NCBI GenBank assembly: GCA_039030075.1
Contig: JBCCEW010000005.1
Span: forward strand, 186,001-250,000
DNA length: 64,000 nucleotides
Direction: 5' to 3'
DNA from: Myxococcota bacterium
GTDB taxonomy: Bacteria > Myxococcota_A > UBA9160 > SMWR01
The notes beneath the pieces were generated by a model. That model was not told the DNA's origin, did not search any database, and saw only the letters and a program-made list of their open reading frames with translations. Made by a program: the position numbers and the translations under genes. Shown piece after piece: positions 1 through 64,000 of the stretch (position 1 is its first letter; every line of letters starts with the position of its first letter).

Positions 1-2
1 CG

Positions 3-92
3 GCCCCGGGCAGCGGCGAACCCCGCAAGTGGCTCGGCTGGGCCCTGTTCCGGCTGGCGGCGCGGGTGAACCCCGAGGTTCGCGAGCGCTAG
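3..92 (+). CDS. 3' end of an unidentified gene (partial)
   Basis: An open frame runs in from the left edge of the window and stops at TAG 90-92, giving about 29 C-terminal residues that end in NPEVRER. The residues are basic and Trp-containing (KWLGWALFRL) and could be an amphipathic or membrane-associated C-terminus. No family can be recognised from so little. The next gene begins about 130 bases later, so the two may be cotranscribed. Confidence 0.45.
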   Translation, partial: APGSGEPRKWLGWALFRLAARVNPEVRER

Positions 93-219
93 TCGCGGAC
101 CCCGCCGCGGAACGCGGCCGACCTGCCTTGCCTTTGAGCAACCCGGGGTTCGCGGCGCCCGGACGTTGCGTCGCAGCTGGCCCGCCTCTTGCTTCTGCAG
201 AGAGGCGGAGGCCCTATCC

Positions 220-471
220 ATGCGCGTGTACGTCCTGACCTTTGGAAGCCGCAGCGATCTCTCTCGCGCCTTCGACCGGGTTCTCGAGGATCCCCAGGTG
301 GCGAGCTGCATGATCGAGCCCGAGCACCGTCGGCTCCGGTTCCTGGGCCCGCTGCGGTTGACCGAGCGCCTCGTCGAGCGGATCTACCAGGATGGCGGGC
401 TGGCCTGGTGCAGCCGCCACGATTTCCGCGACCCCGCCGAAGAACGACTGGGGGCGCTCACCGCGGCCTGA
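220..471 (+). CDS. Small hypothetical protein, 83 aa
   Basis: The ATG at 220 is preceded by a purine-rich ribosome binding site (GAGGCGGAG, about 203-210), which argues that this short frame is translated. The protein begins MRVYVLTFGS and has alternating hydrophobic and charged stretches, suggesting a small alpha/beta fold of the RRM/ferredoxin type. There is no signal peptide or membrane helix. It lies upstream of the DUF4349 lipoprotein gene with a 76-base gap that contains an inverted repeat. I do not recognise the family and give no function. Confidence 0.55.
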   Translation: MRVYVLTFGSRSDLSRAFDRVLEDPQVASCMIEPEHRRLRFLGPLRLTERLVERIYQDGGLAWCSRHDFRDPAEERLGALTAA

Positions 472-520
472 GCCGCCCCCGCCGCGCGCTTGCCAGCCGC
501 GTTTCCGCTTGCAGACTCGT

Positions 521-537
521 CCGGATCGACGATCCGG
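521..537. repeat. Inverted repeat just before the DUF4349 gene
   Basis: CCGGATC and GATCCGG (7-base arms, 3-base spacer) form a perfect hairpin ending 10 bases before the ATG at 548. Its right arm abuts the G-rich ribosome binding region (about 535-541), so it could restrict initiation or act as an operator. There is no T-tract, so it is not a typical terminator. Confidence 0.4.
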
Positions 538-547
538 GGGGTGACCC

Positions 548-1261
548 ATGCGAGTGGTTCCGTGTCTGTGGGCGATCGGGATGGGTGTCGTGCTCCTGGC
601 GTGCACGAGCACGCCCGATGCTGAGTTCGCGCGCGCCGGGCGTGAGGCGTCGACGGCCGGAGCCATGGCCGCGTCCGACACGGCCGCGCCTCCGCCGTCG
701 GCTGCTGCGGTGCAGCGCCTGCTGATCCGCAACGCCGATCTGGCCCTCGATGTCGAAGACCTGGACGCGGCGACCGCTGCGGTGGAAGCGCGCGTTGTCG
801 CGATCGGCGGCCTCGTCCGGCACTCGGGTGGCGACGACGATCGCCGCTCCCTGCAAGTGGGCGTTCCGAACGATCGGCTCGAGGCCTTCCTCGACCACGT
901 CGCCGAGCTCGGCGAGGTCACCCGCCGCTCGCTGCGCAGCGAGGACGTCACCGAGCAGCATGCGGATCTGGTCGCCGAGATCGAGAACACGCGGTCGTTC
1001 CGCGACCGGCTGCGTCAGCTCCTCGAGCGCGCGAAGTCGGTCGAAGAGGTGCTCCAGGTCGAACGCGAGCTCACCCGTGTGCAGACCCAGCTCGACCGTC
1101 TCGAGGCGCGGAAGCGGCGCCTGGACTCGGACGTCGCGTTGGCGACGGTCTACGTGCATCTCGAGCGCGCCGAACGCGCGGTGCCCGGGCCCCTGGCGAT
1201 CGCGGGGTACGGGGTCTACTGGCTCGTCGAGAAGCTCTGGAAGATCCCGCTCCCGCGCTGA
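548..1261 (+). CDS. DUF4349-family lipoprotein
   Basis: A 237-residue protein with a lipoprotein signal: a basic N-terminus, a hydrophobic stretch and a lipobox ending LLAC at about residues 16-19, followed by a Ser/Thr/Ala linker. The body matches the DUF4349 pattern: a conserved strand block (LIRNADLALDVEDLDAA), a segment of the QVGVPNDRLEAFL type, and a long charged coiled coil (about residues 125-200, ENTRSFRDRLRQLLERAKS). A short hydrophobic segment near the C-terminus (GPLAIAGYGVYWLVEKLW) may be a membrane anchor, as is usual in the family. Function is unknown; an envelope location is inferred. It converges with glnK. Confidence 0.8.
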   Translation: MRVVPCLWAIGMGVVLLACTSTPDAEFARAGREASTAGAMAASDTAAPPPSAAAVQRLLIRNADLALDVEDLDAATAAVEARVVAIGGLVRHSGGDDDRRSLQVGVPNDRLEAFLDHVAELGEVTRRSLRSEDVTEQHADLVAEIENTRSFRDRLRQLLERAKSVEEVLQVERELTRVQTQLDRLEARKRRLDSDVALATVYVHLERAERAVPGPLAIAGYGVYWLVEKLWKIPLPR

Positions 1262-1276
1262 CGCGCTTCGAAGAGA

Positions 1277-1327
1277 AAGGGCGCCCGGGTCCGAGCGGCG
1301 CGCCCACGCCGAGACCCGAGCGCCCTT
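1277..1327 (-). terminator. Terminator of the amtB-glnK unit
   Basis: Arms 1277-1291 and 1313-1327 pair over 15 positions with a single G-T-type mismatch. On the minus strand the stem is followed by CTTTCTCTTC, a pyrimidine-rich tail, so it fits an intrinsic terminator for glnK transcripts. On the plus strand there is no T-tract, although the hairpin sits between converging genes. Confidence 0.7.
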
Positions 1328-1351
1328 GGGCACCCGACAGGTGTCCTCAAA

Positions 1352-1702
<351 letters not shown>

Positions 1703-3073
1703 CTAAGCGCTTTCGCTGGTGGCGAGGCGACTGGCGACGCCCGCCGGTGCGGTCGACTGGCCGCTGGGCAGCGACGAGAAGGCACCGCTGCCCGCGGTGC
1801 CGACGTCGTAGGCGTGCTGCCCGTGCTCGGCGTAGTCGAGACCTTCGATTTCCTCTTCCTCGCTCACGCGCAGGCCCATCGTGGCCTTCACGAGTGCGAA
1901 GATCGCGAACGCGCAGACCAGCGTCGTGATGCCGTAGGCCACCACACCGATCAGCTGAACCAGGAAGCTGTGCTCCGGGTTCGTGGAGAAGATGCCGACG
2001 GCCAGCGTTCCCCAGATGCCGCAGGTGAGGTGCACCGAGATGGCGCCCACCGGATCGTCGATCTTGATCTTGTCGAAGAACAGGATCGAGCCGACCACGA
2101 TCACGCCCGCGATCAGGCCGATCAGCACCGAGCCCATGATCGTCACGGTGTCCGCGCCGGCGGTGATGCCGACGAGGCCGGCGAGCACGCCGTTGAGCGC
2201 CATCGAGAGGTCGGGCTTGCTGGCGATGAACCAGGAGCAGGCCATCGCGGCCACCGCGCCGGCCGAAGCCGCGAGACAGGTGGTCACGAGGGTGTAGGAC
2301 GTGAGCGCCGGGTCGGCCGAGAGCACCGAGCCACCGTTGAACCCGAACCAGCCGAGCCACAGCAGGAACACGCCCACCGCCGCGAGCGGCATGTTGCTGC
2401 CCGGGATCGGCGAGAGCTTGCCACCGACGTACTTGCCGATGCGCGGGCCGAGCATCCAGGCGCCGACCAGCGCGCCCCAGCCGCCCACCGAGTGGACCAG
2501 CGTGGAACCGGCGAAGTCGTAGAAGCCCATGCCGTCGAGCCAGCCACCGCCCCACTTCCAGGAGCCGAGGATCGGATAGACGATCGCGACGAAGAGGGTC
2601 GCGAAGACCATGAACGACGGGAGCTTGATCCGCTCCGCGACGGCGCCCGAGACGATCGTGGCCGCGGTGGCCGCGAACATCGCCTGGAACAGGAAGTCGG
2701 TCCAGTAGGTGTATCCGCCACTCGCGTAGCCGGTGCCGAGACCCGCTTCGTCCGTGGAGATGCCCATGCCGGCGAAGCCCACGTACCCGTTGAACTCACC
2801 CGGGTACATGAGATTGAAGCCGCAGAGGGCGTAGGTGAGGATGCCGATCGAGACGATGAACGTGTTCTTGAACAGAATGTTCGTCGTGTTCTTCGCTCGG
2901 GTCATGCCCGATTCCAGGGTGGCGAAGCCCAGGTGCATGATGAACACCAGGCCCGCGGCCAGCATCATCCAGACGTTGTTCGCCACGAAGGTGCCCGGAG
3001 ACACCGTGTCTTCTGCGAGGGCGGCGGCAGGCACGAGGGCCGCTGCCAGCGCCCATCCGATCATTCGTTTCAT
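1703..3073 (-). CDS. amtB: Ammonium transporter AmtB
   Basis: A 456-residue Amt/Mep/Rh channel protein. An N-terminal signal-like helix ends at ALAE (about residues 19-22), followed by about 11 hydrophobic segments. Hallmarks are the first-helix motif HLGFATLESGMTRAKN and both pore-lining histidine segments (STLVHSVGGWGAL and SVHLTCGIWGTL). The cytosolic C-terminal region (GLRVSEEEEIEGLDY) is where P-II docks in this family. A good ribosome binding site (AGGAGG) lies before the ATG, and a consensus sigma-54 promoter lies about 150 bases upstream, implying induction under nitrogen limitation. Confidence 0.96.
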   Translation of the reverse strand: MKRMIGWALAAALVPAAALAEDTVSPGTFVANNVWMMLAAGLVFIMHLGFATLESGMTRAKNTTNILFKNTFIVSIGILTYALCGFNLMYPGEFNGYVGFAGMGISTDEAGLGTGYASGGYTYWTDFLFQAMFAATAATIVSGAVAERIKLPSFMVFATLFVAIVYPILGSWKWGGGWLDGMGFYDFAGSTLVHSVGGWGALVGAWMLGPRIGKYVGGKLSPIPGSNMPLAAVGVFLLWLGWFGFNGGSVLSADPALTSYTLVTTCLAASAGAVAAMACSWFIASKPDLSMALNGVLAGLVGITAGADTVTIMGSVLIGLIAGVIVVGSILFFDKIKIDDPVGAISVHLTCGIWGTLAVGIFSTNPEHSFLVQLIGVVAYGITTLVCAFAIFALVKATMGLRVSEEEEIEGLDYAEHGQHAYDVGTAGSGAFSSLPSGQSTAPAGVASRLATSESA

Positions 3074-3222
3074 CTCGATCCTCCTGTAGGGGTGTCGCCT
3101 GCGAGGAACTCGACAGGCGGGGAGAGGTCACCGGGAGCCGCGAACCGCTTCGCCTGTGTCCCCCCGCGAAATCGCAGGCACACGAAACGGCGCGCGGCTC
3201 CCTGGTGTCGCCGATCCCTAGG

Positions 3223-3238
3223 GCAACACTCGTGCCAA
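3223..3238 (-). promoter_or_regulatory. Sigma-54 promoter of amtB-glnK
   Basis: Read on the minus strand the sequence is TTGGCACG-AGTG-TTGC followed by CC, matching the -24/-12 consensus at every defined position, with the obligatory GG-N10-GC spacing. Transcription would start near 3211, giving a leader of about 140 bases to the amtB ATG. Placement before an ammonium transporter/P-II operon fits known RpoN biology. Confidence 0.85.
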
Positions 3239-3300
3239 CTGCGCGAGGCAGCCCGGCGGAGCCCGGGCGGGCGTTTCCCGGCCGAATACGGCCGGAGCGC

Positions 3301-3312
3301 GCTGAATTCAGC
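3301..3312. repeat. Perfect 12-base palindrome between two sigma-54 promoters
   Basis: GCTGAATTCAGC reads the same on both strands. It lies about 65 bases upstream of the amtB -24 element and about 160 bases upstream of the porin -24 element, distances typical of enhancer sites for sigma-54 activators. It does not match the enteric NtrC consensus, so any assignment to a protein is inference. Confidence 0.45.
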
Positions 3313-3473
3313 TCAATGTGATCGACCGCACCAAAAGCACGCTGCCTAGCGGCCGGGCACGGCGCCTAGCCAACGGGCAGGACCGCGCACACCGGGGGCG
3401 TCGCGTTCCCGGCTCCGAAGCATCCCAGCGCACAGAAAGCCCATTTTCGGGTCTTTTTGCACACAGTCGCGCT

Positions 3474-3490
3474 TCGGTACGGGGGTTGCT
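3474..3490 (+). promoter_or_regulatory. Sigma-54-like promoter of the porin gene
   Basis: TTCGGTAC-GGGGG-TTGCT contains GG-N10-GC at exact spacing (GG at 3476-3477, GC at 3488-3489) and a perfect -12 element TTGCT. The -24 element departs from TTGGCACG at two positions. The predicted start, near 3501, leaves a leader of about 115 bases. Confidence 0.6.
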
Positions 3491-3614
3491 TAACATCCGG
3501 CGTCCCCCCGCCAGACCGGTCCACGTTTCGGCGCCCACAGAGCCCCCGGTTGCCTTCGGGGGAAGTGCGTGGTGGCGGCGCGTGGGCCTCCATCGGTCTC
3601 ATTGGAGGGACATC

Positions 3615-5078
3615 ATGACCATGGTCGGAAAGACGCTGGTTGGCCTGACGGCGGCACTCGTTTGTGTCACCGGGCCGGCGTTCGCGAGTACGGACTCGGA
3701 GGTCGAGAACGAACTCGCAGAGATGCGTGAGCTCGTCGAAGGGCTCAAGCAGCAAGTGGAAGCGCAAGAAGAGCAGATCCACCATCAGGGGGAGATGCTT
3801 GAGGATGCGCAGCGCGTGGTGCGCGACGTCCAGAGTGACGTGGAAGACGGGACGCTCTCGAGCCTCTCCGACTTCTGGGGAGCAGTGGACGTGAACATGA
3901 GCGTGGCGGGTAGCTACGCGTGGAACTTCGCCAACCCGGACCTTGCTACGGGTGCAGGTGGCTTCGGCCCGGCGCGGATCTCCGGTACGCCGGGCATCGG
4001 CGCCAACAACGGGCGCGTCGCGATTCTCCCGTTCCATCCCGATCACAACAGCTTCCAGATCGACCAGGTCTGGTTCGACATCGGGAAGGCCCCGACCGAG
4101 GAGAGCCGTGCCGGCTTCCACTTCACCCTGCTCTACGGCACCACGGCGACGTTCCTGGGCCAGGGCAGCTCGGCGGGCGCCCGCGCTCGCGGTGACTCGA
4201 CCAGTGACTACTACGTCCACCAGGCCTACGTGAGCTACCTGGCTCCGCTGGGCGAGGGCGTGGAAGTCAAGTTCGGCAAGTTCGGCACGCTGATCGGTGC
4301 CGAAGTCGCGGACACGACGGCGAACAACCACATCACCCTGGCGAACCTGTATCAGCTGTTCCAGCCGATCGATCACCTCGGCGTGATGGCCAGCACCTCC
4401 TTCGGTCCGGTCAGCATCACCGGTGCGGTCGTGAACGAAGGTACGCTGGCGGTCAGCTCGCCGGACGTGAACAAGGAGAAGGGCTACCTCGGCCAGATCG
4501 CCTTCGCGGCGAGCGACGAGCTGAGCACGGCGGTCACGATCCTGTACACGCGGGACGGTCCGGGCCTCGCTGGTAACGCCGGGCTGGCCCCGAACGTTCC
4601 CGGCCTGGGTCAGAACGACCGCGCCAACGGGACGCTCGACTTCCTGCTGACGTACGACAGCGACGCCTTTTCGGCCTACGTGAACTCGGACCTGTTCTGG
4701 ATCGAGGGCTCGGGTCTGGCCGGTTGGGGCATCGCGGTCTCCGGTAAGGTGCCGATCACCGATGCGTTCTCGGCGGCTGCCCGCCTCGAGTACGCGCGTG
4801 ACTGGGACAACGTGCTGGGCTTCGGTCCCGCGATCCCGGGCATCGGAGGCGCACCCGTCTTCGCGCCGGGCCGCAACAGCCACATCTACAGCGCCGTCGG
4901 TACGCTGGCGTATGAAGTGGCCGAGAACCTCACCGTGCGCGGTGAGGTGCGTTGGGACCGTGTGAAGGAGGACACCTCCTTCCCGGGCGTCCTGGAGGTG
5001 GATGCGTTCTTCAGCAACACCGCTGGTGGACGTGAGGACCAGATCGTGGGTCTGGCTCAGGTCATCTACGCCTTCTAG
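3615..5078 (+). CDS. Outer-membrane beta-barrel porin (BBP2-like)
   Basis: A 487-residue exported protein. The ATG at 3615 is preceded by GGAGGG; the frame is open further upstream, but a signal peptide (MTMVGKTLVGLTAALVCVTG, cleavage after AFA, about residue 24) fixes this start. A short coiled coil follows (about residues 28-75, heptads such as LVEGLKQQVEAQEEQI), then a long run of alternating strands with a DFWGAVDVN opening and a terminal aromatic residue (VIYAF), typical of outer-membrane barrels. It resembles the OmpL/BBP2 porin group. Divergence from amtB-glnK and its own sigma-54-like promoter suggest uptake of a nitrogen source; that role is inferred. Confidence 0.85.
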   Translation: MTMVGKTLVGLTAALVCVTGPAFASTDSEVENELAEMRELVEGLKQQVEAQEEQIHHQGEMLEDAQRVVRDVQSDVEDGTLSSLSDFWGAVDVNMSVAGSYAWNFANPDLATGAGGFGPARISGTPGIGANNGRVAILPFHPDHNSFQIDQVWFDIGKAPTEESRAGFHFTLLYGTTATFLGQGSSAGARARGDSTSDYYVHQAYVSYLAPLGEGVEVKFGKFGTLIGAEVADTTANNHITLANLYQLFQPIDHLGVMASTSFGPVSITGAVVNEGTLAVSSPDVNKEKGYLGQIAFAASDELSTAVTILYTRDGPGLAGNAGLAPNVPGLGQNDRANGTLDFLLTYDSDAFSAYVNSDLFWIEGSGLAGWGIAVSGKVPITDAFSAAARLEYARDWDNVLGFGPAIPGIGGAPVFAPGRNSHIYSAVGTLAYEVAENLTVRGEVRWDRVKEDTSFPGVLEVDAFFSNTAGGREDQIVGLAQVIYAF

Positions 5079-5113
5079 GTGCGCTTGACGCCGCGAGGCG
5101 TCGACAAGAAAAC

Positions 5114-5150
5114 GGCGCGGTACCGGTCTTCGGTACCGCGCCTTTTCTTT
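5114..5150 (+). terminator. Intrinsic terminator of the porin gene
   Basis: A perfect 12-bp stem (GGCGCGGTACCG with CGGTACCGCGCC), a 5-base loop and a TTTTCTTT tail, starting 36 bases after the porin stop codon. This is the clearest rho-independent terminator in the window. Confidence 0.92.
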
Positions 5151-5246
5151 GCGCTGCTGCCCGCTGGGCCGATCTCAGGCGAGGCCGCTCGCTTAGAAAC
5201 CGCTCTGTTCAGAACGCCCCGGCGCTTCCGGGCCCAGGACGCAGAA

Positions 5247-5282
5247 CACCCTTCACGGGGCCGGCAGGGCCCGCGAAGGGTG
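5247..5282 (-). terminator. Probable terminator of the Fis-like gene
   Basis: CACCCTTC and GAAGGGTG form the base of a hairpin whose inner GC-rich part pairs imperfectly. On the minus strand it lies 24 bases past the stop codon of the gene ending at 5306 and is followed by GTTCTG, a weak T-rich tail. Position supports a terminator; the tail does not. Confidence 0.45.
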
Positions 5283-5305
5283 AGACGGCATGAAGCCGAG
5301 CGGTT

Positions 5306-5590
5306 CTACTCGTTCCCCTTCTCGCCTCGAACGGTCCAGACCGGGACGAGGCCGAGCTTCTCCATCTTGGTGTAGAGAGTCCGGCGCCCGATTCCGAGGG
5401 CCCGAGCCGCAGCCGAGCGATTGCCCCGGTGCTCGCGCAGGGCGCGGGCGATGCGCCAGGCCTCGGCACGGGCGAGGAACTCCCGGAGGGGGAGCTGATC
5501 GGCCGTGCGGGCCAGGTCTTCGAGGTGTTCCCCGGACGGAACGGATCCGTTCGTGAGCGTGGAAGAGGGGTTGTGGATTTCAGCGGCCAT
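5306..5590 (-). CDS. Fis-type helix-turn-helix protein, 94 aa
   Basis: The C-terminal half (about residues 44-81) is a Fis/NtrC-type HTH: WRIARALREHRGNRSAAARA, then LGIGRRTLYTKMEKLGL. The N-terminal 40 residues are polar and have no AAA+ domain, so this is a stand-alone DNA-binding subunit like Fis rather than a full sigma-54 activator. The ATG at 5590 is chosen because upstream codons read as low-complexity Arg/Pro. The start is uncertain: a sigma-54-like promoter at 5604-5620 predicts a transcript beginning almost on this ATG. It is a single-gene unit, with the dap operon lying upstream on the same strand. Confidence 0.75.
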   Translation of the reverse strand: MAAEIHNPSSTLTNGSVPSGEHLEDLARTADQLPLREFLARAEAWRIARALREHRGNRSAAARALGIGRRTLYTKMEKLGLVPVWTVRGEKGNE

Positions 5591-5603
5591 CTCATCCCGC
5601 CAT

Positions 5604-5620
5604 TGCAACCCCCGCGCCAG
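5604..5620 (-). promoter_or_regulatory. Sigma-54-like promoter at the Fis-type gene
   Basis: On the minus strand: CTGGCGCG-GGGG-TTGCA, with GG-N10-GC exact, one mismatch in the -24 element (G for A) and a perfect -12 element. The expected transcript start, about 5593, is only 3 bases before the chosen ATG, so either the mRNA is leaderless or the match is fortuitous. Confidence 0.45.
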
Positions 5621-5739
5621 TCCGGGGCGCGCTCGCGCGCGCAGGGAGCCCGGTGACGCGGGCTTTGCTGTGGGCGTGGGCAACCCCTGCCCAAACCGCG
5701 CGCATTCGCGCGCACTCGGGCGCCTCTCACCGGCAGGGA

Positions 5740-6540
5740 CTAGGCAGGTGTCGGGAGCCCGAAGACCTCTTCGACCGCGTAGCGCCCCGGGGGCTTCCCG
5801 ACGATCCAGGCCGCACACCGAACGGCGCCCGCCGCAAAGTGGTCCCGGGTATGGGACCGGTGGACGAGCTCGATGCGCTCGCCGCCGCCGACGAAGAAGA
5901 CCGTGTGTTCGCCGGCGTTGTCGCCGCCGCGCAGGGTCTGGACGCCGATCGCCGCCTCCGGGCGCGCGCCGATCTCCCCGGCGCGTTCGAGCACGAGATG
6001 ATCGGCGAGCGAGTGCTCGCGTCCCTCGGCCAGCACCTCGGCCAGGCGCAGGGCGGTTCCGCTCGGCGCATCCCGCTTCAGCGCGTGGTGCAGCTCGACG
6101 ATCTCCGCGTCGTAGTCGGGTCCCAGCAAGCGCGCAGCCTCGCGGGTGAGGTAGGCGAGGACGTTGACCGCCAACGAGAAGTTCGCGGCCCGCAGCCAGG
6201 GGATCCGGGTGGCGAGGGCGTCTACCCGGGTGAGCTCGGCCTCGCTGAAGCCGGTGGTGCCCGTGACGTAGGCGGTCCCCGCATCGGCCGCCGCTTCGGC
6301 GATCGCGAGGGTGGCCGCGGGCACGCTGAAGTCGATGGCGACGTCACAGGCGGACGCCGCCGCGGCTGCGTCGTCGGTCACGATCACGCCGTCTTCGAGG
6401 GTTTGCCCCACCCCGGGGTGGCCGGGGCCTTCCAGTGCGGCGCCCAGCACCAGGCTGGGCTCGTTCGCCAGTGCGGCACGAACCCGCTCGCCCATCTTGC
6501 CGAGCGCACCCACGACGAGTACGCGATGCGCATCGCTCAT
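5740..6540 (-). CDS. dapB: 4-hydroxy-tetrahydrodipicolinate reductase
   Basis: A 266-residue protein of normal DapB length. It reduces 4-hydroxy-tetrahydrodipicolinate with NAD(P)H in lysine/diaminopimelate synthesis. Visible are the N-terminal nucleotide-binding motif (VLVVGALGKMGERV), a VTGTTGFSE segment and the catalytic block ELHHALKRDAPSGTAL, with its two histidines, lysine and substrate-binding GT. Its ATG overlaps the dapA stop codon by four bases, so the genes are translationally coupled. It is the last gene of the argH-lptM-dapF-dapA-dapB run. Confidence 0.97.
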   Translation of the reverse strand: MSDAHRVLVVGALGKMGERVRAALANEPSLVLGAALEGPGHPGVGQTLEDGVIVTDDAAAAASACDVAIDFSVPAATLAIAEAAADAGTAYVTGTTGFSEAELTRVDALATRIPWLRAANFSLAVNVLAYLTREAARLLGPDYDAEIVELHHALKRDAPSGTALRLAEVLAEGREHSLADHLVLERAGEIGARPEAAIGVQTLRGGDNAGEHTVFFVGGGERIELVHRSHTRDHFAAGAVRCAAWIVGKPPGRYAVEEVFGLPTPA

Positions 6541-7412
6541 CCGACGAGTCCGAGTTCCTTGAGCACCACCTGGAGTCGCTCGCGCACCGGGTCCGACAGT
6601 GGCGTCAGCGGCAGGCGAATCTCGGGGCCGATGGCGCCGGTGGCGTAGAGAGCCGCCTTGAGCGGGATCGGGTTGCTCTCTGCGAACAGCACGTCGAAGA
6701 GCGGCAGGAGCCGGAGGTGGCAGCGCCGCGCCTCGTCGAGATCGCCGGCCCGGAACGACCGCACCAGCGCGACCATGTCGGCGGGGGCCACGTTCGACGT
6801 GGTCGAGATGACGCCCTTGGCGCCGATCGCCAGCATCGGTAGGGTCAGCGCGTCGTCGCCCGACAGCACGTCGAACTCCGCCGGGCACTGGTCCACGACT
6901 TCCGCGATCTGGGCGAGGTCGCCGCAGGCTTCCTTCACTCCGACCACCTGATCGAGATCCGCGAGTCGCGCGATCGTCGGCGGCAGCACGTTCGACGCCG
7001 TCCGTCCGGGCACGTTGTAGAGCACCAGCGGGAAGGCGGTGCGCCGGGCGATCTCGGTGTAGTGGGCGACGAGACCCTCTTGGGTGGGCTTGTTGTAGTA
7101 GGGCGAGATCAACAGCGCACCGTCGGCGCCGGCTTCCTTCGCGTGGAGGGTGAGCTCGATCGCTTCGCGGGTGTTGTTCGAGCCGGTGCCGGCGACGATC
7201 GGGACCCGACCCCGCGTGGCTTGCACGACGATCTCGACGACCCGTCGGTGCTCGGCGTGGGAGAGCGTGGCGCTCTCGCCGGTGGATCCGCAGGGGACCA
7301 GGCCGTCGACGCCCGCGCCGATCTGGGTCTCGACCAGTTCGCGCAGCGCAGCCTCGTCGATCTCCCCGTCGCGGAAGGGGGTCACCAGCGCGGTCAGGAC
7401 GCCCTCGAACAT
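6537..7412 (-). CDS. dapA: 4-hydroxy-tetrahydrodipicolinate synthase
   Basis: A 291-residue aldolase-fold enzyme that condenses pyruvate with aspartate semialdehyde. The signature GSTGESATLS, the active-site tyrosine segment (LYNVPGRT) and the Schiff-base lysine region (VVGVKEACGDL) are present in the usual order, and the protein starts MFEGVLTALVTPF as expected. The ATG overlaps the dapF stop by one base (TGATG), and the end overlaps dapB. It supplies diaminopimelate for the peptidoglycan made by the class A PBP encoded nearby. Confidence 0.97.
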   Translation of the reverse strand: MFEGVLTALVTPFRDGEIDEAALRELVETQIGAGVDGLVPCGSTGESATLSHAEHRRVVEIVVQATRGRVPIVAGTGSNNTREAIELTLHAKEAGADGALLISPYYNKPTQEGLVAHYTEIARRTAFPLVLYNVPGRTASNVLPPTIARLADLDQVVGVKEACGDLAQIAEVVDQCPAEFDVLSGDDALTLPMLAIGAKGVISTTSNVAPADMVALVRSFRAGDLDEARRCHLRLLPLFDVLFAESNPIPLKAALYATGAIGPEIRLPLTPLSDPVRERLQVVLKELGLVG

Positions 7413-8275
7413 CAGCGCTCTCCCCGGGCCAGACCCGCAAGCGGGATCTGACCGGTATAGACCTCGGCAGCCGGCCCGGTCATCTCGATCGAGGCATCGG
7501 GCCCGGGCCAGGCGATCCGGAGATCCCCGCCCCGCAAGGCAATGGTCACCTCGCGATCCACGACGCCCCGGAGCATGGATACCACGGCGACGGCACACGC
7601 ACCGCTCCCGCAGGCCAGGGTCTCGCCAGTGCCGCGCTCCCAGGTGCGCTGCTCGATCCGGTCGCGTCCGCGCACGGCGACGAACTCCACGTTCACCCGG
7701 TTCGGAAACGCCGGGTGGTGCTCGAGCTCGGGGCCCCAGCGCTCGACGGGCGCCTGCTCCGGGTCGTCGACGGTGACGACGGCGTGGGGGTTGCCCATGG
7801 AGACCGAGGAAACGGAGAGCGTGTCCCCACCGACGGTGACCGGGACATCGAGCACCGGACCGTCGCCGTCCGCGAGCGTGGTCGGGATCTTCGCGGGGGC
7901 CAGGATCGGGAGCCCCATGTCGACGGTGACGCGGTCGGCGCCCGCCCAGCGCGGACGCACCACGCCCGAGAGCGTCTCGACTTCGATCTGGTCCCGCTCG
8001 GTGTGCGCGTGGTCGCGGAGGTACTTGTAGAAGGCGCGGATCCCGTTGGCGCACATCTCCACCTGGGAGCCGTCGGCGTTGAAGATCTCCATCCGGAAGT
8101 CGGCGGCAGCGCTCGGCCGGACGACGAGCAGCTGGTCGGCGCCGATCCCGAGGTTGCGATCACACAGGCGCTCGGCGATCGGCTCGATCGCCGGCAAGGC
8201 GTCCCGGACGCCGTCGAGCACGACGAAGTCGTTCCCAGCGCCGTGCATCTTGGTGAAGGGGAGCATTCCGCTCAC
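7412..8275 (-). CDS. dapF: Diaminopimelate epimerase
   Basis: A 287-residue protein that converts LL- to meso-diaminopimelate. Both catalytic cysteine motifs are visible (VEMCANGIR and TLACGSGACA), as is the opening TKMHGAGNDFVVLD. The GTG at 8275 is preferred over the ATG at 8266 because GAGGAAG sits 7 bases before it and it overlaps the lptM stop (GTGA). The ATG start would remove only three residues. Confidence 0.96.
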   Translation of the reverse strand: MSGMLPFTKMHGAGNDFVVLDGVRDALPAIEPIAERLCDRNLGIGADQLLVVRPSAAADFRMEIFNADGSQVEMCANGIRAFYKYLRDHAHTERDQIEVETLSGVVRPRWAGADRVTVDMGLPILAPAKIPTTLADGDGPVLDVPVTVGGDTLSVSSVSMGNPHAVVTVDDPEQAPVERWGPELEHHPAFPNRVNVEFVAVRGRDRIEQRTWERGTGETLACGSGACAVAVVSMLRGVVDREVTIALRGGDLRIAWPGPDASIEMTGPAAEVYTGQIPLAGLARGER

Positions 8276-8463
8276 GGGCGCACTTCCTCGTCGTCGTCGG
8301 TGGGCTCTTCCGCCGTCGGCTCCGGCGCGGGTTCGACGCTGGACGGGGCGGTCGCGGGGGGCGGCGGCTCGGGCCGCGGTGGGACGGGCGGACCGTAGCG
8401 ACCGCACGCCGCCACGAGAAGGCCCACGCCGAGCAGCGCGAGCGCCAGTGCGCGCCGCCTCAC
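8272..8463 (-). CDS. lptM: LptM-like small lipoprotein
   Basis: A 63-residue protein with a GTG start overlapping the argH stop codon (GTGA). A basic N-terminus and hydrophobic core lead to the lipobox LVAAC, followed by GRYGPP, the CG-x2-GP pattern of LptM/YifL proteins. The rest is a Pro/Glu-rich tail. In E. coli the homologue (yifL) also sits beside dapF, and its product assists disulfide maturation of the LptD/LptE lipopolysaccharide translocon. Gene position and motif agree; sequence similarity beyond the lipobox is slight. Confidence 0.75.
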   Translation of the reverse strand: MRRRALALALLGVGLLVAACGRYGPPVPPRPEPPPPATAPSSVEPAPEPTAEEPTDDDEEVRP

Positions 8464-9887
8464 GTGCGCGTGGCCTGCCGCCCCGACGCCAAGCGGGACT
8501 CGGCGGCGGCGAGCGCCGCCTCGACGCGCTGGCGCGCCGTCGCGCCCGGCAGGTCGCGTTCCTCGAGGGCCCGCTCGAGCGAGAGCAGCTCGCCGGCGCC
8601 GGACGGGAAGGCCGGGTGGAAGGCGCGCAGGTCCTCGCGCGAAAGCCCGCGCAGATCGGCATCCTTCTCCAGGCAGTGGGCGACGATCTGGCCCACGGCC
8701 TCGTGGGCCTCTCGGAAGGGCACGCCTTCGCGCACCAGGGCTTCGGCGAGGTCGGTGGCCAGCAGCATCGGGTCGCCCGCCGCCTCTCGCATCCGCTCGG
8801 TCTGGACGCGCAGGGTCGCCATTGCCCCGGCCATCACTTCGAGCGAATCCCGCAGGGTCGCCGCGCTGTCGAAGATCGGTTCCTTGTCTTCCTGCAGGTC
8901 GCGGTTGTAGGTGAGCGGTAGACCCTTGATCACCGTCAGGAGCGTCACCAGGTTGCCGATCGTGCGCCCCGATTTCCCCCGGACCAGCTCGGGCACGTCC
9001 GGGTTCTTCTTCTGGGGCATCAGGCTCGACCCGGTGGAATAGGCATCGGCGAGTTCGACGAAGCCGAACTCGGCGCTCGACCAGAGCACCAGCTCTTCGG
9101 CCAGGCGCGAGAGATGCACCTGGGCGATGGCCACGGCACTGAGAAACTCGAGGCCCGCGTCGCGCGAAGCGACGGCGTCCATGCTGTTCGCCGTCGGGCC
9201 CGAGAAGCCCAGGGCAACGGCTGTGGCCTCGCGATCCAGCGGCAGGGTCGATCCCGCCAGCGCTCCCGACCCCAGGGGCGCCCGGTCGAAGCGCTCGATC
9301 AGGTCGAGGAAGCGTCCGGCGTCGCGCTCGAACATCTCGACGAAGGCCAGCCAGTGGTGGGCGAGCCGCACGGGTTGGGCCCGCTGCAGATGGGTGTAGC
9401 CCGGCAGGATCGTGTCGAGGTGCTCGCGCGAGCGCACCAGCAGCACCTCCTGCAGGTCGTGCAGCCCCGTGCGGGCGGCCGCAGCGGTCTCCCGCAGGAA
9501 GAGCAGCAGGTCGGTCGCCACCTGGTCGTTGCGGCTGCGTCCCGTGTGAAGCCGTCCCGCGGCTTCGCCAACGTGTTCCCGCAGCCGGGCCTCCACGTTC
9601 ATGTGGATGTCTTCGAGGGCGGGATCGAAGGGGAAGGAGCCCGCCTCGATCTCTTCGCCGACCCGGGTGAGGCCGCCTTCGAGCGCGGTCAGGTCTTCCC
9701 CACTCAAAAGCCCCTGGGCCCGCAGCATCTGCGCGTGGGCGCGCGACAACCGCAGGTCGTAGCGGGCGAGGGCGCGGTCGAAGTGGACCGACGCCGAGAA
9801 GCGTTCCACCGCGGGGTTGGTGTCCTCGCGAAAACGGCCCCCCCAGGGCTTTCGCGCGGCGGCGGTGGTGTCGTCCGAGTCACTCAT
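8460..9887 (-). CDS. argH: Argininosuccinate lyase
   Basis: A 475-residue member of the fumarase/aspartase superfamily that cleaves argininosuccinate to arginine and fumarate. The superfamily signature GSSLMPQKKNPD is present, as are the N-terminal KPWGGRF block, the HTGRSRNDQVATD segment and the THLQRAQPV region with the catalytic histidine. It is the first gene of a five-gene minus-strand operon whose members overlap by 1-4 bases. It is divergent from the PBP gene across 113 bases in which I see no clear promoter. Confidence 0.97.
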   Translation of the reverse strand: MSDSDDTTAAARKPWGGRFREDTNPAVERFSASVHFDRALARYDLRLSRAHAQMLRAQGLLSGEDLTALEGGLTRVGEEIEAGSFPFDPALEDIHMNVEARLREHVGEAAGRLHTGRSRNDQVATDLLLFLRETAAAARTGLHDLQEVLLVRSREHLDTILPGYTHLQRAQPVRLAHHWLAFVEMFERDAGRFLDLIERFDRAPLGSGALAGSTLPLDREATAVALGFSGPTANSMDAVASRDAGLEFLSAVAIAQVHLSRLAEELVLWSSAEFGFVELADAYSTGSSLMPQKKNPDVPELVRGKSGRTIGNLVTLLTVIKGLPLTYNRDLQEDKEPIFDSAATLRDSLEVMAGAMATLRVQTERMREAAGDPMLLATDLAEALVREGVPFREAHEAVGQIVAHCLEKDADLRGLSREDLRAFHPAFPSGAGELLSLERALEERDLPGATARQRVEAALAAAESRLASGRQATRT

Positions 9888-10000
9888 GGAACCAATCTCG
9901 GCGACGTGGGGTCGCTTCGCAAGCAGCCGAACCTCGGACGCTTTCGGTTCGCGGGGGCGCCCGCGGTCTCCTACCGTCGCGGCTTCGGCTGGGAGAGGGC

Positions 10001-12424
10001 GTGGCAGGCGGGGGACGTCGCAGCTCGGGATCGCGCAAGGCGAGCGCGTCGAAGGCGCGCAAGCGCGGCGGGAAGCGCCGGGAGCCGGCTCGTCCGGCGT
10101 CGCCGCGCTGGATGCGCGCGGTCGGCTGGGCCGTGCTGATCGTGTCGTTCACGGCCGGGTTCGTGAGCGTCGGTGCGGTGCTGGCCCTCGACCGGCAGGT
10201 CCGCGCTCGGCTCGACCACGTCCAGTTCCGCGTGCCCTCCCGCGTCTACTCGGCGCCGACCATCCTGTATCCGGGTTTCCCGTGGAAGGCCTTCGGGCTG
10301 CGCGAGACCCTCGAGCGGCTGGGCTACCGGGAAACCGATCCGCGCGAGCGGCTTCCTCGGGGGCAGTTCGTGTGGAGCGACTCGGAGCTGCGGGTCCACC
10401 TGCGCGCCTTCGCCCACCCGTCACGCCCCGAACCCGCCCGCGACGTGGTGTTGCGCCTGGGAAAGACGACGATCCGCGACATCCGGGAGCACGACGGCGG
10501 CAGCAAGTTGGGTGCGGTGCTCCTGGAGCCCGAGCACCTCGGGGCCTACTACGGACCGTCGCGCGAGCAGCGCGAACTCGTGCGTCTCAACGATCTGCCC
10601 GAGCATCTGGTCGATGCGGTGTTGGCCGTCGAAGACCAGCGCTTCGAGAGCCACGCCGGGATCGACGTGCGCCGGATCGTGGGCGCCCTGCTCGCCAACT
10701 TGCGGGCGGGTCGGGTCGCCCAGGGCGGCAGCACGCTGACCCAGCAGCTCGTGAAGAACTTCTTCCTGTCTCCCGAGCGCACCTTTCAGCGGAAGCTCAC
10801 CGAAGCGGTGATGGCCCTGCTGGTCGAAGCCCGGTACGAGAAGGACGCGATCCTCGAGGCGTACCTGAACGAGATCTACCTCGGGCAGCGCGGTGCCACG
10901 GCGGTGCACGGCGTCGGCGAGGCCGCGCGCCTGTATTTCGGGAAACCGGCGTCGCGACTGTCGGTGGCCGAGTCGGGCTTGATCGCGGCGATCATCCAGA
11001 GCCCCAACGGGATCTCCCCCCATCGCGACCCGGAGCGTGCGCGCAAACGTCGCGACCTGGTGCTCGACCTGATGCACAAACAAGGGCGACTCGAGGAGGT
11101 CGACCACGCGCGGGCCGTCGGTACTCCTCTGCGATTGGCGCGCGTCACGACGGAATCCGGCGACACGCGTTTCTTCCTCGATCACTTGCACCGCCAGCTC
11201 CGCGATACCTACGGGGAGTCCCAGCTCACGGAAGCGGGCCTGCGGATCTACTCGACCCTCGATCATCGCCTGCAGCGCATCGCGGCGGACGCGCTGCGCG
11301 AGGGGTTGGCGCGCATCGAGAAGCGCCGACCGAAGCTGGTGAGCGACGATCCCAAGCGACAGCTGCAAGGGTGCCTGGTCGCGTTGCGGCCCCAGACCGG
11401 CGAGTTGTTGGCGCTGGTCGGCGGACGGGACTACCGACGCTCGCAGTTCGATCGCTGCACGCAAGCGAAGCGGCAGCCCGGCAGCGTCTTCAAACCCTTC
11501 GTCTACATCGCGGGACTCGAACCGCGCGGGAGCGGTCCGGCGATCACACTGGCGAGTGTGCTCGACGACTCGCCCCTCGAGTTGCAGACGCCGGAAGGGC
11601 GCTGGCGACCCCAGAACCACGACGGGACCTTCAATGACGAGGTCGGGGTGCGCGAAGCGATGGAGCGTTCCCTGAACGTGGCCACGGTCCGGCTGGCCGA
11701 CGAGGTGGGGCTGCGCCAGGTGGTGCGGGTGGCGCGCCGTCTCGGGATCGAGAGCACCCTGCCGGCGGTTCCCAGCCTGGCGCTCGGCACCGCCGAGATC
11801 TCCCCGCTGGAACTGGCGCGCGCCTACGCGACGATCGCGAACGGCGGCGTGCGTCCCGAGACCCAGACCATCGAGGACGTCGTCGACCAGGAGGAGGCAG
11901 TCCTGGAGCGGCGCGAGATGAGGTACCAGCGTGTGCTCGACGCGGGGACGGCCTACCTCGCGACGTCGCTGCTCGAAGGCGTCGCCACCCGCGGGACGGC
12001 GGCGGCCGTTCGCCGCGGCGGCCTGCGCGGACCGATCGCGGCGAAGACCGGGACCACCGATGCCGAGAAGGACCTGTGGTTCGTGGGGTTCACCCCCGAC
12101 GTCGTCGCCGTCGTCTGGGTGGGCTTCGACGATCCGCGCAGCGTCGGACTCTCCAGCAGCTCGGGTGCGCTTCCGATCTGGCGCGACTTCATCCGGGGGG
12201 CGACGGGGGGCCGGGTGCGCGGTGCCTTCCGCAGGCCGAAGAATCTCGAAGAAGCCGAGATCGCCCCGTCGTCGGGTGCACTCGCCCTCGCCGATTGCCC
12301 CGAACGCCGCACCGAGGTGTTCCTCCCCGGGACGCTCCCCACCGGGGTGTGCCCCGACGGGGCCGATGGCGACGAGCGGCGCATCCACCGCCGCTTCATG
12401 CGCTGGCTCCGCGAACGCATCTGA
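10001..12424 (+). CDS. mrcB: Class A penicillin-binding protein, PBP1b type
   Basis: An 807-residue bifunctional peptidoglycan synthase with a GTG start next to GGGAGAGG. In order: a basic cytosolic tail (residues 1-35), one membrane helix (about 38-60), a UB2H-like region (about 75-160, RVPSRVYSAPT), a glycosyltransferase domain (about 190-370, with EDQRFESHAGID, GGSTLTQQL and LNEIYLGQ), and a transpeptidase domain with the SVFK active serine, ERSLN and AAKTGTT motifs. The early position of the UB2H-like segment points to PBP1b rather than PBP1a. It polymerises lipid II and cross-links glycan strands at the inner membrane. Confidence 0.94.
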   Translation: MAGGGRRSSGSRKASASKARKRGGKRREPARPASPRWMRAVGWAVLIVSFTAGFVSVGAVLALDRQVRARLDHVQFRVPSRVYSAPTILYPGFPWKAFGLRETLERLGYRETDPRERLPRGQFVWSDSELRVHLRAFAHPSRPEPARDVVLRLGKTTIRDIREHDGGSKLGAVLLEPEHLGAYYGPSREQRELVRLNDLPEHLVDAVLAVEDQRFESHAGIDVRRIVGALLANLRAGRVAQGGSTLTQQLVKNFFLSPERTFQRKLTEAVMALLVEARYEKDAILEAYLNEIYLGQRGATAVHGVGEAARLYFGKPASRLSVAESGLIAAIIQSPNGISPHRDPERARKRRDLVLDLMHKQGRLEEVDHARAVGTPLRLARVTTESGDTRFFLDHLHRQLRDTYGESQLTEAGLRIYSTLDHRLQRIAADALREGLARIEKRRPKLVSDDPKRQLQGCLVALRPQTGELLALVGGRDYRRSQFDRCTQAKRQPGSVFKPFVYIAGLEPRGSGPAITLASVLDDSPLELQTPEGRWRPQNHDGTFNDEVGVREAMERSLNVATVRLADEVGLRQVVRVARRLGIESTLPAVPSLALGTAEISPLELARAYATIANGGVRPETQTIEDVVDQEEAVLERREMRYQRVLDAGTAYLATSLLEGVATRGTAAAVRRGGLRGPIAAKTGTTDAEKDLWFVGFTPDVVAVVWVGFDDPRSVGLSSSSGALPIWRDFIRGATGGRVRGAFRRPKNLEEAEIAPSSGALALADCPERRTEVFLPGTLPTGVCPDGADGDERRIHRRFMRWLRERI

Positions 12425-12589
12425 CGCCAGACTCGCGCGCGCAGGGGTTCCGCCACGCTCGGCCCCCGGGCTTCGCCCCGAAGGGCCGGCGGAGGATCGG
12501 TCCGGCGAACCCCGCGTCTCCCAGCGGTCGGTGTCGCGCGCGTGATCCGATAGCTGCGCGCGTAGCCGCGTGATACGGTTCGCGCGCCG

Positions 12590-13108
12590 ATGACCCCGAA
12601 GCACTGGTTCACCGCGGTTGCGTTCGCGATCGCCCTGCCGCTCGACCTGATCACGAAGATCCTGGTCGACCGCAATCTCACCTACGCCGATCGCATTCCC
12701 GTGATCGAGGGGTTCTTTTACCTCACCCATGTGCGTAATCCGGGCGCCGCGTTCGGGCTGTTCGCCGATAGCGATCCTCAGATCCGACTCACTTTGTTCA
12801 TCGGTGTGTCGATCGTGGCGCTGTTCATCGTGTTCTCGTTCTTCCGACAGCTGGCCCCGGGGGATCGATTGTCCGCGCTCGCGTTGGGTTTGATCCTCGG
12901 GGGTGCCGTCGGAAACCTGATCGATCGCGTGACGCGTGGCGAAGTGGTCGACTTCTTGCACTTCAGACTCTGGCGCGGTTTCTCGTGGCCGGATTTCAAC
13001 CTCGCCGATGCGTTCATCGTCACCGGCGTCGGCATCCTCGTCCTCGAGTTGCTCGCCAGCGAAGGCGAAGATCGCGCGAGCGAGGAACCCGACGAGTCCG
13101 CGTCCTAG
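12590..13108 (+). CDS. lspA: Lipoprotein signal peptidase (signal peptidase II)
   Basis: A 172-residue aspartyl protease with four membrane helices (about residues 6-24, 66-86, 95-113, 133-155). Catalytic aspartates lie in GNLIDRVTRGEVVDF and FNLADAFI, and the VRNPGAAFG motif is present. It removes the signal peptide from diacylated prolipoproteins such as the DUF4349 and LptM-like proteins encoded here. The last 20 residues are acidic. The gene follows the PBP gene after 165 bases without the usual ileS partner. Confidence 0.96.
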   Translation: MTPKHWFTAVAFAIALPLDLITKILVDRNLTYADRIPVIEGFFYLTHVRNPGAAFGLFADSDPQIRLTLFIGVSIVALFIVFSFFRQLAPGDRLSALALGLILGGAVGNLIDRVTRGEVVDFLHFRLWRGFSWPDFNLADAFIVTGVGILVLELLASEGEDRASEEPDESAS

Positions 13109-13187
13109 CTCCGTTCCGTCGGGGAACGTCGAAAAGTCGCCTACCGTCGGTGTGGTTCACCCGTCCGGGTATACACAAGAACGTGTC

Positions 13188-13207
13188 TTTCGTGAATCTG
13201 CACGAAA
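13188..13207. repeat. Inverted repeat upstream of the 13.2-kb promoter
   Basis: TTTCGTG and CACGAAA flank a 6-base centre (AATCTG). It ends 25 bases before the TTGACA of the promoter at 13233. Related half-sites (TTCACGAG, TTTCACGG) recur at about 13221 and 13241, within the promoter, so this may be an operator cluster. Confidence 0.45.
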
Positions 13208-13232
13208 CTGCGAAATAATCTTCACGAGAGCG

Positions 13233-13260
13233 TTGACACGTTTCACGGCGCTGCGATAAC
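13233..13260 (+). promoter_or_regulatory. Sigma-70-type promoter
   Basis: TTGACA at 13233-13238, a 16-base spacer and GATAAC at 13255-13260 (four of six consensus positions). A full TTGACA is rare in this GC-rich sequence. It reads into the 760-base gene-less part before the IclR gene. Confidence 0.6.
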
Positions 13261-13316
13261 TAGGTTTGCGAACGCAGCGGCACGCTGCGGACACAGATCG
13301 TCGTCGGTGTGAGGCA

Positions 13317-13333
13317 TGTTCGAGCCTCGAACA
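13317..13333. repeat. 17-base palindrome downstream of the promoter
   Basis: TGTTCGAG-C-CTCGAACA is symmetric over 8 bases on each side of one central base. It lies about 50 bases past the predicted transcription start. It could be a roadblock operator or a tight RNA hairpin. It does not match a LexA box I know. Confidence 0.45.
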
Positions 13334-13697
13334 ACTCGCAGGAAAGGGCCTCCACCGACGGTGCGGCGAGAAACCACCAAGCACCTTGCGACTTCGGTCG
13401 CCACCGGGATTGACTCCGAGTTCCACTCCGAGCCCGTGGCCCAAGCACCGAAGATCTGAGAGCAGGAAACCACAGGTCGGAGCGCTTCGAATTCCTCAGA
13501 GACTTCTGAGTGAACCTGAAGCCGGGTCGACCGGGCCTGCCAGAGGAATCGCCGCAAGAATCGGAAGCGGGAGCGTCTCGGGGTCAAAAGGTCTGGAACG
13601 CAGCGGCGCATCTGGTGCGTCGGCGGAGATTCCAAACCTGCTTGTGTCGCGGAAGTTGCGTTGAGTCTTACGTTGAAGCGGGAAGCACGACACAGCA

Positions 13698-13719
13698 CAC
13701 GGATCACCTCCGATCCGTG
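13698..13719 (+). repeat. Hairpin with an ACCTCC loop
   Basis: CACGGATC and GATCCGTG pair perfectly (8 bp) around the loop ACCTCC. The loop is the exact complement of a Shine-Dalgarno sequence, and with the left arm it reproduces 11 bases of the 16S rRNA 3' end (GGATCACCTCC). No other rRNA sequence is nearby. Confidence 0.5.
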
Positions 13720-14022
13720 CTGGCCCTCGAACCTCCGAACCGAAACGGCTCGTTCGGTCCGGGTCGGCCGCGTTCGCTGCGCGGAATCGACCCTGTCCCA
13801 CCCTTCCTACGGGGTCCGCAGCCTCGACGCCTCGCGCGTCGTGCCGGCGCGACCCGCGTTCCGAGGGTTGGGAGGCGCACCGAAGCGAGCACATCACACA
13901 CGGGGCCCGAGCCAAGCAGGTTCGGGTGCCCTCCGGGTACAGGGCGACGCAGGTGCCCCCCTTCCCTGCGCGCCGACTGTCGGAGGGTTCAATCGCGGCT
14001 GAAGGGTGAAGGACGACCCACC

Positions 14023-14814
14023 GTGTCGAAGAAGCCCAAGAGCGACTACGCCATCCAGACCGTGTCCAATGCACTCCGATTGTTGGACACCTTCCGTGAG
14101 GAAGACGAAATCGGTGTCGCGGAACTCGCGCGGCGCCTCCGCCTCCACAAGAACAACGTGTTCCGACTTCTCGCCACGCTCGAGCAGTCGGGATACATCG
14201 AGCAGTGTCCCACCACCGATCGCTATCGCCTCGGCCTGGCTTGCCATGCCCTGGGGCAGGCGTTCTCTCGGGCGCGTCCGCTCCTCGAGCGCGGGCGTCC
14301 GGTCCTCGCGAAGCTGCTCGAAGCCTCCGGGGAGACGGTGCACCTGGCCGTGCGCGACGGGTTCGAGGTCGTGCACCTCGACGGCCGCGCTCCCCAGCGT
14401 GAGATCACCACGGGGGTGCGGACGGGACGCCGCGCGCCGCTCCACTGCACCGCACTCGGGAAGGTCCTGCTCGGTTGCTCGCCCGAGCGGCTGTGGGGCT
14501 CTTTCGAGGAGGCGATCGTCTCCCGCGGGAAGCTCCCTCAGCGCACGTCGAAGACGATCGAGCACCGAGACAAGTTCTTCGAGCACCTCCACAGCGTGGC
14601 CAGCCACGGCTACGCCCTCGACCTCGGCGAGTTCGAGGTCGGCCTCGGCTGCGCGGCCGCGCCGATCCACTCGGAAGACGGCGAGGTCGTGGCCGCGCTC
14701 TCGGTGTCGGCCCCGCTCTTCCGCTGCGGCGAGGAGGGCGTCGCCGGCGACCTGCGTCGCCAGGTGGTCACGGCGGCCGAGGAGCTCTCGGCTGCGATGG
14801 GATACCAGGCCTGA
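14023..14814 (+). CDS. IclR-family transcriptional regulator
   Basis: A 263-residue protein. The GTG at 14023 is chosen because GAAGGA lies 9 bases upstream; an open frame further upstream lacks sense. An N-terminal winged helix (residues about 8-70: YAIQTVSNALRLLDTF, VAELARRLRLHKNNVFRLLATLE) is followed by a ligand-binding GAF-like domain with the family's PLHCTALGKVLL and YALDLGEFEVGLGCAAAPI motifs. IclR proteins usually control carbon-compound catabolism from sites near their own gene. The next gene is malic enzyme, whose leader contains a terminator-like hairpin, so a regulatory link is plausible but unproven. Confidence 0.92.
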   Translation: MSKKPKSDYAIQTVSNALRLLDTFREEDEIGVAELARRLRLHKNNVFRLLATLEQSGYIEQCPTTDRYRLGLACHALGQAFSRARPLLERGRPVLAKLLEASGETVHLAVRDGFEVVHLDGRAPQREITTGVRTGRRAPLHCTALGKVLLGCSPERLWGSFEEAIVSRGKLPQRTSKTIEHRDKFFEHLHSVASHGYALDLGEFEVGLGCAAAPIHSEDGEVVAALSVSAPLFRCGEEGVAGDLRRQVVTAAEELSAAMGYQA

Positions 14815-14858
14815 GCCGCGACGCGCCACGGGCCCACCGCGCCCTGGTGCGGTGATCC

Positions 14859-14880
14859 GCGCGGTCCGCTTGGACCGCGC
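14859..14880. repeat. Hairpin after the IclR gene
   Basis: GCGCGGTCC and GGACCGCGC (9-bp arms, 4-base loop) form a perfect stem 45 bases after the IclR stop codon. No T-tract follows, so it is a poor intrinsic terminator; it may be part of the maeB leader. Confidence 0.45.
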
Positions 14881-14940
14881 CGGAGCCTCGCCCTACGCGC
14901 GGATGGATAACCGCGGTTTACTTGATACGCTGTCGGGTCC

Positions 14941-14971
14941 GACGGGGCGGGGTCCACCCGCCCCGTCTTTT
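14941..14971 (+). terminator. Terminator or attenuator directly before maeB
   Basis: GACGGGGCGGG and CCCGCCCCGTC pair over 11 bp with a 5-base loop, followed by TTTT. The structure ends just before the maeB ribosome binding site (CCGAGGA, about 14974-14980). It can end IclR transcripts, but any maeB promoter upstream of it would have to read through, as in an attenuator. Confidence 0.75.
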
Positions 14972-14985
14972 CTCCGAGGACTGCC

Positions 14986-16263
14986 GTGATCACCCGAGAG
15001 CAGGCACTCGCCTATCACTCCGATGGTCGGCCGGGCAAGCTGAAGATCAGCCCGACCAAGCCGACGAAGACCCAGGAAGATCTCTCCCTCGCGTACTCGC
15101 CGGGCGTCGCCGAGCCGTGTCGGGAGATCGCCCGCGATCCGAACGAGGCCTTCCGCTACACCGGGCGCGGCAATCTGGTCGCCGTGATCACCAACGGCAG
15201 CGCGGTGCTCGGCCTCGGCAACATCGGACCCCTGGCCGGCAAGCCGGTCATGGAGGGGAAGGCGGTCCTCTTCAAGCGTTTCGCCGACATCGACGTCTTC
15301 GACATCGAGCTCGACACCCAGGACGTCGACGAAATGGTGCGCACCGTCGAGCTCCTGTCGCCCACGTTTGGTGGCATCAATCTCGAGGACATCCGGGCTC
15401 CCGAGTGCTTCGAGATCGAGTCGCGCCTGATCGAGCTGCTCGACATCCCAGTCTTTCACGACGATCAACACGGCACCGCGATCATCTCGGGCGCCGCCCT
15501 GATCAACGCCTGCCAGCTCACCGACCGTCAGATCGGCGAACTCAAGGTCGTGGTCAACGGCGCGGGAGCGGCCGGCATCGCCTGCGCCCGCCTCTACCGC
15601 GACCTGGGCGTCCCCGACCGCAACATCGTGCTCTGCGACAGCCGAGGGGTGATCCACGCGGACCGGACCGAGGGGATGAACCCCTACAAGGCCGAATGGG
15701 CCTGGCCGAACGAGGCCCGCACGCTCGCGCAGGCCCTCGAGGGGGCCGACGTCTTCGTGGGCCTCTCTCAGGCCGGCGTGGTCTCGGAAGAGATGGTCCT
15801 CTCGATGGCCGAGCAGCCGATCATCTTCGCGATGGCCAACCCCGATCCCGAGATCTCGCCGGACATCGTCCGCCGCGTGCGTCCCGATGCGATCATGGCC
15901 ACGGGCCGGTCGGACTATCCGAACCAGGTCAACAACGTGCTGGGCTTCCCGTTCATCTTCCGGGGCGCCCTCGACGTCCGGGCACGGCGCATCAACGAGG
16001 AGATGAAGTTGGCGGCGGTGAACGCCCTGGCCGAGCTCGCGGTGCGTGGCGAGGCGGTGCCCAAGGTGGTTCGCGACGCCTATCCCAACGACGTCTTCGA
16101 CTTCGGGCCGAGCTACATCATCCCGAAGCCCTTCGACCCGCGGATCCTGATGTACGTGCCCCTGGCCGTCGCCCAGGCGGCGATCGAGAGCGGCGTGGCT
16201 CGGACCAAGCTCGATCTGGCCGAGTATCGCCACCGCCTCGAAGAGACTGTCGCCCAGCTCTAG
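14986..16263 (+). CDS. maeB: Malic enzyme (oxaloacetate-decarboxylating, MaeB type)
   Basis: A 425-residue single-module malic enzyme without the phosphotransacetylase-like tail of the long enteric MaeB. It oxidatively decarboxylates malate to pyruvate. Visible are [16 protein letters not shown], the catalytic lysine/aspartate region ([19 protein letters not shown]), the metal-ligand block [11 protein letters not shown], the nucleotide fold [12 protein letters not shown] and [11 protein letters not shown] start with CCGAGGA 5-6 bases upstream. It sits before an acyl-CoA carboxylase, so supplying NADPH and three-carbon units to lipid synthesis is a reasonable guess. Confidence 0.93.
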
Positions 16264-16421
16264 GACGATCCCGGGGGGCCTGCCCGGCGGCCCGCTGGCG
16301 CTCTCTGGACACGCCCTGGGCCCCGAGGCGCCCGAGCCGCTCCCATGCTAACCAGGGTGGTCACGCCCGGACCCTGCCGGCCGGCCTCCCCCAACCTCGG
16401 CTCCACGCCGACCCCCTGAGC

Positions 16422-18080
16422 ATGGACGCGACACTCCCCCGCTACCGACTCGACAATCCGCTCGCGTCGGGGCCGATCGCCGCAGCTGCGGCACCGGCCA
16501 CCCACTACGACGACGCGATCGCCCTGGGATCCGAGCTGCTCGAACGCCCGATGCGCGGCGGTGGTCCCGCCCGGGTTCGCACCCAGCACGCAAAGCAGCG
16601 CATGACGGTCTTCGAGCGCATTCGCGTGCTCACCGACCAAGAGCCGAACCTGCTCTACCAGAATTGGGGCCCGAGTCTCGACGGCGCATCGATCGTCACC
16701 GGGATCCTCAGCATCGGCGGCCGCGACGTCGCGGTCTACGGCCACGACTTCACGCTGCGCGCCGGCTCGATGGACGCCACCAACGGCGCGAAGCTCGCCC
16801 GACTCATCTACATGGCGGCCGAGCGCGGCATCCCGCTGATCGGCATGAACGACTCGGCAGGCGCTTTCGTGCCAGCCGGTGTCGGCGGTCTCGACGGCTA
16901 CAGCGAGGCCTTCACCGCGCTCCGCAAGATCAGCGGCCGGGTGCCCAGCATCTCCCTCATGTTCGGGTACAACGCGGGCGGCGGCGCCTACCTGCCGCGT
17001 CAGGGTTCCTTCGTCGTGCAGGCGGGCGAGACCTTCATCGGCCTCACCGGCCCCGGCGTCGTGAAGAGCGTGCTCGGCGAAGACGTCTCGGCCGACGATC
17101 TGGGCGGCCCCGGTGTGCACGGCATGAACGGCGTCGCCGATCTCACCACCGACGACGAGCTCGGCGCCCTGCGCACGGCGCTGCGACTGCTCTCGTACCT
17201 CCCCGACAACAACCGGAGCCTCGCCCCCTTCAGCGAGACTTCGGACCCGATCGATCGCTTCACGATCGAGGAAGACATCCTGTTCCGCCGGACCTTCAAC
17301 CAGCCGGCGGGGATGAACTCGCCGCTCGACATCACGCTGTTCATGCAGCAGATCTGCGACCACGGCGAGTACTTCGAGCTTCAGCCGGCGCGCGCGCGCA
17401 ACCTGGTGACGGCCTTCGGTCGCATCGGTGGCCACGTGGTGGGCTTCGTCGCGAACAACTCGGCGGTGGCCTCGGGCCAGATCGACATCGGAGCGGCGCG
17501 CAAGGGCACGCGCTTCATCCGCTTCTGCAATCTCTACAACGTCCCGCTGGTGTTCCTCGAGGACACCACGGGCTTCCTGCCCGGCTCGGAGCAGGAGTCG
17601 GGTGGCATCATCCTCGAGGGACGGCGCCTGCTGGACTCGATCATCGACGTGCGCGTGCCGTCGATGACGCTGATCATCCGCAACGCATTCGGCGGCGCCT
17701 ACGCGGCCTACAACTCCTACTTCGTGGGCGCGGACATGGTCTTCACCATGCCGATGGCGCGCATCGCGGTGATGGGGCCGGCGGGGAAGGACTTCGTCTA
17801 CAAGGACGAGATCCGGGCGCTCGACGCGACCTACCGCAAGGCGGTGGCCGACGGCGGTTCGGAGGAAGCTGCGGCGAAGGCCCGCGATGCCGGGTTGGCC
17901 GACCTCTCGGACCGGTACGAGGCCGACCTGATGAATCCGAAGGAAGCGCTGTCGCTGGGTTCGGTCTCTCGCGTCGTGATGCCCGGGACGAGTCGCCGAG
18001 TGTTGGCGCAGAACCTCGACTTCTTGATGCGGACGTACGAACCCTCCCCGATGGGCGGCGTGCAGCGGGAGTTCGAATAG
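16422..18080 (+). CDS. Acyl-CoA carboxylase, carboxyltransferase (beta) subunit
   Basis: A 552-residue crotonase-fold carboxyltransferase of the PccB/AccD5/MccB group with tandem N and C halves. Markers are [15 protein letters not shown], the oxyanion-forming [16 protein letters not shown] region, [18 protein letters not shown] and the second oxyanion loop [12 protein letters not shown]. It moves CO2 from carboxybiotin to an acyl-CoA. The stop codon is followed immediately by the GTG of the biotin-bearing subunit, so the two form one complex. Acetyl-, propionyl- and longer acyl-CoA cannot be told apart here by eye. Confidence 0.92.
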
Positions 18081-20825
18081 GTGCTGGACAAGAGCCTCGA
18101 AACCGTGGCCTACGCGGACAGCCCCTCCGAGTGGATTCGCTCCTTCGACCCGTCGGACATCAAGTGCCTGGTGGTGTGCCGCGGGCCGGTTCGCCTGGAG
18201 GCCTTCGAGATCTTCGACGCGATCGGCATCCGCGAGTACGGGATGTTGCTGTCGGAGAAGGACTCGGTCATCTACCCGCGCTGTCTGGCGCCCGAGCTGC
18301 GCAACTTCAAGTTCCCGGCGAACGTCCACCGGGTGCCCGACTACATGGGCGTCGGCCAGGAAGAGAAGCAGCAGCGCATCGCGGAGATCGTCGAGATCGC
18401 CCGCGCCCACGGCTACACCCACATCTTTGCCGGCTATGGCTTCATGGCCGAAGACGCCGAGTTCATCGAGGCGATCGAAGCATCGGGGGTTCTCTTCATG
18501 GGCCCCTCGTCCGGCGTGGTTCGCCAGGCGGGCGCAAAGGACGAGGCCAAGAAGCTTGCGCGCAGCCTCGGCAACTCGGTCATCCCGGGCGTCGACACGA
18601 TTTCGGCGCGCGCGCTGTTACAGCGGGCCGGCGATCGCTCGGGCCTCGAGGTGCTCGCGAGCCAGCACGATCTCGAGTTCGGTTTCGACGAGGGCATCTC
18701 CCTCGAGGAGAACGCCGAAGCGTTGCTCCAGGCCGGCTACGGGAAGACCGTCGAGCTGGTGACGATCGAGGAGCTCCAGGCCCAGGCCGACCGCGAGTGC
18801 CGCGAGATGTGGCGCGAGTACCCGAACAATCGCATCCGCTTCAAGCACATCGGCGGTGGCGGTGGAAAGGGACAGCGCGTCGTCTCGAGCTCCGAGGAGA
18901 TCCCTTCGGCGGTGATGGACATCCTCGCCGAATCGAAGGTGCTGCCGCCGGGGTCGAACCGGAACTTCCTGGTCGAGCTGAACCTCGAGAGCACCCGCCA
19001 CAACGAGATCCAGCTGATCGGCAACGGCGATTGGAGCATCTCGCTCGGCGGACGCGACTGCTCGGTGCAGATGCACGAGCAGAAGCTGGTGGAGGTGTCG
19101 CTCACCCAGGAGCTCCTCGACGCCGAGATTGCGCGCACCAGCGGCAAGACCGCGGAGATCCTCGCGGGTGACAAGGGCACCCTCGAGCGCATGGAGAACG
19201 AGGGCGCGAAGTTCGGCGAGGCGACCGGCCTCGACAGCGTCTCGACCTTCGAGTGCATCGTCGAAGGCTTCAATCACTTCTTCATGGAGATGAACACGCG
19301 GATCCAGGTGGAGCACGGCGTCACCGAGCTCGCCTACCGCCTGAAGTTCACGAACCCGAACGACGCGGCCGACTGCTTCTACGTCGACTACCTGATCGAG
19401 GCGATGGCGCTGCTCGCGGTGCACGGCAAGCGTCTGCCGAAGCCCGAGCGGGTGGTGCGGTACGTGTCGGGCGTCGAGGTCCGCATCAACGCCACGAACC
19501 AGGCGCTGCAGCCCCACGCGGGCGGCCTGATTCGCAGCTGGTCGGCGCCGATCCAGGGCGAGATCCGCTTCGATCAGGGCATCGGCGAGCGCAACCCCGA
19601 CACTGGGTCCTTCGTCTACTACTCGCTGGCCGGCGCCTACGACTCGAACGTTGCGCTGCTCCTCACCGACGGTGAGAACCGCACCCACAACTACGAGCGG
19701 ATGGCCGAGGTGCTCCGCCGGATGGAACTCCGCGGGGACGACCTCCAGACGAACACGCCCGTTCACTACGGCCTGATCAACTGGTTCCTCGGCAAGGACC
19801 CGATGGCCGAGCCCACGACACGCTTCATGCAGTCGTACCTGGCGGCGGTCGGCGCGCTCGAACAGCTGGCGCGCGGCGTCGATCTCGAACTCGCCGCCCG
19901 CGAGTTCGCGAAGCGCGAGGGCGACGCGGAGGCGCGCGGCGTCCTCGGTCAGAAGCAGAACCTCCTGGTGCGTCCGCTCGAGCGACTGCTCGCGAACGCC
20001 CACGTGCTGGGTGGCTTCCTCGGCCGCTTCGAAGGCACGCTCTGGAAGACCCAGGGCGACGAGCCGGTATTCGCCGACAATCCGGTCCGCTTCCTGCGCG
20101 AGCTCTATCACTACCTCCACATGGAGGAGAACGAGGAGAACCCGCCGTCGGAGCGCATCTGGGACGACGACCAGGATCTCCTGGCCGCGGCCGAGGCGTT
20201 CTACGCCGACGTGGCCGAGCGCACCGGGGTACGCGACGCCGAGGGCCTGAACGCGCTCTTCGCCGGATCGCGGGACGATCGTCTCGCCGACGGCGACGAC
20301 GCGCTCTGGCAGGCGTGCCAGGCGGCGCATCAGGGACATCAGGCCGGGCTCGAGTTGCTGCTCGTGATCCCGCGCATCGGTCTGCGCTCCGGCTTCTCCG
20401 AGATTCAGGTCGACGACACGCTGCAGGTCGTCTTCCCCGAGAAGTTCCTCGACGCGGACGCCGCAGCCGATTTCACCAAGGCACTGGCGCCGCCGCCGCC
20501 GGCGAGCGCCGACGAGATCGTGACGCCGATGGGCGGTGCCTTCTACTCCAGGGAAGCGCCGCACCTGCCGCCGATGGTCGAGGTCGGAGCGCACTTCGAA
20601 GCGGGTCAGCCGCTCTTCATCATCGAGGTGATGAAGATGTTCAACAAGGTGTTGGCCCCGTTCTCGGGCACGGTCGTCGAGTGTCTGATGGACGGGAAGG
20701 ACGGCGCGGTCGTGGCCAAGGGCCAGCGGATCCTGCGCATCGAGCCCGACGAGCGAATCGAGCCCGAGAGCGATGCGGATCGCACCGCGCGCATCCGGGC
20801 GTCCACCCTCGAACTGCTGGGCTAG
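18081..20825 (+). CDS. Acyl-CoA carboxylase, biotin carboxylase/carrier (alpha) subunit, long form
   Basis: A 914-residue fusion, well above the roughly 670 residues of common PccA/AccA3 proteins. In order: a biotin carboxylase N-domain (about 20-150, IFAGYGFMAEDAEF), an ATP-grasp core with the glycine loop GGGGGKGQRV (258-267), HNEIQLIG, a GRDCSVQMHEQKLVE block and MEMNTRIQVEHGVTE, a long middle region (about 560-780) and a C-terminal biotinyl domain with EVMKMFN (biotin lysine about 852). Residues about 174-252, between the cap segment and the glycine loop, are an insertion not found in standard enzymes. GTG start abutting the beta-subunit stop. Confidence 0.9.
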   Translation: MLDKSLETVAYADSPSEWIRSFDPSDIKCLVVCRGPVRLEAFEIFDAIGIREYGMLLSEKDSVIYPRCLAPELRNFKFPANVHRVPDYMGVGQEEKQQRIAEIVEIARAHGYTHIFAGYGFMAEDAEFIEAIEASGVLFMGPSSGVVRQAGAKDEAKKLARSLGNSVIPGVDTISARALLQRAGDRSGLEVLASQHDLEFGFDEGISLEENAEALLQAGYGKTVELVTIEELQAQADRECREMWREYPNNRIRFKHIGGGGGKGQRVVSSSEEIPSAVMDILAESKVLPPGSNRNFLVELNLESTRHNEIQLIGNGDWSISLGGRDCSVQMHEQKLVEVSLTQELLDAEIARTSGKTAEILAGDKGTLERMENEGAKFGEATGLDSVSTFECIVEGFNHFFMEMNTRIQVEHGVTELAYRLKFTNPNDAADCFYVDYLIEAMALLAVHGKRLPKPERVVRYVSGVEVRINATNQALQPHAGGLIRSWSAPIQGEIRFDQGIGERNPDTGSFVYYSLAGAYDSNVALLLTDGENRTHNYERMAEVLRRMELRGDDLQTNTPVHYGLINWFLGKDPMAEPTTRFMQSYLAAVGALEQLARGVDLELAAREFAKREGDAEARGVLGQKQNLLVRPLERLLANAHVLGGFLGRFEGTLWKTQGDEPVFADNPVRFLRELYHYLHMEENEENPPSERIWDDDQDLLAAAEAFYADVAERTGVRDAEGLNALFAGSRDDRLADGDDALWQACQAAHQGHQAGLELLLVIPRIGLRSGFSEIQVDDTLQVVFPEKFLDADAAADFTKALAPPPPASADEIVTPMGGAFYSREAPHLPPMVEVGAHFEAGQPLFIIEVMKMFNKVLAPFSGTVVECLMDGKDGAVVAKGQRILRIEPDERIEPESDADRTARIRASTLELLG

Positions 20826-20837
20826 TCCGAGTCGCCC

Positions 20838-21776
20838 TTGCGGCCGGTTCTGTTCGACACCGACATCGGCAGCGACTGCGACGACGCAGTGGCTCTCGGG
20901 CTCTTGTTGCAGGCGTCCGAGCGGCTGGAACTCGTGGCCGTGACCACGGTGTCGAGCCGACCCACCGTCCGCGCGGAGATCGCCGCCTCGCTGCTGGCCC
21001 TCGCCGGCCGCGGCGGCGTCGACGTGTGTGCCGGGTCGGCGGGCGGGCTCAACCGCAGCGACCAGCAGTTCAACTGGTTCGGCTACGAAGCGGACTGTGT
21101 GACTCCCGGCCAGCCCACCGCATTCTCCTCGGAGGAGGCGGCGACACGAATCGTGCGGGCAGCCCAGGAACATCCCGGTCTCGAGATCCTCATGGTCGGT
21201 CCCATGACGAATCTCGCACGGGCGCTCGCCCTCGACCCCGGCCTGCCCGAGCGCGCCCGGGTGACGATCATGGGAGGCCACGTGCGCGAGGCCCGGCTGG
21301 GCGACTTCGTGTGCCCCTTCGGCATCGACTACAACCTCTGCTCGGATCCGGAGGCGAGCATGAGCGTGCTGGGGGCGGGCTTCGAGACCACCCTGGTCAC
21401 GGCCGACGTCACCCTCCAGACCTGGCTGCGCGAGGAAGACCTGGAGCGGTTGCGCCAGGGTTCGGCACTCACCCGTGAGCTCGCCCGTCAGATCGACTAC
21501 TGGAACCCCGTCCAGCGGAAGATCTTCACGGGGATGGGCGGCACGCTGACGGACGACAACGTGTCGTTCCTGCACGACCCCCTGACCGTCCAGGCGCTGA
21601 TCGACCCGGATTGCCTGCACTTCGAGTCGCTGCGCATCGTCCCAACGATCGCAGGGGGTGTGTTGCGCACCCAGGAGACGACGGACCCGAACCTCGGTGC
21701 CGAGATGCGGGTGGCCACGGCCGTCGACGCGCCGACCGCCCGTGATGCCATCGTGGCTCGCCTGCTCGCGGAATAG
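20838..21776 (+). CDS. Inosine-uridine preferring nucleoside hydrolase family
   Basis: A 312-residue protein with the N-terminal aspartate cluster DTDIGSDCDDAVAL that binds the catalytic calcium in this family, plus MVGPMTNLARAL and the EARLGDFVCPFGIDYN and CSDPEAS blocks that line the active site. It should hydrolyse the N-glycosidic bond of ribonucleosides or a similar ribosyl substrate. The TTG start is the only one that keeps the N-terminal aspartates near the terminus; the ribosome binding site is weak. It is 12 bases after the carboxylase gene, probably in the same transcript. Confidence 0.9.
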   Translation: MRPVLFDTDIGSDCDDAVALGLLLQASERLELVAVTTVSSRPTVRAEIAASLLALAGRGGVDVCAGSAGGLNRSDQQFNWFGYEADCVTPGQPTAFSSEEAATRIVRAAQEHPGLEILMVGPMTNLARALALDPGLPERARVTIMGGHVREARLGDFVCPFGIDYNLCSDPEASMSVLGAGFETTLVTADVTLQTWLREEDLERLRQGSALTRELARQIDYWNPVQRKIFTGMGGTLTDDNVSFLHDPLTVQALIDPDCLHFESLRIVPTIAGGVLRTQETTDPNLGAEMRVATAVDAPTARDAIVARLLAE

Positions 21777-21800
21777 CGGCTTTACGGGAGCGACACTGCG

Positions 21801-24800
21801 ATGCGACTCTGGCATTCGCATGGGTACGAGCGAACCGCACGCGTCGTGACCGTTGCCCCCCGAGCGGGTCGTGGCGCGGTACTGCTGGTGCTGCTGTGGT
21901 GGGTGGCCGGCGTTGCCAGCGCCCAGGAGTCCGCCGCGTCGTCCAGCGCCGACCCCGGTCCGCTCTTGCAGCAGGAGCTGCTCGAGAGCCTGCGCGCGCT
22001 CAACCGCGGTGCCCTGCCGGCGGAGACCGGCGTTGCCAGCCTCTTCGCGGTCCCCCTCGACCAGCCGCGGGCGATCGAAGGGCGTTTGGCCGGGCTCCGC
22101 GATGAGTTGGCCTCCCTCGACGCGCAACTCCGAGCGGCGAGCGAGGTGCTGGCCGGTCTCGAGGTGCCGTCGGACGACGTACCCGAACCGTCGGCTCCCC
22201 CCGTCGACCCGGACAGCGAACTCGCGGGCGAGGACGACCCGGGCGCGGCCGCCGCGCTGCCCGACCCGGGGCGGAAACCGGAGCGCGAGCGGGCGCGGGC
22301 CGAGCGGGAGGAGCGCCGCGAGGTGTTGCACGGCGAGCAGGTGAGTCTGCGTCTCCAGCGCGACATCGCCGCCGCGCGCGTGGCCTACCTCGAGCCGCTG
22401 CTCGCGCGACTCGACGACATGCCCGAGGCCGCCCTGCGCATCCTGCCGGGCATCGCCGAGTCGCGGCCGATGCTGCGCGAGCAGAGTCTGGCCCAGCGCG
22501 AGCTCGCGGGGGCCCTCGACGAAACGGCGGGTCGTCTCGACGACCTGCAGCTGCGTCTGCGCTCGGGGGCACTGGTCGGCTTCGTCACCGAGGCCCGGCG
22601 CGTGGCCGGTGTCTTCGGGGCCTCGGCGGAGGGCCTGCGGGATCGCGCTGCCCGGCTGCGCCAGGTGGCCGACGCCCAGGAGCGTCTCGCCAGTCGGCTC
22701 GAGACCGAGGCGCGCGAGTTGCGTCGCACGGTCTTCGTGACCCTGCGCGCCGAAGACCACGCGGAACGCATCGACACGCTCTTCCTGCGTCACATCGAGG
22801 CCCAGCGACAGCTACAGCGCGGCGTGTCGCGCTCGGAGCTCGGTGTCGATCCCGAGCGATTGGATCGCACGAACGCCCGGGCGCAGGCACTGCTGCCGGA
22901 TCCGCGTCGCGTGGGCACCGTCGCGGCGGCGGCAGGGCTGGCGGAACCCGTCGCCGAGCTCCTCGCCGAGCTCGATGCCGAGCTGCTCGCCAGCGCTCGT
23001 GCCGAAGCCGGCTGGCGGCTCGCGTTCGAGAACGAAGTCGTCACCGTGCTCTCGGGGCTGTCCTCGCCCGCCGTGCATCGCGAGGCCTACGCCCTGTCGA
23101 GCACCGTGCTGCGCGACGTGCGCGCCGAGGCGGGGCTGGCCTGGGGCCGGATGAGCCGCGACTGGGAGGACCTACGCGACGAGGTGCCGAGCGTCACGGC
23201 GCTTTTCGCTTCCGAACGCGGCCGCGCTGCGCTCATGCGGCTGCTGGGGTTGCTCGGGGTGTTCGCGGCCTGGTGGTTCGCGCGGCGATCCACAGGGGCG
23301 ATCGTCGTGGCGGGGGTTCGCGCCACGGCGCGCGCAGCGCGCAACCGGGTGGGCATTCGCTACGGCACCATCGTGCGTTGGTCGGGCCTGTTCGAGTCGG
23401 TGCTGCCCGTCGTATTCGCCTACGTGGCCTTCCGACTGGCGCTCGCAATCCTCGGTCCCGACAGCCTGCCCGCCGCGGTCTTGCGCACGGTGGGTACGCC
23501 GCTCCTCTGGTACTGGCTCGGGCTGCGGGTGTTGCTCGGTCTGACCCAGCGCATCACCCCGGGCCGCCCGGCACTGATCGAGGTGCGCAAGGTCACCCGC
23601 GATCGGCTCGAGGTGACCTACGCGCGCCTCGGCTGGTTCATCGCGATCGCCGCCGTCCTCGATGGGATCGCACGGCTCGTGATCGGCGAGGGCATGATCG
23701 TCACGCTGGTCGACGGCATCGCACTCCTCTGGGTGGGGGTGTGGGCGGCCTGGGAGGCGTTCAGCTGGCGGGTGCCGCTCGCCGAGGCCTGGGCGGCGCG
23801 CGGCACCACCGATGCGGAAACGCCGCCTTCCTTCGAGGTACGCGTCGCTGGTTGGATGCAGCGCTCCCGTTGGGGCTGCCTGCTCTCGCCGGTGGCGCTG
23901 GTGCGCGTGTTCCTGGCCCGGCTGGCCGACGGGTTGCGCGAGCTGTCGCGCCGCACGGACCTGGCCGAACTGTTGGCCGCTCGCCGGCTTCGCCGCGCGG
24001 CGAAGAACGAAGACGTGGGCAAGAACGCCGGCGATCCCGAGGTTCCCGACGAGTATCTGAAGGAGTTCCCGCTGCGGCCGATTCTCGGTGAGGACGACGC
24101 GGTCCTGCTGCCCCGAGAAGAGGTGGTGTCCGAGATCCTCGGGCAGCTGGCGACCTGGCGGGAATCACGCAGCGAAGGGTCGGTGGCGATCGTCGGCGAG
24201 AAGGGTTCGGGAAAGACGACCCTCGCGGCGCTGGTCGCCCGGCGCGTCGACGACGAGCTGGTGGTCGTGCAGCACACCCTGCGCGGCAAGCCCATGGGGG
24301 CAGACGAACTCTTCCGCGCCCTCTCGCCGAACCTGCCGGTGAATGGCGCCAGCGATCTCGAGGAGTGGATCGACGGCCTGTGCGCGGGTCCCGAGCGCGT
24401 GGTCTTGCTCGACGAGGCGCACAACGCCTTCCTGCGCACGGTGGGCGGTTACGAGACCTACGACGCGTTGGTCGAGCTGGTGAACGCCACCTCGAGCAAG
24501 ATCTTCTGGATCCTGCTCTTCAACAGCTTCACCTGGCGCTTCCTCAACGAGAGCCACTCGCGATTGCACTACTTCCGGCGGCTGCTCGAGGTGCCGAAGT
24601 GGAGCGCCGACGACATCCGCGAACTGATCCGCCGCCGCAACCGGCAGACCGGATTCGAGGTCGAGTTCGACGACCTCTTGTTGGATGGCGAACGCGAGAG
24701 CCGCGGCCGTCTCGAGCTGGTGGAAGGGGCGGATGGATTCTTCCGGTTGTTGCGCGAGTCGAGCGGAGGCAACCCGCGGATCGCGACGCGGTTGTGGCTG

Positions 24801-25118
24801 TCCTCCCTCTCGGTCGTTGGGGACAAGAAGCTGCGGGTGTCCGCGTTCCGCGAACCCCACAGCGACGCACTCGACGGCATGAGCGACGAGCTGCTCTTCG
24901 CCCTGGCCGCCGTCACCCAACACGAGAATCTCTCGACCCAGGAGCTCCGCCGCGTGCTCAACGTCTCCGACAGCCTGGCGCGCTTTGCCGTGCGCTTCCT
25001 GCGGGAGGCCGGGCTCGTGGTGCCGAAGGACGGCAGCGTCGACCGCGTCACGCTCGCCGCGAACTACTACCGCCAGACTCTGCGCGCCCTGCGCAAGAAG
25101 CACCTGCTCTTCGAGTGA
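21801..25118 (+). CDS. Large membrane protein with periplasmic coiled coil and cytosolic AAA-type ATPase
   Basis: An 1105-residue multidomain protein. A signal peptide (hydrophobic core about 26-38, cleavage near ASA at 41) leads to a long charged helical region (about 55-470) resembling the periplasmic part of MscK/MscM channels. Then come about five membrane helices (475-495, 530-555, 560-583, 610-630, 633-656) and a cytosolic ATPase (765-1010) with Walker A GEKGSGKT (799-806) and Walker B VVLLDEAHN (867-875). A winged-helix-like C-terminus (about 1030-1105) ends it. It is followed after 14 bases by an MscS channel gene. This looks like the accessory part of a giant channel fused to an NTPase; function unknown. 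Confidence 0.8.
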   Translation: MRLWHSHGYERTARVVTVAPRAGRGAVLLVLLWWVAGVASAQESAASSSADPGPLLQQELLESLRALNRGALPAETGVASLFAVPLDQPRAIEGRLAGLRDELASLDAQLRAASEVLAGLEVPSDDVPEPSAPPVDPDSELAGEDDPGAAAALPDPGRKPERERARAEREERREVLHGEQVSLRLQRDIAAARVAYLEPLLARLDDMPEAALRILPGIAESRPMLREQSLAQRELAGALDETAGRLDDLQLRLRSGALVGFVTEARRVAGVFGASAEGLRDRAARLRQVADAQERLASRLETEARELRRTVFVTLRAEDHAERIDTLFLRHIEAQRQLQRGVSRSELGVDPERLDRTNARAQALLPDPRRVGTVAAAAGLAEPVAELLAELDAELLASARAEAGWRLAFENEVVTVLSGLSSPAVHREAYALSSTVLRDVRAEAGLAWGRMSRDWEDLRDEVPSVTALFASERGRAALMRLLGLLGVFAAWWFARRSTGAIVVAGVRATARAARNRVGIRYGTIVRWSGLFESVLPVVFAYVAFRLALAILGPDSLPAAVLRTVGTPLLWYWLGLRVLLGLTQRITPGRPALIEVRKVTRDRLEVTYARLGWFIAIAAVLDGIARLVIGEGMIVTLVDGIALLWVGVWAAWEAFSWRVPLAEAWAARGTTDAETPPSFEVRVAGWMQRSRWGCLLSPVALVRVFLARLADGLRELSRRTDLAELLAARRLRRAAKNEDVGKNAGDPEVPDEYLKEFPLRPILGEDDAVLLPREEVVSEILGQLATWRESRSEGSVAIVGEKGSGKTTLAALVARRVDDELVVVQHTLRGKPMGADELFRALSPNLPVNGASDLEEWIDGLCAGPERVVLLDEAHNAFLRTVGGYETYDALVELVNATSSKIFWILLFNSFTWRFLNESHSRLHYFRRLLEVPKWSADDIRELIRRRNRQTGFEVEFDDLLLDGERESRGRLELVEGADGFFRLLRESSGGNPRIATRLWLSSLSVVGDKKLRVSAFREPHSDALDGMSDELLFALAAVTQHENLSTQELRRVLNVSDSLARFAVRFLREAGLVVPKDGSVDRVTLAANYYRQTLRALRKKHLLFE

Positions 25119-25132
25119 GCCAGGAGGCCCCG

Positions 25133-26065
25133 ATGCAGACCGAACCCGTGACCGCAGCGCCGGCCGAGACGGCCGTAGAGACCCAGGCCGCGGCCACCCA
25201 GCCGATCGCCGACGTGGTGCCGCCCACCACGCCGCTCGATCTCGTGGGCGTGAGCTCGGGCGAAGCACCGGCGGGCGAGGCACTCGCCTTCTTCAACCCG
25301 GATGCGTTGCCCCTGGCCCTGCTGCTGCTGCTGGGCGCCGCGATCGCCGTGCGGCTCGTGCATCGTCTCGCGAACGGCCTGGCCGATCGCATGACCGTCC
25401 ACCGGTTGGCGATCAAGCAGGGGGCGACGCTGGCTGGTTTCGCAATCTATGCGATCGGCGTCGTGGCGAGCATCGGCAGCGTCTTCGAGCTGTCGGCCCA
25501 GGCGCTCTTCGCCCTCTCCGGCACCCTGGCCGTCGCGGCCGGGTTCCTGCTGCGCGACGTCGCCGAGGCGATCGTGGCGGGACTCTCGATCCTGATCAGC
25601 CGCCCGTTCTCGGTGGGCGACCGGATCCAGTTCGGGGGGTACTACGGGGAGGTGAAGGACATCGGCTTGCGCACCGTGCGTCTCGTCACCCTCGACGACA
25701 ACCTGGTGACGATCCCGTCGAACAAGTTCCTCTCCGAGTCCGTCGCGAGCGCGAACGCGGGCGAGCTCGACTGCATGGTGGTGATGTCGTTCTACGTCGA
25801 CGCCGATGCAGACCACGATCGGGCCAGCCAGATCGTGCGCGACGCCGTGATGAGCTCGCGCTTCTGCTATCTGGGAAAGCCGATCTCGCTCCTGATCGGG
25901 ATGAAGCTCGTGGAGCAGCTGGGCGTCGTCATCGAGATCACGGCGAAGGCCTACGTGTTCGATGCGCGCCACGAGAAGGCCTTCGCGAGTGACGTCACCC
26001 AGCGGGTGTTGCGGGCGCTGCGCAAGGCCCAGATCGCGCTGCCGAGCGTCGCCCGCGCTGCTTGA
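25133..26065 (+). CDS. MscS-family mechanosensitive channel
   Basis: A 310-residue protein with a strong ribosome binding site (AGGAGG, 25122-25127). A polar, Ala/Thr/Pro-rich N-terminus of about 50 residues precedes three membrane helices (about 57-78, 97-120, 125-147). The pore-lining helix region (SGTLAVAAGFLLRDVAEAIVAG) and the beta domain (ISRPFSVGDRIQFGGYYGEVKDIGLRT, TIPSNKFLSESV) match MscS. Its chain is short, without the periplasmic extension of MscK, while the preceding gene supplies a similar extension on a separate ATPase-bearing protein. The two are almost certainly cotranscribed and probably form a complex. Confidence 0.92.
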   Translation: MQTEPVTAAPAETAVETQAAATQPIADVVPPTTPLDLVGVSSGEAPAGEALAFFNPDALPLALLLLLGAAIAVRLVHRLANGLADRMTVHRLAIKQGATLAGFAIYAIGVVASIGSVFELSAQALFALSGTLAVAAGFLLRDVAEAIVAGLSILISRPFSVGDRIQFGGYYGEVKDIGLRTVRLVTLDDNLVTIPSNKFLSESVASANAGELDCMVVMSFYVDADADHDRASQIVRDAVMSSRFCYLGKPISLLIGMKLVEQLGVVIEITAKAYVFDARHEKAFASDVTQRVLRALRKAQIALPSVARAA

Positions 26066-26104
26066 TCCGCACCCGCCGGCGGGCCTGGGGTAGGATGCCC
26101 CGCC

Positions 26105-27007
26105 ATGGAACACCCGATCCCTTTCTGCGGCAGCCCGCTCGATCGTGCGGCGCTCCAACGACGCGAGCGCGGCTGGGTCGACGCCCAGCTGAATGACGAC
26201 GCCAGCCGCTTCCTCCCCATCTGGCGCGGTCAACCGCTCATCAAGCAGGAGTCCCCGGCGCTGGCCTGGGCGAAGCGCGACTTCTTCGATGATCTCGAGA
26301 CGCCCGACCCGGTGCTGCTCGGTCTCGACGACGGCGTGCCCCACTTCGCCGTCGACGTGTCGAGCGTGGAGAAGCCCGACGACAGCTTCGGTCTGGAGGG
26401 CGTGGCCAGTTTCGGCGACCTGCGCGCGGCGGTGGCGACCCTGCCCGTGGCGGACGGGGCGATCGCTGCCCAGGCGCGCACGATGGTGGACTGGCACGGC
26501 CGTCACACCCACTGCGCCGTCTGTGGGGGCGCGACGCGTGCCGTGCAGGGCGGAGCACAGCGCGTGTGTGTCGACTGCGGGGCCGAGCACTTCCCGCGCA
26601 CCGACCCGGTGGCGATTGCGGTGGTCGTGCGTGACGACCAGTGTCTGCTCGGGCGCGGACCCGGCTGGCCCGAGGGCATGTTCTCGGCGCTGGCGGGCTT
26701 CGTCGAGGCGGGGGAATCGCTCGAGGAAGCGGTGCGACGCGAGGTGTTCGAAGAGGCGGGCGTGCGGGTCGGCGCCGTGGATTATCTGCACTACCAGCCC
26801 TGGCCGTTTCCCTCGTCGCTGATGCTCGGCTGCGTCGCGGAAGCCGAGACGACCGAGCTCCAGGTCGACGAAGTCGAGCTGGCCGAGGCGCGCTGGTTCT
26901 CGAAGCAAGCGCTGCGCGACGCGATCGACGGAAAGCCCAGCGAGGTCGGCGTCCCGCCGCCGATGGCGATCGCGCACCACCTGATCCGCCACTGGGTCCA
27001 TACGTGA
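26105..27007 (+). CDS. nudC: NAD(H)/NAD-capped RNA pyrophosphatase
   Basis: A 300-residue Nudix enzyme. A zinc ribbon (HCAVCGG and CVDCGAEHFPRTDP) is followed by the Nudix box GFVEAGESLEEAVRREVFEE and the NudC-specific YQPWPFPSSLM motif that distinguishes NAD(H)-specific members. Family members cleave NADH to NMNH and AMP and remove NAD caps from RNA. The N-terminal about 100 residues are the usual divergent NudC domain. It stands 39 bases after the channel gene. Confidence 0.94.
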   Translation: MEHPIPFCGSPLDRAALQRRERGWVDAQLNDDASRFLPIWRGQPLIKQESPALAWAKRDFFDDLETPDPVLLGLDDGVPHFAVDVSSVEKPDDSFGLEGVASFGDLRAAVATLPVADGAIAAQARTMVDWHGRHTHCAVCGGATRAVQGGAQRVCVDCGAEHFPRTDPVAIAVVVRDDQCLLGRGPGWPEGMFSALAGFVEAGESLEEAVRREVFEEAGVRVGAVDYLHYQPWPFPSSLMLGCVAEAETTELQVDEVELAEARWFSKQALRDAIDGKPSEVGVPPPMAIAHHLIRHWVHT

Positions 27008-27059
27008 GCCCGGTGCGGGGCGGTCGCGGGAGTCCTTCCGCCTCGCCCGAGTGCGCGCG

Positions 27060-27734
27060 ATGAGCACGCCGAAGCCGCCGTCGCCCAGCAACCACGCCAA
27101 CATCGCCGGGCGCGAGGAGCCGCTGCGCGCCCTCACCGACGCGGTGCGAACGCTGGTGCGGGTCGTCACGACCAACACCGGTGATCGCGCCTGGACCGAA
27201 GCCGCGGCCCGCGACGTCGCGTCCCTCGCGGAGCGCCTCTCCGAGGGGCTCCCCGACGAAGCGCCGCCGCGCTACGGCGCCCTGCGCGCGCCCGAGACCA
27301 GCGAACAACTCTTCCCCTATGACCCGGTGCTCGGCCCCTACAACCCGCTGGCGCTGCCGGTCGAGGTCGACTGGGAGCCACCGAAAGCGGTGGGCCGCGC
27401 CGTCTTCGATACGCCCTACGAGGGCCCGCCGGGCTGCGTGCACGGTGCCGTGATCGCCGCCGTCTTCGATCAGGTGTTCAACGTCGCCAACATCTTCAGC
27501 GGTCAGGCCGGGCCGACCGCGAATCTGTCGCTGCGCTATCGACGACCCACGCCGCTCGACCGCCCGCTGCGCTTCGAAGCCTGGGTCGAAGGGGTCGAGG
27601 GCCGCCGCCTGACCAGTCGGGGGGCGCTGCTGTGCGCCGACGAAGTCACGGTCGAGGCAGAGGGTCTCTTCATCGTGACCGACGCCTCGCGGATTCTCGA
27701 CGGCCTCGCCGAGAACCGCAGCCGCGTCCGTTAG
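27060..27734 (+). CDS. PaaI-like hotdog-fold thioesterase
   Basis: A 224-residue protein. The C-terminal half (about 105-215) has a hotdog pattern: a long helix beginning GCVHGAVIAAVFDQVFN, a strand block (ANLSLRYRRPTPLD) and a final strand pair. The His-Gly before the helix corresponds to the HGG motif of acyl-CoA thioesterases. The N-terminal 100 residues are not recognised. The ATG at 27060 is preferred; an in-frame GTG lies at 27051. A thioesterase role is inferred from fold only. Confidence 0.7.
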   Translation: MSTPKPPSPSNHANIAGREEPLRALTDAVRTLVRVVTTNTGDRAWTEAAARDVASLAERLSEGLPDEAPPRYGALRAPETSEQLFPYDPVLGPYNPLALPVEVDWEPPKAVGRAVFDTPYEGPPGCVHGAVIAAVFDQVFNVANIFSGQAGPTANLSLRYRRPTPLDRPLRFEAWVEGVEGRRLTSRGALLCADEVTVEAEGLFIVTDASRILDGLAENRSRVR

Positions 27735-27741
27735 GCGCGCG

Positions 27742-28857
27742 TCAGCGATCGGTGCGCGCCAGGTCGATTTCCCCGGACAGCACCTCGGCCCAGCTGGCGG
27801 CCGCGAGCTGGGTGGCGCGCGCGTTCCAGTGCGAGTCATCCGGGAGGTAGAGATAGGGCCAGCGCGATGCCTCGAAGGCGCGCGAGAGGTCCACCACTTC
27901 GACGCCGCGTGCGCGCACACCGGCGAGCAGCTGCTCGAGGAACGGCGGGGTCGGTCGGGCACGCCGCTCGGCCTCGGGGAAGAGCTCGGGGTAGATCGTG
28001 CCCGACTCCGGAACCGGACTGAAGACGAAGCGGACGCCCGCCTGGCGCAGGACATGGGAGAGTGCGGCCACCATCTCGATGCACTGGGCGACGTCCCGCG
28101 CCTCCGGCGGCGTCGTGAGGCCCTGGTCGACGAGGTCGAGGGCCAGCACCTGTTCGCCCGAGGGCAGCGTGCGCAGCAGGGGGTCGCCCCGCCAACGGGC
28201 GAGGGCTCCTTGCAGGGCGAAGCGTGACTCGCGCACCAACCCGTTGTCCCGGTTGAGGCGTTCGGCGACGCGACCGAGCGATGCCTCGACCGCGGCGCCC
28301 GCGGTCTGGACGGATTCGAACAGCCCCGGTTCTGCCTCGTCCGGGGGGCGGAAGAAGAGCGGACGCGGCGCGATCCCCCGGGCGACGGGCGCCCAGATGA
28401 CCACGTCGGGGGGCTGGCGTCCGAAGCGGGGCTCGCGCAGGAACAGGGCCGGCGCGTTCAGATTCTCGCCGGCGAAGTTGTAGACGGGCACGCCGAGCGC
28501 CGCGCTCAGCCGGGCCGTGACCGTCTCGTCGTCCGAGAGTCCCGCACCCGCGACGTAGGAGTCTCCGATGACGACGATCCGCGGGTGGGTCTCGGCCTCC
28601 AGGTTGCGGTAGCCGAAGCGGTCGGTGGTGAACGCCGTGTCCCGAGGCGCCTGCCAGGCGCGGTTCCAGGTGCGGTAGCCGAGATCGCCGATCTCCTGCA
28701 TGACGATCCGGCGCTCGGGCGCGAAGCGATGCTGGTCCGGATCGTAGAGATGCTCCCAGGCGCGAAACTCGGGCGCATCGAAGCGCACCAGCGAGACCGC
28801 GCCGAGCGCGGTCCACAGCGCGAGGAAGACGAGGACGAAGCGTCGTGCGTCGTTCAC
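27742..28857 (-). CDS. AlgJ/AlgX-like SGNH acetyltransferase partner
   Basis: A 371-residue protein with an N-terminal anchor helix (about 7-24) and an SGNH-hydrolase-like domain. The nucleophile block is GDSYVAGAGLSDDE, and the Asp/His pair lies in DDSHWN near residue 340. In alginate and related systems such proteins receive acetyl groups from the membrane O-acyltransferase and place them on a periplasmic polysaccharide. The gene starts 9 bases after the AlgI-like gene (GTG start), so the two form a cassette. No polysaccharide synthase or glycosyltransferase genes are beside it, so the acceptor is unknown. Confidence 0.8.
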   Translation of the reverse strand: MNDARRFVLVFLALWTALGAVSLVRFDAPEFRAWEHLYDPDQHRFAPERRIVMQEIGDLGYRTWNRAWQAPRDTAFTTDRFGYRNLEAETHPRIVVIGDSYVAGAGLSDDETVTARLSAALGVPVYNFAGENLNAPALFLREPRFGRQPPDVVIWAPVARGIAPRPLFFRPPDEAEPGLFESVQTAGAAVEASLGRVAERLNRDNGLVRESRFALQGALARWRGDPLLRTLPSGEQVLALDLVDQGLTTPPEARDVAQCIEMVAALSHVLRQAGVRFVFSPVPESGTIYPELFPEAERRARPTPPFLEQLLAGVRARGVEVVDLSRAFEASRWPYLYLPDDSHWNARATQLAAASWAEVLSGEIDLARTDR

Positions 28858-28866
28858 CGCTTCCCC

Positions 28867-30228
28867 CTAGAACCGGAAGTAGAGGAAGGGGGAGGGGTCG
28901 AGGTTGCCGTAGCCCACGAGCAGGGCGGCCACGAAGAGGGAGGCCACGATCCAGGCGTCGCGCACGCGAAAGCGTGGCCGTTCGGCGAGAACGAGCGGTG
29001 GCATCCAGACGAGGGCCAGGAAGACGCCGACCCCGAGCACGCGCGGCAGGTCGGCCTGTCCCCAGCCCGAGAGTCCGGCCATCGCGCTCCACCAGATCAC
29101 CGTCTCGCCGAAGGTCTCCAGCTTGAACGGCGTCCACGCGAGGACGACCGCGACGAACACGAGGGCGCGGCGCACTGCGAGCGGGGGCACCGCCACCACG
29201 CCGCGCAGCGCGCGTTCGATCCCGAGCAGCGCGCCGTGAAGGCCGCCCCAGAGCACGAAGTTCCAGCTCGCCCCGTGCCAGAGCCCGCCGAGCAGCATCG
29301 TCACGGCGAGGTTCACGGCGGTGCGCAGTGCGCCGCGGCGGTTGCCGCCGAGGGGGATGTAGAGGTAATCGCGCAGCCACGATGACAGCGTGATGTGCCA
29401 GCGCCGCCAGAAGTCGGAGAAGGACGTGGCGCGGTAGGGTGCGTCGAAGTTGCGCGGGAGCTCGAAGCCGAACAGGCGTCCGAGTCCAACGGCCATGTCC
29501 GAGTAGCCCGAGAAGTCGAAGTAGATCTGGCCCGCGAAGAGCAGCATCGCGAGCCAGGCGTCGAAGAAGCCCGGCGAGCCCGCCGCAAAGAGCGGAGCGG
29601 CGAGCGCTGCGAGCGTATCCGCAACGAGGAGTTTCTTGGCGAGGCCCACCACGAAGGTGTAGAGGCCCGACGCGAAACGCTCGACGTCGTGCTCTCGTTC
29701 GCGCAGCTGCGACTCGAGGTGGGAGAAGCGCACGATCGGACCCGCGATGAGCTGCGGGAACATCGTGACGTACGCGGCGAAGTCGACGATCGAGCGCACC
29801 CGCTGGATACGACCCCGGTAGAGGTCGATCGTGTAGCTCATCGACTGGAACGTGTAGAAGGAGATGCCGATCGGGAGCGCCGCCTCGAGGAGCGGGACCT
29901 GCCCTTCCCCGAAGAGCGCGCGGAGATTCAGCGTGAGAAATCCGGCGTACTTGAAGAAGGCGAGGATGCCGAGGTTCACGCCCAGCGAGAGCAGGAGCCA
30001 ACGCTTTCGCGCCCGCGCGCCTTCGGCCCGCGCCAATCCTTCGCCGGCCGCGTAGTCGACCAGCACTGACAGCCACAGTAGGGGCAGGAAGCGCAGGCTC
30101 GAGCTCGCGTAGAAGAGGCTGCTCGCGACGAAGAGCCAGCCGTTGCGCGCCCGCGCCGGCAGCGCGTAGTAGACCCCCAGCGCAACCGGCAGGAACGCGT
30201 ACAGGAACGCGAAATCGAAGAAGAGCAC
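28867..30228 (-). CDS. MBOAT-family O-acyltransferase (AlgI-like)
   Basis: A 453-residue polytopic protein with about 11 hydrophobic segments. The MBOAT core is visible: SFYTFQSMSYTIDLYRG, FPQLIAGPIVR, YFDFSGYSDMAVGLGRLFGF, FWRRWHITLSSWLRDYLYIPLGG and the catalytic histidine segment GGLWHGASWNF. It should move acetyl groups across the inner membrane for use by the following AlgJ-like protein. GTG start close to an AGGAG. An 18-base palindrome lies between it and tatC. Confidence 0.93.
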   Translation of the reverse strand: MLFFDFAFLYAFLPVALGVYYALPARARNGWLFVASSLFYASSSLRFLPLLWLSVLVDYAAGEGLARAEGARARKRWLLLSLGVNLGILAFFKYAGFLTLNLRALFGEGQVPLLEAALPIGISFYTFQSMSYTIDLYRGRIQRVRSIVDFAAYVTMFPQLIAGPIVRFSHLESQLREREHDVERFASGLYTFVVGLAKKLLVADTLAALAAPLFAAGSPGFFDAWLAMLLFAGQIYFDFSGYSDMAVGLGRLFGFELPRNFDAPYRATSFSDFWRRWHITLSSWLRDYLYIPLGGNRRGALRTAVNLAVTMLLGGLWHGASWNFVLWGGLHGALLGIERALRGVVAVPPLAVRRALVFVAVVLAWTPFKLETFGETVIWWSAMAGLSGWGQADLPRVLGVGVFLALVWMPPLVLAERPRFRVRDAWIVASLFVAALLVGYGNLDPSPFLYFRF

Positions 30229-30313
30229 GTCTCCTGGATCGGCAGGGTTCCGTGGTCGCTGGAGCCGGCTGCAGGCGCCCGTGTCGTTCCGGCGAGGGGA
30301 AGAGCACCCATGT

Positions 30314-30331
30314 CGCGCCGCTAGCGGCGCG
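30314..30331. repeat. 18-base perfect palindrome between tatC and the AlgI-like gene
   Basis: CGCGCCGCTAGCGGCGCG is fully symmetric and lies six bases beyond the tatC stop on the minus strand. It lacks a T-tract, so it may stabilise transcript ends or be a binding site rather than an intrinsic terminator. Confidence 0.45.
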
Positions 30332-30336
30332 GCGGA

Positions 30337-31101
30337 TCAGGACCCGGAGGCCTGGGGACCGGCTTCCTCGACGTCGGAGCGGCGGGTCGCGCCGAAGATG
30401 TACGCGACGCCCACGCCCACCAGGTAGAGCAGGACCATCGGGATGCCCAGGAAGACCTGGCTCACCCAATCCGGCGGCGTGAGGATCGCCGCGACGACGA
30501 AGACGATGACGACTGCATAGGGCGTGCCGCGCCAGAGGGTGGCGGCATCGACGATGCCCGTGATCGACAGGAAGAACACGAAGACGGGCATCTCGAAAGC
30601 GATGCCAAAGGCGAGGAAGAGGCGCGTCGTCAGCGCGAAGACCTCGCGCATCGTCCACGCGGATTGCACGAACTCGCTGTCGAAGTTCGTGAAGAAGTCG
30701 AACATCAGCGGGAACACCTGGCTGTACCCGAAGATCGCTCCGCCCACGAAGAGGAAGGTCGAGACCACCACGAACGGGACGATCGCGTTCTTCTCGCTGG
30801 GGTAGAGGCCCGGCGCGACGAAGCCCCAGATGTGCCAGAAGATCACGGGTAGGGCGAAGATGAAGCCCGCGAGCAACGCGCATTTGAGATAGGTGAAGAA
30901 GATCTCGGTGGGCGCGATCGCCTGCAGGGTGCGCTCGCCTTCGCCGAGCGCCTCGACGGCGGGTGCGAGCAGCCAAGCGAAGATCTGCTCGCTGAAGTTC
31001 CAGGCGCCCGCCGCGCCGATCACCCACGCGGCCAGGATCCAGATCAGGCGGTTGCGCAGCTCGGCGAGATGCTCCGTGATCGGAAGCTTGGTCTCATCCA
31101 T
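30337..31101 (-). CDS. tatC: Sec-independent protein translocase TatC
   Basis: A 254-residue protein with six membrane helices. It opens with PITEHLAELRNRLIW, the family signature, and contains the conserved FFTYLKCALLAGFIFALPVIFWHIWGFVAPGLYPSEK block that recognises twin-arginine signal peptides. It overlaps tatB by 8 bases. No tatA gene is in the window. Confidence 0.96.
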   Translation of the reverse strand: MDETKLPITEHLAELRNRLIWILAAWVIGAAGAWNFSEQIFAWLLAPAVEALGEGERTLQAIAPTEIFFTYLKCALLAGFIFALPVIFWHIWGFVAPGLYPSEKNAIVPFVVVSTFLFVGGAIFGYSQVFPLMFDFFTNFDSEFVQSAWTMREVFALTTRLFLAFGIAFEMPVFVFFLSITGIVDAATLWRGTPYAVVIVFVVAAILTPPDWVSQVFLGIPMVLLYLVGVGVAYIFGATRRSDVEEAGPQASGS

Positions 31102-31444
31102 CTTGGGCGGTGCCCGACGCCGGCTTCGCAGGGCTCGCCGACGCCGCTTGCGTGGATTCTGCCGGTGCCGGTTGTGCGGAGCCCGCGCTCGCCTGCGCCG
31201 CTTCGGTGCTGACCGGCCCGTCGGTGGGCGGCGGGCTGGGCGTGGCTGGTTCGAGCGGCGGCGGTTCGATTCGCGCCTCTTCCGTGACGCTCATGAACTC
31301 GCGGCGCATCTCATTCGAGGCGCGACGGAACTCCGCCATGCTCTTGCCGAGCGAACGCGCCAGTTCGGGGAGGCGCTTCGGTCCGAGCACCACCAAACCG
31401 ATCACGAACACCACCATCAGCTCGGTCATGCCGATGCCGAACAT
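31094..31444 (-). CDS. tatB: Sec-independent protein translocase TatB/TatA
   Basis: A 116-residue protein with the typical short N-terminal membrane helix (MFGIGMTELMVVFVIGLVVL), the GPKRLPELARSLGK hinge and amphipathic helix, then an Ala/Ser/Pro-rich tail. The acidic residue after MFGIGMT favours TatB over TatA. Because no separate TatA is seen here, it could serve both roles or TatA may be elsewhere. Confidence 0.88.
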   Translation of the reverse strand: MFGIGMTELMVVFVIGLVVLGPKRLPELARSLGKSMAEFRRASNEMRREFMSVTEEARIEPPPLEPATPSPPPTDGPVSTEAAQASAGSAQPAPAESTQAASASPAKPASGTAQDG

Positions 31445-31541
31445 GGGAACAGCGTAGCCTCCAAAGCGATTGTGGGCCGCGGGGCGGGTGCAGGACCGCG
31501 AGGCGCCTGGACGGCCATCGACGCTCCTCTCCCGTGGTCTC

Positions 31542-31555
31542 GTGACCCGGGTCAC
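31542..31555. repeat. 14-base perfect palindrome upstream of tatB
   Basis: GTGACCCGGGTCAC is symmetric over its full length and lies about 100 bases before the tatB start and 53 bases past the stop of the oxidoreductase gene. Its size suits a dimeric repressor site; no partner can be named. Confidence 0.4.
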
Positions 31556-31608
31556 CCTCGCACGGCTCCTCAAGGCATCGGAATCGTGCAGGAAAACTGG
31601 AGCGGTGT

Positions 31609-33735
31609 TCAGACCTCCAGGGCGGCGTCGAAGCCGGCCCGGATCGCGCCGTGGATGTAGCCCACCCCGTCCGCGTCACCGATCACGCGCACCTCGGGAA
31701 CGTGCGGCGCGATCGCGTCGGCCAGCGAGCGCTTTCCCGAGACGCCGGTAGCGACCACGACCGCATCCGCAGGCCAGCGATCCGACTTCTCGTCGTGCTC
31801 GACCACTACGGCGTCCGGTTCGATCCGAACCAGCCGGGTGCGGGCCCGCAGCGTCACGCCGTGCGTGCGCAGCTCGTCGAGGATCCGCCAACGCCGGGGC
31901 ATCGCCATCTCGGGGGCGAAGTCGCGGCCCTCCTCGAGGACCGTGACTTCCCGCCCGCGTTCCGCGAGGAACTCGGCCAGCTCGAGGCCAACCAGACCGC
32001 CGCCGAGGACGGTGACCCGCTTGCCGAGGGGCATCCAGCGCTTCGAGAGTTCGCGCAGCTGGCTGGCGCTGTCGGTGACGCCGAGGGCCCGCCCGGCACG
32101 CACTGCTGCGCGCTGGGCCCAGCCGAGCTTCTGACCGGCGGCTTCGGCGCCCGCGTCGCCGGTCAACAGGCCGCGCAGGTCGTCGCCGCTGAAGACGTGG
32201 TCGCCGTCGGCCCCGGGGACGTCGGGCAGTGCGCGTTCCGCACCGGTGGCGACCAGCACGATGTCCGGTGTCTGCCCTCGAATCCATTCGGGCGTGGCTT
32301 CGGTATCGAGATGGATCGTCGAACCTGCTGCGCGTGCCTCGGCCGCGAGCCAGTTGGCGAGGCGCTCGTTCGGTTCGTAGACGAGTCCCGCAAAGAAGAG
32401 GGTGCCCCCGAGCCGGGACTGCTTCTCGCAGAGGGTCACTCGGTGTCCGCGCAGCGACGCGACGCGCGCGGCCTCGAGTCCGGCGGGCCCACCTCCGACG
32501 ACGAGCACGTGCTTGGGCTCGGCGACAGGGGTCCCGAGCCTCGGGACCACCTCGTGTTCGCGACCGGTCTCCGCGTTCACCGAGCAGATCACCGGGCGAT
32601 CGAAGAAGGCCTGGGCCACGCACTGGTAGCAATAGATGCAGGGGCGGACGCGCTCCGGGGTTCCCTCGGCCAACTTCCGCGGGAGGTCCGGGTCGGCGAG
32701 CAGCTTGCGCGCCATGGCGACGAAGTCGGCACCGCCGTCGGCGATCACCCGATCGGCCACGTCGCTCTCGACGCGCCCGACGGCGATCACCGGCACCGAT
32801 ACGCAACCCTTCACTGCCTTGGCGTAGTCGAGGTAGGCGCCCGCGCGATCGACGAGCGGTCCGTCGGTGAAGCCCGCACCACTCGTCGGGTCGGCGTAGG
32901 CGCTGACGTGAATTGCGTCGGCGCCCGCCGCTTCGGCGACCTGAGCGGTCTGCAGCGCTTCCTCGAGTTCGATCCCACCCGGGATCCGGTACTCCTTCGC
33001 GTCGATGCGACACCAGACGGCGACGCGACCCTCGGTGCGCGCCTTGATGGCCGTGATCACTTCGGCGAGCAAGCGAGAGCGCGCACCGTGGTCGCCGCCA
33101 TACGCGTCCTCGCGGAAGTTCCAGGCAGGCGACAGGAACGAGGACAGGATGTAGCCGTGCGCGGCGTGGATCTCGATGCCGTCGAAGCCCGCGCGTTCGA
33201 CGCGCGCGGCTGCGTCAGCGAAGCACTCGACCAGTTCGTCGAGGTCTTCGGGGGTGGCTTCATGGTACTCGGGCTTCTTGCCGCCGGAGGCCGCGATCAT
33301 CGCTTCGAGCTCGACGCGCGTGACCTGCCCGGCCATGTCCATCGCGCCGTGGAAGCGCGGCACCGACGGAACCAGCAGTGCGCGTCCTTCCGCCGTGTCG
33401 ACGCGCGACGTCTTCCCATGGTGGGTGAACTGCACGGCCGCCTTCGCCCCCTCGGCGTGGATCGCAGCGGCGAGCTTCGTGAGGCCCGGGAGGAAGCGGT
33501 CGTCCGAGAGCCCGATCTGCGAGGCCGCGGTCGCGCCGCGCGGATAGGCGACCGCCGAAGTCTCGAGCACGATGCAACCGGCGCCACCCCGTGCGCGCGC
33601 GGCGTAGTAGGCGATCTGGCGATCGTTGACGAAGCCACCCTCGTCGCCCAGCTCCGCTCCCATCGCGGCCATCAGGATCCGGTTCGAGAGCTCCATCGGG
33701 CCGATCCGTCCCGGCGCCATCAGGTGTTCGTGCAC
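31609..33735 (-). CDS. Old Yellow Enzyme-family oxidoreductase, 2,4-dienoyl-CoA reductase type
   Basis: A 708-residue flavo-iron-sulfur enzyme. Residues about 1-370 form an FMN-binding TIM barrel (MAAMGAELGDEGGF, GFDGIEIHAAHGY, FVAMARKLLADPDL). The linker CIYCYQC with a further Cys at PVIC supplies a 4Fe-4S site, and residues about 395-700 are a FAD/NAD(P)H module (VVGGGPAGLEAARV, VLGGGLVGLELAEF). This order matches FadH, trimethylamine dehydrogenase and bile-acid or enoate reductases. The substrate is not evident. It is a single gene, about 120 bases from the pseudo-regulator. Confidence 0.88.
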   Translation of the reverse strand: MHEHLMAPGRIGPMELSNRILMAAMGAELGDEGGFVNDRQIAYYAARARGGAGCIVLETSAVAYPRGATAASQIGLSDDRFLPGLTKLAAAIHAEGAKAAVQFTHHGKTSRVDTAEGRALLVPSVPRFHGAMDMAGQVTRVELEAMIAASGGKKPEYHEATPEDLDELVECFADAAARVERAGFDGIEIHAAHGYILSSFLSPAWNFREDAYGGDHGARSRLLAEVITAIKARTEGRVAVWCRIDAKEYRIPGGIELEEALQTAQVAEAAGADAIHVSAYADPTSGAGFTDGPLVDRAGAYLDYAKAVKGCVSVPVIAVGRVESDVADRVIADGGADFVAMARKLLADPDLPRKLAEGTPERVRPCIYCYQCVAQAFFDRPVICSVNAETGREHEVVPRLGTPVAEPKHVLVVGGGPAGLEAARVASLRGHRVTLCEKQSRLGGTLFFAGLVYEPNERLANWLAAEARAAGSTIHLDTEATPEWIRGQTPDIVLVATGAERALPDVPGADGDHVFSGDDLRGLLTGDAGAEAAGQKLGWAQRAAVRAGRALGVTDSASQLRELSKRWMPLGKRVTVLGGGLVGLELAEFLAERGREVTVLEEGRDFAPEMAMPRRWRILDELRTHGVTLRARTRLVRIEPDAVVVEHDEKSDRWPADAVVVATGVSGKRSLADAIAPHVPEVRVIGDADGVGYIHGAIRAGFDAALEV

Positions 33736-33865
33736 GCCACGCTCCGTCGGGGGCGCGCGCAGTGGGACTACCGCGCGCGGACGCTCATGATGCGCCAGCC
33801 GAGCCCAGCGTCGCCCGGTTTCTTGGACCGGTGCGCCTGACGATCGCGCCCGCCGGGCCCCCGAT

Positions 33866-35821
33866 TCAGGCGGCCGGCAACTCGGCGAGCACGACGCGTT
33901 CGCCGCTCCCTCCGTCGGCGACGGCGATCCGCCCGCCGAGCTCGGTCAAGAGGTGGTCGGCCACGAGCCACCCGAGCGAGTGCTCGAGCTCGTGGCGCCC
34001 GGCTCCGCGCTCCAGCTGCGGGTCGTGGAAGCGCAGCATCACCCTCACCTGGTGGCCCTGTCGCCGCGACGCCACGTAGAGATCGCCTCGCTCGGGGACC
34101 GCCTCGAAGGCCTTCTCGATCAGGGCGTCGAAGGCGAGGCGCAGTCGGACGGCGTCGCCGCGCACGGCTTCGGCTTCCGGGTCGAGCTCCTTCAAGACGA
34201 GCAGGTCTCGGCGCCGGAAGACGCTGCGTCGCTCTTCGAGGAGCGCCTCGAGGATGGAGGTGAGGTCGACGCGCGTGGGGGTGTGCGGGGCCGGAAGCGC
34301 CGCCAGATCTTCGAGGCGTCCGAGGCCTCGCTGCATCCGCGCGACGTCGTCGATGACCGTCTCGGCGAAGCGCGAGCGGAAGTTCGGGTCGTCGAAGCGC
34401 TTCGGCAGCAGCTCCGCGAAGGTCTGCAGCGTCTTGAGCGGGTTGCGCACCTCGCCCGACAGCGCGCGGGCGAGCGCTACGAGGGGCGGTTCGGCCGCCG
34501 GGTCGGCGTCGATGGGCGTCGCCGGCGGCGGTTCTGCGATCGCTGCCGGTTCCGAATCCGCGGCACCGACCACCCAGGGGCCCGCGCCCAGTCGCGGGGC
34601 CTCGTCGGATCGCTCGACCAGGTCGGGTCGTTCCAGCCGGTTGGCGGCGGCCTCCGGCGCCGGGTCCGGCAACAGGGTGCCGACCGCGCTCGCATCGAGC
34701 GGTGCCAGGGCGATGCCGTCGAGCGAGAGGTCCGAAGCGCCCACCGGGTCGTCGTCCGTCGCCGCCAGGGTCTGGTCGATGACGGCCTCGAGCTCGCGCA
34801 GGTTGCCCGGCCACGGGTACTCCTGGAGAACGGTCAGGGCGTCGGCGCCCAGTGCGCGCGGCGGCACGCGACGCGCTTTGCAAAAGGCCTCCACGGCCGC
34901 GTGGGCCCAGGTCGCGATGCGTTCGGGGTGCTCGCGGACCGTCGGGACGCGGAGCTCGAGGGTGCCGAGGGCCTGGGCGAGGGTGGGCTCGAGGGCGGGT
35001 CCGGTCTCGTCGAAGCTCGCCACCCAGCGCACGGCGCTCCGGACACCGCGGGGGCGCGTCTGCTCGACCCAACCGGCGAGTTCGCGCTGCACCGCGGGTT
35101 GCAGCCGGCCGACATCGTCGAGCCAGCAACACACGCGCCGGGCCCCGGGGTCGTCTGCGGCGAAACTGCGTAGCCGTTCGGCCAGCTGCTCGAGGCGCGT
35201 CGTTTCGGAGCACGGGCAATGGAGCCACGCCCCGTCGGAGGTCCCACCGAAATGGTGGACGTACTGCAGCAGGGCGCCGCGGCCACTGCCCGGTTCACCG
35301 CGTACCAGCAGGGGGACGCCGGCGAGACGCGGGTCGAGGGCGCGCAGCAGCTCCGGCGGTCCCTCGCCGAACCAGCGCCGAAAGCGCGCCGCGACCGCGT
35401 CGCGCTCGGCCCGTTGGGAAAGGGAAGGCAGCGGCGCCGGAGGCGTCTGCAGCTGCTCGCGCAGGCGCGCCGGGTGCGGCGGGTACGCGAGGAACGTGAC
35501 GGGTAGTTGATCGAACAGGGTTTCGACCCAGGGCGCGGCCTCGGGTGCGCCGACGACGATCCACTGCGCTCCGACGAGGCGTGCGCGCTGCCGGTGCACG
35601 AACTCGAGCTCGGGCTCCCAGTTGGGGGACGCCGCGACCTCCGAAGACCCTCTGCCCTGGCCGGGCACTCCCGTCACGCCCAACACGACGGTCTGGGGCG
35701 GTGCGGCTTCGTCGAAGACGGCGTCTCCCGGCGCGCCCAGCACGGCGGGCTCCTCACCCGCGAGGCGGGCGAGCGCTTGCCGTTCACGATCGGCGCGATG
35801 AACGATCCAGAGGGAGGGCAT
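33866..35821 (-). CDS. Degenerate receiver / NtrC-like AAA+ / histidine-kinase-like fusion
   Basis: A 651-residue protein with three recognisable but altered modules. Residues 1-125 resemble a receiver without the phosphoacceptor (strand TVVLGVTG where D is expected). Residues 140-350 are NtrC-like: Walker A GEPGSGRGA (175-183, Arg for Lys), Walker B CCWLDDVGRL (231-240) and YPWPGNLREL (335-344), but no GAFTGA sigma-54 contact loop. Residues 450-510 look like a HisKA helix pair with SGEVRNPL (455-462), Gly replacing the phosphohistidine, and 515-651 is an eroded HATPase domain. A consensus sigma-54 promoter precedes it. It probably acts by binding, not phosphotransfer. Confidence 0.75.
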   Translation of the reverse strand: MPSLWIVHRADRERQALARLAGEEPAVLGAPGDAVFDEAAPPQTVVLGVTGVPGQGRGSSEVAASPNWEPELEFVHRQRARLVGAQWIVVGAPEAAPWVETLFDQLPVTFLAYPPHPARLREQLQTPPAPLPSLSQRAERDAVAARFRRWFGEGPPELLRALDPRLAGVPLLVRGEPGSGRGALLQYVHHFGGTSDGAWLHCPCSETTRLEQLAERLRSFAADDPGARRVCCWLDDVGRLQPAVQRELAGWVEQTRPRGVRSAVRWVASFDETGPALEPTLAQALGTLELRVPTVREHPERIATWAHAAVEAFCKARRVPPRALGADALTVLQEYPWPGNLRELEAVIDQTLAATDDDPVGASDLSLDGIALAPLDASAVGTLLPDPAPEAAANRLERPDLVERSDEAPRLGAGPWVVGAADSEPAAIAEPPPATPIDADPAAEPPLVALARALSGEVRNPLKTLQTFAELLPKRFDDPNFRSRFAETVIDDVARMQRGLGRLEDLAALPAPHTPTRVDLTSILEALLEERRSVFRRRDLLVLKELDPEAEAVRGDAVRLRLAFDALIEKAFEAVPERGDLYVASRRQGHQVRVMLRFHDPQLERGAGRHELEHSLGWLVADHLLTELGGRIAVADGGSGERVVLAELPAA

Positions 35822-36313
35822 GAAGGTCCACGGAGATTGAAAAATTCTACGGTTCCTGGCGCAAGCCCCGTGCCAAGCTGACGGAGTCCTTCTCGAGCCG
35901 GCAACACCGCGCAGAAGGCGTTGCGGCGGCGGTCGAAAGCCGTTCCCCTGGAAAGCCCCTTCCCGTCGGGGGAGACGCGTCTGGGTCGACCCTCGGGCGC
36001 CGCGATTTGGGAAAAGGATTTCCCTCGCGACCCTCTGGGATCTCTGCCAGAGTGAAGCCTCGCTCTGAATCCGGGGGTGGCTCGGGGCGTCCGACGCGAG
36101 GTTCCGCACGGTGCATCGCTCCTGCGCGACGCACGCGACGTGGCCGCTCGTCGGCGGACGCACGGTAGGTCGCCGCATGCTCTGGAGTTCGGAGCACTGG
36201 GGAACGCGGAGCGATCTGGAAAGAGCGGTCTCGAAGGCGTAACGCTCCGGAGGTGGAGCAACCCGGCGTCGCGGGTGGCGCCGGCCGAGAGACGAACCGG
36301 CAGGAGGGGTGCG
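35822..36313. other. Divergent region between the pseudo-regulator and the ThyX-like gene
   Basis: These 492 bases hold the minus-strand sigma-54 promoter at 35861-35876 and a short AT-rich patch (about 35834-35850) at its predicted start. Between 35880 and 36300 I see no gene, promoter or terminator that I can support. A good ribosome binding site for the next gene (AGGAGG) is at 36302-36307. Confidence 0.6.
35861..35876 (-). promoter_or_regulatory. Sigma-54 promoter of the pseudo-regulator gene
   Basis: On the minus strand: TTGGCACG-GGGC-TTGC, every defined -24/-12 position matched and GG-N10-GC exact. Transcription should begin near 35849, 28 bases before the ATG at 35821. The only departure from consensus is the base after TTGC (G instead of A/T). 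Confidence 0.85.
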
Positions 36314-37849
36314 GTGGCGGTGATCGATGCGGGCCCGCGGGTGCAGTTGCGCCACGCGACGGACGAGCCCTACGACGACGCGATCGCCGCGGCACGCACC
36401 TGCTACTCGCCGCGCGTCGTCTCTCCCGCGGAGATCACCGAGCAGCAGCGCCGCAACATCGGCCCGCTGACCTACGGCGGCGGACACCATACGGTGTTCC
36501 AACACGCGACCTTCGAGTTCGAGCTGTCCGGGATCTCGCGGCAGCTCGTCTGGTCGATGCTCCACGGCTTTCCCTTCTACAACACCGAGCAACAGAGCCA
36601 GCGCTACGTGAAACTGGGCGAGGCCGAGGCTCACGTGCCGCGCGGGCTCGACCCCGAGGCCCGTCAGCTCTACGAAGCCTCGATCGAGCGCGCCTGGCAG
36701 GCCTACCGCGACCTCACCGACCAGCTCAAGCCGCGGACCCGCGAGATCCTCGGCGATCTCTGGCGCCTCGACGCCCGCGCCAATCGCGCCTTCGGCAAGA
36801 ACGTGGCCCGCGAGGCCGAGAAGAAGGCGATCGAGACGGCGCGCTACGTGATCCCGATCGCCTGCCACACGGCGATGGTCTACACGATCTCCGGACTCGT
36901 CCTGCACCGCTTGCGACGCATGTCGCGCGTGGGCGACGTGCCCGTCGAAGCGGTCGATGTCATCGACCGCATGGTCTATTGCGTCGAGCAGCTCGACCCG
37001 AGCTTCTTCGGACGCGTCGGCGACGCGCCGCTCACCGAGAGCGAGATCCTCGAGACGGAATGGGCGCCCGCCGGTGTGGGCGACCCGGTCGCGATCGAGG
37101 CCTTCGACAAGTCCCTCGACGGACGGACCTCGCGCTTGATCGATTGGAGTGCGCGCGCCCCCGAGGTAGTGGCCGACGCGATTCGCCACGTCGTGGGAAA
37201 GAGCGATCTCGACGATGCGGATGCGCTGGCCCTGGCGCTGGACCCGCGGGTCAATCGCTACCGCGTGGAGCGCCTCAACGTCTCGACCCACGCGCCGGCG
37301 ATGCGCGCCCTGGCCCACGCCCACTACGTGTTCCGCAAGAAGCTCTCGCATACGGCCGACTCCCAGGACCAGCGTCACCGCACGGTGCCCGGGTCGCGCC
37401 CGCTGCTCTCGCGCACCGTGCCGCTCATGCCCGACGTGATCGAGCCCGATCTGATCCGCGACGACCCGGTGAGCCACCAGCTCTTCGAAGACACGGTCGC
37501 CGCCCAGTGGGAGGCGCGCGCGGCCTTGCTCGACCGGGGCGTGTCCGCGGAGCAGGCGCTCTACGTCCTGCCGAACGCGCTGGCCGTGCGCTTCGAGGAG
37601 TCGGGCACCCTGCTCGACCTGATCCACAAGTGGACGATGCGCAGTTGCCTGAATGCGCAGAGCGAGATCTGGCAGGCGTCGATGGACGAGATCGAGCAGG
37701 TGCGCGGGGTCCATCCCAGCCTGATGGACCACGTCGGGCCTCCGTGTGTGGTGCGCAACGGGCACGCCCGGCCGCGCTGTACCGAGGGCTCCCACTTCTG
37801 CGGCGTGCCGGTCTGGCGCGACTTCCCGAACGTGGAGCGCGTGCTCTGA
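36314..37849 (+). CDS. Tandem ThyX-like protein (FAD-dependent thymidylate synthase family)
   Basis: A 511-residue protein made of two ThyX-like halves. The first (about 40-250) has the FEFELSGISRQLVW and EQQSQRYV parts of the fold but lacks the RHR motif. The second (about 315-505) has QDQRHRTVPGSRP in place of the canonical RHR-x7-S-x-R and an ALYVLPNALAVRF / SCLNAQSEIW segment like ThyX LPLNLYT...NLR. Canonical ThyX is about 220-250 residues and methylates dUMP using FAD. With one motif gone and the other altered, activity is uncertain. The GTG at 36314 follows AGGAGG by six bases. Confidence 0.75.
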   Translation: MAVIDAGPRVQLRHATDEPYDDAIAAARTCYSPRVVSPAEITEQQRRNIGPLTYGGGHHTVFQHATFEFELSGISRQLVWSMLHGFPFYNTEQQSQRYVKLGEAEAHVPRGLDPEARQLYEASIERAWQAYRDLTDQLKPRTREILGDLWRLDARANRAFGKNVAREAEKKAIETARYVIPIACHTAMVYTISGLVLHRLRRMSRVGDVPVEAVDVIDRMVYCVEQLDPSFFGRVGDAPLTESEILETEWAPAGVGDPVAIEAFDKSLDGRTSRLIDWSARAPEVVADAIRHVVGKSDLDDADALALALDPRVNRYRVERLNVSTHAPAMRALAHAHYVFRKKLSHTADSQDQRHRTVPGSRPLLSRTVPLMPDVIEPDLIRDDPVSHQLFEDTVAAQWEARAALLDRGVSAEQALYVLPNALAVRFEESGTLLDLIHKWTMRSCLNAQSEIWQASMDEIEQVRGVHPSLMDHVGPPCVVRNGHARPRCTEGSHFCGVPVWRDFPNVERVL

Positions 37850-37916
37850 GCTTCCAGCGGCTGCGGGCGCGGGGCCGGCCCTCGCGCGCGTCGATTCCCG
37901 CCGAGCGTCTGGCGCC

Positions 37917-38390
37917 ATGAGGGACCCCGAGCTGCGACGGGCGGGCGTCGCGGATCGTGCCGAGGTCAGCGCACTCTGGCTCGCCCTCACCGAGCACCAC
38001 GCGGCCTTCGACGCTCGCTACTCCCTGGCCGCGGGCGCCCGAGACGAAGCCGGGCGGCTGGTGGAGGCGCTGCTCCGCGATCCGGACACGGCGGTCTACC
38101 TCGCCCCGGGCGCCGGGGCGGCCCAGGCCCTCGCCATCGTCCGGGTGGCTCAGGCACCCCCCATCCATGCCGAGCGCTGTCGCGCGGAGATCACGGATCT
38201 CTTCGTGGCTCCCGAGGCCCGACGGCGGGGTTGGGGCCGCCGCCTGGTCGCCGAGACCAGCGCCTGGGCGCGCCAGCGCGGGGCCGAGCGCATGGAGGTG
38301 CGGGTAGCCCGGTCGAATCCGGAGGGGCGCGCCTTCTGGGAGGCCTGCGGCTATGCCGCGCACATGGACGTGCTCGACCGCCGGCTGTAG
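37917..38390 (+). CDS. GNAT-family N-acetyltransferase
   Basis: A 157-residue protein with the GNAT fold: ELRRAGVADRAEV at the start, the acetyl-CoA loop APEARRRGWGRRLV (Q/R-x2-G-x-G/A pattern) at about residues 98-112, and the SNPEGRAFWEACGY motif near the C-terminus. The substrate cannot be inferred. It lies 67 bases after the ThyX-like gene and 24 before an aminotransferase, on the same strand. Confidence 0.85.
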   Translation: MRDPELRRAGVADRAEVSALWLALTEHHAAFDARYSLAAGARDEAGRLVEALLRDPDTAVYLAPGAGAAQALAIVRVAQAPPIHAERCRAEITDLFVAPEARRRGWGRRLVAETSAWARQRGAERMEVRVARSNPEGRAFWEACGYAAHMDVLDRRL

Positions 38391-38414
38391 ATTCCGCCGA
38401 CTCTGGAGCAACCC

Positions 38415-39755
38415 ATGTCCCCTCCCCCCACCCACGAGAACATCCTCCCCCTCGCACAGGCCCTGAACGACCGCCTCGAGAAGGCCGCGCCGGAAGTCTT
38501 CGGCATGCTCTCGGCGCTCGGTCGTCGCCTGTACTTTCCGAAGGGGATCCTCACGCAGAGCGCCGAAGCGAAGCAGAAGGCGCACCGCATGAACGCGACG
38601 ATCGGGATCGCCACCGAAGGCGGCGGCCCGATGCACTTGCCGAGCGTGGCGAGCCACGTCGACCTGCCGCCCGCCGAGGTCTTCCCGTACGCGCCGCCGG
38701 CCGGCCAGCAGGGCCTGCGCGAGGCCTGGCGCGAGAAGGCCCTCGCCGAGAACCCGGGGCTGCGCGGTCGCAGCTTCGGCCTCCCGATCGTCACGAGCGC
38801 GATCACCCACGGCCTGATGCTCGCGGGGGATCTCTTCGTGGACCCGGGCGACGTGATCGTCCTGCCCGACAAGCTCTGGGGCAACTACCGCCTGACCTTC
38901 GAGGTCCGGCTCGGTGCGCGGATCGCCACCTACCCGTTCTTCGCCGGCCAGGGCTACGACACGAAGGGCTTCGCCGATGCGCTGCGCGCGGCGGGTGAGC
39001 AGCACGAGAAGGTCATCGTGATGCTCAACTTCCCGAACAACCCGACGGGCTACATGCCGACCGAGGCCGAGGGCGCCGCGATCGTGGACGCGCTCGTTGC
39101 CGAGGCCGAGCGGGGCACCCGCGTCCTGGCAATCCTCGACGACGCCTACTTCGGTCTCTTCTACCACCTCGGCCAGGAGTCGATGACCCAGTCGCTGTTC
39201 GCGCACCTGGTGAATCGCCACCCGAACCTGCTCGCCCTCCGGCTCGACGGAGCCACCAAGGAGCTCTTCGTCTGGGGCCTGCGCTGTGGCTTCTTCACCC
39301 TCGGGCCCGGCCGGGCCGACACCGCGGACGAGGTCTGCGACGTGATCGAGGCGAAGGTGAAGGGCGCGATCCGCAGCGCCATCTCGAACATCCCCCAGAT
39401 CTCCCAGTCGCTGGTCTCGCACGCTCTCGCGGCGCCGACGATCGACGCCGAGCGGGACGCGAAGATCGAGACCCTGCGCGCGCGGGCGGAGAAGGTGTAC
39501 GCGATCGCGAACGAGCCTCGTTTCCGCGAGAGCTGGAACGTCTATCCGTTCAACAGCGGCTACTTCATGTGCGTGGAGACCCTGGGCGTCGAAGCCGAGC
39601 GGCTCCGCGTCCACCTGCTCGACGCCTTCGGGATCGGAACCATCGCGACCGGCACCCATGATCTGCGGATCGCGTTCTCGTGCCTCGAGCTCGACGAGAT
39701 CGAGCCGCTCTTCGAGGCCCTCCACCAGGCCATTCAGGAACTACGTTCTGGCTGA
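38415..39755 (+). CDS. PLP-dependent aminotransferase, class I/II
   Basis: A 446-residue fold-type I enzyme. Visible are the NFPNNPTGYMP cofactor-binding segment, the ILDDAYFGLFY aspartate region, the Schiff-base lysine in DGATKELFVWGLRCGF and a C-terminal arginine segment (THDLRIAFSCLE). An N-terminal extension (about 1-60) includes LYFPKGILTQSAEAK. Overall order matches aspartate/aromatic aminotransferase relatives. The amino donor is unknown. Confidence 0.9.
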   Translation: MSPPPTHENILPLAQALNDRLEKAAPEVFGMLSALGRRLYFPKGILTQSAEAKQKAHRMNATIGIATEGGGPMHLPSVASHVDLPPAEVFPYAPPAGQQGLREAWREKALAENPGLRGRSFGLPIVTSAITHGLMLAGDLFVDPGDVIVLPDKLWGNYRLTFEVRLGARIATYPFFAGQGYDTKGFADALRAAGEQHEKVIVMLNFPNNPTGYMPTEAEGAAIVDALVAEAERGTRVLAILDDAYFGLFYHLGQESMTQSLFAHLVNRHPNLLALRLDGATKELFVWGLRCGFFTLGPGRADTADEVCDVIEAKVKGAIRSAISNIPQISQSLVSHALAAPTIDAERDAKIETLRARAEKVYAIANEPRFRESWNVYPFNSGYFMCVETLGVEAERLRVHLLDAFGIGTIATGTHDLRIAFSCLELDEIEPLFEALHQAIQELRSG

Positions 39756-40032
39756 CAATCCCCAGTCAAGTCGGTAGTGTTCCGTGCCGATTGCCGGGGA
39801 CATGCCGGTCGATGAAACCACTCGAACGGCGTCTTGCACGCCCCCTGGGGGGCGGGCTGCGCAAGGTACCCGGGGCTTCCCGCTCCTCCTCCAAACCACC
39901 ACGCGAAGCGACAACGGATTCCGCGAAGCCAGTCATCGGGCGCTGCGTTCGGCGGGTGTGGGTGCTTCCCACCGACCGTCGAACCCAGGCCTCCGAGCGC
40001 TGCGAGGACGGAGCAAGAGGCGACTCTCGTCG

Positions 40033-41340
40033 ATGATTCTTCGACGCCATCGAAACCCCAGTTCCCTGGTCATCGCGCCCTGGGCGCTCGCGCTGGGCCT
40101 GCTGTGTGGTGCGGGCCCCGCCGCCGCCGAGGTCGACGCGGCCGACTCGCTCGATGTCGCGGCGCCGCCCCGACTCGAAGCCCTGGCCGTCGCCCCGTCG
40201 GCTGCCGTCACGCCGCCGCCGGCCCCGCGCCGCACCATCCACGAGGGCACGATCGTGCGGGGGAAGACCCTGTCCGCGCTGCTCCGTGCGGAAGGGGTGA
40301 GCGCGTCGACGATCGCCGAGATCGCAAAGGCCCTGAAGGGCCACTTCAATTTCCGCCGCGCGCGTCCGGGGCACCAGTATCGGCTGGTCCTGGATGGCGC
40401 AGGCCGCATGGTCGAGTTCCGCTACCGCCTGTCGAAGACCAAGGGCTGGTACGTCGCGCGTCATGACGACGGCTTCCACGTGCTGGAACAGGCCGAGGAG
40501 CTCGAGGCCCGCCCGACGCGCATCGCCGGCGTCATCACCTCGACGCTCTACGAATCGATCACCCACCTCGGCGAGGACGGTCAGCTGGCCCGCGATTTCG
40601 CCGACATCTTCGCGTGGGACGTCGACTTCCAGCGCACGGTCCAGCCCGGCGACAGCTACCAGATCCTCTACGAGCGCCTCTACCGGAAGGGACCGGGCGG
40701 CGGCGACTACCTGCGCCCCGGCCGGATCCTGGCCGCGCGCTTCGTGGCGCGGAGCGGCTCGCATACCGCGGTGTACTTCGAGGCCGAGCCCGGACGCGGC
40801 GGCTACTACCGCCCCAACGGCTCGTCGGTCGAGGGCGCCTTCCTGATGTCGCCCGTGCGTCATGCCCGCATCACATCCCACTACAGCGCGGCCCGGCGCC
40901 ATCCCATCCTGAAGGTCACCCGACGGCATCCCGGCATCGACTACGCCGCGGCTGCCGGCACGCCCGTGTGGGCCGTCGCGAACGGCACCATCGTGCACCG
41001 ATCCTGGGCGGGCGGCTCGGGCAACCTCGTCAAGGTCAAGCACGACAACGGCTACGTCTCGTCCTACGCCCACCTCTCGCGTTACGCGAAGGGGCTGCGC
41101 GTCGGAGACCGCGTCAAGCAGAAGCAGGTGATCGGCTACGTCGGCCAGACCGGCCTCGCGACCGGGCCGCACGTGTGCTTCCGCGTCAAGAAGGACGGCG
41201 AGTACGTCAACCCGGCGACGCTGCGCGCGCCCTCCGGGTCGCCGATCGAGAAGGACGACGTGCCGCGGTTCATGGCGCAGCGGGACCTCCTGCTCGCCCA
41301 GCTGGACACGGGCCGCCGCCTGGCCGAGGCCCGCCCCTAG
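40033..41340 (+). CDS. M23-family murein endopeptidase
   Basis: A 435-residue exported protein, start placed at the ATG before a signal peptide (MILRRHRNPS, hydrophobic core about 16-32, cleavage near AAAE). An OapA/LysM-like region with a GKTLSALLRAEGVS opening (about 72-140) is followed by a middle domain and the LytM peptidase (about 300-400): HPGIDYAAAAGTPVWA, then GPHVCFRV. The second histidine of the usual HxH zinc motif is Cys here, a variant I recall from other M23 proteins and still able to bind zinc. It likely cuts peptidoglycan cross-links in the periplasm. Confidence 0.88.
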   Translation: MILRRHRNPSSLVIAPWALALGLLCGAGPAAAEVDAADSLDVAAPPRLEALAVAPSAAVTPPPAPRRTIHEGTIVRGKTLSALLRAEGVSASTIAEIAKALKGHFNFRRARPGHQYRLVLDGAGRMVEFRYRLSKTKGWYVARHDDGFHVLEQAEELEARPTRIAGVITSTLYESITHLGEDGQLARDFADIFAWDVDFQRTVQPGDSYQILYERLYRKGPGGGDYLRPGRILAARFVARSGSHTAVYFEAEPGRGGYYRPNGSSVEGAFLMSPVRHARITSHYSAARRHPILKVTRRHPGIDYAAAAGTPVWAVANGTIVHRSWAGGSGNLVKVKHDNGYVSSYAHLSRYAKGLRVGDRVKQKQVIGYVGQTGLATGPHVCFRVKKDGEYVNPATLRAPSGSPIEKDDVPRFMAQRDLLLAQLDTGRRLAEARP

Positions 41341-41379
41341 GCGGCGTCTTGCGGCCGCGGGCTGCGTTGCTCTTCGCTC

Positions 41380-41397
41380 GCCGTAGGGACCTACGGC
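41380..41397. repeat. Inverted repeat between the M23 gene and the next gene
   Basis: GCCGTAG and CTACGGC surround a 4-base centre (GGAC), inside a stretch with repeated TTCGCTCG. No T-tract follows. It may be a REP-like element or a transcript-end hairpin; the 206-base gap around it holds nothing else I can support. Confidence 0.4.
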
Positions 41398-41546
41398 TTC
41401 GCTCGAGCGCCTTGCCGGCGACCGAAACTCGCTCGCCTGGCCGGTTGCGGACGCTTGCTGGCGATCCGGAAGCCGCGGTCGTCGCCTGACGCCAGCGGTT
41501 GGCGGTAACCATTTCTGGCCCGGGGCATCTGTGCGAGCATCCTCGC

Positions 41547-42002
41547 ATGGCCTCCTCCCCCCCCGCCCTCCCGGAATCCGCCAGTCTCGACCAGCGCATG
41601 ACGGCGCTCGGGACGGCTCTGGGTGAGCGCGAGGCAGCCCACGGCGATGGTCTGGGCGCCGCTCGGGCCTGCGCCGAGCGACTCCGGGGCGAAGTCGAAG
41701 CCGCCCTGGCGAGCTTCCACGCGGCCGCCGCGGCCGCCGGAGCCCCCCATCTGCGGGTCGAGCTCTCGCCGGTCCGCACCGACGACAAGCACCTGCGCTC
41801 GGTCGAGTTCGACCTCACGCGTGGGCGCTACCGCGCGATCATCACCGCCAAGAGTCGGGGCGACGTGACCTTCGTCGGCCCGTTCCGCAGCGGCAAGACC
41901 GAGGGTCCCTGCAAGAGCTTCCCCTTCGACACCGGGGACGAGCTGCAGGCGAACCTGGCCCGATTCCTGGAGAGCTTCCTCGAGGAGGCCGCGACCCCGT
42001 GA
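41547..42002 (+). CDS. Hypothetical protein, 151 aa
   Basis: A 151-residue protein beginning MASSPPALPESASL. A helical, Ala/Glu-rich N-terminal half (about 15-65) is followed by a strand-rich part (LRVELSPVRTDDKHLRSVEF, RGRYRAIITA, DVTFVGPFRSGKTEGPCKSF) and a C-terminal helix. The GKTEGPC segment is not a P-loop in context. The start at 41547 gives a sensible length; the family is not recognised. It is 22 bases before gshA, probably the same transcript. Confidence 0.6.
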   Translation: MASSPPALPESASLDQRMTALGTALGEREAAHGDGLGAARACAERLRGEVEAALASFHAAAAAAGAPHLRVELSPVRTDDKHLRSVEFDLTRGRYRAIITAKSRGDVTFVGPFRSGKTEGPCKSFPFDTGDELQANLARFLESFLEEAATP

Positions 42003-42024
42003 GCGCCCGCTGGACGGACTCCGC

Positions 42025-43371
42025 TTGAGCCAGGCCTCCGACCCCGTCGAATCGGTCGACCAGCTGGTGTCCTTCCTCCGTGAGGGCGAAAAACCGCCCG
42101 AGCGCTGGAAGGTGGGCACCGAGCACGAGAAGATCGGCCTCTACACCGGCACCTGGGCGCCGGTTCCCTACGAAGGCGATCGCGGTATCGGCGCGCTGCT
42201 GCAGCGCATCGCCGAGCGCGAGCATTGGGAGCCGGTGTTCGAGGGGCCGAACCCGATCGCGCTCACCCACGAGGGCGCCAGCATCACGCTCGAGCCAGGC
42301 GGTCAGCTCGAGCTGTCGGGCGCGCCGCTTCGCACGATTCACGAGACCTGCGACGAGTTCCACACGCATCTCTCGCTGATGAAGCAGCTCTGCGAACCCT
42401 TCGGAATCGTCTTCCTCGGCCTCGGGATCAACCCGCTCTACCCGGTGAGCGAGATCCCGGTGATGCCGAAGGCCCGCTACCAGATCATGCGGCGCTACCT
42501 GCCCGGTCAGGGATCGCTGGCGCTCGAGATGATGTTCGCGACGGCCACCGTCCAGGCGAACTTCGACTTCGCCGACGAGGCCGACATGATCGAGAAGCTA
42601 CGCACCGCGCTGGCCGTCTCGCCGGTGGTATCGGCGATCTTCGCGAACTCGAGCCTCTCGGAGGGAAAGGCGAACGGCTTCGTGTCCCGGCGCATCCACG
42701 CCTGGCAGCACACGGATCCCGACCGCACGGGCATGCTCGACCTCGCCTTCTCCGAAGACTTCGGATACCGGAGCTACGTCGAGTGGGCGCTAGACGTACC
42801 GATGTTCTTCGTGATCCGGGACGGCACCTACCACGACGCCACCCAGCTCACCTTCCGCCAGTTCGTCGAGCGCGGTTTCGAGGGGCATCGGGCGACCCTG
42901 GTGGACTTCGACCGCCATCTGACCACCCTCTTCCCGGAAGTGCGATTGAAGCGCTTCCTCGAGGTGCGCGGCGCCGACGCGGTCCCGCCGGGCCTGACCT
43001 GTTCGCTGCCGGCGCTCTGGAAGGGCCTGCTCTACGACGCCCGCTCGCGCCAGGCCGCCTGGGATCGCGTGGCCCACCTGGGCTCCGAGGCCCGGGAGGC
43101 CGCCCGGGGTGACGTGGCTCGGCGTGGCCTCGCGGCGCGCTACGGTGAGGAGCCGGTCATCGAGATTGCCCGCGACCTCGCGCGCCTGGCCACCGAGGGC
43201 CTGGCGCGGATCGGGCACGCGGGTCGACGAGACGCCGACGAGACGGGATTCTTGGACCCCATCCACGAGCAGCTCGCGGAGGGGCGGAGCCCCGGTCAGG
43301 TCGTCGTCGAGCGTTGGGAAGGCGATTGGCAACGCTCGGTGGACCGGCTGATCGAGTACGCCCAATACTGA
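42025..43371 (+). CDS. gshA: Glutamate-cysteine ligase (plant/proteobacterial class)
   Basis: A 448-residue enzyme of the GCS2-type class found in plants and alphaproteobacteria, not the E. coli class. It has WKVGTEHEKIGL (the glutamate/metal site), ALTHEGASITLEPGGQLELSGAPL, GLGINPLYP, MPKARYQIMRRYLP and the FSEDFGYRSYVEWALDVPMFF segment. It joins glutamate and cysteine, the first step of glutathione synthesis, and so fits with the glutaredoxin and thioredoxin reductase genes at 46.3 kb. TTG start; no gshB in the window. Confidence 0.94.
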   Translation: MSQASDPVESVDQLVSFLREGEKPPERWKVGTEHEKIGLYTGTWAPVPYEGDRGIGALLQRIAEREHWEPVFEGPNPIALTHEGASITLEPGGQLELSGAPLRTIHETCDEFHTHLSLMKQLCEPFGIVFLGLGINPLYPVSEIPVMPKARYQIMRRYLPGQGSLALEMMFATATVQANFDFADEADMIEKLRTALAVSPVVSAIFANSSLSEGKANGFVSRRIHAWQHTDPDRTGMLDLAFSEDFGYRSYVEWALDVPMFFVIRDGTYHDATQLTFRQFVERGFEGHRATLVDFDRHLTTLFPEVRLKRFLEVRGADAVPPGLTCSLPALWKGLLYDARSRQAAWDRVAHLGSEAREAARGDVARRGLAARYGEEPVIEIARDLARLATEGLARIGHAGRRDADETGFLDPIHEQLAEGRSPGQVVVERWEGDWQRSVDRLIEYAQY

Positions 43372-43386
43372 ACCTTTGCGAGCCTG

Positions 43387-44517
43387 ATGAGTAACGACCG
43401 CCCGAGAATCCTGGTCGTCGACGACGAAGAAGCCATCCTCGAAACGATGAGCTTCACCTTCGAGGACGACTACGAGGTCCACACCTCGAACGATCCGCGT
43501 CGCGCCCTCGACGTGCTCGATCGTGATGGACCCTTCGCTGCGGTCCTGACCGACCAGCGCATGCCCGACATGAGCGGGGTCGAGTTCGTGGCCGAGGTGT
43601 GGCGGCGGCACCCGGCGACCGTGCGGATGATCCTCACCGGCTTCTCGGACATGGACGCCATCATCCAGGCGATCAACGACGGACACGTCTACGCCTACAT
43701 CACCAAGCCCTGGGAGCCGGACCAGCTCAAGCAGGTGATGAAGCAGGCCGTCGAGCATCATCACCTGGCCGTCGAGAACGAGCGCCTGCTCGGAGATCTC
43801 TCCCAGGCGAACCGCTTCCTCGAAGCGGTGATCGACGAGCTCGACTCCGGCGCGATCGCGCTCGACTCGGAAGACGTCATCCAGGCGGCGAATCGCCCGG
43901 TGCGGGAGTACTTCGACCTCTCCGAGGATCCGCGCGGACACTGCTTCAAGGACCTGCTCGAGGCCAAGGGGCTGGTGGCCGTGCGCGACGCGCTTCCCGC
44001 AGAGGCCGAGGACGACGACGTCACCTACCACGAGGTCGACGTCGACAACCACCGCTTCCGCGTCACCGCGCGCAAGCTCACCTCGGGCGGGGACGAGTTG
44101 GGTCGCGTGGTGCTGTTCCGAGAGATCTCCCACGAGCCGCTGCGCCGTCGCTTCGACGAGCTGGTCGACGGCTGGCTCGCTTCGTCCGAGTCGCTGCGCG
44201 GCGAGTTCGAAGCGGGGCGGGATCAGCTCGCCGAACTCTCCGAGTCGGTCCAGAAGTCGACGATCCAGTCGCCCGGCATGACCCAGCTGGCCGACCGGAT
44301 CTCGCGGGCTCGGACGTCCCTGGAGAACTGGCTGGCCGTCGATGACGCGCTCGCCCAGGAAGACTTCCCGGACGTTCAGGTGCTGCAGGACCGCATGCGC
44401 CTGGCCGGCGCACGTTGGCCGCTGGGTGAGCAGGTGCCCGAGCGGGTGTCGCGTCTGGCCCAGCGGGTGGTCGACTACTACGAGACGGGCGAGCAGACCC
44501 GCGAGACGACCCTGTAG
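43387..44517 (+). CDS. Response regulator with receiver and PAS-like domain
   Basis: A 376-residue protein. The N-terminal receiver (about 5-125) has the acidic pair DD at 12-13, phosphoacceptor D56 in VLTDQRMPDMSG, the LTGFSD threonine and the YITKPWEPDQL lysine. A coiled segment (ENERLLGDLSQAN) joins it to a PAS-like domain (about 145-265). The remaining about 110 residues are helical and charged with no output domain that I know. It is 49 bases before the membrane protein gene. No kinase is adjacent; a PAS-HisKA-receiver gene lies 3 kb away. Confidence 0.8.
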   Translation: MSNDRPRILVVDDEEAILETMSFTFEDDYEVHTSNDPRRALDVLDRDGPFAAVLTDQRMPDMSGVEFVAEVWRRHPATVRMILTGFSDMDAIIQAINDGHVYAYITKPWEPDQLKQVMKQAVEHHHLAVENERLLGDLSQANRFLEAVIDELDSGAIALDSEDVIQAANRPVREYFDLSEDPRGHCFKDLLEAKGLVAVRDALPAEAEDDDVTYHEVDVDNHRFRVTARKLTSGGDELGRVVLFREISHEPLRRRFDELVDGWLASSESLRGEFEAGRDQLAELSESVQKSTIQSPGMTQLADRISRARTSLENWLAVDDALAQEDFPDVQVLQDRMRLAGARWPLGEQVPERVSRLAQRVVDYYETGEQTRETTL

Positions 44518-44566
44518 TGCTCGCTGTGTGTCGCGCGCTGCGCCCCGAGCCGCCGATCGCGACGCC

Positions 44567-46228
44567 GTGACGCGCTCCACATCGATCCTCGACCGGCTCG
44601 AGCTGCGCGTCGAGCGCCTGCGGCTGACCTTCCGCCTCACCTATGCCTTCCACGCGCGCGAGGTGCGCTTCGAGTGCGATCGCGGCGAGGGCTTCGAGCG
44701 CGTCTTCCCCGAGACGTTCTCGTTCCACATCGCCCGCCACGATCCTGCCGAACTCTTCCTGCAGCTGGTCGACCTCTCGGAGAATCCGCGGCTGTTGGCG
44801 CCCGGCGCCCGCAAGCGCGACACCGAACTCCTGGTCTCGCGTCTGGTGCTGGCGCTACCGCGCTACCTCGAGGGCGTGCTCGACCGACTGGAAACCGACG
44901 AACGCCTCGACCCGAAGCGGCTCGAGAACGTCTACGCCGACATGGCGCTGCTGAGTGAGCTCGTCGTGCGTTTCGCCGACGAGCGCCTCCACACCGAGCA
45001 GCCCGGACTGCAGCTCTCGGTCTTCCACCTGCGCAAGCTCCTCTACCGCGGCCTCGACGCGCTCGTGCGGCGCCGGGTGTCGGCAGAGACGCTCCAGGGC
45101 TACGTCAGCGGAGCGCTCGATCCTGTCGACCCGGCCGACGACCTCTCCGAGGCCGGCTTCGCCCACGCCCTCGAATCCGACGACACGGAGACCCGAGAGC
45201 GCATCCTTCTGCGGCTCAGCGAACGCGCCTTCTACCGCTGGCTCGACGAGGTCTGTCTCGACGAGTCGAACGGCGCCTTCGAGAGCGAGAACTCGCCCTT
45301 CGCGTCGCGCGAGACCGAAGTGATGGCGGTGATCCATCGGGAGGGCGGCGACGTCGTCGAGCGCGGCCGGGACCTCACGCCCTACCTGCGGCGCCGCGGC
45401 AACCGCGACGTGGTGCGCCTGCTCGGGCGGCTCGAGGCCTGGTTCCTGCGCCAGTACGATATCCATCACGCGGCATCGATGATCCAGCACGCCGATCACA
45501 TCGCGAACCGCCGCGACGATACGGACAGCGTGTTGTCGCGCCATCGCACGCGCAGCTACGTGGCGGTGCTGACGGCCATCGTCGGGCCCTTCGCGCTCGC
45601 GGCCTTCTTCTACGACGAGGCACCGCGCTTCTTCGACTGGCTCTCCGCGGTCCAGATCGGAGTGACCAGTCTGCTGGTCGGATGGTTCCTGTTCTACCGG
45701 TTCCTGTGGAAACGGGACCTCACCCTGTTCCACGCGTCGGTGCCCCGCATCATGGCGGGAATCATCGTCGGCTACCTGCCGATCTTCTTCATCGACGAGG
45801 TGTGGAGCCTCGCTGCACGTCCCTGGCCCACGCTGCTCTTGATCGTGGTGCTACTGGGGACGACCACGCTGCTCTACATCTATATCGAGGTGCAGCGTCG
45901 GCTCGGCGAGAGCCAGGCCGCGATCGCCCGCGCCCGACAGATCTTCCTGCTGGGCGTACTACAGGCGTCCGGCATCGGCGTGATCCTGACCGGTGTGATC
46001 GGTCGCTTCATGGCTGCACGCAACTGGCAGGGAGGCGACGCGGAGATGAGCGTCGAGTCGCTGCGCGCCGCGGCGGACCCCTTCATCGGGCAGCTCCCGG
46101 TCGCACTCGGGGTCGAGCCGCTCTACGTGTTCCCGTCGGCGGTGATGATGATGGCATTCATGTCGTTCTTCATCGGCACGTTCCTGCAGCTGATGTGGGA
46201 GGAGTTGCCGATCACCGAGCCGCTCTAG
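44567..46228 (+). CDS. Six-helix membrane protein of unknown function
   Basis: A 553-residue protein with a large soluble N-terminal part (about 1-320, mostly helical, rich in Arg/Glu, for example ERLRLTFRLTYAFHAREVRFECDRG) followed by six membrane helices (roughly residues 325-345, 355-375, 387-405, 413-433, 448-468, 520-542). The GTG at 44567 is chosen; another in-frame GTG is at 44528, and no strong ribosome binding site separates them. The cytosolic-looking N-terminus and immediate position after a response regulator suggest a signalling partner. The family is not recognised. Confidence 0.6.
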   Translation: MTRSTSILDRLELRVERLRLTFRLTYAFHAREVRFECDRGEGFERVFPETFSFHIARHDPAELFLQLVDLSENPRLLAPGARKRDTELLVSRLVLALPRYLEGVLDRLETDERLDPKRLENVYADMALLSELVVRFADERLHTEQPGLQLSVFHLRKLLYRGLDALVRRRVSAETLQGYVSGALDPVDPADDLSEAGFAHALESDDTETRERILLRLSERAFYRWLDEVCLDESNGAFESENSPFASRETEVMAVIHREGGDVVERGRDLTPYLRRRGNRDVVRLLGRLEAWFLRQYDIHHAASMIQHADHIANRRDDTDSVLSRHRTRSYVAVLTAIVGPFALAAFFYDEAPRFFDWLSAVQIGVTSLLVGWFLFYRFLWKRDLTLFHASVPRIMAGIIVGYLPIFFIDEVWSLAARPWPTLLLIVVLLGTTTLLYIYIEVQRRLGESQAAIARARQIFLLGVLQASGIGVILTGVIGRFMAARNWQGGDAEMSVESLRAAADPFIGQLPVALGVEPLYVFPSAVMMMAFMSFFIGTFLQLMWEELPITEPL

Positions 46229-46268
46229 CCGGGCGCCCGCTTCCGCGCGGGCCCGTGGCTGCACCCCT

Positions 46269-46298
46269 TTGGTGAGCCCGGCATCGAATCTCTATTCT
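46269..46298 (+). promoter_or_regulatory. Possible promoter of grxC-trxB
   Basis: TTGGTG, an 18-base spacer and TATTCT lie 41 bases before the grxC start, after a GC-rich hairpin. The -35 element matches only three of six positions, so this is a weak call. Confidence 0.35.
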
Positions 46299-46338
46299 GT
46301 CGCGCGGCCCCGCGGCCCGCGGAAAGGCATGAAACGGC

Positions 46339-46602
46339 ATGGCGAAGATTCAGGTCTACGCGACCTCCTGGTGCCCGTACTGCAACCGCGCGAAAGCGCT
46401 GTTGGAGTCGAAGGGGGTGACCTGGGATGAAGTCGATCTCGACGAGGAGCCCGGTCGGCGCCAGGAGATGATCGAGCGCACGGGCGGACGCACGAGCGTC
46501 CCCCAGATCTGGATCGACGGGGATCACGTGGGTGGCTGTGACGAATTGATGGCCCTCGATGCCGCGGGCCGCCTGGACGCACTCTTGCAGGGGAACGCAT
46601 GA
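46339..46602 (+). CDS. grxC: Glutaredoxin
   Basis: An 87-residue glutaredoxin of standard size with the redox pair CPYC (positions about 12-15), the conserved SVPQIWIDG cis-proline segment and GGCDELMALD for glutathione contact. It reduces disulfides with glutathione, whose synthesis enzyme (gshA) is 3 kb upstream. It overlaps trxB by four bases (ATGA), so the two are cotranslated. Confidence 0.96.
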   Translation: MAKIQVYATSWCPYCNRAKALLESKGVTWDEVDLDEEPGRRQEMIERTGGRTSVPQIWIDGDHVGGCDELMALDAAGRLDALLQGNA

Positions 46603-47534
46603 GCGATACGGAACATCGAAAGGTCGTGATCGTCGGCAGTGGGCCGGCGGGCTATACCGCGGCGATCTACGCCGCTCGGGCAGAGCTCGAGCCGGTGGTG
46701 GTGGCGGGACTCCAGTTCGGCGGGCAGCTGATGCTGACCACCGACGTCGAGAACTACCCGGGATTCCCGGACGGCGTGACCGGGCCCGAGATGATGGAGC
46801 TCTTCCAGAAGCAGGCCGAACGCTTCGGCGCCGAGGTGCTGCTCGAAGACGCGACCGAGGTCTCGTTGACCGCGCCCCCGTTCCAGATCAAGACGGCTTC
46901 GCGCAGCTTCAGCGCCGACGCGGTCATCCTGGCCACCGGTGCGTCGGCGCGTTGGTTGGGCCTGCCGTCGGAGGAGAGGCTCACCAACCAGGGCGTGTCG
47001 GCCTGCGCCACCTGCGATGGCGCGCTCTACCGCGGCAAGCCGATGGCGGTGGTCGGTGGCGGCGACACGGCCATGGAAGAGGCGCTCTTCCTCACCCGCT
47101 TCGCGACGGAGGTGACCGTCGTGCATCGCCGCGACGCCCTGCGTGCGTCGAAGATCATGCAGGAGCGTGCCCTCGATCACGAGAAGATCTCCTTCGCCTG
47201 GAACTCGGAGGTCGATGAGGTGCTGGGCGACGAGTTCGTGACCGGCGTCCGGCTGCTCGACACCCAGACCGGTGAGAAGCGCGAGGTGCCGGTCGAGGCG
47301 CTCTTCATCGCGATCGGCCACAAGCCGAACACGGATCTGTTTACCGGCCAGATCGACCTCGACGACACCGGCTACATCAAGACGACGAAGGGCACCTACA
47401 CCTCGAGCGAAGGGGTCTTCGCCTGCGGGGACGCGATGGACCCGATCTATCGTCAGGCGGTCACCGCCGCGGGAACGGGCTGCATGGCGGCCATCGACGC
47501 CGAGCGTTGGCTCGCGGAGCGTGGGCTGGCCTGA
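46599..47534 (+). CDS. trxB: Thioredoxin reductase
   Basis: A 311-residue flavoenzyme with two nucleotide-binding motifs (VIVGSGPAGYTAAIYAAR and AVVGGGDTAMEEALFL) and the redox-active pair in ACATCDGALY. It passes electrons from NADPH to thioredoxin, or possibly to the adjacent glutaredoxin-like protein. Length and domain order are typical of the low-molecular-weight class. The GCFACGD-type C-terminal FAD segment is present as GVFACGDAMD. Confidence 0.96.
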   Translation: MSDTEHRKVVIVGSGPAGYTAAIYAARAELEPVVVAGLQFGGQLMLTTDVENYPGFPDGVTGPEMMELFQKQAERFGAEVLLEDATEVSLTAPPFQIKTASRSFSADAVILATGASARWLGLPSEERLTNQGVSACATCDGALYRGKPMAVVGGGDTAMEEALFLTRFATEVTVVHRRDALRASKIMQERALDHEKISFAWNSEVDEVLGDEFVTGVRLLDTQTGEKREVPVEALFIAIGHKPNTDLFTGQIDLDDTGYIKTTKGTYTSSEGVFACGDAMDPIYRQAVTAAGTGCMAAIDAERWLAERGLA

Positions 47535-47583
47535 CCCGACCACTTGCCTTGCCGACCCCAAAAGGGTTTAGACTGGTGCGCCC

Positions 47584-48657
47584 ATGAGCCTCAAGAAAGA
47601 GGACCTCGAGCGCCTGATCGCGCGATCCACCGACATCGTGGTCGCCACGAGTCGCGAGGGGAGAGTCGTCTACTACAACGACGGCGCGTCGCGCATCCTG
47701 GGCTACCGGTCGGCCGAGATCCTCGGGCAGGAAGTCGTATCGCTGTACCCCTCGCTGGAAGAGGCGAAGCGGGTGATGAAGGCGATTCGCGAGCCGGGAC
47801 ACGGCGGCGCCGGTGTCTGCGACAGCTTGCAGACCGTGTTCCGCTCGAAGGCCGGTGACGAGATCCCGGTAGCGATCTCTGGAACGCTCCTCCACGACGC
47901 GGAGGGAGCCGAGGACGGCACGATCGGCTTTGCAAAGGATCTGACCCAGATCCTCCGGAAAGACCAGCTGGCCACCCTCGGTGAGGTCGCAATCGGCCTG
48001 TCCCACGAGATCAACAACCCGCTGGGCGTGATCGTGAATCAGCTCGAGTTGCTCGAGCGCGAGGTGTTCCAGCTCGCCGGCGACGCAGACGCCAGCGTCG
48101 AGTGCGAGCGGATCGACGCCATGCGCCGCGAGATCGAGCGCATCTCCGGGATCCTGTCGCGCCTGGGCGAGATGGTCGAGACCGAGAGCTACGAGACCAT
48201 CGCCTACGCGGGACCGGCGCGGATGATCGACCTGCGCGAGCGGCGCGCGCTCCCCGAGGCGCCGAAGCTCTCCGGGGTGCGGGTACTCGTGGTCGACGAC
48301 GATCTGGGCATCTGTCACTCCATTCAGGAGATCCTGAGCGCTGCCGGCTGTGAGGTGACGACCGCCAACGATGGCGCGGCGGGCCTGCGCTGCGCCCAGG
48401 AAGAAGCCGTGGACGTGGTGCTCTCGGACGTCGTGATGCCCGAGATGGACGGCTACGAGCTCTACACCCGGCTTCGCGAGTCGCGTCCCGCCCTGCCGGT
48501 GCTGATGATGACCGCCTTCCACTACGACCGGGACCACATCATCAAGCGCAGTCGGATCGAAGGTCTCGAGGGCGTGATCTTCAAGAAGCCCGTCGACCCG
48601 AAGCGGTTGATCGAGGTGATCGAACAGACCGTCGACGCGACGAAGCGCGACGCCTAG
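47584..48657 (+). CDS. PAS-HisKA-receiver protein lacking a kinase ATPase domain
   Basis: A 357-residue protein. A PAS domain (about 10-120) precedes a dimerisation/phosphoacceptor domain with an intact H-box LSHEINNPLGV (H141) and a second helix to about residue 200. A receiver follows directly (about 230-350; acidic D238-D240, phosphoacceptor D282 in SDVVMPEMDG, K334-335). The HATPase_c domain that should lie between HisKA and receiver is absent: only about 25 residues separate them. Such a protein cannot autophosphorylate and may be a phosphotransfer intermediate. Its last four bases overlap comF, which converges. Confidence 0.8.
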   Translation: MSLKKEDLERLIARSTDIVVATSREGRVVYYNDGASRILGYRSAEILGQEVVSLYPSLEEAKRVMKAIREPGHGGAGVCDSLQTVFRSKAGDEIPVAISGTLLHDAEGAEDGTIGFAKDLTQILRKDQLATLGEVAIGLSHEINNPLGVIVNQLELLEREVFQLAGDADASVECERIDAMRREIERISGILSRLGEMVETESYETIAYAGPARMIDLRERRALPEAPKLSGVRVLVVDDDLGICHSIQEILSAAGCEVTTANDGAAGLRCAQEEAVDVVLSDVVMPEMDGYELYTRLRESRPALPVLMMTAFHYDRDHIIKRSRIEGLEGVIFKKPVDPKRLIEVIEQTVDATKRDA

Positions 48658-49403
48658 TCGGCGCGCGCCGCCGTGCGTGCGGCACACACGCCGACCACCC
48701 GCTCGGCCCCCGCAGCACGCGCCACCCGCGCGGTTTCCCGAAGCGTTGCGCCGGTGGTGACGACGTCGTCGACGATCCAGAGCGTTCCCGACAGCGCGCG
48801 CCGGGACGCGATCGCGCCGGCGAGGTTGCGACGCCGCGCCGCGGCGCTCATCCCCGTCTGGCTGGGCGTGGCGCGGGTGCGCACCAGGGCATCCACGGAC
48901 ACGGGGACGCCCAGGTGTCGCGCCACGTGTTGCGCCAGGAGGCCAGCGGGCTGAAAGCCGCGCTCGCGCACACGGCGCGGATGGAGCGGTACGGGAACCA
49001 CGAGGTCCGGCGCGCCGCGCGTGCGGGCCACGGCCGCTTCGATCAGCCAGCGCGTCGCGGCTTCGGGCTTGGGGTCGAGACCCCGCCAGCCGCGCGCCGG
49101 GTACTTGAAGGCCGCGATCCAATCCGAGACCGGCGGTTCCCACCACGCCGCGGCGATGGCGCCGCCGAGGGGATCCCCGGTTGGACGCGTGCCACAGGCG
49201 TCGCCGCGGCCCTCGTGGGCCTGGCAGTGGGGGCAGACCGAGGTGGCGATCCAGGGGACGCCCCGCTGGCAGTCGGCACACACCACCGCGTGCTCTGCGG
49301 GGGTGCGGCCGCCGCAGCCCGCACAGGCGCGCGGGAACAGGGCGGCGAGGTCGCCGGGGCGCGGACGGAGCGAGGCCCAGGTGCGGGCCAGAAGGCGCTT
49401 CAT
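48654..49403 (-). CDS. comF: ComF-family phosphoribosyltransferase-like protein
   Basis: A 249-residue protein with an N-terminal zinc-finger-like set of cysteines (CAGCGG, CADCQRG, CPHC) and a C-terminal phosphoribosyltransferase fold with the PRPP loop LWIVDDVVTTGATL. ComF/GntX proteins are linked to DNA uptake or nucleotide salvage, but their reaction is unsettled. The order VPVPLHPRRVRERGFQPA before the loop is typical of the family. It is divergent from the DUF6356-like gene across an AT-rich gap. Confidence 0.9.
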   Translation of the reverse strand: MKRLLARTWASLRPRPGDLAALFPRACAGCGGRTPAEHAVVCADCQRGVPWIATSVCPHCQAHEGRGDACGTRPTGDPLGGAIAAAWWEPPVSDWIAAFKYPARGWRGLDPKPEAATRWLIEAAVARTRGAPDLVVPVPLHPRRVRERGFQPAGLLAQHVARHLGVPVSVDALVRTRATPSQTGMSAAARRRNLAGAIASRRALSGTLWIVDDVVTTGATLRETARVARAAGAERVVGVCAARTAARAD

Positions 49404-49466
49404 GGCGAGAACCCAGGACCGGGTCCGCCAGGCTAGCCCCGCTGGGTCCCCGGGGCCTGCGTATCA

Positions 49467-49482
49467 TAATCTCCCAAGATTA
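49467..49482. repeat. AT-rich inverted repeat between comF and the DUF6356-like gene
   Basis: TAATCT and AGATTA flank CCCA in a 138-base gap whose middle is unusually AT-rich for this genome (about 49461-49540). It is a likely protein-binding site for one or both divergent genes. No well-spaced promoter could be fixed. Confidence 0.45.
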
Positions 49483-49541
49483 CGTTCTTTCTTCCCTGAT
49501 TTTGAGAGAATTTCGAGCAGCAACGATCCGATACTCACTGT

Positions 49542-49820
49542 ATGCGCTCGCCGATCCCTACGCCGTTCGCGTCCGCCTGGGTCGCCTGGTTCCAGGCGCA
49601 CCCGCGCCAGGTCGGGGAATCCTACGGCGAGCACTGGTGGGCGGCGGCCCGCATTGGGGGGCGCCTGATCCGGGCGGGGCTGGCGTGCTGGCTCCACGCC
49701 TGGGTGCCGGCCTGGTGTACGCGCACGGCGAGCTGCGAGGTCCAAGGCCTCGCGCGGGAGATGGCTGCGCGCGGCGGTGGCGCCGGCCTCGACTCAGCCG
49801 GCCGCGGCGAGGGCGGGTAG
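49542..49820 (+). CDS. DUF6356-like small membrane-associated protein
   Basis: A 92-residue protein. The segment AWFQAHPRQVGESYGEHWWAA followed by a hydrophobic stretch (ARIGGRLIRAGLACWLHAWVPAW) matches the pattern I associate with the DUF6356 family (HP-x2-VGESY-x-EH, then a membrane helix ending in a His-containing HAxxPxx). Function is unknown. The last about 20 residues are Gly/Ala/Arg-rich, and the end overlaps the rsfS stop region on the opposite strand by 27 bases. Confidence 0.6.
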   Translation: MRSPIPTPFASAWVAWFQAHPRQVGESYGEHWWAAARIGGRLIRAGLACWLHAWVPAWCTRTASCEVQGLAREMAARGGGAGLDSAGRGEGG

Positions 49821-50165
49821 GTCGAGCGAGGTCGCGTCGCTCCACAGCCGCTCGAGGTCGTAGGACTCGCGCACGTCGGGCTGGAAGACGTGGACGATCA
49901 CGTCGCCCAGGTCGATCAGCACCCAGCGCGCTTCGTCGTAGCCCTCGACGCCGATCGGCTTCTCGCCGCGCACCGAGGCCGCCTCGCGAATCGAATCGGC
50001 CACCGAGCGTGCGTGTCGGTCCGACGTGCCCGTCGCGAGTACGAAGGTATCGGCGTAGGAGGTGAGCTCGCGGACGTCGAGGGCGACCAGCTCGACCGCC
50101 TTCTTGTCCTGCGCTGCTTCGATGATCCAGCCTGCGCGTTCCAGCTGTTCCGCTCGCTCCGCCAT
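49794..50165 (-). CDS. rsfS: Ribosomal silencing factor RsfS
   Basis: A 123-residue protein with the RsfS/DUF143 core: AAQDKKAVELVALDVRELTSYADTFVLATGTSDRHARSVAD, then WVLIDLGDVIVHVFQPDVRESYDLERLW. It binds L14 on the large ribosomal subunit and blocks joining when nutrients are scarce. It is the last gene of the rng-to-rsfS run, 70 bases after nadD. The C-terminus is short and Ala-rich. Confidence 0.95.
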   Translation of the reverse strand: MAERAEQLERAGWIIEAAQDKKAVELVALDVRELTSYADTFVLATGTSDRHARSVADSIREAASVRGEKPIGVEGYDEARWVLIDLGDVIVHVFQPDVRESYDLERLWSDATSLDLPALAAAG

Positions 50166-50235
50166 GACGCTCCTGCTTCGTTCCTCGGCTGCTTCTGGGT
50201 CGTCGAACTTCCGGGAAGCCCGACTTCTGGGACGT

Positions 50236-50901
50236 TCAACCTTCCCCTAGAGCGTAGACGCCGCGGGCCTCGATGTCTCGGCGCACGGCGCTGGGGACCA
50301 GGTAGTGAATCGAGCGGCCCTCGCGCAGGCGCGCCCGGATGTCCGAAGACGAGATCTCGAGGGCCGAGATCGAGACCGCCGAGACGGCGCCGCCCGTCGC
50401 CCGGTGGGTGGCGATCTGGCCGCTCGCTGCGATCTCGAAGTCGGGGCGCATTGCCTCGGGAATCCAATCGCGCAGGTCACCCGGGGTGCCCGGCCGGGTC
50501 ATCACCGCAAAGTCGGCGAGACCGAACAGCTGCTTCGGTTCGCGCCAGGTGCCCAACAACATGAAGGCATCGCTGCCGATCAGGAAGACGGGTCGGGCGC
50601 CGGGATGCTGCTCGGCCAGGGCGCGCAGGGTGTCGACCGTGTAGGAGGCACCGCCGCGCCGCACCTCGAGATCGCACGCCTCGAAGCGCGGGTCGTCGGT
50701 ACACACGCGCTCGACCCAGGCCAGGCGGAGCTCCGCCGGCGCGACCGGATCTTCCCCGGAGCCCTGCTTGTGCGGCGGCTGGGCCGACGGCACCAGGAGC
50801 ACGCGTTCGAGCTCCAGGCGCTCGGCCACCTCGGTCGCGGCGCGCAGGTGGCCGAAGTGGATCGGGTTGAACGTGCCCCCGAGGACCCCGAAGCGGTTCA
50901 T
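50236..50901 (-). CDS. nadD: Nicotinate-nucleotide adenylyltransferase
   Basis: A 221-residue nucleotidyltransferase. GVLGGTFNPIHFGHLRAATEV carries the HxGH motif that binds ATP, and SALEISSSDIRARLREGRSIHYLVP carries the ISSTxIR motif. It makes deamido-NAD from nicotinate mononucleotide. Its ATG overlaps the proA stop by four bases. Confidence 0.95.
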   Translation of the reverse strand: MNRFGVLGGTFNPIHFGHLRAATEVAERLELERVLLVPSAQPPHKQGSGEDPVAPAELRLAWVERVCTDDPRFEACDLEVRRGGASYTVDTLRALAEQHPGARPVFLIGSDAFMLLGTWREPKQLFGLADFAVMTRPGTPGDLRDWIPEAMRPDFEIAASGQIATHRATGGAVSAVSISALEISSSDIRARLREGRSIHYLVPSAVRRDIEARGVYALGEG

Positions 50902-52154
50902 TCGCGGAGTTGACCGTTCCCCTGAAGGACGAACTTGAGGGTCGTGAGCCCTTCGAGCCCCATCGGCCCGTAGGCGTGAAGCTTCGAGGTCGAGATTCCG
51001 ATCTCGGCGCCGAGCCCGAGGCGGAAGCCGTCGGCGAACGCCGTCGAACAGTTCACGCCCACCGTCGACGAGCTCACCCGGCGGAGCCACGCCTGGGAGT
51101 TCGCATAGCTCTCGGTCACCAGGATCTCGGTGTGGTCCGAGCCGTAGCGGCGGATGTGGGTGATCGCCGCGTCCATGTCGGCGACGACGCGCACGGCCAC
51201 GATGGGTGCGAGGTACTCCTCGGCCCAATCTGCTTCGCGCGCGGGCACCGTGTCGCCATAGACTTCACACGTCGCATCGTCGCCGCGGATCTCGACGCCG
51301 GCTTCGTGGAGCGCCTTCAAGACATCGGGGAGGACGCGCGCCGCGGCTTCCTGATGCACGAGCAGCGTCTCGAGCCCGTTGCACACGGCCATCTGGCGCA
51401 GCTTCGAGTCGAGCACGATGTCGCGGGCCATTGCGACGTCGGCGCTGGCGTCGAGGAAGATGTGACACACACCGGCGTCGTGCTTGATGACGGGAATCCG
51501 CGAGGTCTCGGCGACCTTGCGGATCAGCCCGGGACCGCCGCGCGGAATGATCAGGTCGACCAGCTGGTCCTCGTGCAGCAGGTGATCGATCGCCATGCGG
51601 TCGGTGCGCGGGATGACCGAGATCGCGTCCTCGGGCACGTCGGTGTCGCGCGCCGCGGCACGCAGCTCGTCGGCGAGGGCGAGGTTGGAGCGAAGCGCTT
51701 CCGAACCCCCACGCAGGATCACGGCGTTCCCCGCCTTCACGCACAGCGCGGCGGCGTCGACGGTGACGTTCGGCCGCGACTCGTAGATCATGCCGATGAC
51801 GCCGAGCGGAATGCGCATGCGACCGACCAGCAGCCCGTTCGGACGCACCGAGCTCTGCTCGATCCGGCCCACCGGGTCGGGCAAGGCCGCGACGTCGCGC
51901 AGGCCCTGGAGCATGTCCTTCCACTTGCCGTCGGCCAGCTCGAGGCGTCCGACCAGGGGGGCCGCCACGCCCTTCTCGCGGGCCTCCTGCATGTCCTCGG
52001 CATTCGCCGCGCGGATCTTCTCGCGCGCGGCTTCGAGGCGCTCGGTGCTGCGCAGGAGCCAGGCGTTCTTCTGGGCGGCGCTGAGCTCCCCGGTTCGCTC
52101 GGAGGCGGTGCGCGCCTTCCCAGCGATGTCGTGGATCATCTCCTGAAGATTCAT
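50898..52154 (-). CDS. proA: Gamma-glutamyl phosphate reductase
   Basis: A 418-residue aldehyde dehydrogenase-superfamily enzyme for proline synthesis. Visible are MIYESRPNVTVDAAALCVKAG, ILRGGSEALRSN, HDAGVCHIFLD and the catalytic cysteine in MAVCNGLETLLV. Length is normal. It follows proB after 109 bases in which I see no terminator or promoter, and it overlaps nadD. ATG start. Confidence 0.97.
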   Translation of the reverse strand: MNLQEMIHDIAGKARTASERTGELSAAQKNAWLLRSTERLEAAREKIRAANAEDMQEAREKGVAAPLVGRLELADGKWKDMLQGLRDVAALPDPVGRIEQSSVRPNGLLVGRMRIPLGVIGMIYESRPNVTVDAAALCVKAGNAVILRGGSEALRSNLALADELRAAARDTDVPEDAISVIPRTDRMAIDHLLHEDQLVDLIIPRGGPGLIRKVAETSRIPVIKHDAGVCHIFLDASADVAMARDIVLDSKLRQMAVCNGLETLLVHQEAAARVLPDVLKALHEAGVEIRGDDATCEVYGDTVPAREADWAEEYLAPIVAVRVVADMDAAITHIRRYGSDHTEILVTESYANSQAWLRRVSSSTVGVNCSTAFADGFRLGLGAEIGISTSKLHAYGPMGLEGLTTLKFVLQGNGQLRE

Positions 52155-52263
52155 GGCGTTCTCGAGTCGGGGGTCGAGCGGCGGGGCCGCCGGCAGGGAC
52201 TGGACCCGCGCGAGAGGCGGCGCGCTTCGGCGTCAGCTTCGACGGGGGCAGGCTGTGGGAGGG

Positions 52264-54494
<2,231 letters not shown>

Positions 54495-54569
54495 CTACCC
54501 GGGATGCACCGATCCCTCCCGCGCCGAGGCGCGTTCGGGCGTGCGGGGCTGCGCGGTCGCTCGCCGGTC

Positions 54570-54815
54570 TTAGACGACGTTGGCGACGAGCTTGCCGCGG
54601 CTCTTCGCGTACTGGACCGTGCCGTCGGCGAGCGCGAACAGGGTGTAGTCCCGGCCTACACCGACGCCTTCACCCGCATGCACGCGGGTGCCGACCTGCC
54701 GCACGAGGATCGAGCCGGCGCTCACGCGCTGACCCGAGTAGACCTTGATGCCGCGCCGCTGCGCGTTGCTGTCGCGCCCGTTCCGGGAGCTGCCCTGACC
54801 CTTCTTGTGTGACAT
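54570..54815 (-). CDS. rpmA: 50S ribosomal protein L27
   Basis: An 81-residue protein matching L27: [21 protein letters not shown], then [29 protein letters not shown]. Its N-terminus lies near the peptidyl-transferase centre. There is no N-terminal extension needing cleavage. It is three bases after rplU. Confidence 0.97.
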
Positions 54816-54818
54816 CGC

Positions 54819-55130
54819 TCAGCCCTCGATCTTGTCGACGCGAATTTCGGTGAAGTCCTGCCGGTGGCCCTGCTTGCGTCGGTAGCCCTTGCGGCGCTTC
54901 ATCTTGAAGATGGTGATCTTCGGACCGCGGCCCTGGGCGGTGATGGTGCCGACGGCCTTGGCGCCGGCCACGAGCGGCTGACCCACCCGTGCTTCGCCTT
55001 CACCGCCGACCAGGAGCACCTCGGGCAGCTCGATCGAATCGCCTACATCGCCCGCCAGGCGCTCGACGCGAATCGACTGGCCCGGCTGGACCCGGTGCTG
55101 TTTTCCACCCGTGCGGATCACGGCGTACAT
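54819..55130 (-). CDS. rplU: 50S ribosomal protein L21
   Basis: A 103-residue protein: MYAVIRTGGKQHRVQPGQSIRVERL at the start and KMKRRKGYRRKQGHRQDFTEIRVDKI at the end, standard for L21. The ATG at 55130 overlaps the rng stop (TGATG) and has AGGAAG four bases upstream; a GTG one codon earlier is also possible. Confidence 0.97.
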   Translation of the reverse strand: MYAVIRTGGKQHRVQPGQSIRVERLAGDVGDSIELPEVLLVGGEGEARVGQPLVAGAKAVGTITAQGRGPKITIFKMKRRKGYRRKQGHRQDFTEIRVDKIEG

Positions 55131-57199
55131 CACACTTCCTCACTGTTCTGGAGCCCGCGGAGTATGGGGTCTTCCGCCGGTCCGTCAACGGCTTCCGCCG
55201 CCGAAGGCTCGGGGGGCGCCGGTTCCGGGGCCTCGGGCCCCGCCCCCTCCGCTTCCGAGCCATCGGCCGCGGTCGGCTCGGGCTTGGGCTCTTCGAGGTC
55301 GTCCTCGGCGCCGGCCTCGGCCAGGGCCATCGCGACGCCCCCCGCAGCCAGAGGCGCTGGCGGCACGGCGGCGGTCTCGGGCGTCGCCTCGCTGGCGTCC
55401 GCCCCGGGGGAGGCCTCGCGTCGGGCCGCTTCGGCCTCTGCCCGCTTGGCGGCCCGGGCGGCTTCCTTTGCGGCCTTCGCCTCGGCCTCGGCCTGGGCGC
55501 GCGCCGCCTCCTCGGCGGCTCGGGCCTCCTCTTCGGCCTTGGCCTTCGCGGCGGCTTCTTCCTTCGCGCGGCGCGCGTCTTCGGCTGCCTTGGCCTCGGC
55601 AGCGGCCCGCTCCTCCCGGCTCTCGAGCCAGCGGATCGGGATCTTCACCGCGGGACCCTGGTCGACCGCGATCACCTCGAACTGCTCCTGGTGGAGCCCG
55701 GTGCGCGACTGGATGTGGATCTCGCGACCCAGCTGGGTGCTCAGCGCTTGCAGCGCCCGATGCGCGGGGCCCGAGAACATCTCCGCGACGCGCGGGTTCA
55801 CGGCGACCTGGATCTCGGTGCCGCTGAAGCGCGGCAGGTCCTTCCGGATCTCGCGCAGCAGCTTGTAGGCCACGGTCTCGGCGGAGAGGACGTAGCCGCG
55901 TCCCTCGCAGAAGCTGCAGGGCTCGCAGAGCTGCTGCACGAGGTTTTCCCGCGTGCGCTTCCGCGTCATCTCGACCAGGCCGAGTTCGGAGATCTTCAGG
56001 ATGTTGGTGCGCGCCTTGTCGTAGCGGAGCGCTTCCTGGAGGGCGCGGTAGACCTTCTCGCGGTTCTCGGCGCTCTCCATGTCGATCAGGTCGATGATGA
56101 TCAGCCCGCCGAGGTTCCGGAAGCGCAGCTGGTAGACGACCTCTTGCACCGCTTCGAGGTTGGTCTTGAGCACCGTTTCCTCGAGATCGCGCTTGCCGAC
56201 GTAGCGGCCGGTATTCACGTCGATCGCGGTGAGCGCTTCGCTCTGATCCACGATCAGGTAGCCGCCCGACTTCAGCCAGACCTTGCGCCCCAGGTTCTCG
56301 TCGATGCGCGACTCGAGGCCCTCGTGGTCGTAGAGCGGCAGGTCGCCCTCGTAGAGCTCGAGGTTCGGCCTCGGGTCGGCCACGAACTGGTCGAGGAAGG
56401 CCTGCATCTTCTCGTGGGTCGGCGGGTCGTCGACCACGATGCGCTTCGTCTTGCTGTTGGCGAAGTCGCGGATCGTCCGCAGCGGGAGCGAGAGCTCCTC
56501 GTAGAGCAGGGCCGGCGCCTTCGCGCTCTTGCGCGCGCGCTGGATCTCTTCCCAGACGGCCGACAGGTACTTCACGTCGGCCTCGATATCGGCCTCGCGG
56601 GTTCCCTCGCCGGCGGTGCGGATGATGAACCCGAGGTCCTTCGGTCGCGACTTCTGCACGATGTCGCGCAGTCGTCGCCGCTCGCGGTCGGACCCGATCC
56701 GCCGGGAGACGCCCACCCGCTTCGACCACGGGGTGAGCACCAGGTGGCGACCGGCGATCGAGAGGTGGCTGGTGATCCGTGCGCCCTTGGTGCCGATCGG
56801 CTCCTTGGCGATCTGGACCACGATCTCCTGGCCCTCTTCGAGGAGGGTCTCGATGCGCGGGATCTGGCGCTGACCGCGCCGCCCCCGGCGGGGACGCGGG
56901 TCGTCGTCGGCGCCGTCGAGCTGGCCGTTGCCGTCGAGGTAGTCGCCGACGTAGAGGAAGGCGGCCTTCTCGAGCCCGATGTCGACGAACGCGGCCTGCA
57001 TGCCCGGCAGGACGCGGGTGACCCTCCCGAGGGCCACCATGCCTGCCACATTGCGATCGCGTTCGCGTTCTATGTGGAGTTCTGTGAAGGTGCCCTGTTC
57101 GACCAGGGCGACGCGCGTTTCTCCCGCGCTTGCGTTGATGATGATCTCGTTCGAGACCGCAGCGCGGCCCCCGCTCGATCGATGTCCACTGGACGCCAC
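55130..57199 (-). CDS. rng: Ribonuclease G/E family endoribonuclease
   Basis: A 689-residue protein. The catalytic half (about 16-500) has an S1 segment (GMVALGRVTRVLPGMQAAFVDIG), the 5'-sensor and DNase I-like regions (TAIDVNTGRYVG, IIIDLIDM) and the zinc-link CEPCSFCEGRGY. The last about 180 residues are a low-complexity Ala/Glu/Lys/Arg coiled coil then an Ala/Pro/Glu tail, possibly a scaffold as in RNase E. GTG start with GGAGGA upstream. It is the first gene of an eight-gene operon ending in rsfS. Confidence 0.94.
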   Translation of the reverse strand: MASSGHRSSGGRAAVSNEIIINASAGETRVALVEQGTFTELHIERERDRNVAGMVALGRVTRVLPGMQAAFVDIGLEKAAFLYVGDYLDGNGQLDGADDDPRPRRGRRGQRQIPRIETLLEEGQEIVVQIAKEPIGTKGARITSHLSIAGRHLVLTPWSKRVGVSRRIGSDRERRRLRDIVQKSRPKDLGFIIRTAGEGTREADIEADVKYLSAVWEEIQRARKSAKAPALLYEELSLPLRTIRDFANSKTKRIVVDDPPTHEKMQAFLDQFVADPRPNLELYEGDLPLYDHEGLESRIDENLGRKVWLKSGGYLIVDQSEALTAIDVNTGRYVGKRDLEETVLKTNLEAVQEVVYQLRFRNLGGLIIIDLIDMESAENREKVYRALQEALRYDKARTNILKISELGLVEMTRKRTRENLVQQLCEPCSFCEGRGYVLSAETVAYKLLREIRKDLPRFSGTEIQVAVNPRVAEMFSGPAHRALQALSTQLGREIHIQSRTGLHQEQFEVIAVDQGPAVKIPIRWLESREERAAAEAKAAEDARRAKEEAAAKAKAEEEARAAEEAARAQAEAEAKAAKEAARAAKRAEAEAARREASPGADASEATPETAAVPPAPLAAGGVAMALAEAGAEDDLEEPKPEPTAADGSEAEGAGPEAPEPAPPEPSAAEAVDGPAEDPILRGLQNSEEV

Positions 57200-57639
57200 G
57201 CCGTATCCTCCGGCGTTGGCGAGCCTTTCGGGCTTCGGACAGAGTCTGTCAGTGGGCGCCTCGGCAGACGCCCGGGGCGGGGCCTAGTCGGGATCGGGAG
57301 GGGTCCAGCCCCTCTCCGAGCGGACGGGAACTCTCTCTAATGTCCCGAAATCGCTATTGAAAACGTTGACTCGCACAGGAAGTCTCTATACGGTGCAGCC
57401 CCGTGATCGAGGTGGATCCCACGCTGCGGCCCCGCCGCCCGTCCGATCCGCTCCGATCTCCTTGCTGAGTTGCCACGGTCCCGGGAAGCGTTCGGCGCCG
57501 CTGCCTCGCCTCCTCGTGCGTCGCAGGCTCGCCAGGGCGACATGCCTCTGGAAACTCGGCCCGGACTTTTGGCGGAGACAGCGGATGCTTCCCGCGGGGC
57601 AACTCGGAGAGCTGCTCGAAAACTGATGGTCACAGAATC
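57200..57639. other. Divergent region between rng and selA
   Basis: No gene was found in these 440 bases. A short hairpin (GAGGGG/CCCCTC, 57298-57314) lies on the rng side. On the selA side TTGACT (57367-57372) and TATACG (57388-57393) resemble a promoter but are only 15 bases apart, so the call is weak. I looked for a selenocysteine tRNA here and did not find one. Confidence 0.5.
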
Positions 57640-59034
57640 ATGAATCCGCGACCCGAGGTCAAGAGCGACCCGCGTCGGGCGCTCCCTTCGGTGGATCGCC
57701 TGGCCCGGGCGCTGACTGAAGCCCATCCGACGCTGCCCGACTGGGCGCGGCGGGAGGCGTCCCGGCAGGTCCTGGCCCAGGCCCGCGCCCGACTCGCCCA
57801 GGCCGACACGCCACCGACAGAGGAATCGCTCCTCGCCGAGGCGGCGCGCGCGGCCGACCGCATGACGCAGCCCCAACCGCAGCGCGTCATCAATGCGACG
57901 GGGATCGTGCTCCACACGAACCTCGGGCGGGCGCCCCTGGGTGTGGGCGCGTCCGAGGCGATCGCGCAGGTCGCGCGCAGCTACGGCGACCTCGAACTCG
58001 ATCTCGAGACGGGGAAGCGCGGTTCCCGCACCTCCTCCGTCGAACAGCAGCTGCGGCTGCTCAGCGGTGCCGCGGGTGCGGTCGTCGTGAACAACAACGC
58101 TGCGGCGATCTTCCTGGTGCTGGCGGCCCTCGGCGCAGGCCGCGGTGCGGTCGTGTCGAGGGGCGAGCTGGTGGAGATCGGTGGCTCGTTTCGGGTCCCG
58201 GACATCATGGCGTCGGCCGGTGTGCGCCTGCTCGAGGTGGGCACGACCAACCGGACCCACCTGCGCGACTACGCCGCCGCTATCGGGCCCGAGACGGCGC
58301 TGCTCCTGAAGGTGCACCGCAGCAACTTCGCTCAGAGCGGATTCACGGCCGAGGTGGATCTGCCTGCGCTCGCCGGGCTGGCGCGCGAACACGGGCTGCC
58401 GCTCGTAGAGGACCTCGGCAGCGGCACGCTCTTCGACCTGACGACGCATGGCTACCCGGCAGAGGCCCACGCCCCGGCGCGTCTGGCCGCCGGTGCCGAC
58501 GTCGTCTGCTTCTCGGGCGACAAACTGCTCGGGGGGCCTCAGGCGGGCTTGATCCTCACCCGGGAGGCGAAGGTCGCCGACGTCTTGCGACGTCATCCGC
58601 TGGCCCGGGCCCTGAGGCTCGACAAGCTCACCCTGACCGCTCTGGACTGGACCCTGCGCGCCCACCTCGAGGGTCGCGCCGAGAGCGAGGTTCCGGTCTT
58701 GCGTGCGCTGCTCGCGAAACCCGAGGCGCTGCAGCATGCGGCGGAAGCCCTGGCGCGGCGCCTGGCGGCCGTGGTCCCCGACGGAGTCGAGGTGCAGGCG
58801 CGACCCTCCGAGGGCCTGGCGGGCGGCGGGTCCCTTCCCGATCACGCCCTCGAGAGCTGGGTGGTCGAAGTGCAAACCCCAGGCAGCGCCGAGCGTGTCG
58901 CGAGTCGCTTGCGTGCCGGACGGCCCGCGATCCTGGCGCGGATCCAGGACGACACGCTGCGTTTCGACGTGCGAACCCTGCTCGAGGGAGACGACGAGGC
59001 GTTGATCGAGGGGGTCAACGCCGCCCTGCGTTGA
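57640..59034 (+). CDS. selA: L-seryl-tRNA(Sec) selenium transferase
   Basis: A 464-residue PLP enzyme that converts seryl-tRNA(Sec) to selenocysteinyl-tRNA(Sec). It has QRVINATGIVLHTNLGRAPL, the VNNNAAAIFLVLAAL segment and the PLP lysine in VCFSGDKLLGGPQAG. Length matches bacterial SelA. The ribosome binding site is weak. Its presence implies the cell makes selenoproteins, but selB, selD and selC are not in the window. Confidence 0.96.
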   Translation: MNPRPEVKSDPRRALPSVDRLARALTEAHPTLPDWARREASRQVLAQARARLAQADTPPTEESLLAEAARAADRMTQPQPQRVINATGIVLHTNLGRAPLGVGASEAIAQVARSYGDLELDLETGKRGSRTSSVEQQLRLLSGAAGAVVVNNNAAAIFLVLAALGAGRGAVVSRGELVEIGGSFRVPDIMASAGVRLLEVGTTNRTHLRDYAAAIGPETALLLKVHRSNFAQSGFTAEVDLPALAGLAREHGLPLVEDLGSGTLFDLTTHGYPAEAHAPARLAAGADVVCFSGDKLLGGPQAGLILTREAKVADVLRRHPLARALRLDKLTLTALDWTLRAHLEGRAESEVPVLRALLAKPEALQHAAEALARRLAAVVPDGVEVQARPSEGLAGGGSLPDHALESWVVEVQTPGSAERVASRLRAGRPAILARIQDDTLRFDVRTLLEGDDEALIEGVNAALR

Positions 59035-59059
59035 TCGACGCGACTGATTTTCGTAGAAT
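59031..59059 (+). promoter_or_regulatory. Sigma-70-type promoter of the HNH gene
   Basis: TTGATC (59031-59036), a 17-base spacer and TAGAAT (59054-59059) overlap the selA stop codon. Five of six -10 positions match. The start would be near 59066, leaving a leader of about nine bases. Confidence 0.55.
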
Positions 59060-59074
59060 TCCCGGACGGTTGGC

Positions 59075-59665
59075 ATGCTGAACTCGAACGTCTTGGTCCT
59101 GAATCGGTCCTACCTTCCGATCCACGTCACGTCGGTTCGTCGTGCCTTTTCGCTGATCTATCAGGGGACCGCCTTGGCGGTGAACTCGCGGTACGAGACG
59201 TTCGACTTCGAAGCCTGGAGTCGCGTCGAGTCCGACGGGGAAGATGGGGTGGGAACGCCGGATGGCTCGATCCGGGTGCCAAGAGTGATCGTGCTCCAGG
59301 GCTACGACCGCGTGCCGCGGCGTCACGTGCGCTACAGCCGCCTCAACATCTTCGCGCGTGACAACTACACGTGTCAGTACTGCGGCGAGCGTCCGCACCG
59401 TTCTAAGCTGAACCTGGATCACGTCGTGCCGCGCGCGCTCGGTGGGCGCACGACCTGGGAGAACGTCGTGTGCTCGTGCATCGAGTGCAACCGACGCAAG
59501 GGCGGCCGCACACCGGCACAAGCGCGCCTGCGCCTCGAGCGGCGACCGGTGAAGCCGAGTTGGACGCCGATGCTCACGCACATCGGTTCGAAGGTGCGCT
59601 ACGACGAGTGGCGTCCGTTCTTGCACATCGCGTCGCCCGAAGGCGGGGTCGCGGCCGGAGGCTGA
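59075..59665 (+). CDS. HNH endonuclease family protein
   Basis: A 196-residue protein. An N-terminal domain (VLVLNRSYLPIHVTSVRRAFSL) precedes the HNH module (about 105-150): CQYCGE, NLDHVVPRALGG and a CIECNRRKGG second zinc pair. Single-gene HNH proteins of this layout are common near housekeeping genes in many bacteria and are not part of a known restriction system here. DNA cleavage is inferred from the motif; the biological role is unknown. Confidence 0.85.
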   Translation: MLNSNVLVLNRSYLPIHVTSVRRAFSLIYQGTALAVNSRYETFDFEAWSRVESDGEDGVGTPDGSIRVPRVIVLQGYDRVPRRHVRYSRLNIFARDNYTCQYCGERPHRSKLNLDHVVPRALGGRTTWENVVCSCIECNRRKGGRTPAQARLRLERRPVKPSWTPMLTHIGSKVRYDEWRPFLHIASPEGGVAAGG

Positions 59666-59781
59666 GGCGCCGCAGCGCGGCGCAGAGAGTGGGCGTTCGT
59701 GGAGCACCGCCGGGGGGCGGTGGCAGAGAAGCGAAGCTCCGAGGACGAAGGGTCGCGGGGACGCGACCGAGGGGGTGAGAG

Positions 59782-60771
59782 GTGATCAGCGGAACTCGCG
59801 CCGGACCGCACGGTCCGAGGACGCCGCGTCTGATTCCGTTCGGCGGCGGCAAGGGCGGCGTCGGCAAGACGTTCGTGGCGGCGAATCTCGCAGCGACCCT
59901 CGCCAAGGCAGGGCACCGGGTGGTCGCCGTCGATGGCGACCTCGAAGGGGCGAACCTGCACACGGCGCTGGGCGTACCGAAACCGCGCCACAGCGTGGCC
60001 GAGTACGCGTCGGAGCGGGAAGAGGATGTCCAGAAGCTCCTGGAAGACACGCCCTATCCGAATCTCCGGATGATCGCGGCCACCCGGCCGAACCTGGCGA
60101 GTCCCCAGCCGAGCCACGCCCTGCGTGTGCGCTTCGTGCGCGCGCTTCGGAAGCTCGACGCCGATTTCGTGATCCTCGATCTCGGCGCGGGCAGCGACGC
60201 GGCGGTGATGGACTACTTCATGGTGGGCGACGACGGGGTCGTCGTGATCGCGCCCGAGCCGACCTCGGTCGAGAACGCCTACGCGTTCATGCGCGCAGCC
60301 TTCTACCGGCGGCTCCGGCTCTCGATGCTGTCGGGGGAGGTCCGCAAGATCGTCGCGATGGCGATGGACGAGCGAAACGAGCGGGGGATCCGCACGCCGC
60401 TCGACCTGCTGCGCGAGGTGCAGGCGCTCGATTCCCAGGAAGGGCGCCGCTTCGTCGAGGTGATGCGCGCCTTCCGGCCGCGCATCGTGGTGAACGACGT
60501 ACGCACCGCCGAGGACATCAAGCTCGGCTTCGCGGTGCGCAGCGTCTGCCGCAAGTATTTCGCGATCGATGCGGAGTACCTGGGCTACGTGAACCACGAC
60601 GCTTCGGCGCGTGCCTCGGTGAAGGCGCGGCGCCCGCTCGTGGACATCGACCCCCGCTCCGACGCGGCCGTGTATCTCACGCGGATCGCGCGCAAACTGA
60701 TCGCGCCGCGGACACCCGTGGCGCCTTCCGCACCGACACCGGCCCCCCAGGCGATGGGAGCGCCTGCATGA
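59782..60771 (+). CDS. ParA/MinD-family ATPase
   Basis: A 329-residue protein with the deviant Walker A GGGKGGVGKTFVAANLA (about 21-37) and Walker A-prime VVAVDGDLEGANLHTALG, as in MinD/FlhG/ParA proteins. Residues about 105-130 (SHALRVRFVRALRKLD) and VILDLGAGSD carry the switch region. GTG start after a G-rich ribosome binding site. It overlaps the next gene by four bases, and that product has a RodZ-type HTH, so a cell-shape or positioning role is plausible. No flagellar or Min genes are nearby. Confidence 0.85.
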   Translation: MISGTRAGPHGPRTPRLIPFGGGKGGVGKTFVAANLAATLAKAGHRVVAVDGDLEGANLHTALGVPKPRHSVAEYASEREEDVQKLLEDTPYPNLRMIAATRPNLASPQPSHALRVRFVRALRKLDADFVILDLGAGSDAAVMDYFMVGDDGVVVIAPEPTSVENAYAFMRAAFYRRLRLSMLSGEVRKIVAMAMDERNERGIRTPLDLLREVQALDSQEGRRFVEVMRAFRPRIVVNDVRTAEDIKLGFAVRSVCRKYFAIDAEYLGYVNHDASARASVKARRPLVDIDPRSDAAVYLTRIARKLIAPRTPVAPSAPTPAPQAMGAPA

Positions 60772-61409
60772 AGCCGCTTTCGGATCAGGACTACTACGAG
60801 ACCCTCGACGTTCCGCGCAGTGCGGAGCCCGAGGAGATCGAGCGCGCCTACAAGCTCGCGATCTCCACCTACTCGGCCGATTCGCTGGCGGGCTACTCCG
60901 TCTTCGAAGAGGGCGACGTGGACGTGCTGCGGGAGCGCATCGAGATCGCGTACCAGACGCTGAGCGAACCCGATTCGCGCAGCCGCTACGACCTCGAGAT
61001 CTCGGATCGCGACGATGCCCTGCCCACCGACACGGCGGGTTCGGACCCGGAAGTCTTCGCCACCACTGCCGAGAAGCCGGCGCCGCCTGCGCTCGAGCCG
61101 CTCGATGCACTGGAGGACCTCGACGAGCAGGACGGGGATTGGACCGGCGCGCGGCTGCGGCGAACGCGTCTGCGCCAGGGCGTCGAACTCGAGGACATCG
61201 CCGACGTCACCAAGGTGAACCCGACGTATCTGCGCTTTCTGGAAGAAGAGCGCTACGAGGGGTTACCGGCTTCGGTGTATGTCCGCGGTTTCGTCCAGGG
61301 ATACGCTGGCTGCCTGGGGCTGGACCCGAAGCAGGTCGCTGGCGCCTACATGGAGCGCTACGAAGAGAGCAAGGGCGGCGTGAAGCGCGGCCTGTTCTCG
61401 CGCAAGTAG
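60768..61409 (+). CDS. Degenerate J-domain and RodZ-type HTH protein
   Basis: A 213-residue protein. Residues about 5-80 resemble a J-domain (DQDYYETLDVPRSAEPEEIERAYKLA, then RIEIAYQTLSEPDSRSRYDLEI), but the HPD motif that activates Hsp70 is absent (YSADS at its position). An acidic linker (about 81-125) is followed by an HTH_25-type domain (about 128-195, LRRTRLRQGVELEDIADVTKVNP and YLRFLEEERYEGLPASVYVRGF) as in RodZ. There is no membrane helix, unlike RodZ. It is translationally coupled to the ParA-like gene. Confidence 0.75.
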   Translation: MKPLSDQDYYETLDVPRSAEPEEIERAYKLAISTYSADSLAGYSVFEEGDVDVLRERIEIAYQTLSEPDSRSRYDLEISDRDDALPTDTAGSDPEVFATTAEKPAPPALEPLDALEDLDEQDGDWTGARLRRTRLRQGVELEDIADVTKVNPTYLRFLEEERYEGLPASVYVRGFVQGYAGCLGLDPKQVAGAYMERYEESKGGVKRGLFSRK

Positions 61410-61412
61410 CGG

Positions 61413-62369
61413 TTGTCGCCGCCGCGCTATCGGGTCGGCGAGGGGGAGGACGGCGAGCGTCTGGACGCGACCGTCGCGGCCCTCGCCGGGCCGAGCCGCT
61501 CCCAGGCGCGTCGTTGGATCGACGAGGGGCGCGTGCTGCTGAACGGCGAGCGCGCGGCCCCGAGTCGCAAGGTCGCAACGGGCGACGTCATCGACGCCGA
61601 GCCGCCGCCGGCCGTTCCGAGCGAGATCGTCCCCGAGGCGATTCCCCTCGCGATCCTCTACGAGGACGATGCGATCGTCGTCGTGGACAAGAGCGCCGAC
61701 ATGGTGGTGCACCCAGCTCCTGGCAACGAGACCGGGACCCTCGTGCATGCGCTCTTGCATCACTGCGGTGACCTGGCGGGGATCGGTGGCGTCGAACGCC
61801 CCGGGATCGTCCATCGGCTCGACCGGGGGACTTCGGGCGTGCTGGTCGTGGCGAAGGACGACGACGCCCATCAGTTTCTCGCGGCCCAGTTCCAAGATCA
61901 CAGCATCGAGCGCGTCTACCAGGCGCTGGTACGTGGGACGCCAGCGACCGACCGCGGTCGCATCGATGCCGCGATCGCGCGCCACCCGCGAGACCGCAAG
62001 CGCATGACGGTCGTCTCGGATGCGCGCGGTCCGGTGCGGGGTACTGCGCGCGAGGCGCAAACCGCATGGAGCGTGCTCGAGCGCTTCCCCGTGAGTCGTC
62101 GCTCGTGGCTCGAGATTCGTCCCGAGACGGGGCGCACCCATCAGATCCGCGTGCACCTGGCCTCGGTCGGCCTGCCGATCGCGGGCGACCCGGTCTACGG
62201 GCGCCGCGGCCGTGCGCGCGAGGAACCCGGACTCGACCGCCCCGCCTTGCATGCGCGCGTGCTCGCGATCGATCATCCGCGCACGCGCGAACGCATGCGC
62301 TTCGAGGCCCAGCCTCCCCAGGACATCGCCGAGCGCCTGGCCGCACTTCGACGAAGAGAGACCTCGTGA
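61413..62369 (+). CDS. rluD: RluD-type 23S rRNA pseudouridine synthase
   Basis: A 318-residue enzyme with an N-terminal S4 RNA-binding domain (SRSQARRWIDEGRVLLNGE) and a pseudouridine synthase domain with the catalytic aspartate in HRLDRGTSGVLVVAKDD, plus HQIRVHLASVGLPIAGDPVYG near the end. A TTG start is proposed at 61413, three bases after the preceding stop. It overlaps pgeF by four bases. Confidence 0.94.
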   Translation: MSPPRYRVGEGEDGERLDATVAALAGPSRSQARRWIDEGRVLLNGERAAPSRKVATGDVIDAEPPPAVPSEIVPEAIPLAILYEDDAIVVVDKSADMVVHPAPGNETGTLVHALLHHCGDLAGIGGVERPGIVHRLDRGTSGVLVVAKDDDAHQFLAAQFQDHSIERVYQALVRGTPATDRGRIDAAIARHPRDRKRMTVVSDARGPVRGTAREAQTAWSVLERFPVSRRSWLEIRPETGRTHQIRVHLASVGLPIAGDPVYGRRGRAREEPGLDRPALHARVLAIDHPRTRERMRFEAQPPQDIAERLAALRRRETS

Positions 62370-63013
62370 CGCTGACGCATCCCCTGCTCGAGGACGCCGG
62401 CATCGCCCACGGCTTCGGGACCCGCACGAGCGAAGCGCCGCGCGACACGGTGCGACCGCGCCAGGTGCACGGCCGTGCGGTCGTCTCGGCGACGGCGTGC
62501 GCGGCGGCCGAAGTCGAAGCCGACGCCGTCTTCGCCAGAGCGGGCGACCCGGCCGTGGCCGTGGTGACCGCCGACTGTGTTCCGATCCTGGTGTCGGACG
62601 CCGAGGGCGGCACGGTGGCGGCGATCCATGCGGGTTGGCGCGGTCTCGCGTCCGGCGTGATCGAAGCAGGGCTCGCGGCTCTGGGCGCATCCACGACATC
62701 GCTGCGCGCCGTCGTGGGTCCGCACATCGGGCCGTGTTGCTACGAAGTCGACGCGCCCGTTCTCGACGCGCTGCGTCCCCGCGACCCCGACGCCCTGACC
62801 GCGGCCTGCCGCGAGAGCCGGCCCGAACACTGGTGGCTCGATCTCGGGGTATTGGCGAACGCTGCGCTCGGAGCGGCCGGGATCCCGACTGTGGCTCGCG
62901 GCCGAGTGCCGGATGCGTGTACGTCGTGTGACACCGAGCGGTTCCACTCCTATCGCCGTGATGGACCGCGTTCGGGCCGCCTCGTGCACTGGATCCAGCC
63001 CCGCTCCGCTTGA
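62366..63013 (+). CDS. pgeF: Peptidoglycan editing factor PgeF (YfiH/LACC1 family)
   Basis: A 215-residue protein with the DUF152/YfiH markers QVHG, VTADCVPILVSD, AAIHAGWRG, VVGPHIGPCCYEVD and CTSCDTERFHSYRRDG. The cysteine and histidines at these sites hold the active centre. The family removes wrongly placed L-serine from UDP-MurNAc and also acts as a purine nucleoside phosphorylase in some members. GTG start, translationally coupled to rluD, a common neighbour. Confidence 0.93.
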   Translation: MTLTHPLLEDAGIAHGFGTRTSEAPRDTVRPRQVHGRAVVSATACAAAEVEADAVFARAGDPAVAVVTADCVPILVSDAEGGTVAAIHAGWRGLASGVIEAGLAALGASTTSLRAVVGPHIGPCCYEVDAPVLDALRPRDPDALTAACRESRPEHWWLDLGVLANAALGAAGIPTVARGRVPDACTSCDTERFHSYRRDGPRSGRLVHWIQPRSA

Positions 63014-63080
63014 CACCCTCGGGGCGTGGGCATAGCCTGGCTTCCGTCGGCCCCGACGGCGCTTCTCTGCGCCCCCGACG

Positions 63081-63122
63081 CCCCATTTCCTTCCTCCCCT
63101 TCGATCCCTGCTCCTCCCTCGC
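63081..63122 (+). promoter_or_regulatory. C-rich, G-poor tract in the rho leader (rut-like)
   Basis: This 42-base run contains 24 C, 13 T, 2 A and 3 G, a strong departure from the local G content. It is about 96 bases before the rho start codon. Rho binds C-rich unstructured RNA, and E. coli rho is known to attenuate its own leader. A similar role here is inferred. Confidence 0.5.
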
Positions 63123-63217
63123 GGTCGCGATCGTTTCCGATAGAACGGCCAGCGACCTCGCGGTGTTCCCCCAACCCGCACCGTCACGACTCCGTCGTGC
63201 ACGCTCAGGATTCGCCT

Positions 63218-64000
63218 GTGAGCACTGGGCAACCCCAGGACCCGGACACTCCCGTCGTGCGGCGTCGACGTGCGCGCACCGATCGCAGCGGCACCGACGC
63301 GGAATCGAGCGACTCGACGCCGATCGCGGTTGCGTCGAACGGAGCTACCGCGTCCGACGGTGAACTCCACGTGCGCGCCTTGAAGGCCCAGTCGATGCAG
63401 GCCCTCACCGCGTTGGCCGAGACCCTCGACGTCGAGAACGCGGCTGGCCTTCGCAAGCAGGACCTGATCTTCGCCATCCTGAAGGCCCAGGCCGCGCGTG
63501 GGGGGCGGGTCTACGCCGAAGGGGTGCTCGAGACCCTGCCCGATGGCTTCGGCTTCCTGCGCGCACCCGATCAGAACTACCTGGCGGGGCCCGACGACAT
63601 CTACGTGTCACCGTCCCAGATTCGGCGCTTCAACCTGCGCACCGGTGACACCGTCGTCGGTCAGGTGCGGCCACCGAAGGAGGGCGAGCGCTACTTCGCC
63701 CTGCTCAAGGTCGATGAGATCAACTTCGAATCGCCGGACGCCGCGAAGCAGAAGATCCTCTTCGACAATCTCACGCCCCTCTATGCCGAGGAGAAGTTCA
63801 GGCTCGAGTCGGAATCGGGCGGCATGACCACCCGAGTCATCGATCTGATCGCGCCGATCGGCAAAGGCCAGCGCGCTTTGATCACCTCGCCGCCGAAGGC
63901 GGGGAAGACGATGGTCCTGAAGGACATCGCCAACGCGATCACCGAGAACCACCCGGAGGTCTACCTGATCGTGCTGCTCATCGACGAGCGGCCCGAAGAG
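63218..64000 (+). CDS. rho: Transcription termination factor Rho (N-terminal part)
   Basis: The gene is cut by the right edge; 261 residues are visible. GTG start with AGGA seven bases before. A charged, low-complexity N-terminal segment (about 1-48) precedes the Rho N-domain ([32 protein letters not shown]), then the cold-shock-like RNA-binding domain ([41 protein letters not shown]) and the start of the ATPase with the P-loop PPKAGKTM. It ends the transcripts it loads on. The 204-base gap before it holds the C-rich tract. Confidence 0.96.

Follow-up and report, generated by a model that had tools for sequence, protein, structure and literature searches.

A gene in the window, the whole 64,000-nt stretch of Myxococcota DNA that was analysed, encodes a genuine fusion of an NtrC-like and an NtrB-like protein, as an earlier note on this DNA had proposed; Pfam, AlphaFold, Foldseek and hhalign agreed on this. 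Judging from the sequences of relatives, the losses in its receiver, AAA+ domain and ATP site are ancestral, while the loss of its phospho-acceptor His is not. We consider the chances about even that the protein is a conserved non-catalytic adaptor of a sigma-54/PEP-CTERM regulon, whose kinase half served the NtrC-type activator c0 and whose receiver-AAA half is independent of c0.

The fusion ORF runs on the minus strand from an ATG at 35821 to a stop at 33866, without internal stop codons (Table 1). The start codon was backed by alignment, orthologs opening with MxxLWIVHRD. Pfam profile searches with the protein gave matches above cut-off to AAA_lid_14 (PF25601, 43.5 bits) and HisKA (PF00512, 28.2 bits) and a match below cut-off to Sigma54_activ_2; no match was obtained to the receiver or HATPase_c profiles. 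An AlphaFold model with 42 orthologs as input (pLDDT 86.3) showed, in order, a receiver-like domain, an AAA+ domain, a disordered linker, a DHp and a CA-like domain. When searched against the PDB with Foldseek, the N-terminal half matched NtrC1, NtrX, VpsR, LuxO and FleQ, and the C-terminal half ZraS, DivL, RetS and GacS. Residues 1-366 were aligned by hhalign to c0, a true NtrC-type bEBP, with 99.5% probability.

Table 1. Positions in the window of the fusion gene, its domains, its promoter elements and the neighbouring genes
Feature	Positions	Strand	Basis or remark
Pseudo-REC / pseudo-NtrC AAA+ / pseudo-NtrB fusion gene	33866..35821	-	651 aa + stop; ORF, Pfam, AlphaFold, orthologs
Receiver-like domain, aa 1-125	35447..35821	-	Alignment, hhalign to c0, model
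NtrC-type AAA+ domain with lid, aa 131-372	34706..35431	-	Pfam, alignment, hhalign
Disordered linker, aa 383-438	34508..34675	-	pLDDT < 50
DHp (HisKA) helices, aa 446-507	34301..34486	-	Pfam, alignment, model
CA-like domain, aa 512-651	33869..34288	-	Alignment to ZraS/KinB; HATPase_c null in 42 members
Sigma-54 -24/-12 promoter TTGGCACGGGGCTTGC	35861-35876	-	40 nt upstream of fusion-gene start
Palindrome A, enhancer-like, GGGAAA-N4-TTTCCC	36009..36024	-	Only exact GGGAAAN4TTTCCCA copy in genome
Palindrome B ACTCTGGCAGAGA	36041..36053	-	Also in a subset of ortholog promoters
FMN/FAD oxidoreductase (OYE type)	31609..33735	-	Fills slot of relatives' c0, REC-HD-GYP, PilZ
TatA/B-like gene, conserved neighbour	31094..31444	-	Putative, named by sequence and position
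tatC, conserved neighbour	30337..31101	-	Putative, named by sequence
Divergent thyX, conserved upstream neighbour	36314..37849	+	Putative, named by sequence

Residue losses were scored in an alignment of 50 orthologs from the order. In the receiver, the acidic pair has given way, in most cases to a conserved WIVHRD, and neither the phospho-Asp nor the Lys remains; the window protein has VHRAD at the acidic pair and G at the phospho-Asp position. The Walker A Lys was changed to Arg in 47/50 orthologs, and the Walker A of the window protein reads GEPGSGRG. All aligned orthologs had a deletion of the GAFTGA segment, i.e. the sigma-54 contact loop is missing, and the arginine fingers were lost with the replacement of the FRxDLYxR segment. 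The lid motif, which the earlier note had reported as YPWPGNLREL, was retained in the window protein as YPWPGNLRELE and mostly retained across the orthologs. A Fis-type HTH was found in the fusion protein neither by Pfam nor in the model; the DHp-CA region stands there instead. Alignment of the CA-like half to ZraS and KinB showed that it lacks the N-box Asn, G1 and G2, a loss that is family-wide, and HATPase_c (PF02518) gave no match in 42 family members.

The phospho-acceptor position of the window protein is Gly456 (codon 34454-34456), and SGEVRNPL replaces HExxN. Nearly all family members have His at position 456, the Gly being a lineage-specific change, and HExxN is intact in the c0-bearing orthologs. 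A DHp His together with a degenerate CA domain is seen in most relatives, not in the window protein. The losses listed in the earlier note (receiver Asp, Arg in Walker A, no GAFTGA, Gly for the phospho-His) were all seen in the window protein, yet its treatment of them as one package failed: His was intact in 57/57 orthologs with c0 and lost mainly where c0 is absent, the other losses being ancestral. Relatives were checked for conservation of the losses, as the note had suggested, and the receiver, AAA+ and ATP-site losses proved to be shared and not fresh decay. Nearby homologues with intact catalytic residues, which the note had named as a sign of recent decay, were found for the His only.

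Of the 80 genomes of the order, 73 carried an ortholog of the fusion gene, as did 9/11 genomes of the sister order, so the gene is not a local relic. Conservation across relatives ruled out a chance ORF or a chance promoter, and one-step decay in the window's species was ruled out for every loss except that of His. Most of the genomes compared were draft assemblies, and gene calls other than that of the fusion gene came from a simple codon model. A search of further genome contigs, swamped by generic bEBPs, gave a single ortholog, in a 'Deltaproteobacteria bacterium' MAG. Of the 9 sister-order orthologs, 8 had a changed H-box His and all 9 a changed Asn in HExxN; the sister order yielded no c0 ortholog. 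Between the fusion gene and tatA/B, it has a conserved gene for a protein of ~160 aa that matches nothing in Pfam.

Synteny was very stable in the order, with the divergent thyX on one side of the fusion gene and c0, REC-HD-GYP, PilZ, TatA/B and TatC on the other; many relatives showed the operon order fusion gene, c0, REC-HD-GYP, PilZ, TatB, TatC. The c0 gene encodes a full receiver-AAA-Fis activator of the AtoC/NtrC-type bEBP class, with canonical receiver residues, GESGTGKE and FRxDLY, and two canonical receivers (c0 and REC-HD-GYP) lie downstream of the fusion gene in the operon of the relatives. About two thirds of the c0 copies (roughly 26/40) carried GAFTDA rather than GAFTGA. The PilZ and HD-GYP neighbours suggest a putative c-di-GMP link. 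In the window's species the c0, HD-GYP and PilZ genes are missing between the fusion gene and tat. Relocation of c0 within this genome was rejected, the best match being at paralog level (47% identity, 406 bits; true orthologs have at least 522 bits). Orthologs of c0 were found in 59-60 of the 80 genomes, always alongside the fusion gene, and all 7 genomes without the fusion gene also lacked c0. At one locus (G025:C71:50895-52227) c0 was broken by a frameshift or stop beside an intact, His-bearing ortholog, which might be a fresh loss or an assembly error.

Presence of the phospho-His tracked presence of c0. In a table of 73 rows of known c0 state (4 orthologs with a contig end or a broken c0 frame were left out), 57 had both c0 and His, none had c0 without His, 13 had neither, and 3 (two species in the order, one in the sister order) had kept His without c0. 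A tree made with the receiver and AAA columns showed 6 changes of c0 and 7 of His. The c0-less lineages of the order made up 13.6% of the branch length and carried 5/5 His losses (4.6e-5 under a simple within-order model in which His losses fall at random along branches). A phylogenetically strict pairs test gave 5 well-supported independent pairs, which showed the same direction or no difference and never the opposite (p 0.06-0.25, a value limited by the small number of pairs). Terminal branches were summed for lineages with and without c0; the ratio of c0-less to c0-bearing was 0.23 for the receiver, 0.21 for AAA+, 0.56 for DHp and 0.35 for CA. Once c0 is lost, constraint is thus relaxed on the transmitter half, most strongly on DHp, but not on the receiver-AAA half. 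The joint loss of His and c0 could instead reflect the loss of a third partner.

The promoter element TTGGCACGGGGCTTGC has GG at -24 and GC at -12 at the exact spacing (GG-N10-GC). The earlier note had called it a perfect sigma-54 match; the site is real and conserved, but G stands, not A/T, at the final consensus position (W), which directly follows TTGGCACGGGGCTTGC. A single sigma-54 match in 64 kb is weak taken alone. The pattern TGGCAY-N5-TTGC was, however, present 38-185 nt before the start in 59/69 orthologs of the order against a shuffled expectation of 0, and the site is therefore not due to chance. A palindrome, TGGGAAA-N4-TTTCCCA, lies ~145 nt upstream of the -24 element, and its position clustered at -134 to -179. 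With at most 2 mismatches it was found in 16/61 promoters against 0 in shuffles, and with at most 4 mismatches in 50/61 against 4.4. A second palindrome, ACTCTGNCAGAGT, occurred in a subset of the ortholog promoters, and the window promoter holds both, with 1 mismatch each. The promoter and both palindromes persist without c0; the activator must therefore be another bEBP. No Rfam elements were found in the 33-37 kb region.

The palindrome followed by a sigma-54 site 106-136 nt downstream gave 31 matches in 23/80 genomes and 0 in the reversed control. By contig and position, 17/31 matches precede the fusion gene, one of these (G016:C164) being assigned by site similarity to close relatives. Among the other 14, 9 lie before proteins that carry an N-terminal signal and end in a PEP-CTERM-like tail, read as (V/I/L)PEPG...LLLxGxxGL, 3 before exported repeat proteins truncated at contig ends, 1 before amtB (with a poor palindrome) and 1 before no clear gene. 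The window's own genome has the pattern at C3:8105-8256, before a PEP-CTERM (PepA-like) protein. The PEP-CTERM profile TIGR02595 scored above cut-off in 4/6 target proteins tested, including the one of this genome; the remaining PEP-CTERM calls rest on the C-terminal motif as judged by eye. A sigma-54 site and palindrome with one mismatch were also seen at C38:43379 of the same genome, before the gene of an exported protein that runs off the contig. The palindrome was not found at the promoters of amtB or of two NrtA-like (nitrate-type transporter) genes of this genome. PEP-CTERM genes preceded by an activator motif and a sigma-54 motif were described by Haft et al. (PMC1569441), together with the PrsK/PrsR pair. 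PrsR (TIGR02915) was rejected as the activator here, as it scored above cut-off in only 1/80 genomes and its best match in the window's genome reached 416 bits against a cut-off of 502.6.

We propose that the fusion of an NtrC-family activator (receiver and AAA+) with an NtrB-like transmitter (DHp and dead ATP domain) would act as a signalling adaptor. Its gene would be transcribed from the sigma-54 promoter with a palindrome common to PEP-CTERM surface/matrix genes, so that the protein would be made while the PEP-CTERM regulon is active. The DHp His, which the protein's own ATP domain cannot phosphorylate, would in most relatives work on the c0 receiver by phosphotransfer, as a phosphatase or as a docking platform. 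The receiver-like/AAA+ half would have another task that does not depend on c0, most probably protein-protein docking with a further signalling or AAA+ protein. Only a docking or scaffold role under the same promoter would be left in the window's species, where c0 is gone and the His has decayed to Gly. The sequences themselves show the family's conservation and losses, the promoter with its palindrome, the synteny, the joint loss of c0 and His and the rate change by domain; we infer that the protein works biochemically with c0, that it docks onto a partner and that it feeds back on the PEP-CTERM genes.

The adaptor reading has to be weighed against a phosphotransfer hub of the ChpT/Spo0B kind, which in relatives would relay phosphate to c0, to REC-HD-GYP or to both from a kinase elsewhere in the cell, and of which the window's species would keep a remnant. 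The intact HExxN beside a lost N-box, G1 and G2 in c0-bearing orthologs, and the two canonical receivers next in the operon, speak for such a hub. HExxN can just as well be read, however, as the HisKA phosphatase motif, and a pure phosphotransferase leaves unexplained why constraint on the receiver-AAA half is unchanged after loss of c0 and His; we regard the hub as rather unlikely, though it is the strongest of the rivals. Decay of the fusion gene towards a pseudogene in the window's species after c0 loss is improbable. The neighbours c0, HD-GYP and PilZ and the phospho-His are indeed lost, and the CA domain is fast (1.14 against 0.50 for AAA+), but the 651-codon frame is intact, the start, the sigma-54 site and both palindromes are conserved, receiver and AAA+ are not accelerated, and sister-order lineages keep the fusion gene without c0.

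The scaffold or feedback role offered in the earlier note fits these data; the link that it drew to nitrogen control is not supported by them. A decoy damping the true NtrB/NtrC system of the cell, possibly via P-II, would agree with the NtrC- and NtrB-like folds, the sigma-54 promoter and an amtB gene in the same window. The enhancer-like element is, however, the one common to PEP-CTERM genes and missing at the amtB and nitrate-type promoters, and the conserved partner is a bEBP beside HD-GYP, PilZ and Tat genes and not glnA or glnB, which makes the decoy very unlikely. Equally hard to credit, if not slightly more so, is an autoregulated two-gene operon in which c0 activates the fusion promoter. 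A full NtrC-type bEBP with a Fis HTH next door would suit this role, but c0 was ruled out as activator by the retention of promoter and palindrome in c0-less lineages, the window included.

Compared with NtrC-family bEBPs (NtrC1 1ny5, NtrX 5m7p, VpsR 7v2b, FleQ), the fusion protein shares the receiver, AAA+ and lid fold in the same order and the YPWPGN(L)REL lid, but lacks GAFTGA, the Walker Lys, the arginine fingers, the phospho-acceptor Asp and the HTH, a transmitter replacing the DNA-binding domain. In the phosphotransferases ChpT and Spo0B a DHp His is combined with a CA-like domain unable to bind ATP. The fusion family resembles them in this combination, but keeps a recognisable HisKA fused to a pseudo-NtrC, and neither was among the structural or profile matches listed for the fusion protein. 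RetS, a membrane sensor with receiver domains, was among the best structural matches (6dk7, 7n0e) and is alike in having an HK-like region that acts on another two-component system; its partner class differs. The Caulobacter pseudo-kinase DivL (4q20) matched in structure and profile by its non-catalytic HK-like DHp+CA fold, and its acceptor is non-His, as in the window protein. DivL has a Tyr at this position and PAS sensors, whereas the N-terminus of the fusion protein is a dead NtrC and most fusion orthologs keep the His. A dead transmitter such as that of DivL can read the state of a receiver (PMC4211667). The PrsK/PrsR system (PMC1569441) is similar in its sigma-54 promoters and upstream activator motif at PEP-CTERM genes, but the upstream motif is different and the spacing is longer at fusion-family promoters.

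The protein may, tentatively, represent a new class of signalling protein, a fused NtrC/NtrB pair stripped of all catalysis and serving as a scaffold that ties sigma-54/PEP-CTERM control to the bEBP next door and to c-di-GMP enzymes, its last catalytic residue being kept only alongside the bEBP. Pseudo-kinases and pseudo-receivers are known singly, as in DivL, RetS and ChpT; to our knowledge, no conserved protein has been described in which a dead enhancer-binding protein and a dead transmitter are joined. The six c0 changes on the tree form a natural experiment in which the phospho-His tracks c0 and the receiver-AAA half does not, separating two functions of one protein and making the roles of a dead AAA+ domain and a dead transmitter directly testable. 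A candidate PEP-CTERM/sigma-54 enhancer element is also defined in a group mostly without a recognisable PrsR.

Further sigma-54 sites were noted. A second exact site lies at 3223-3237 (-) of the window, upstream of an amtB-type ammonium transporter gene. TTGGCAY-N5-TTGC sites numbered 6 in the window's genome, three of them at amtB and the genes of two NrtA-like binding proteins. The sigma-54 sites of another genome (G021) included those of a type IV pilin gene and an amtB-like gene.
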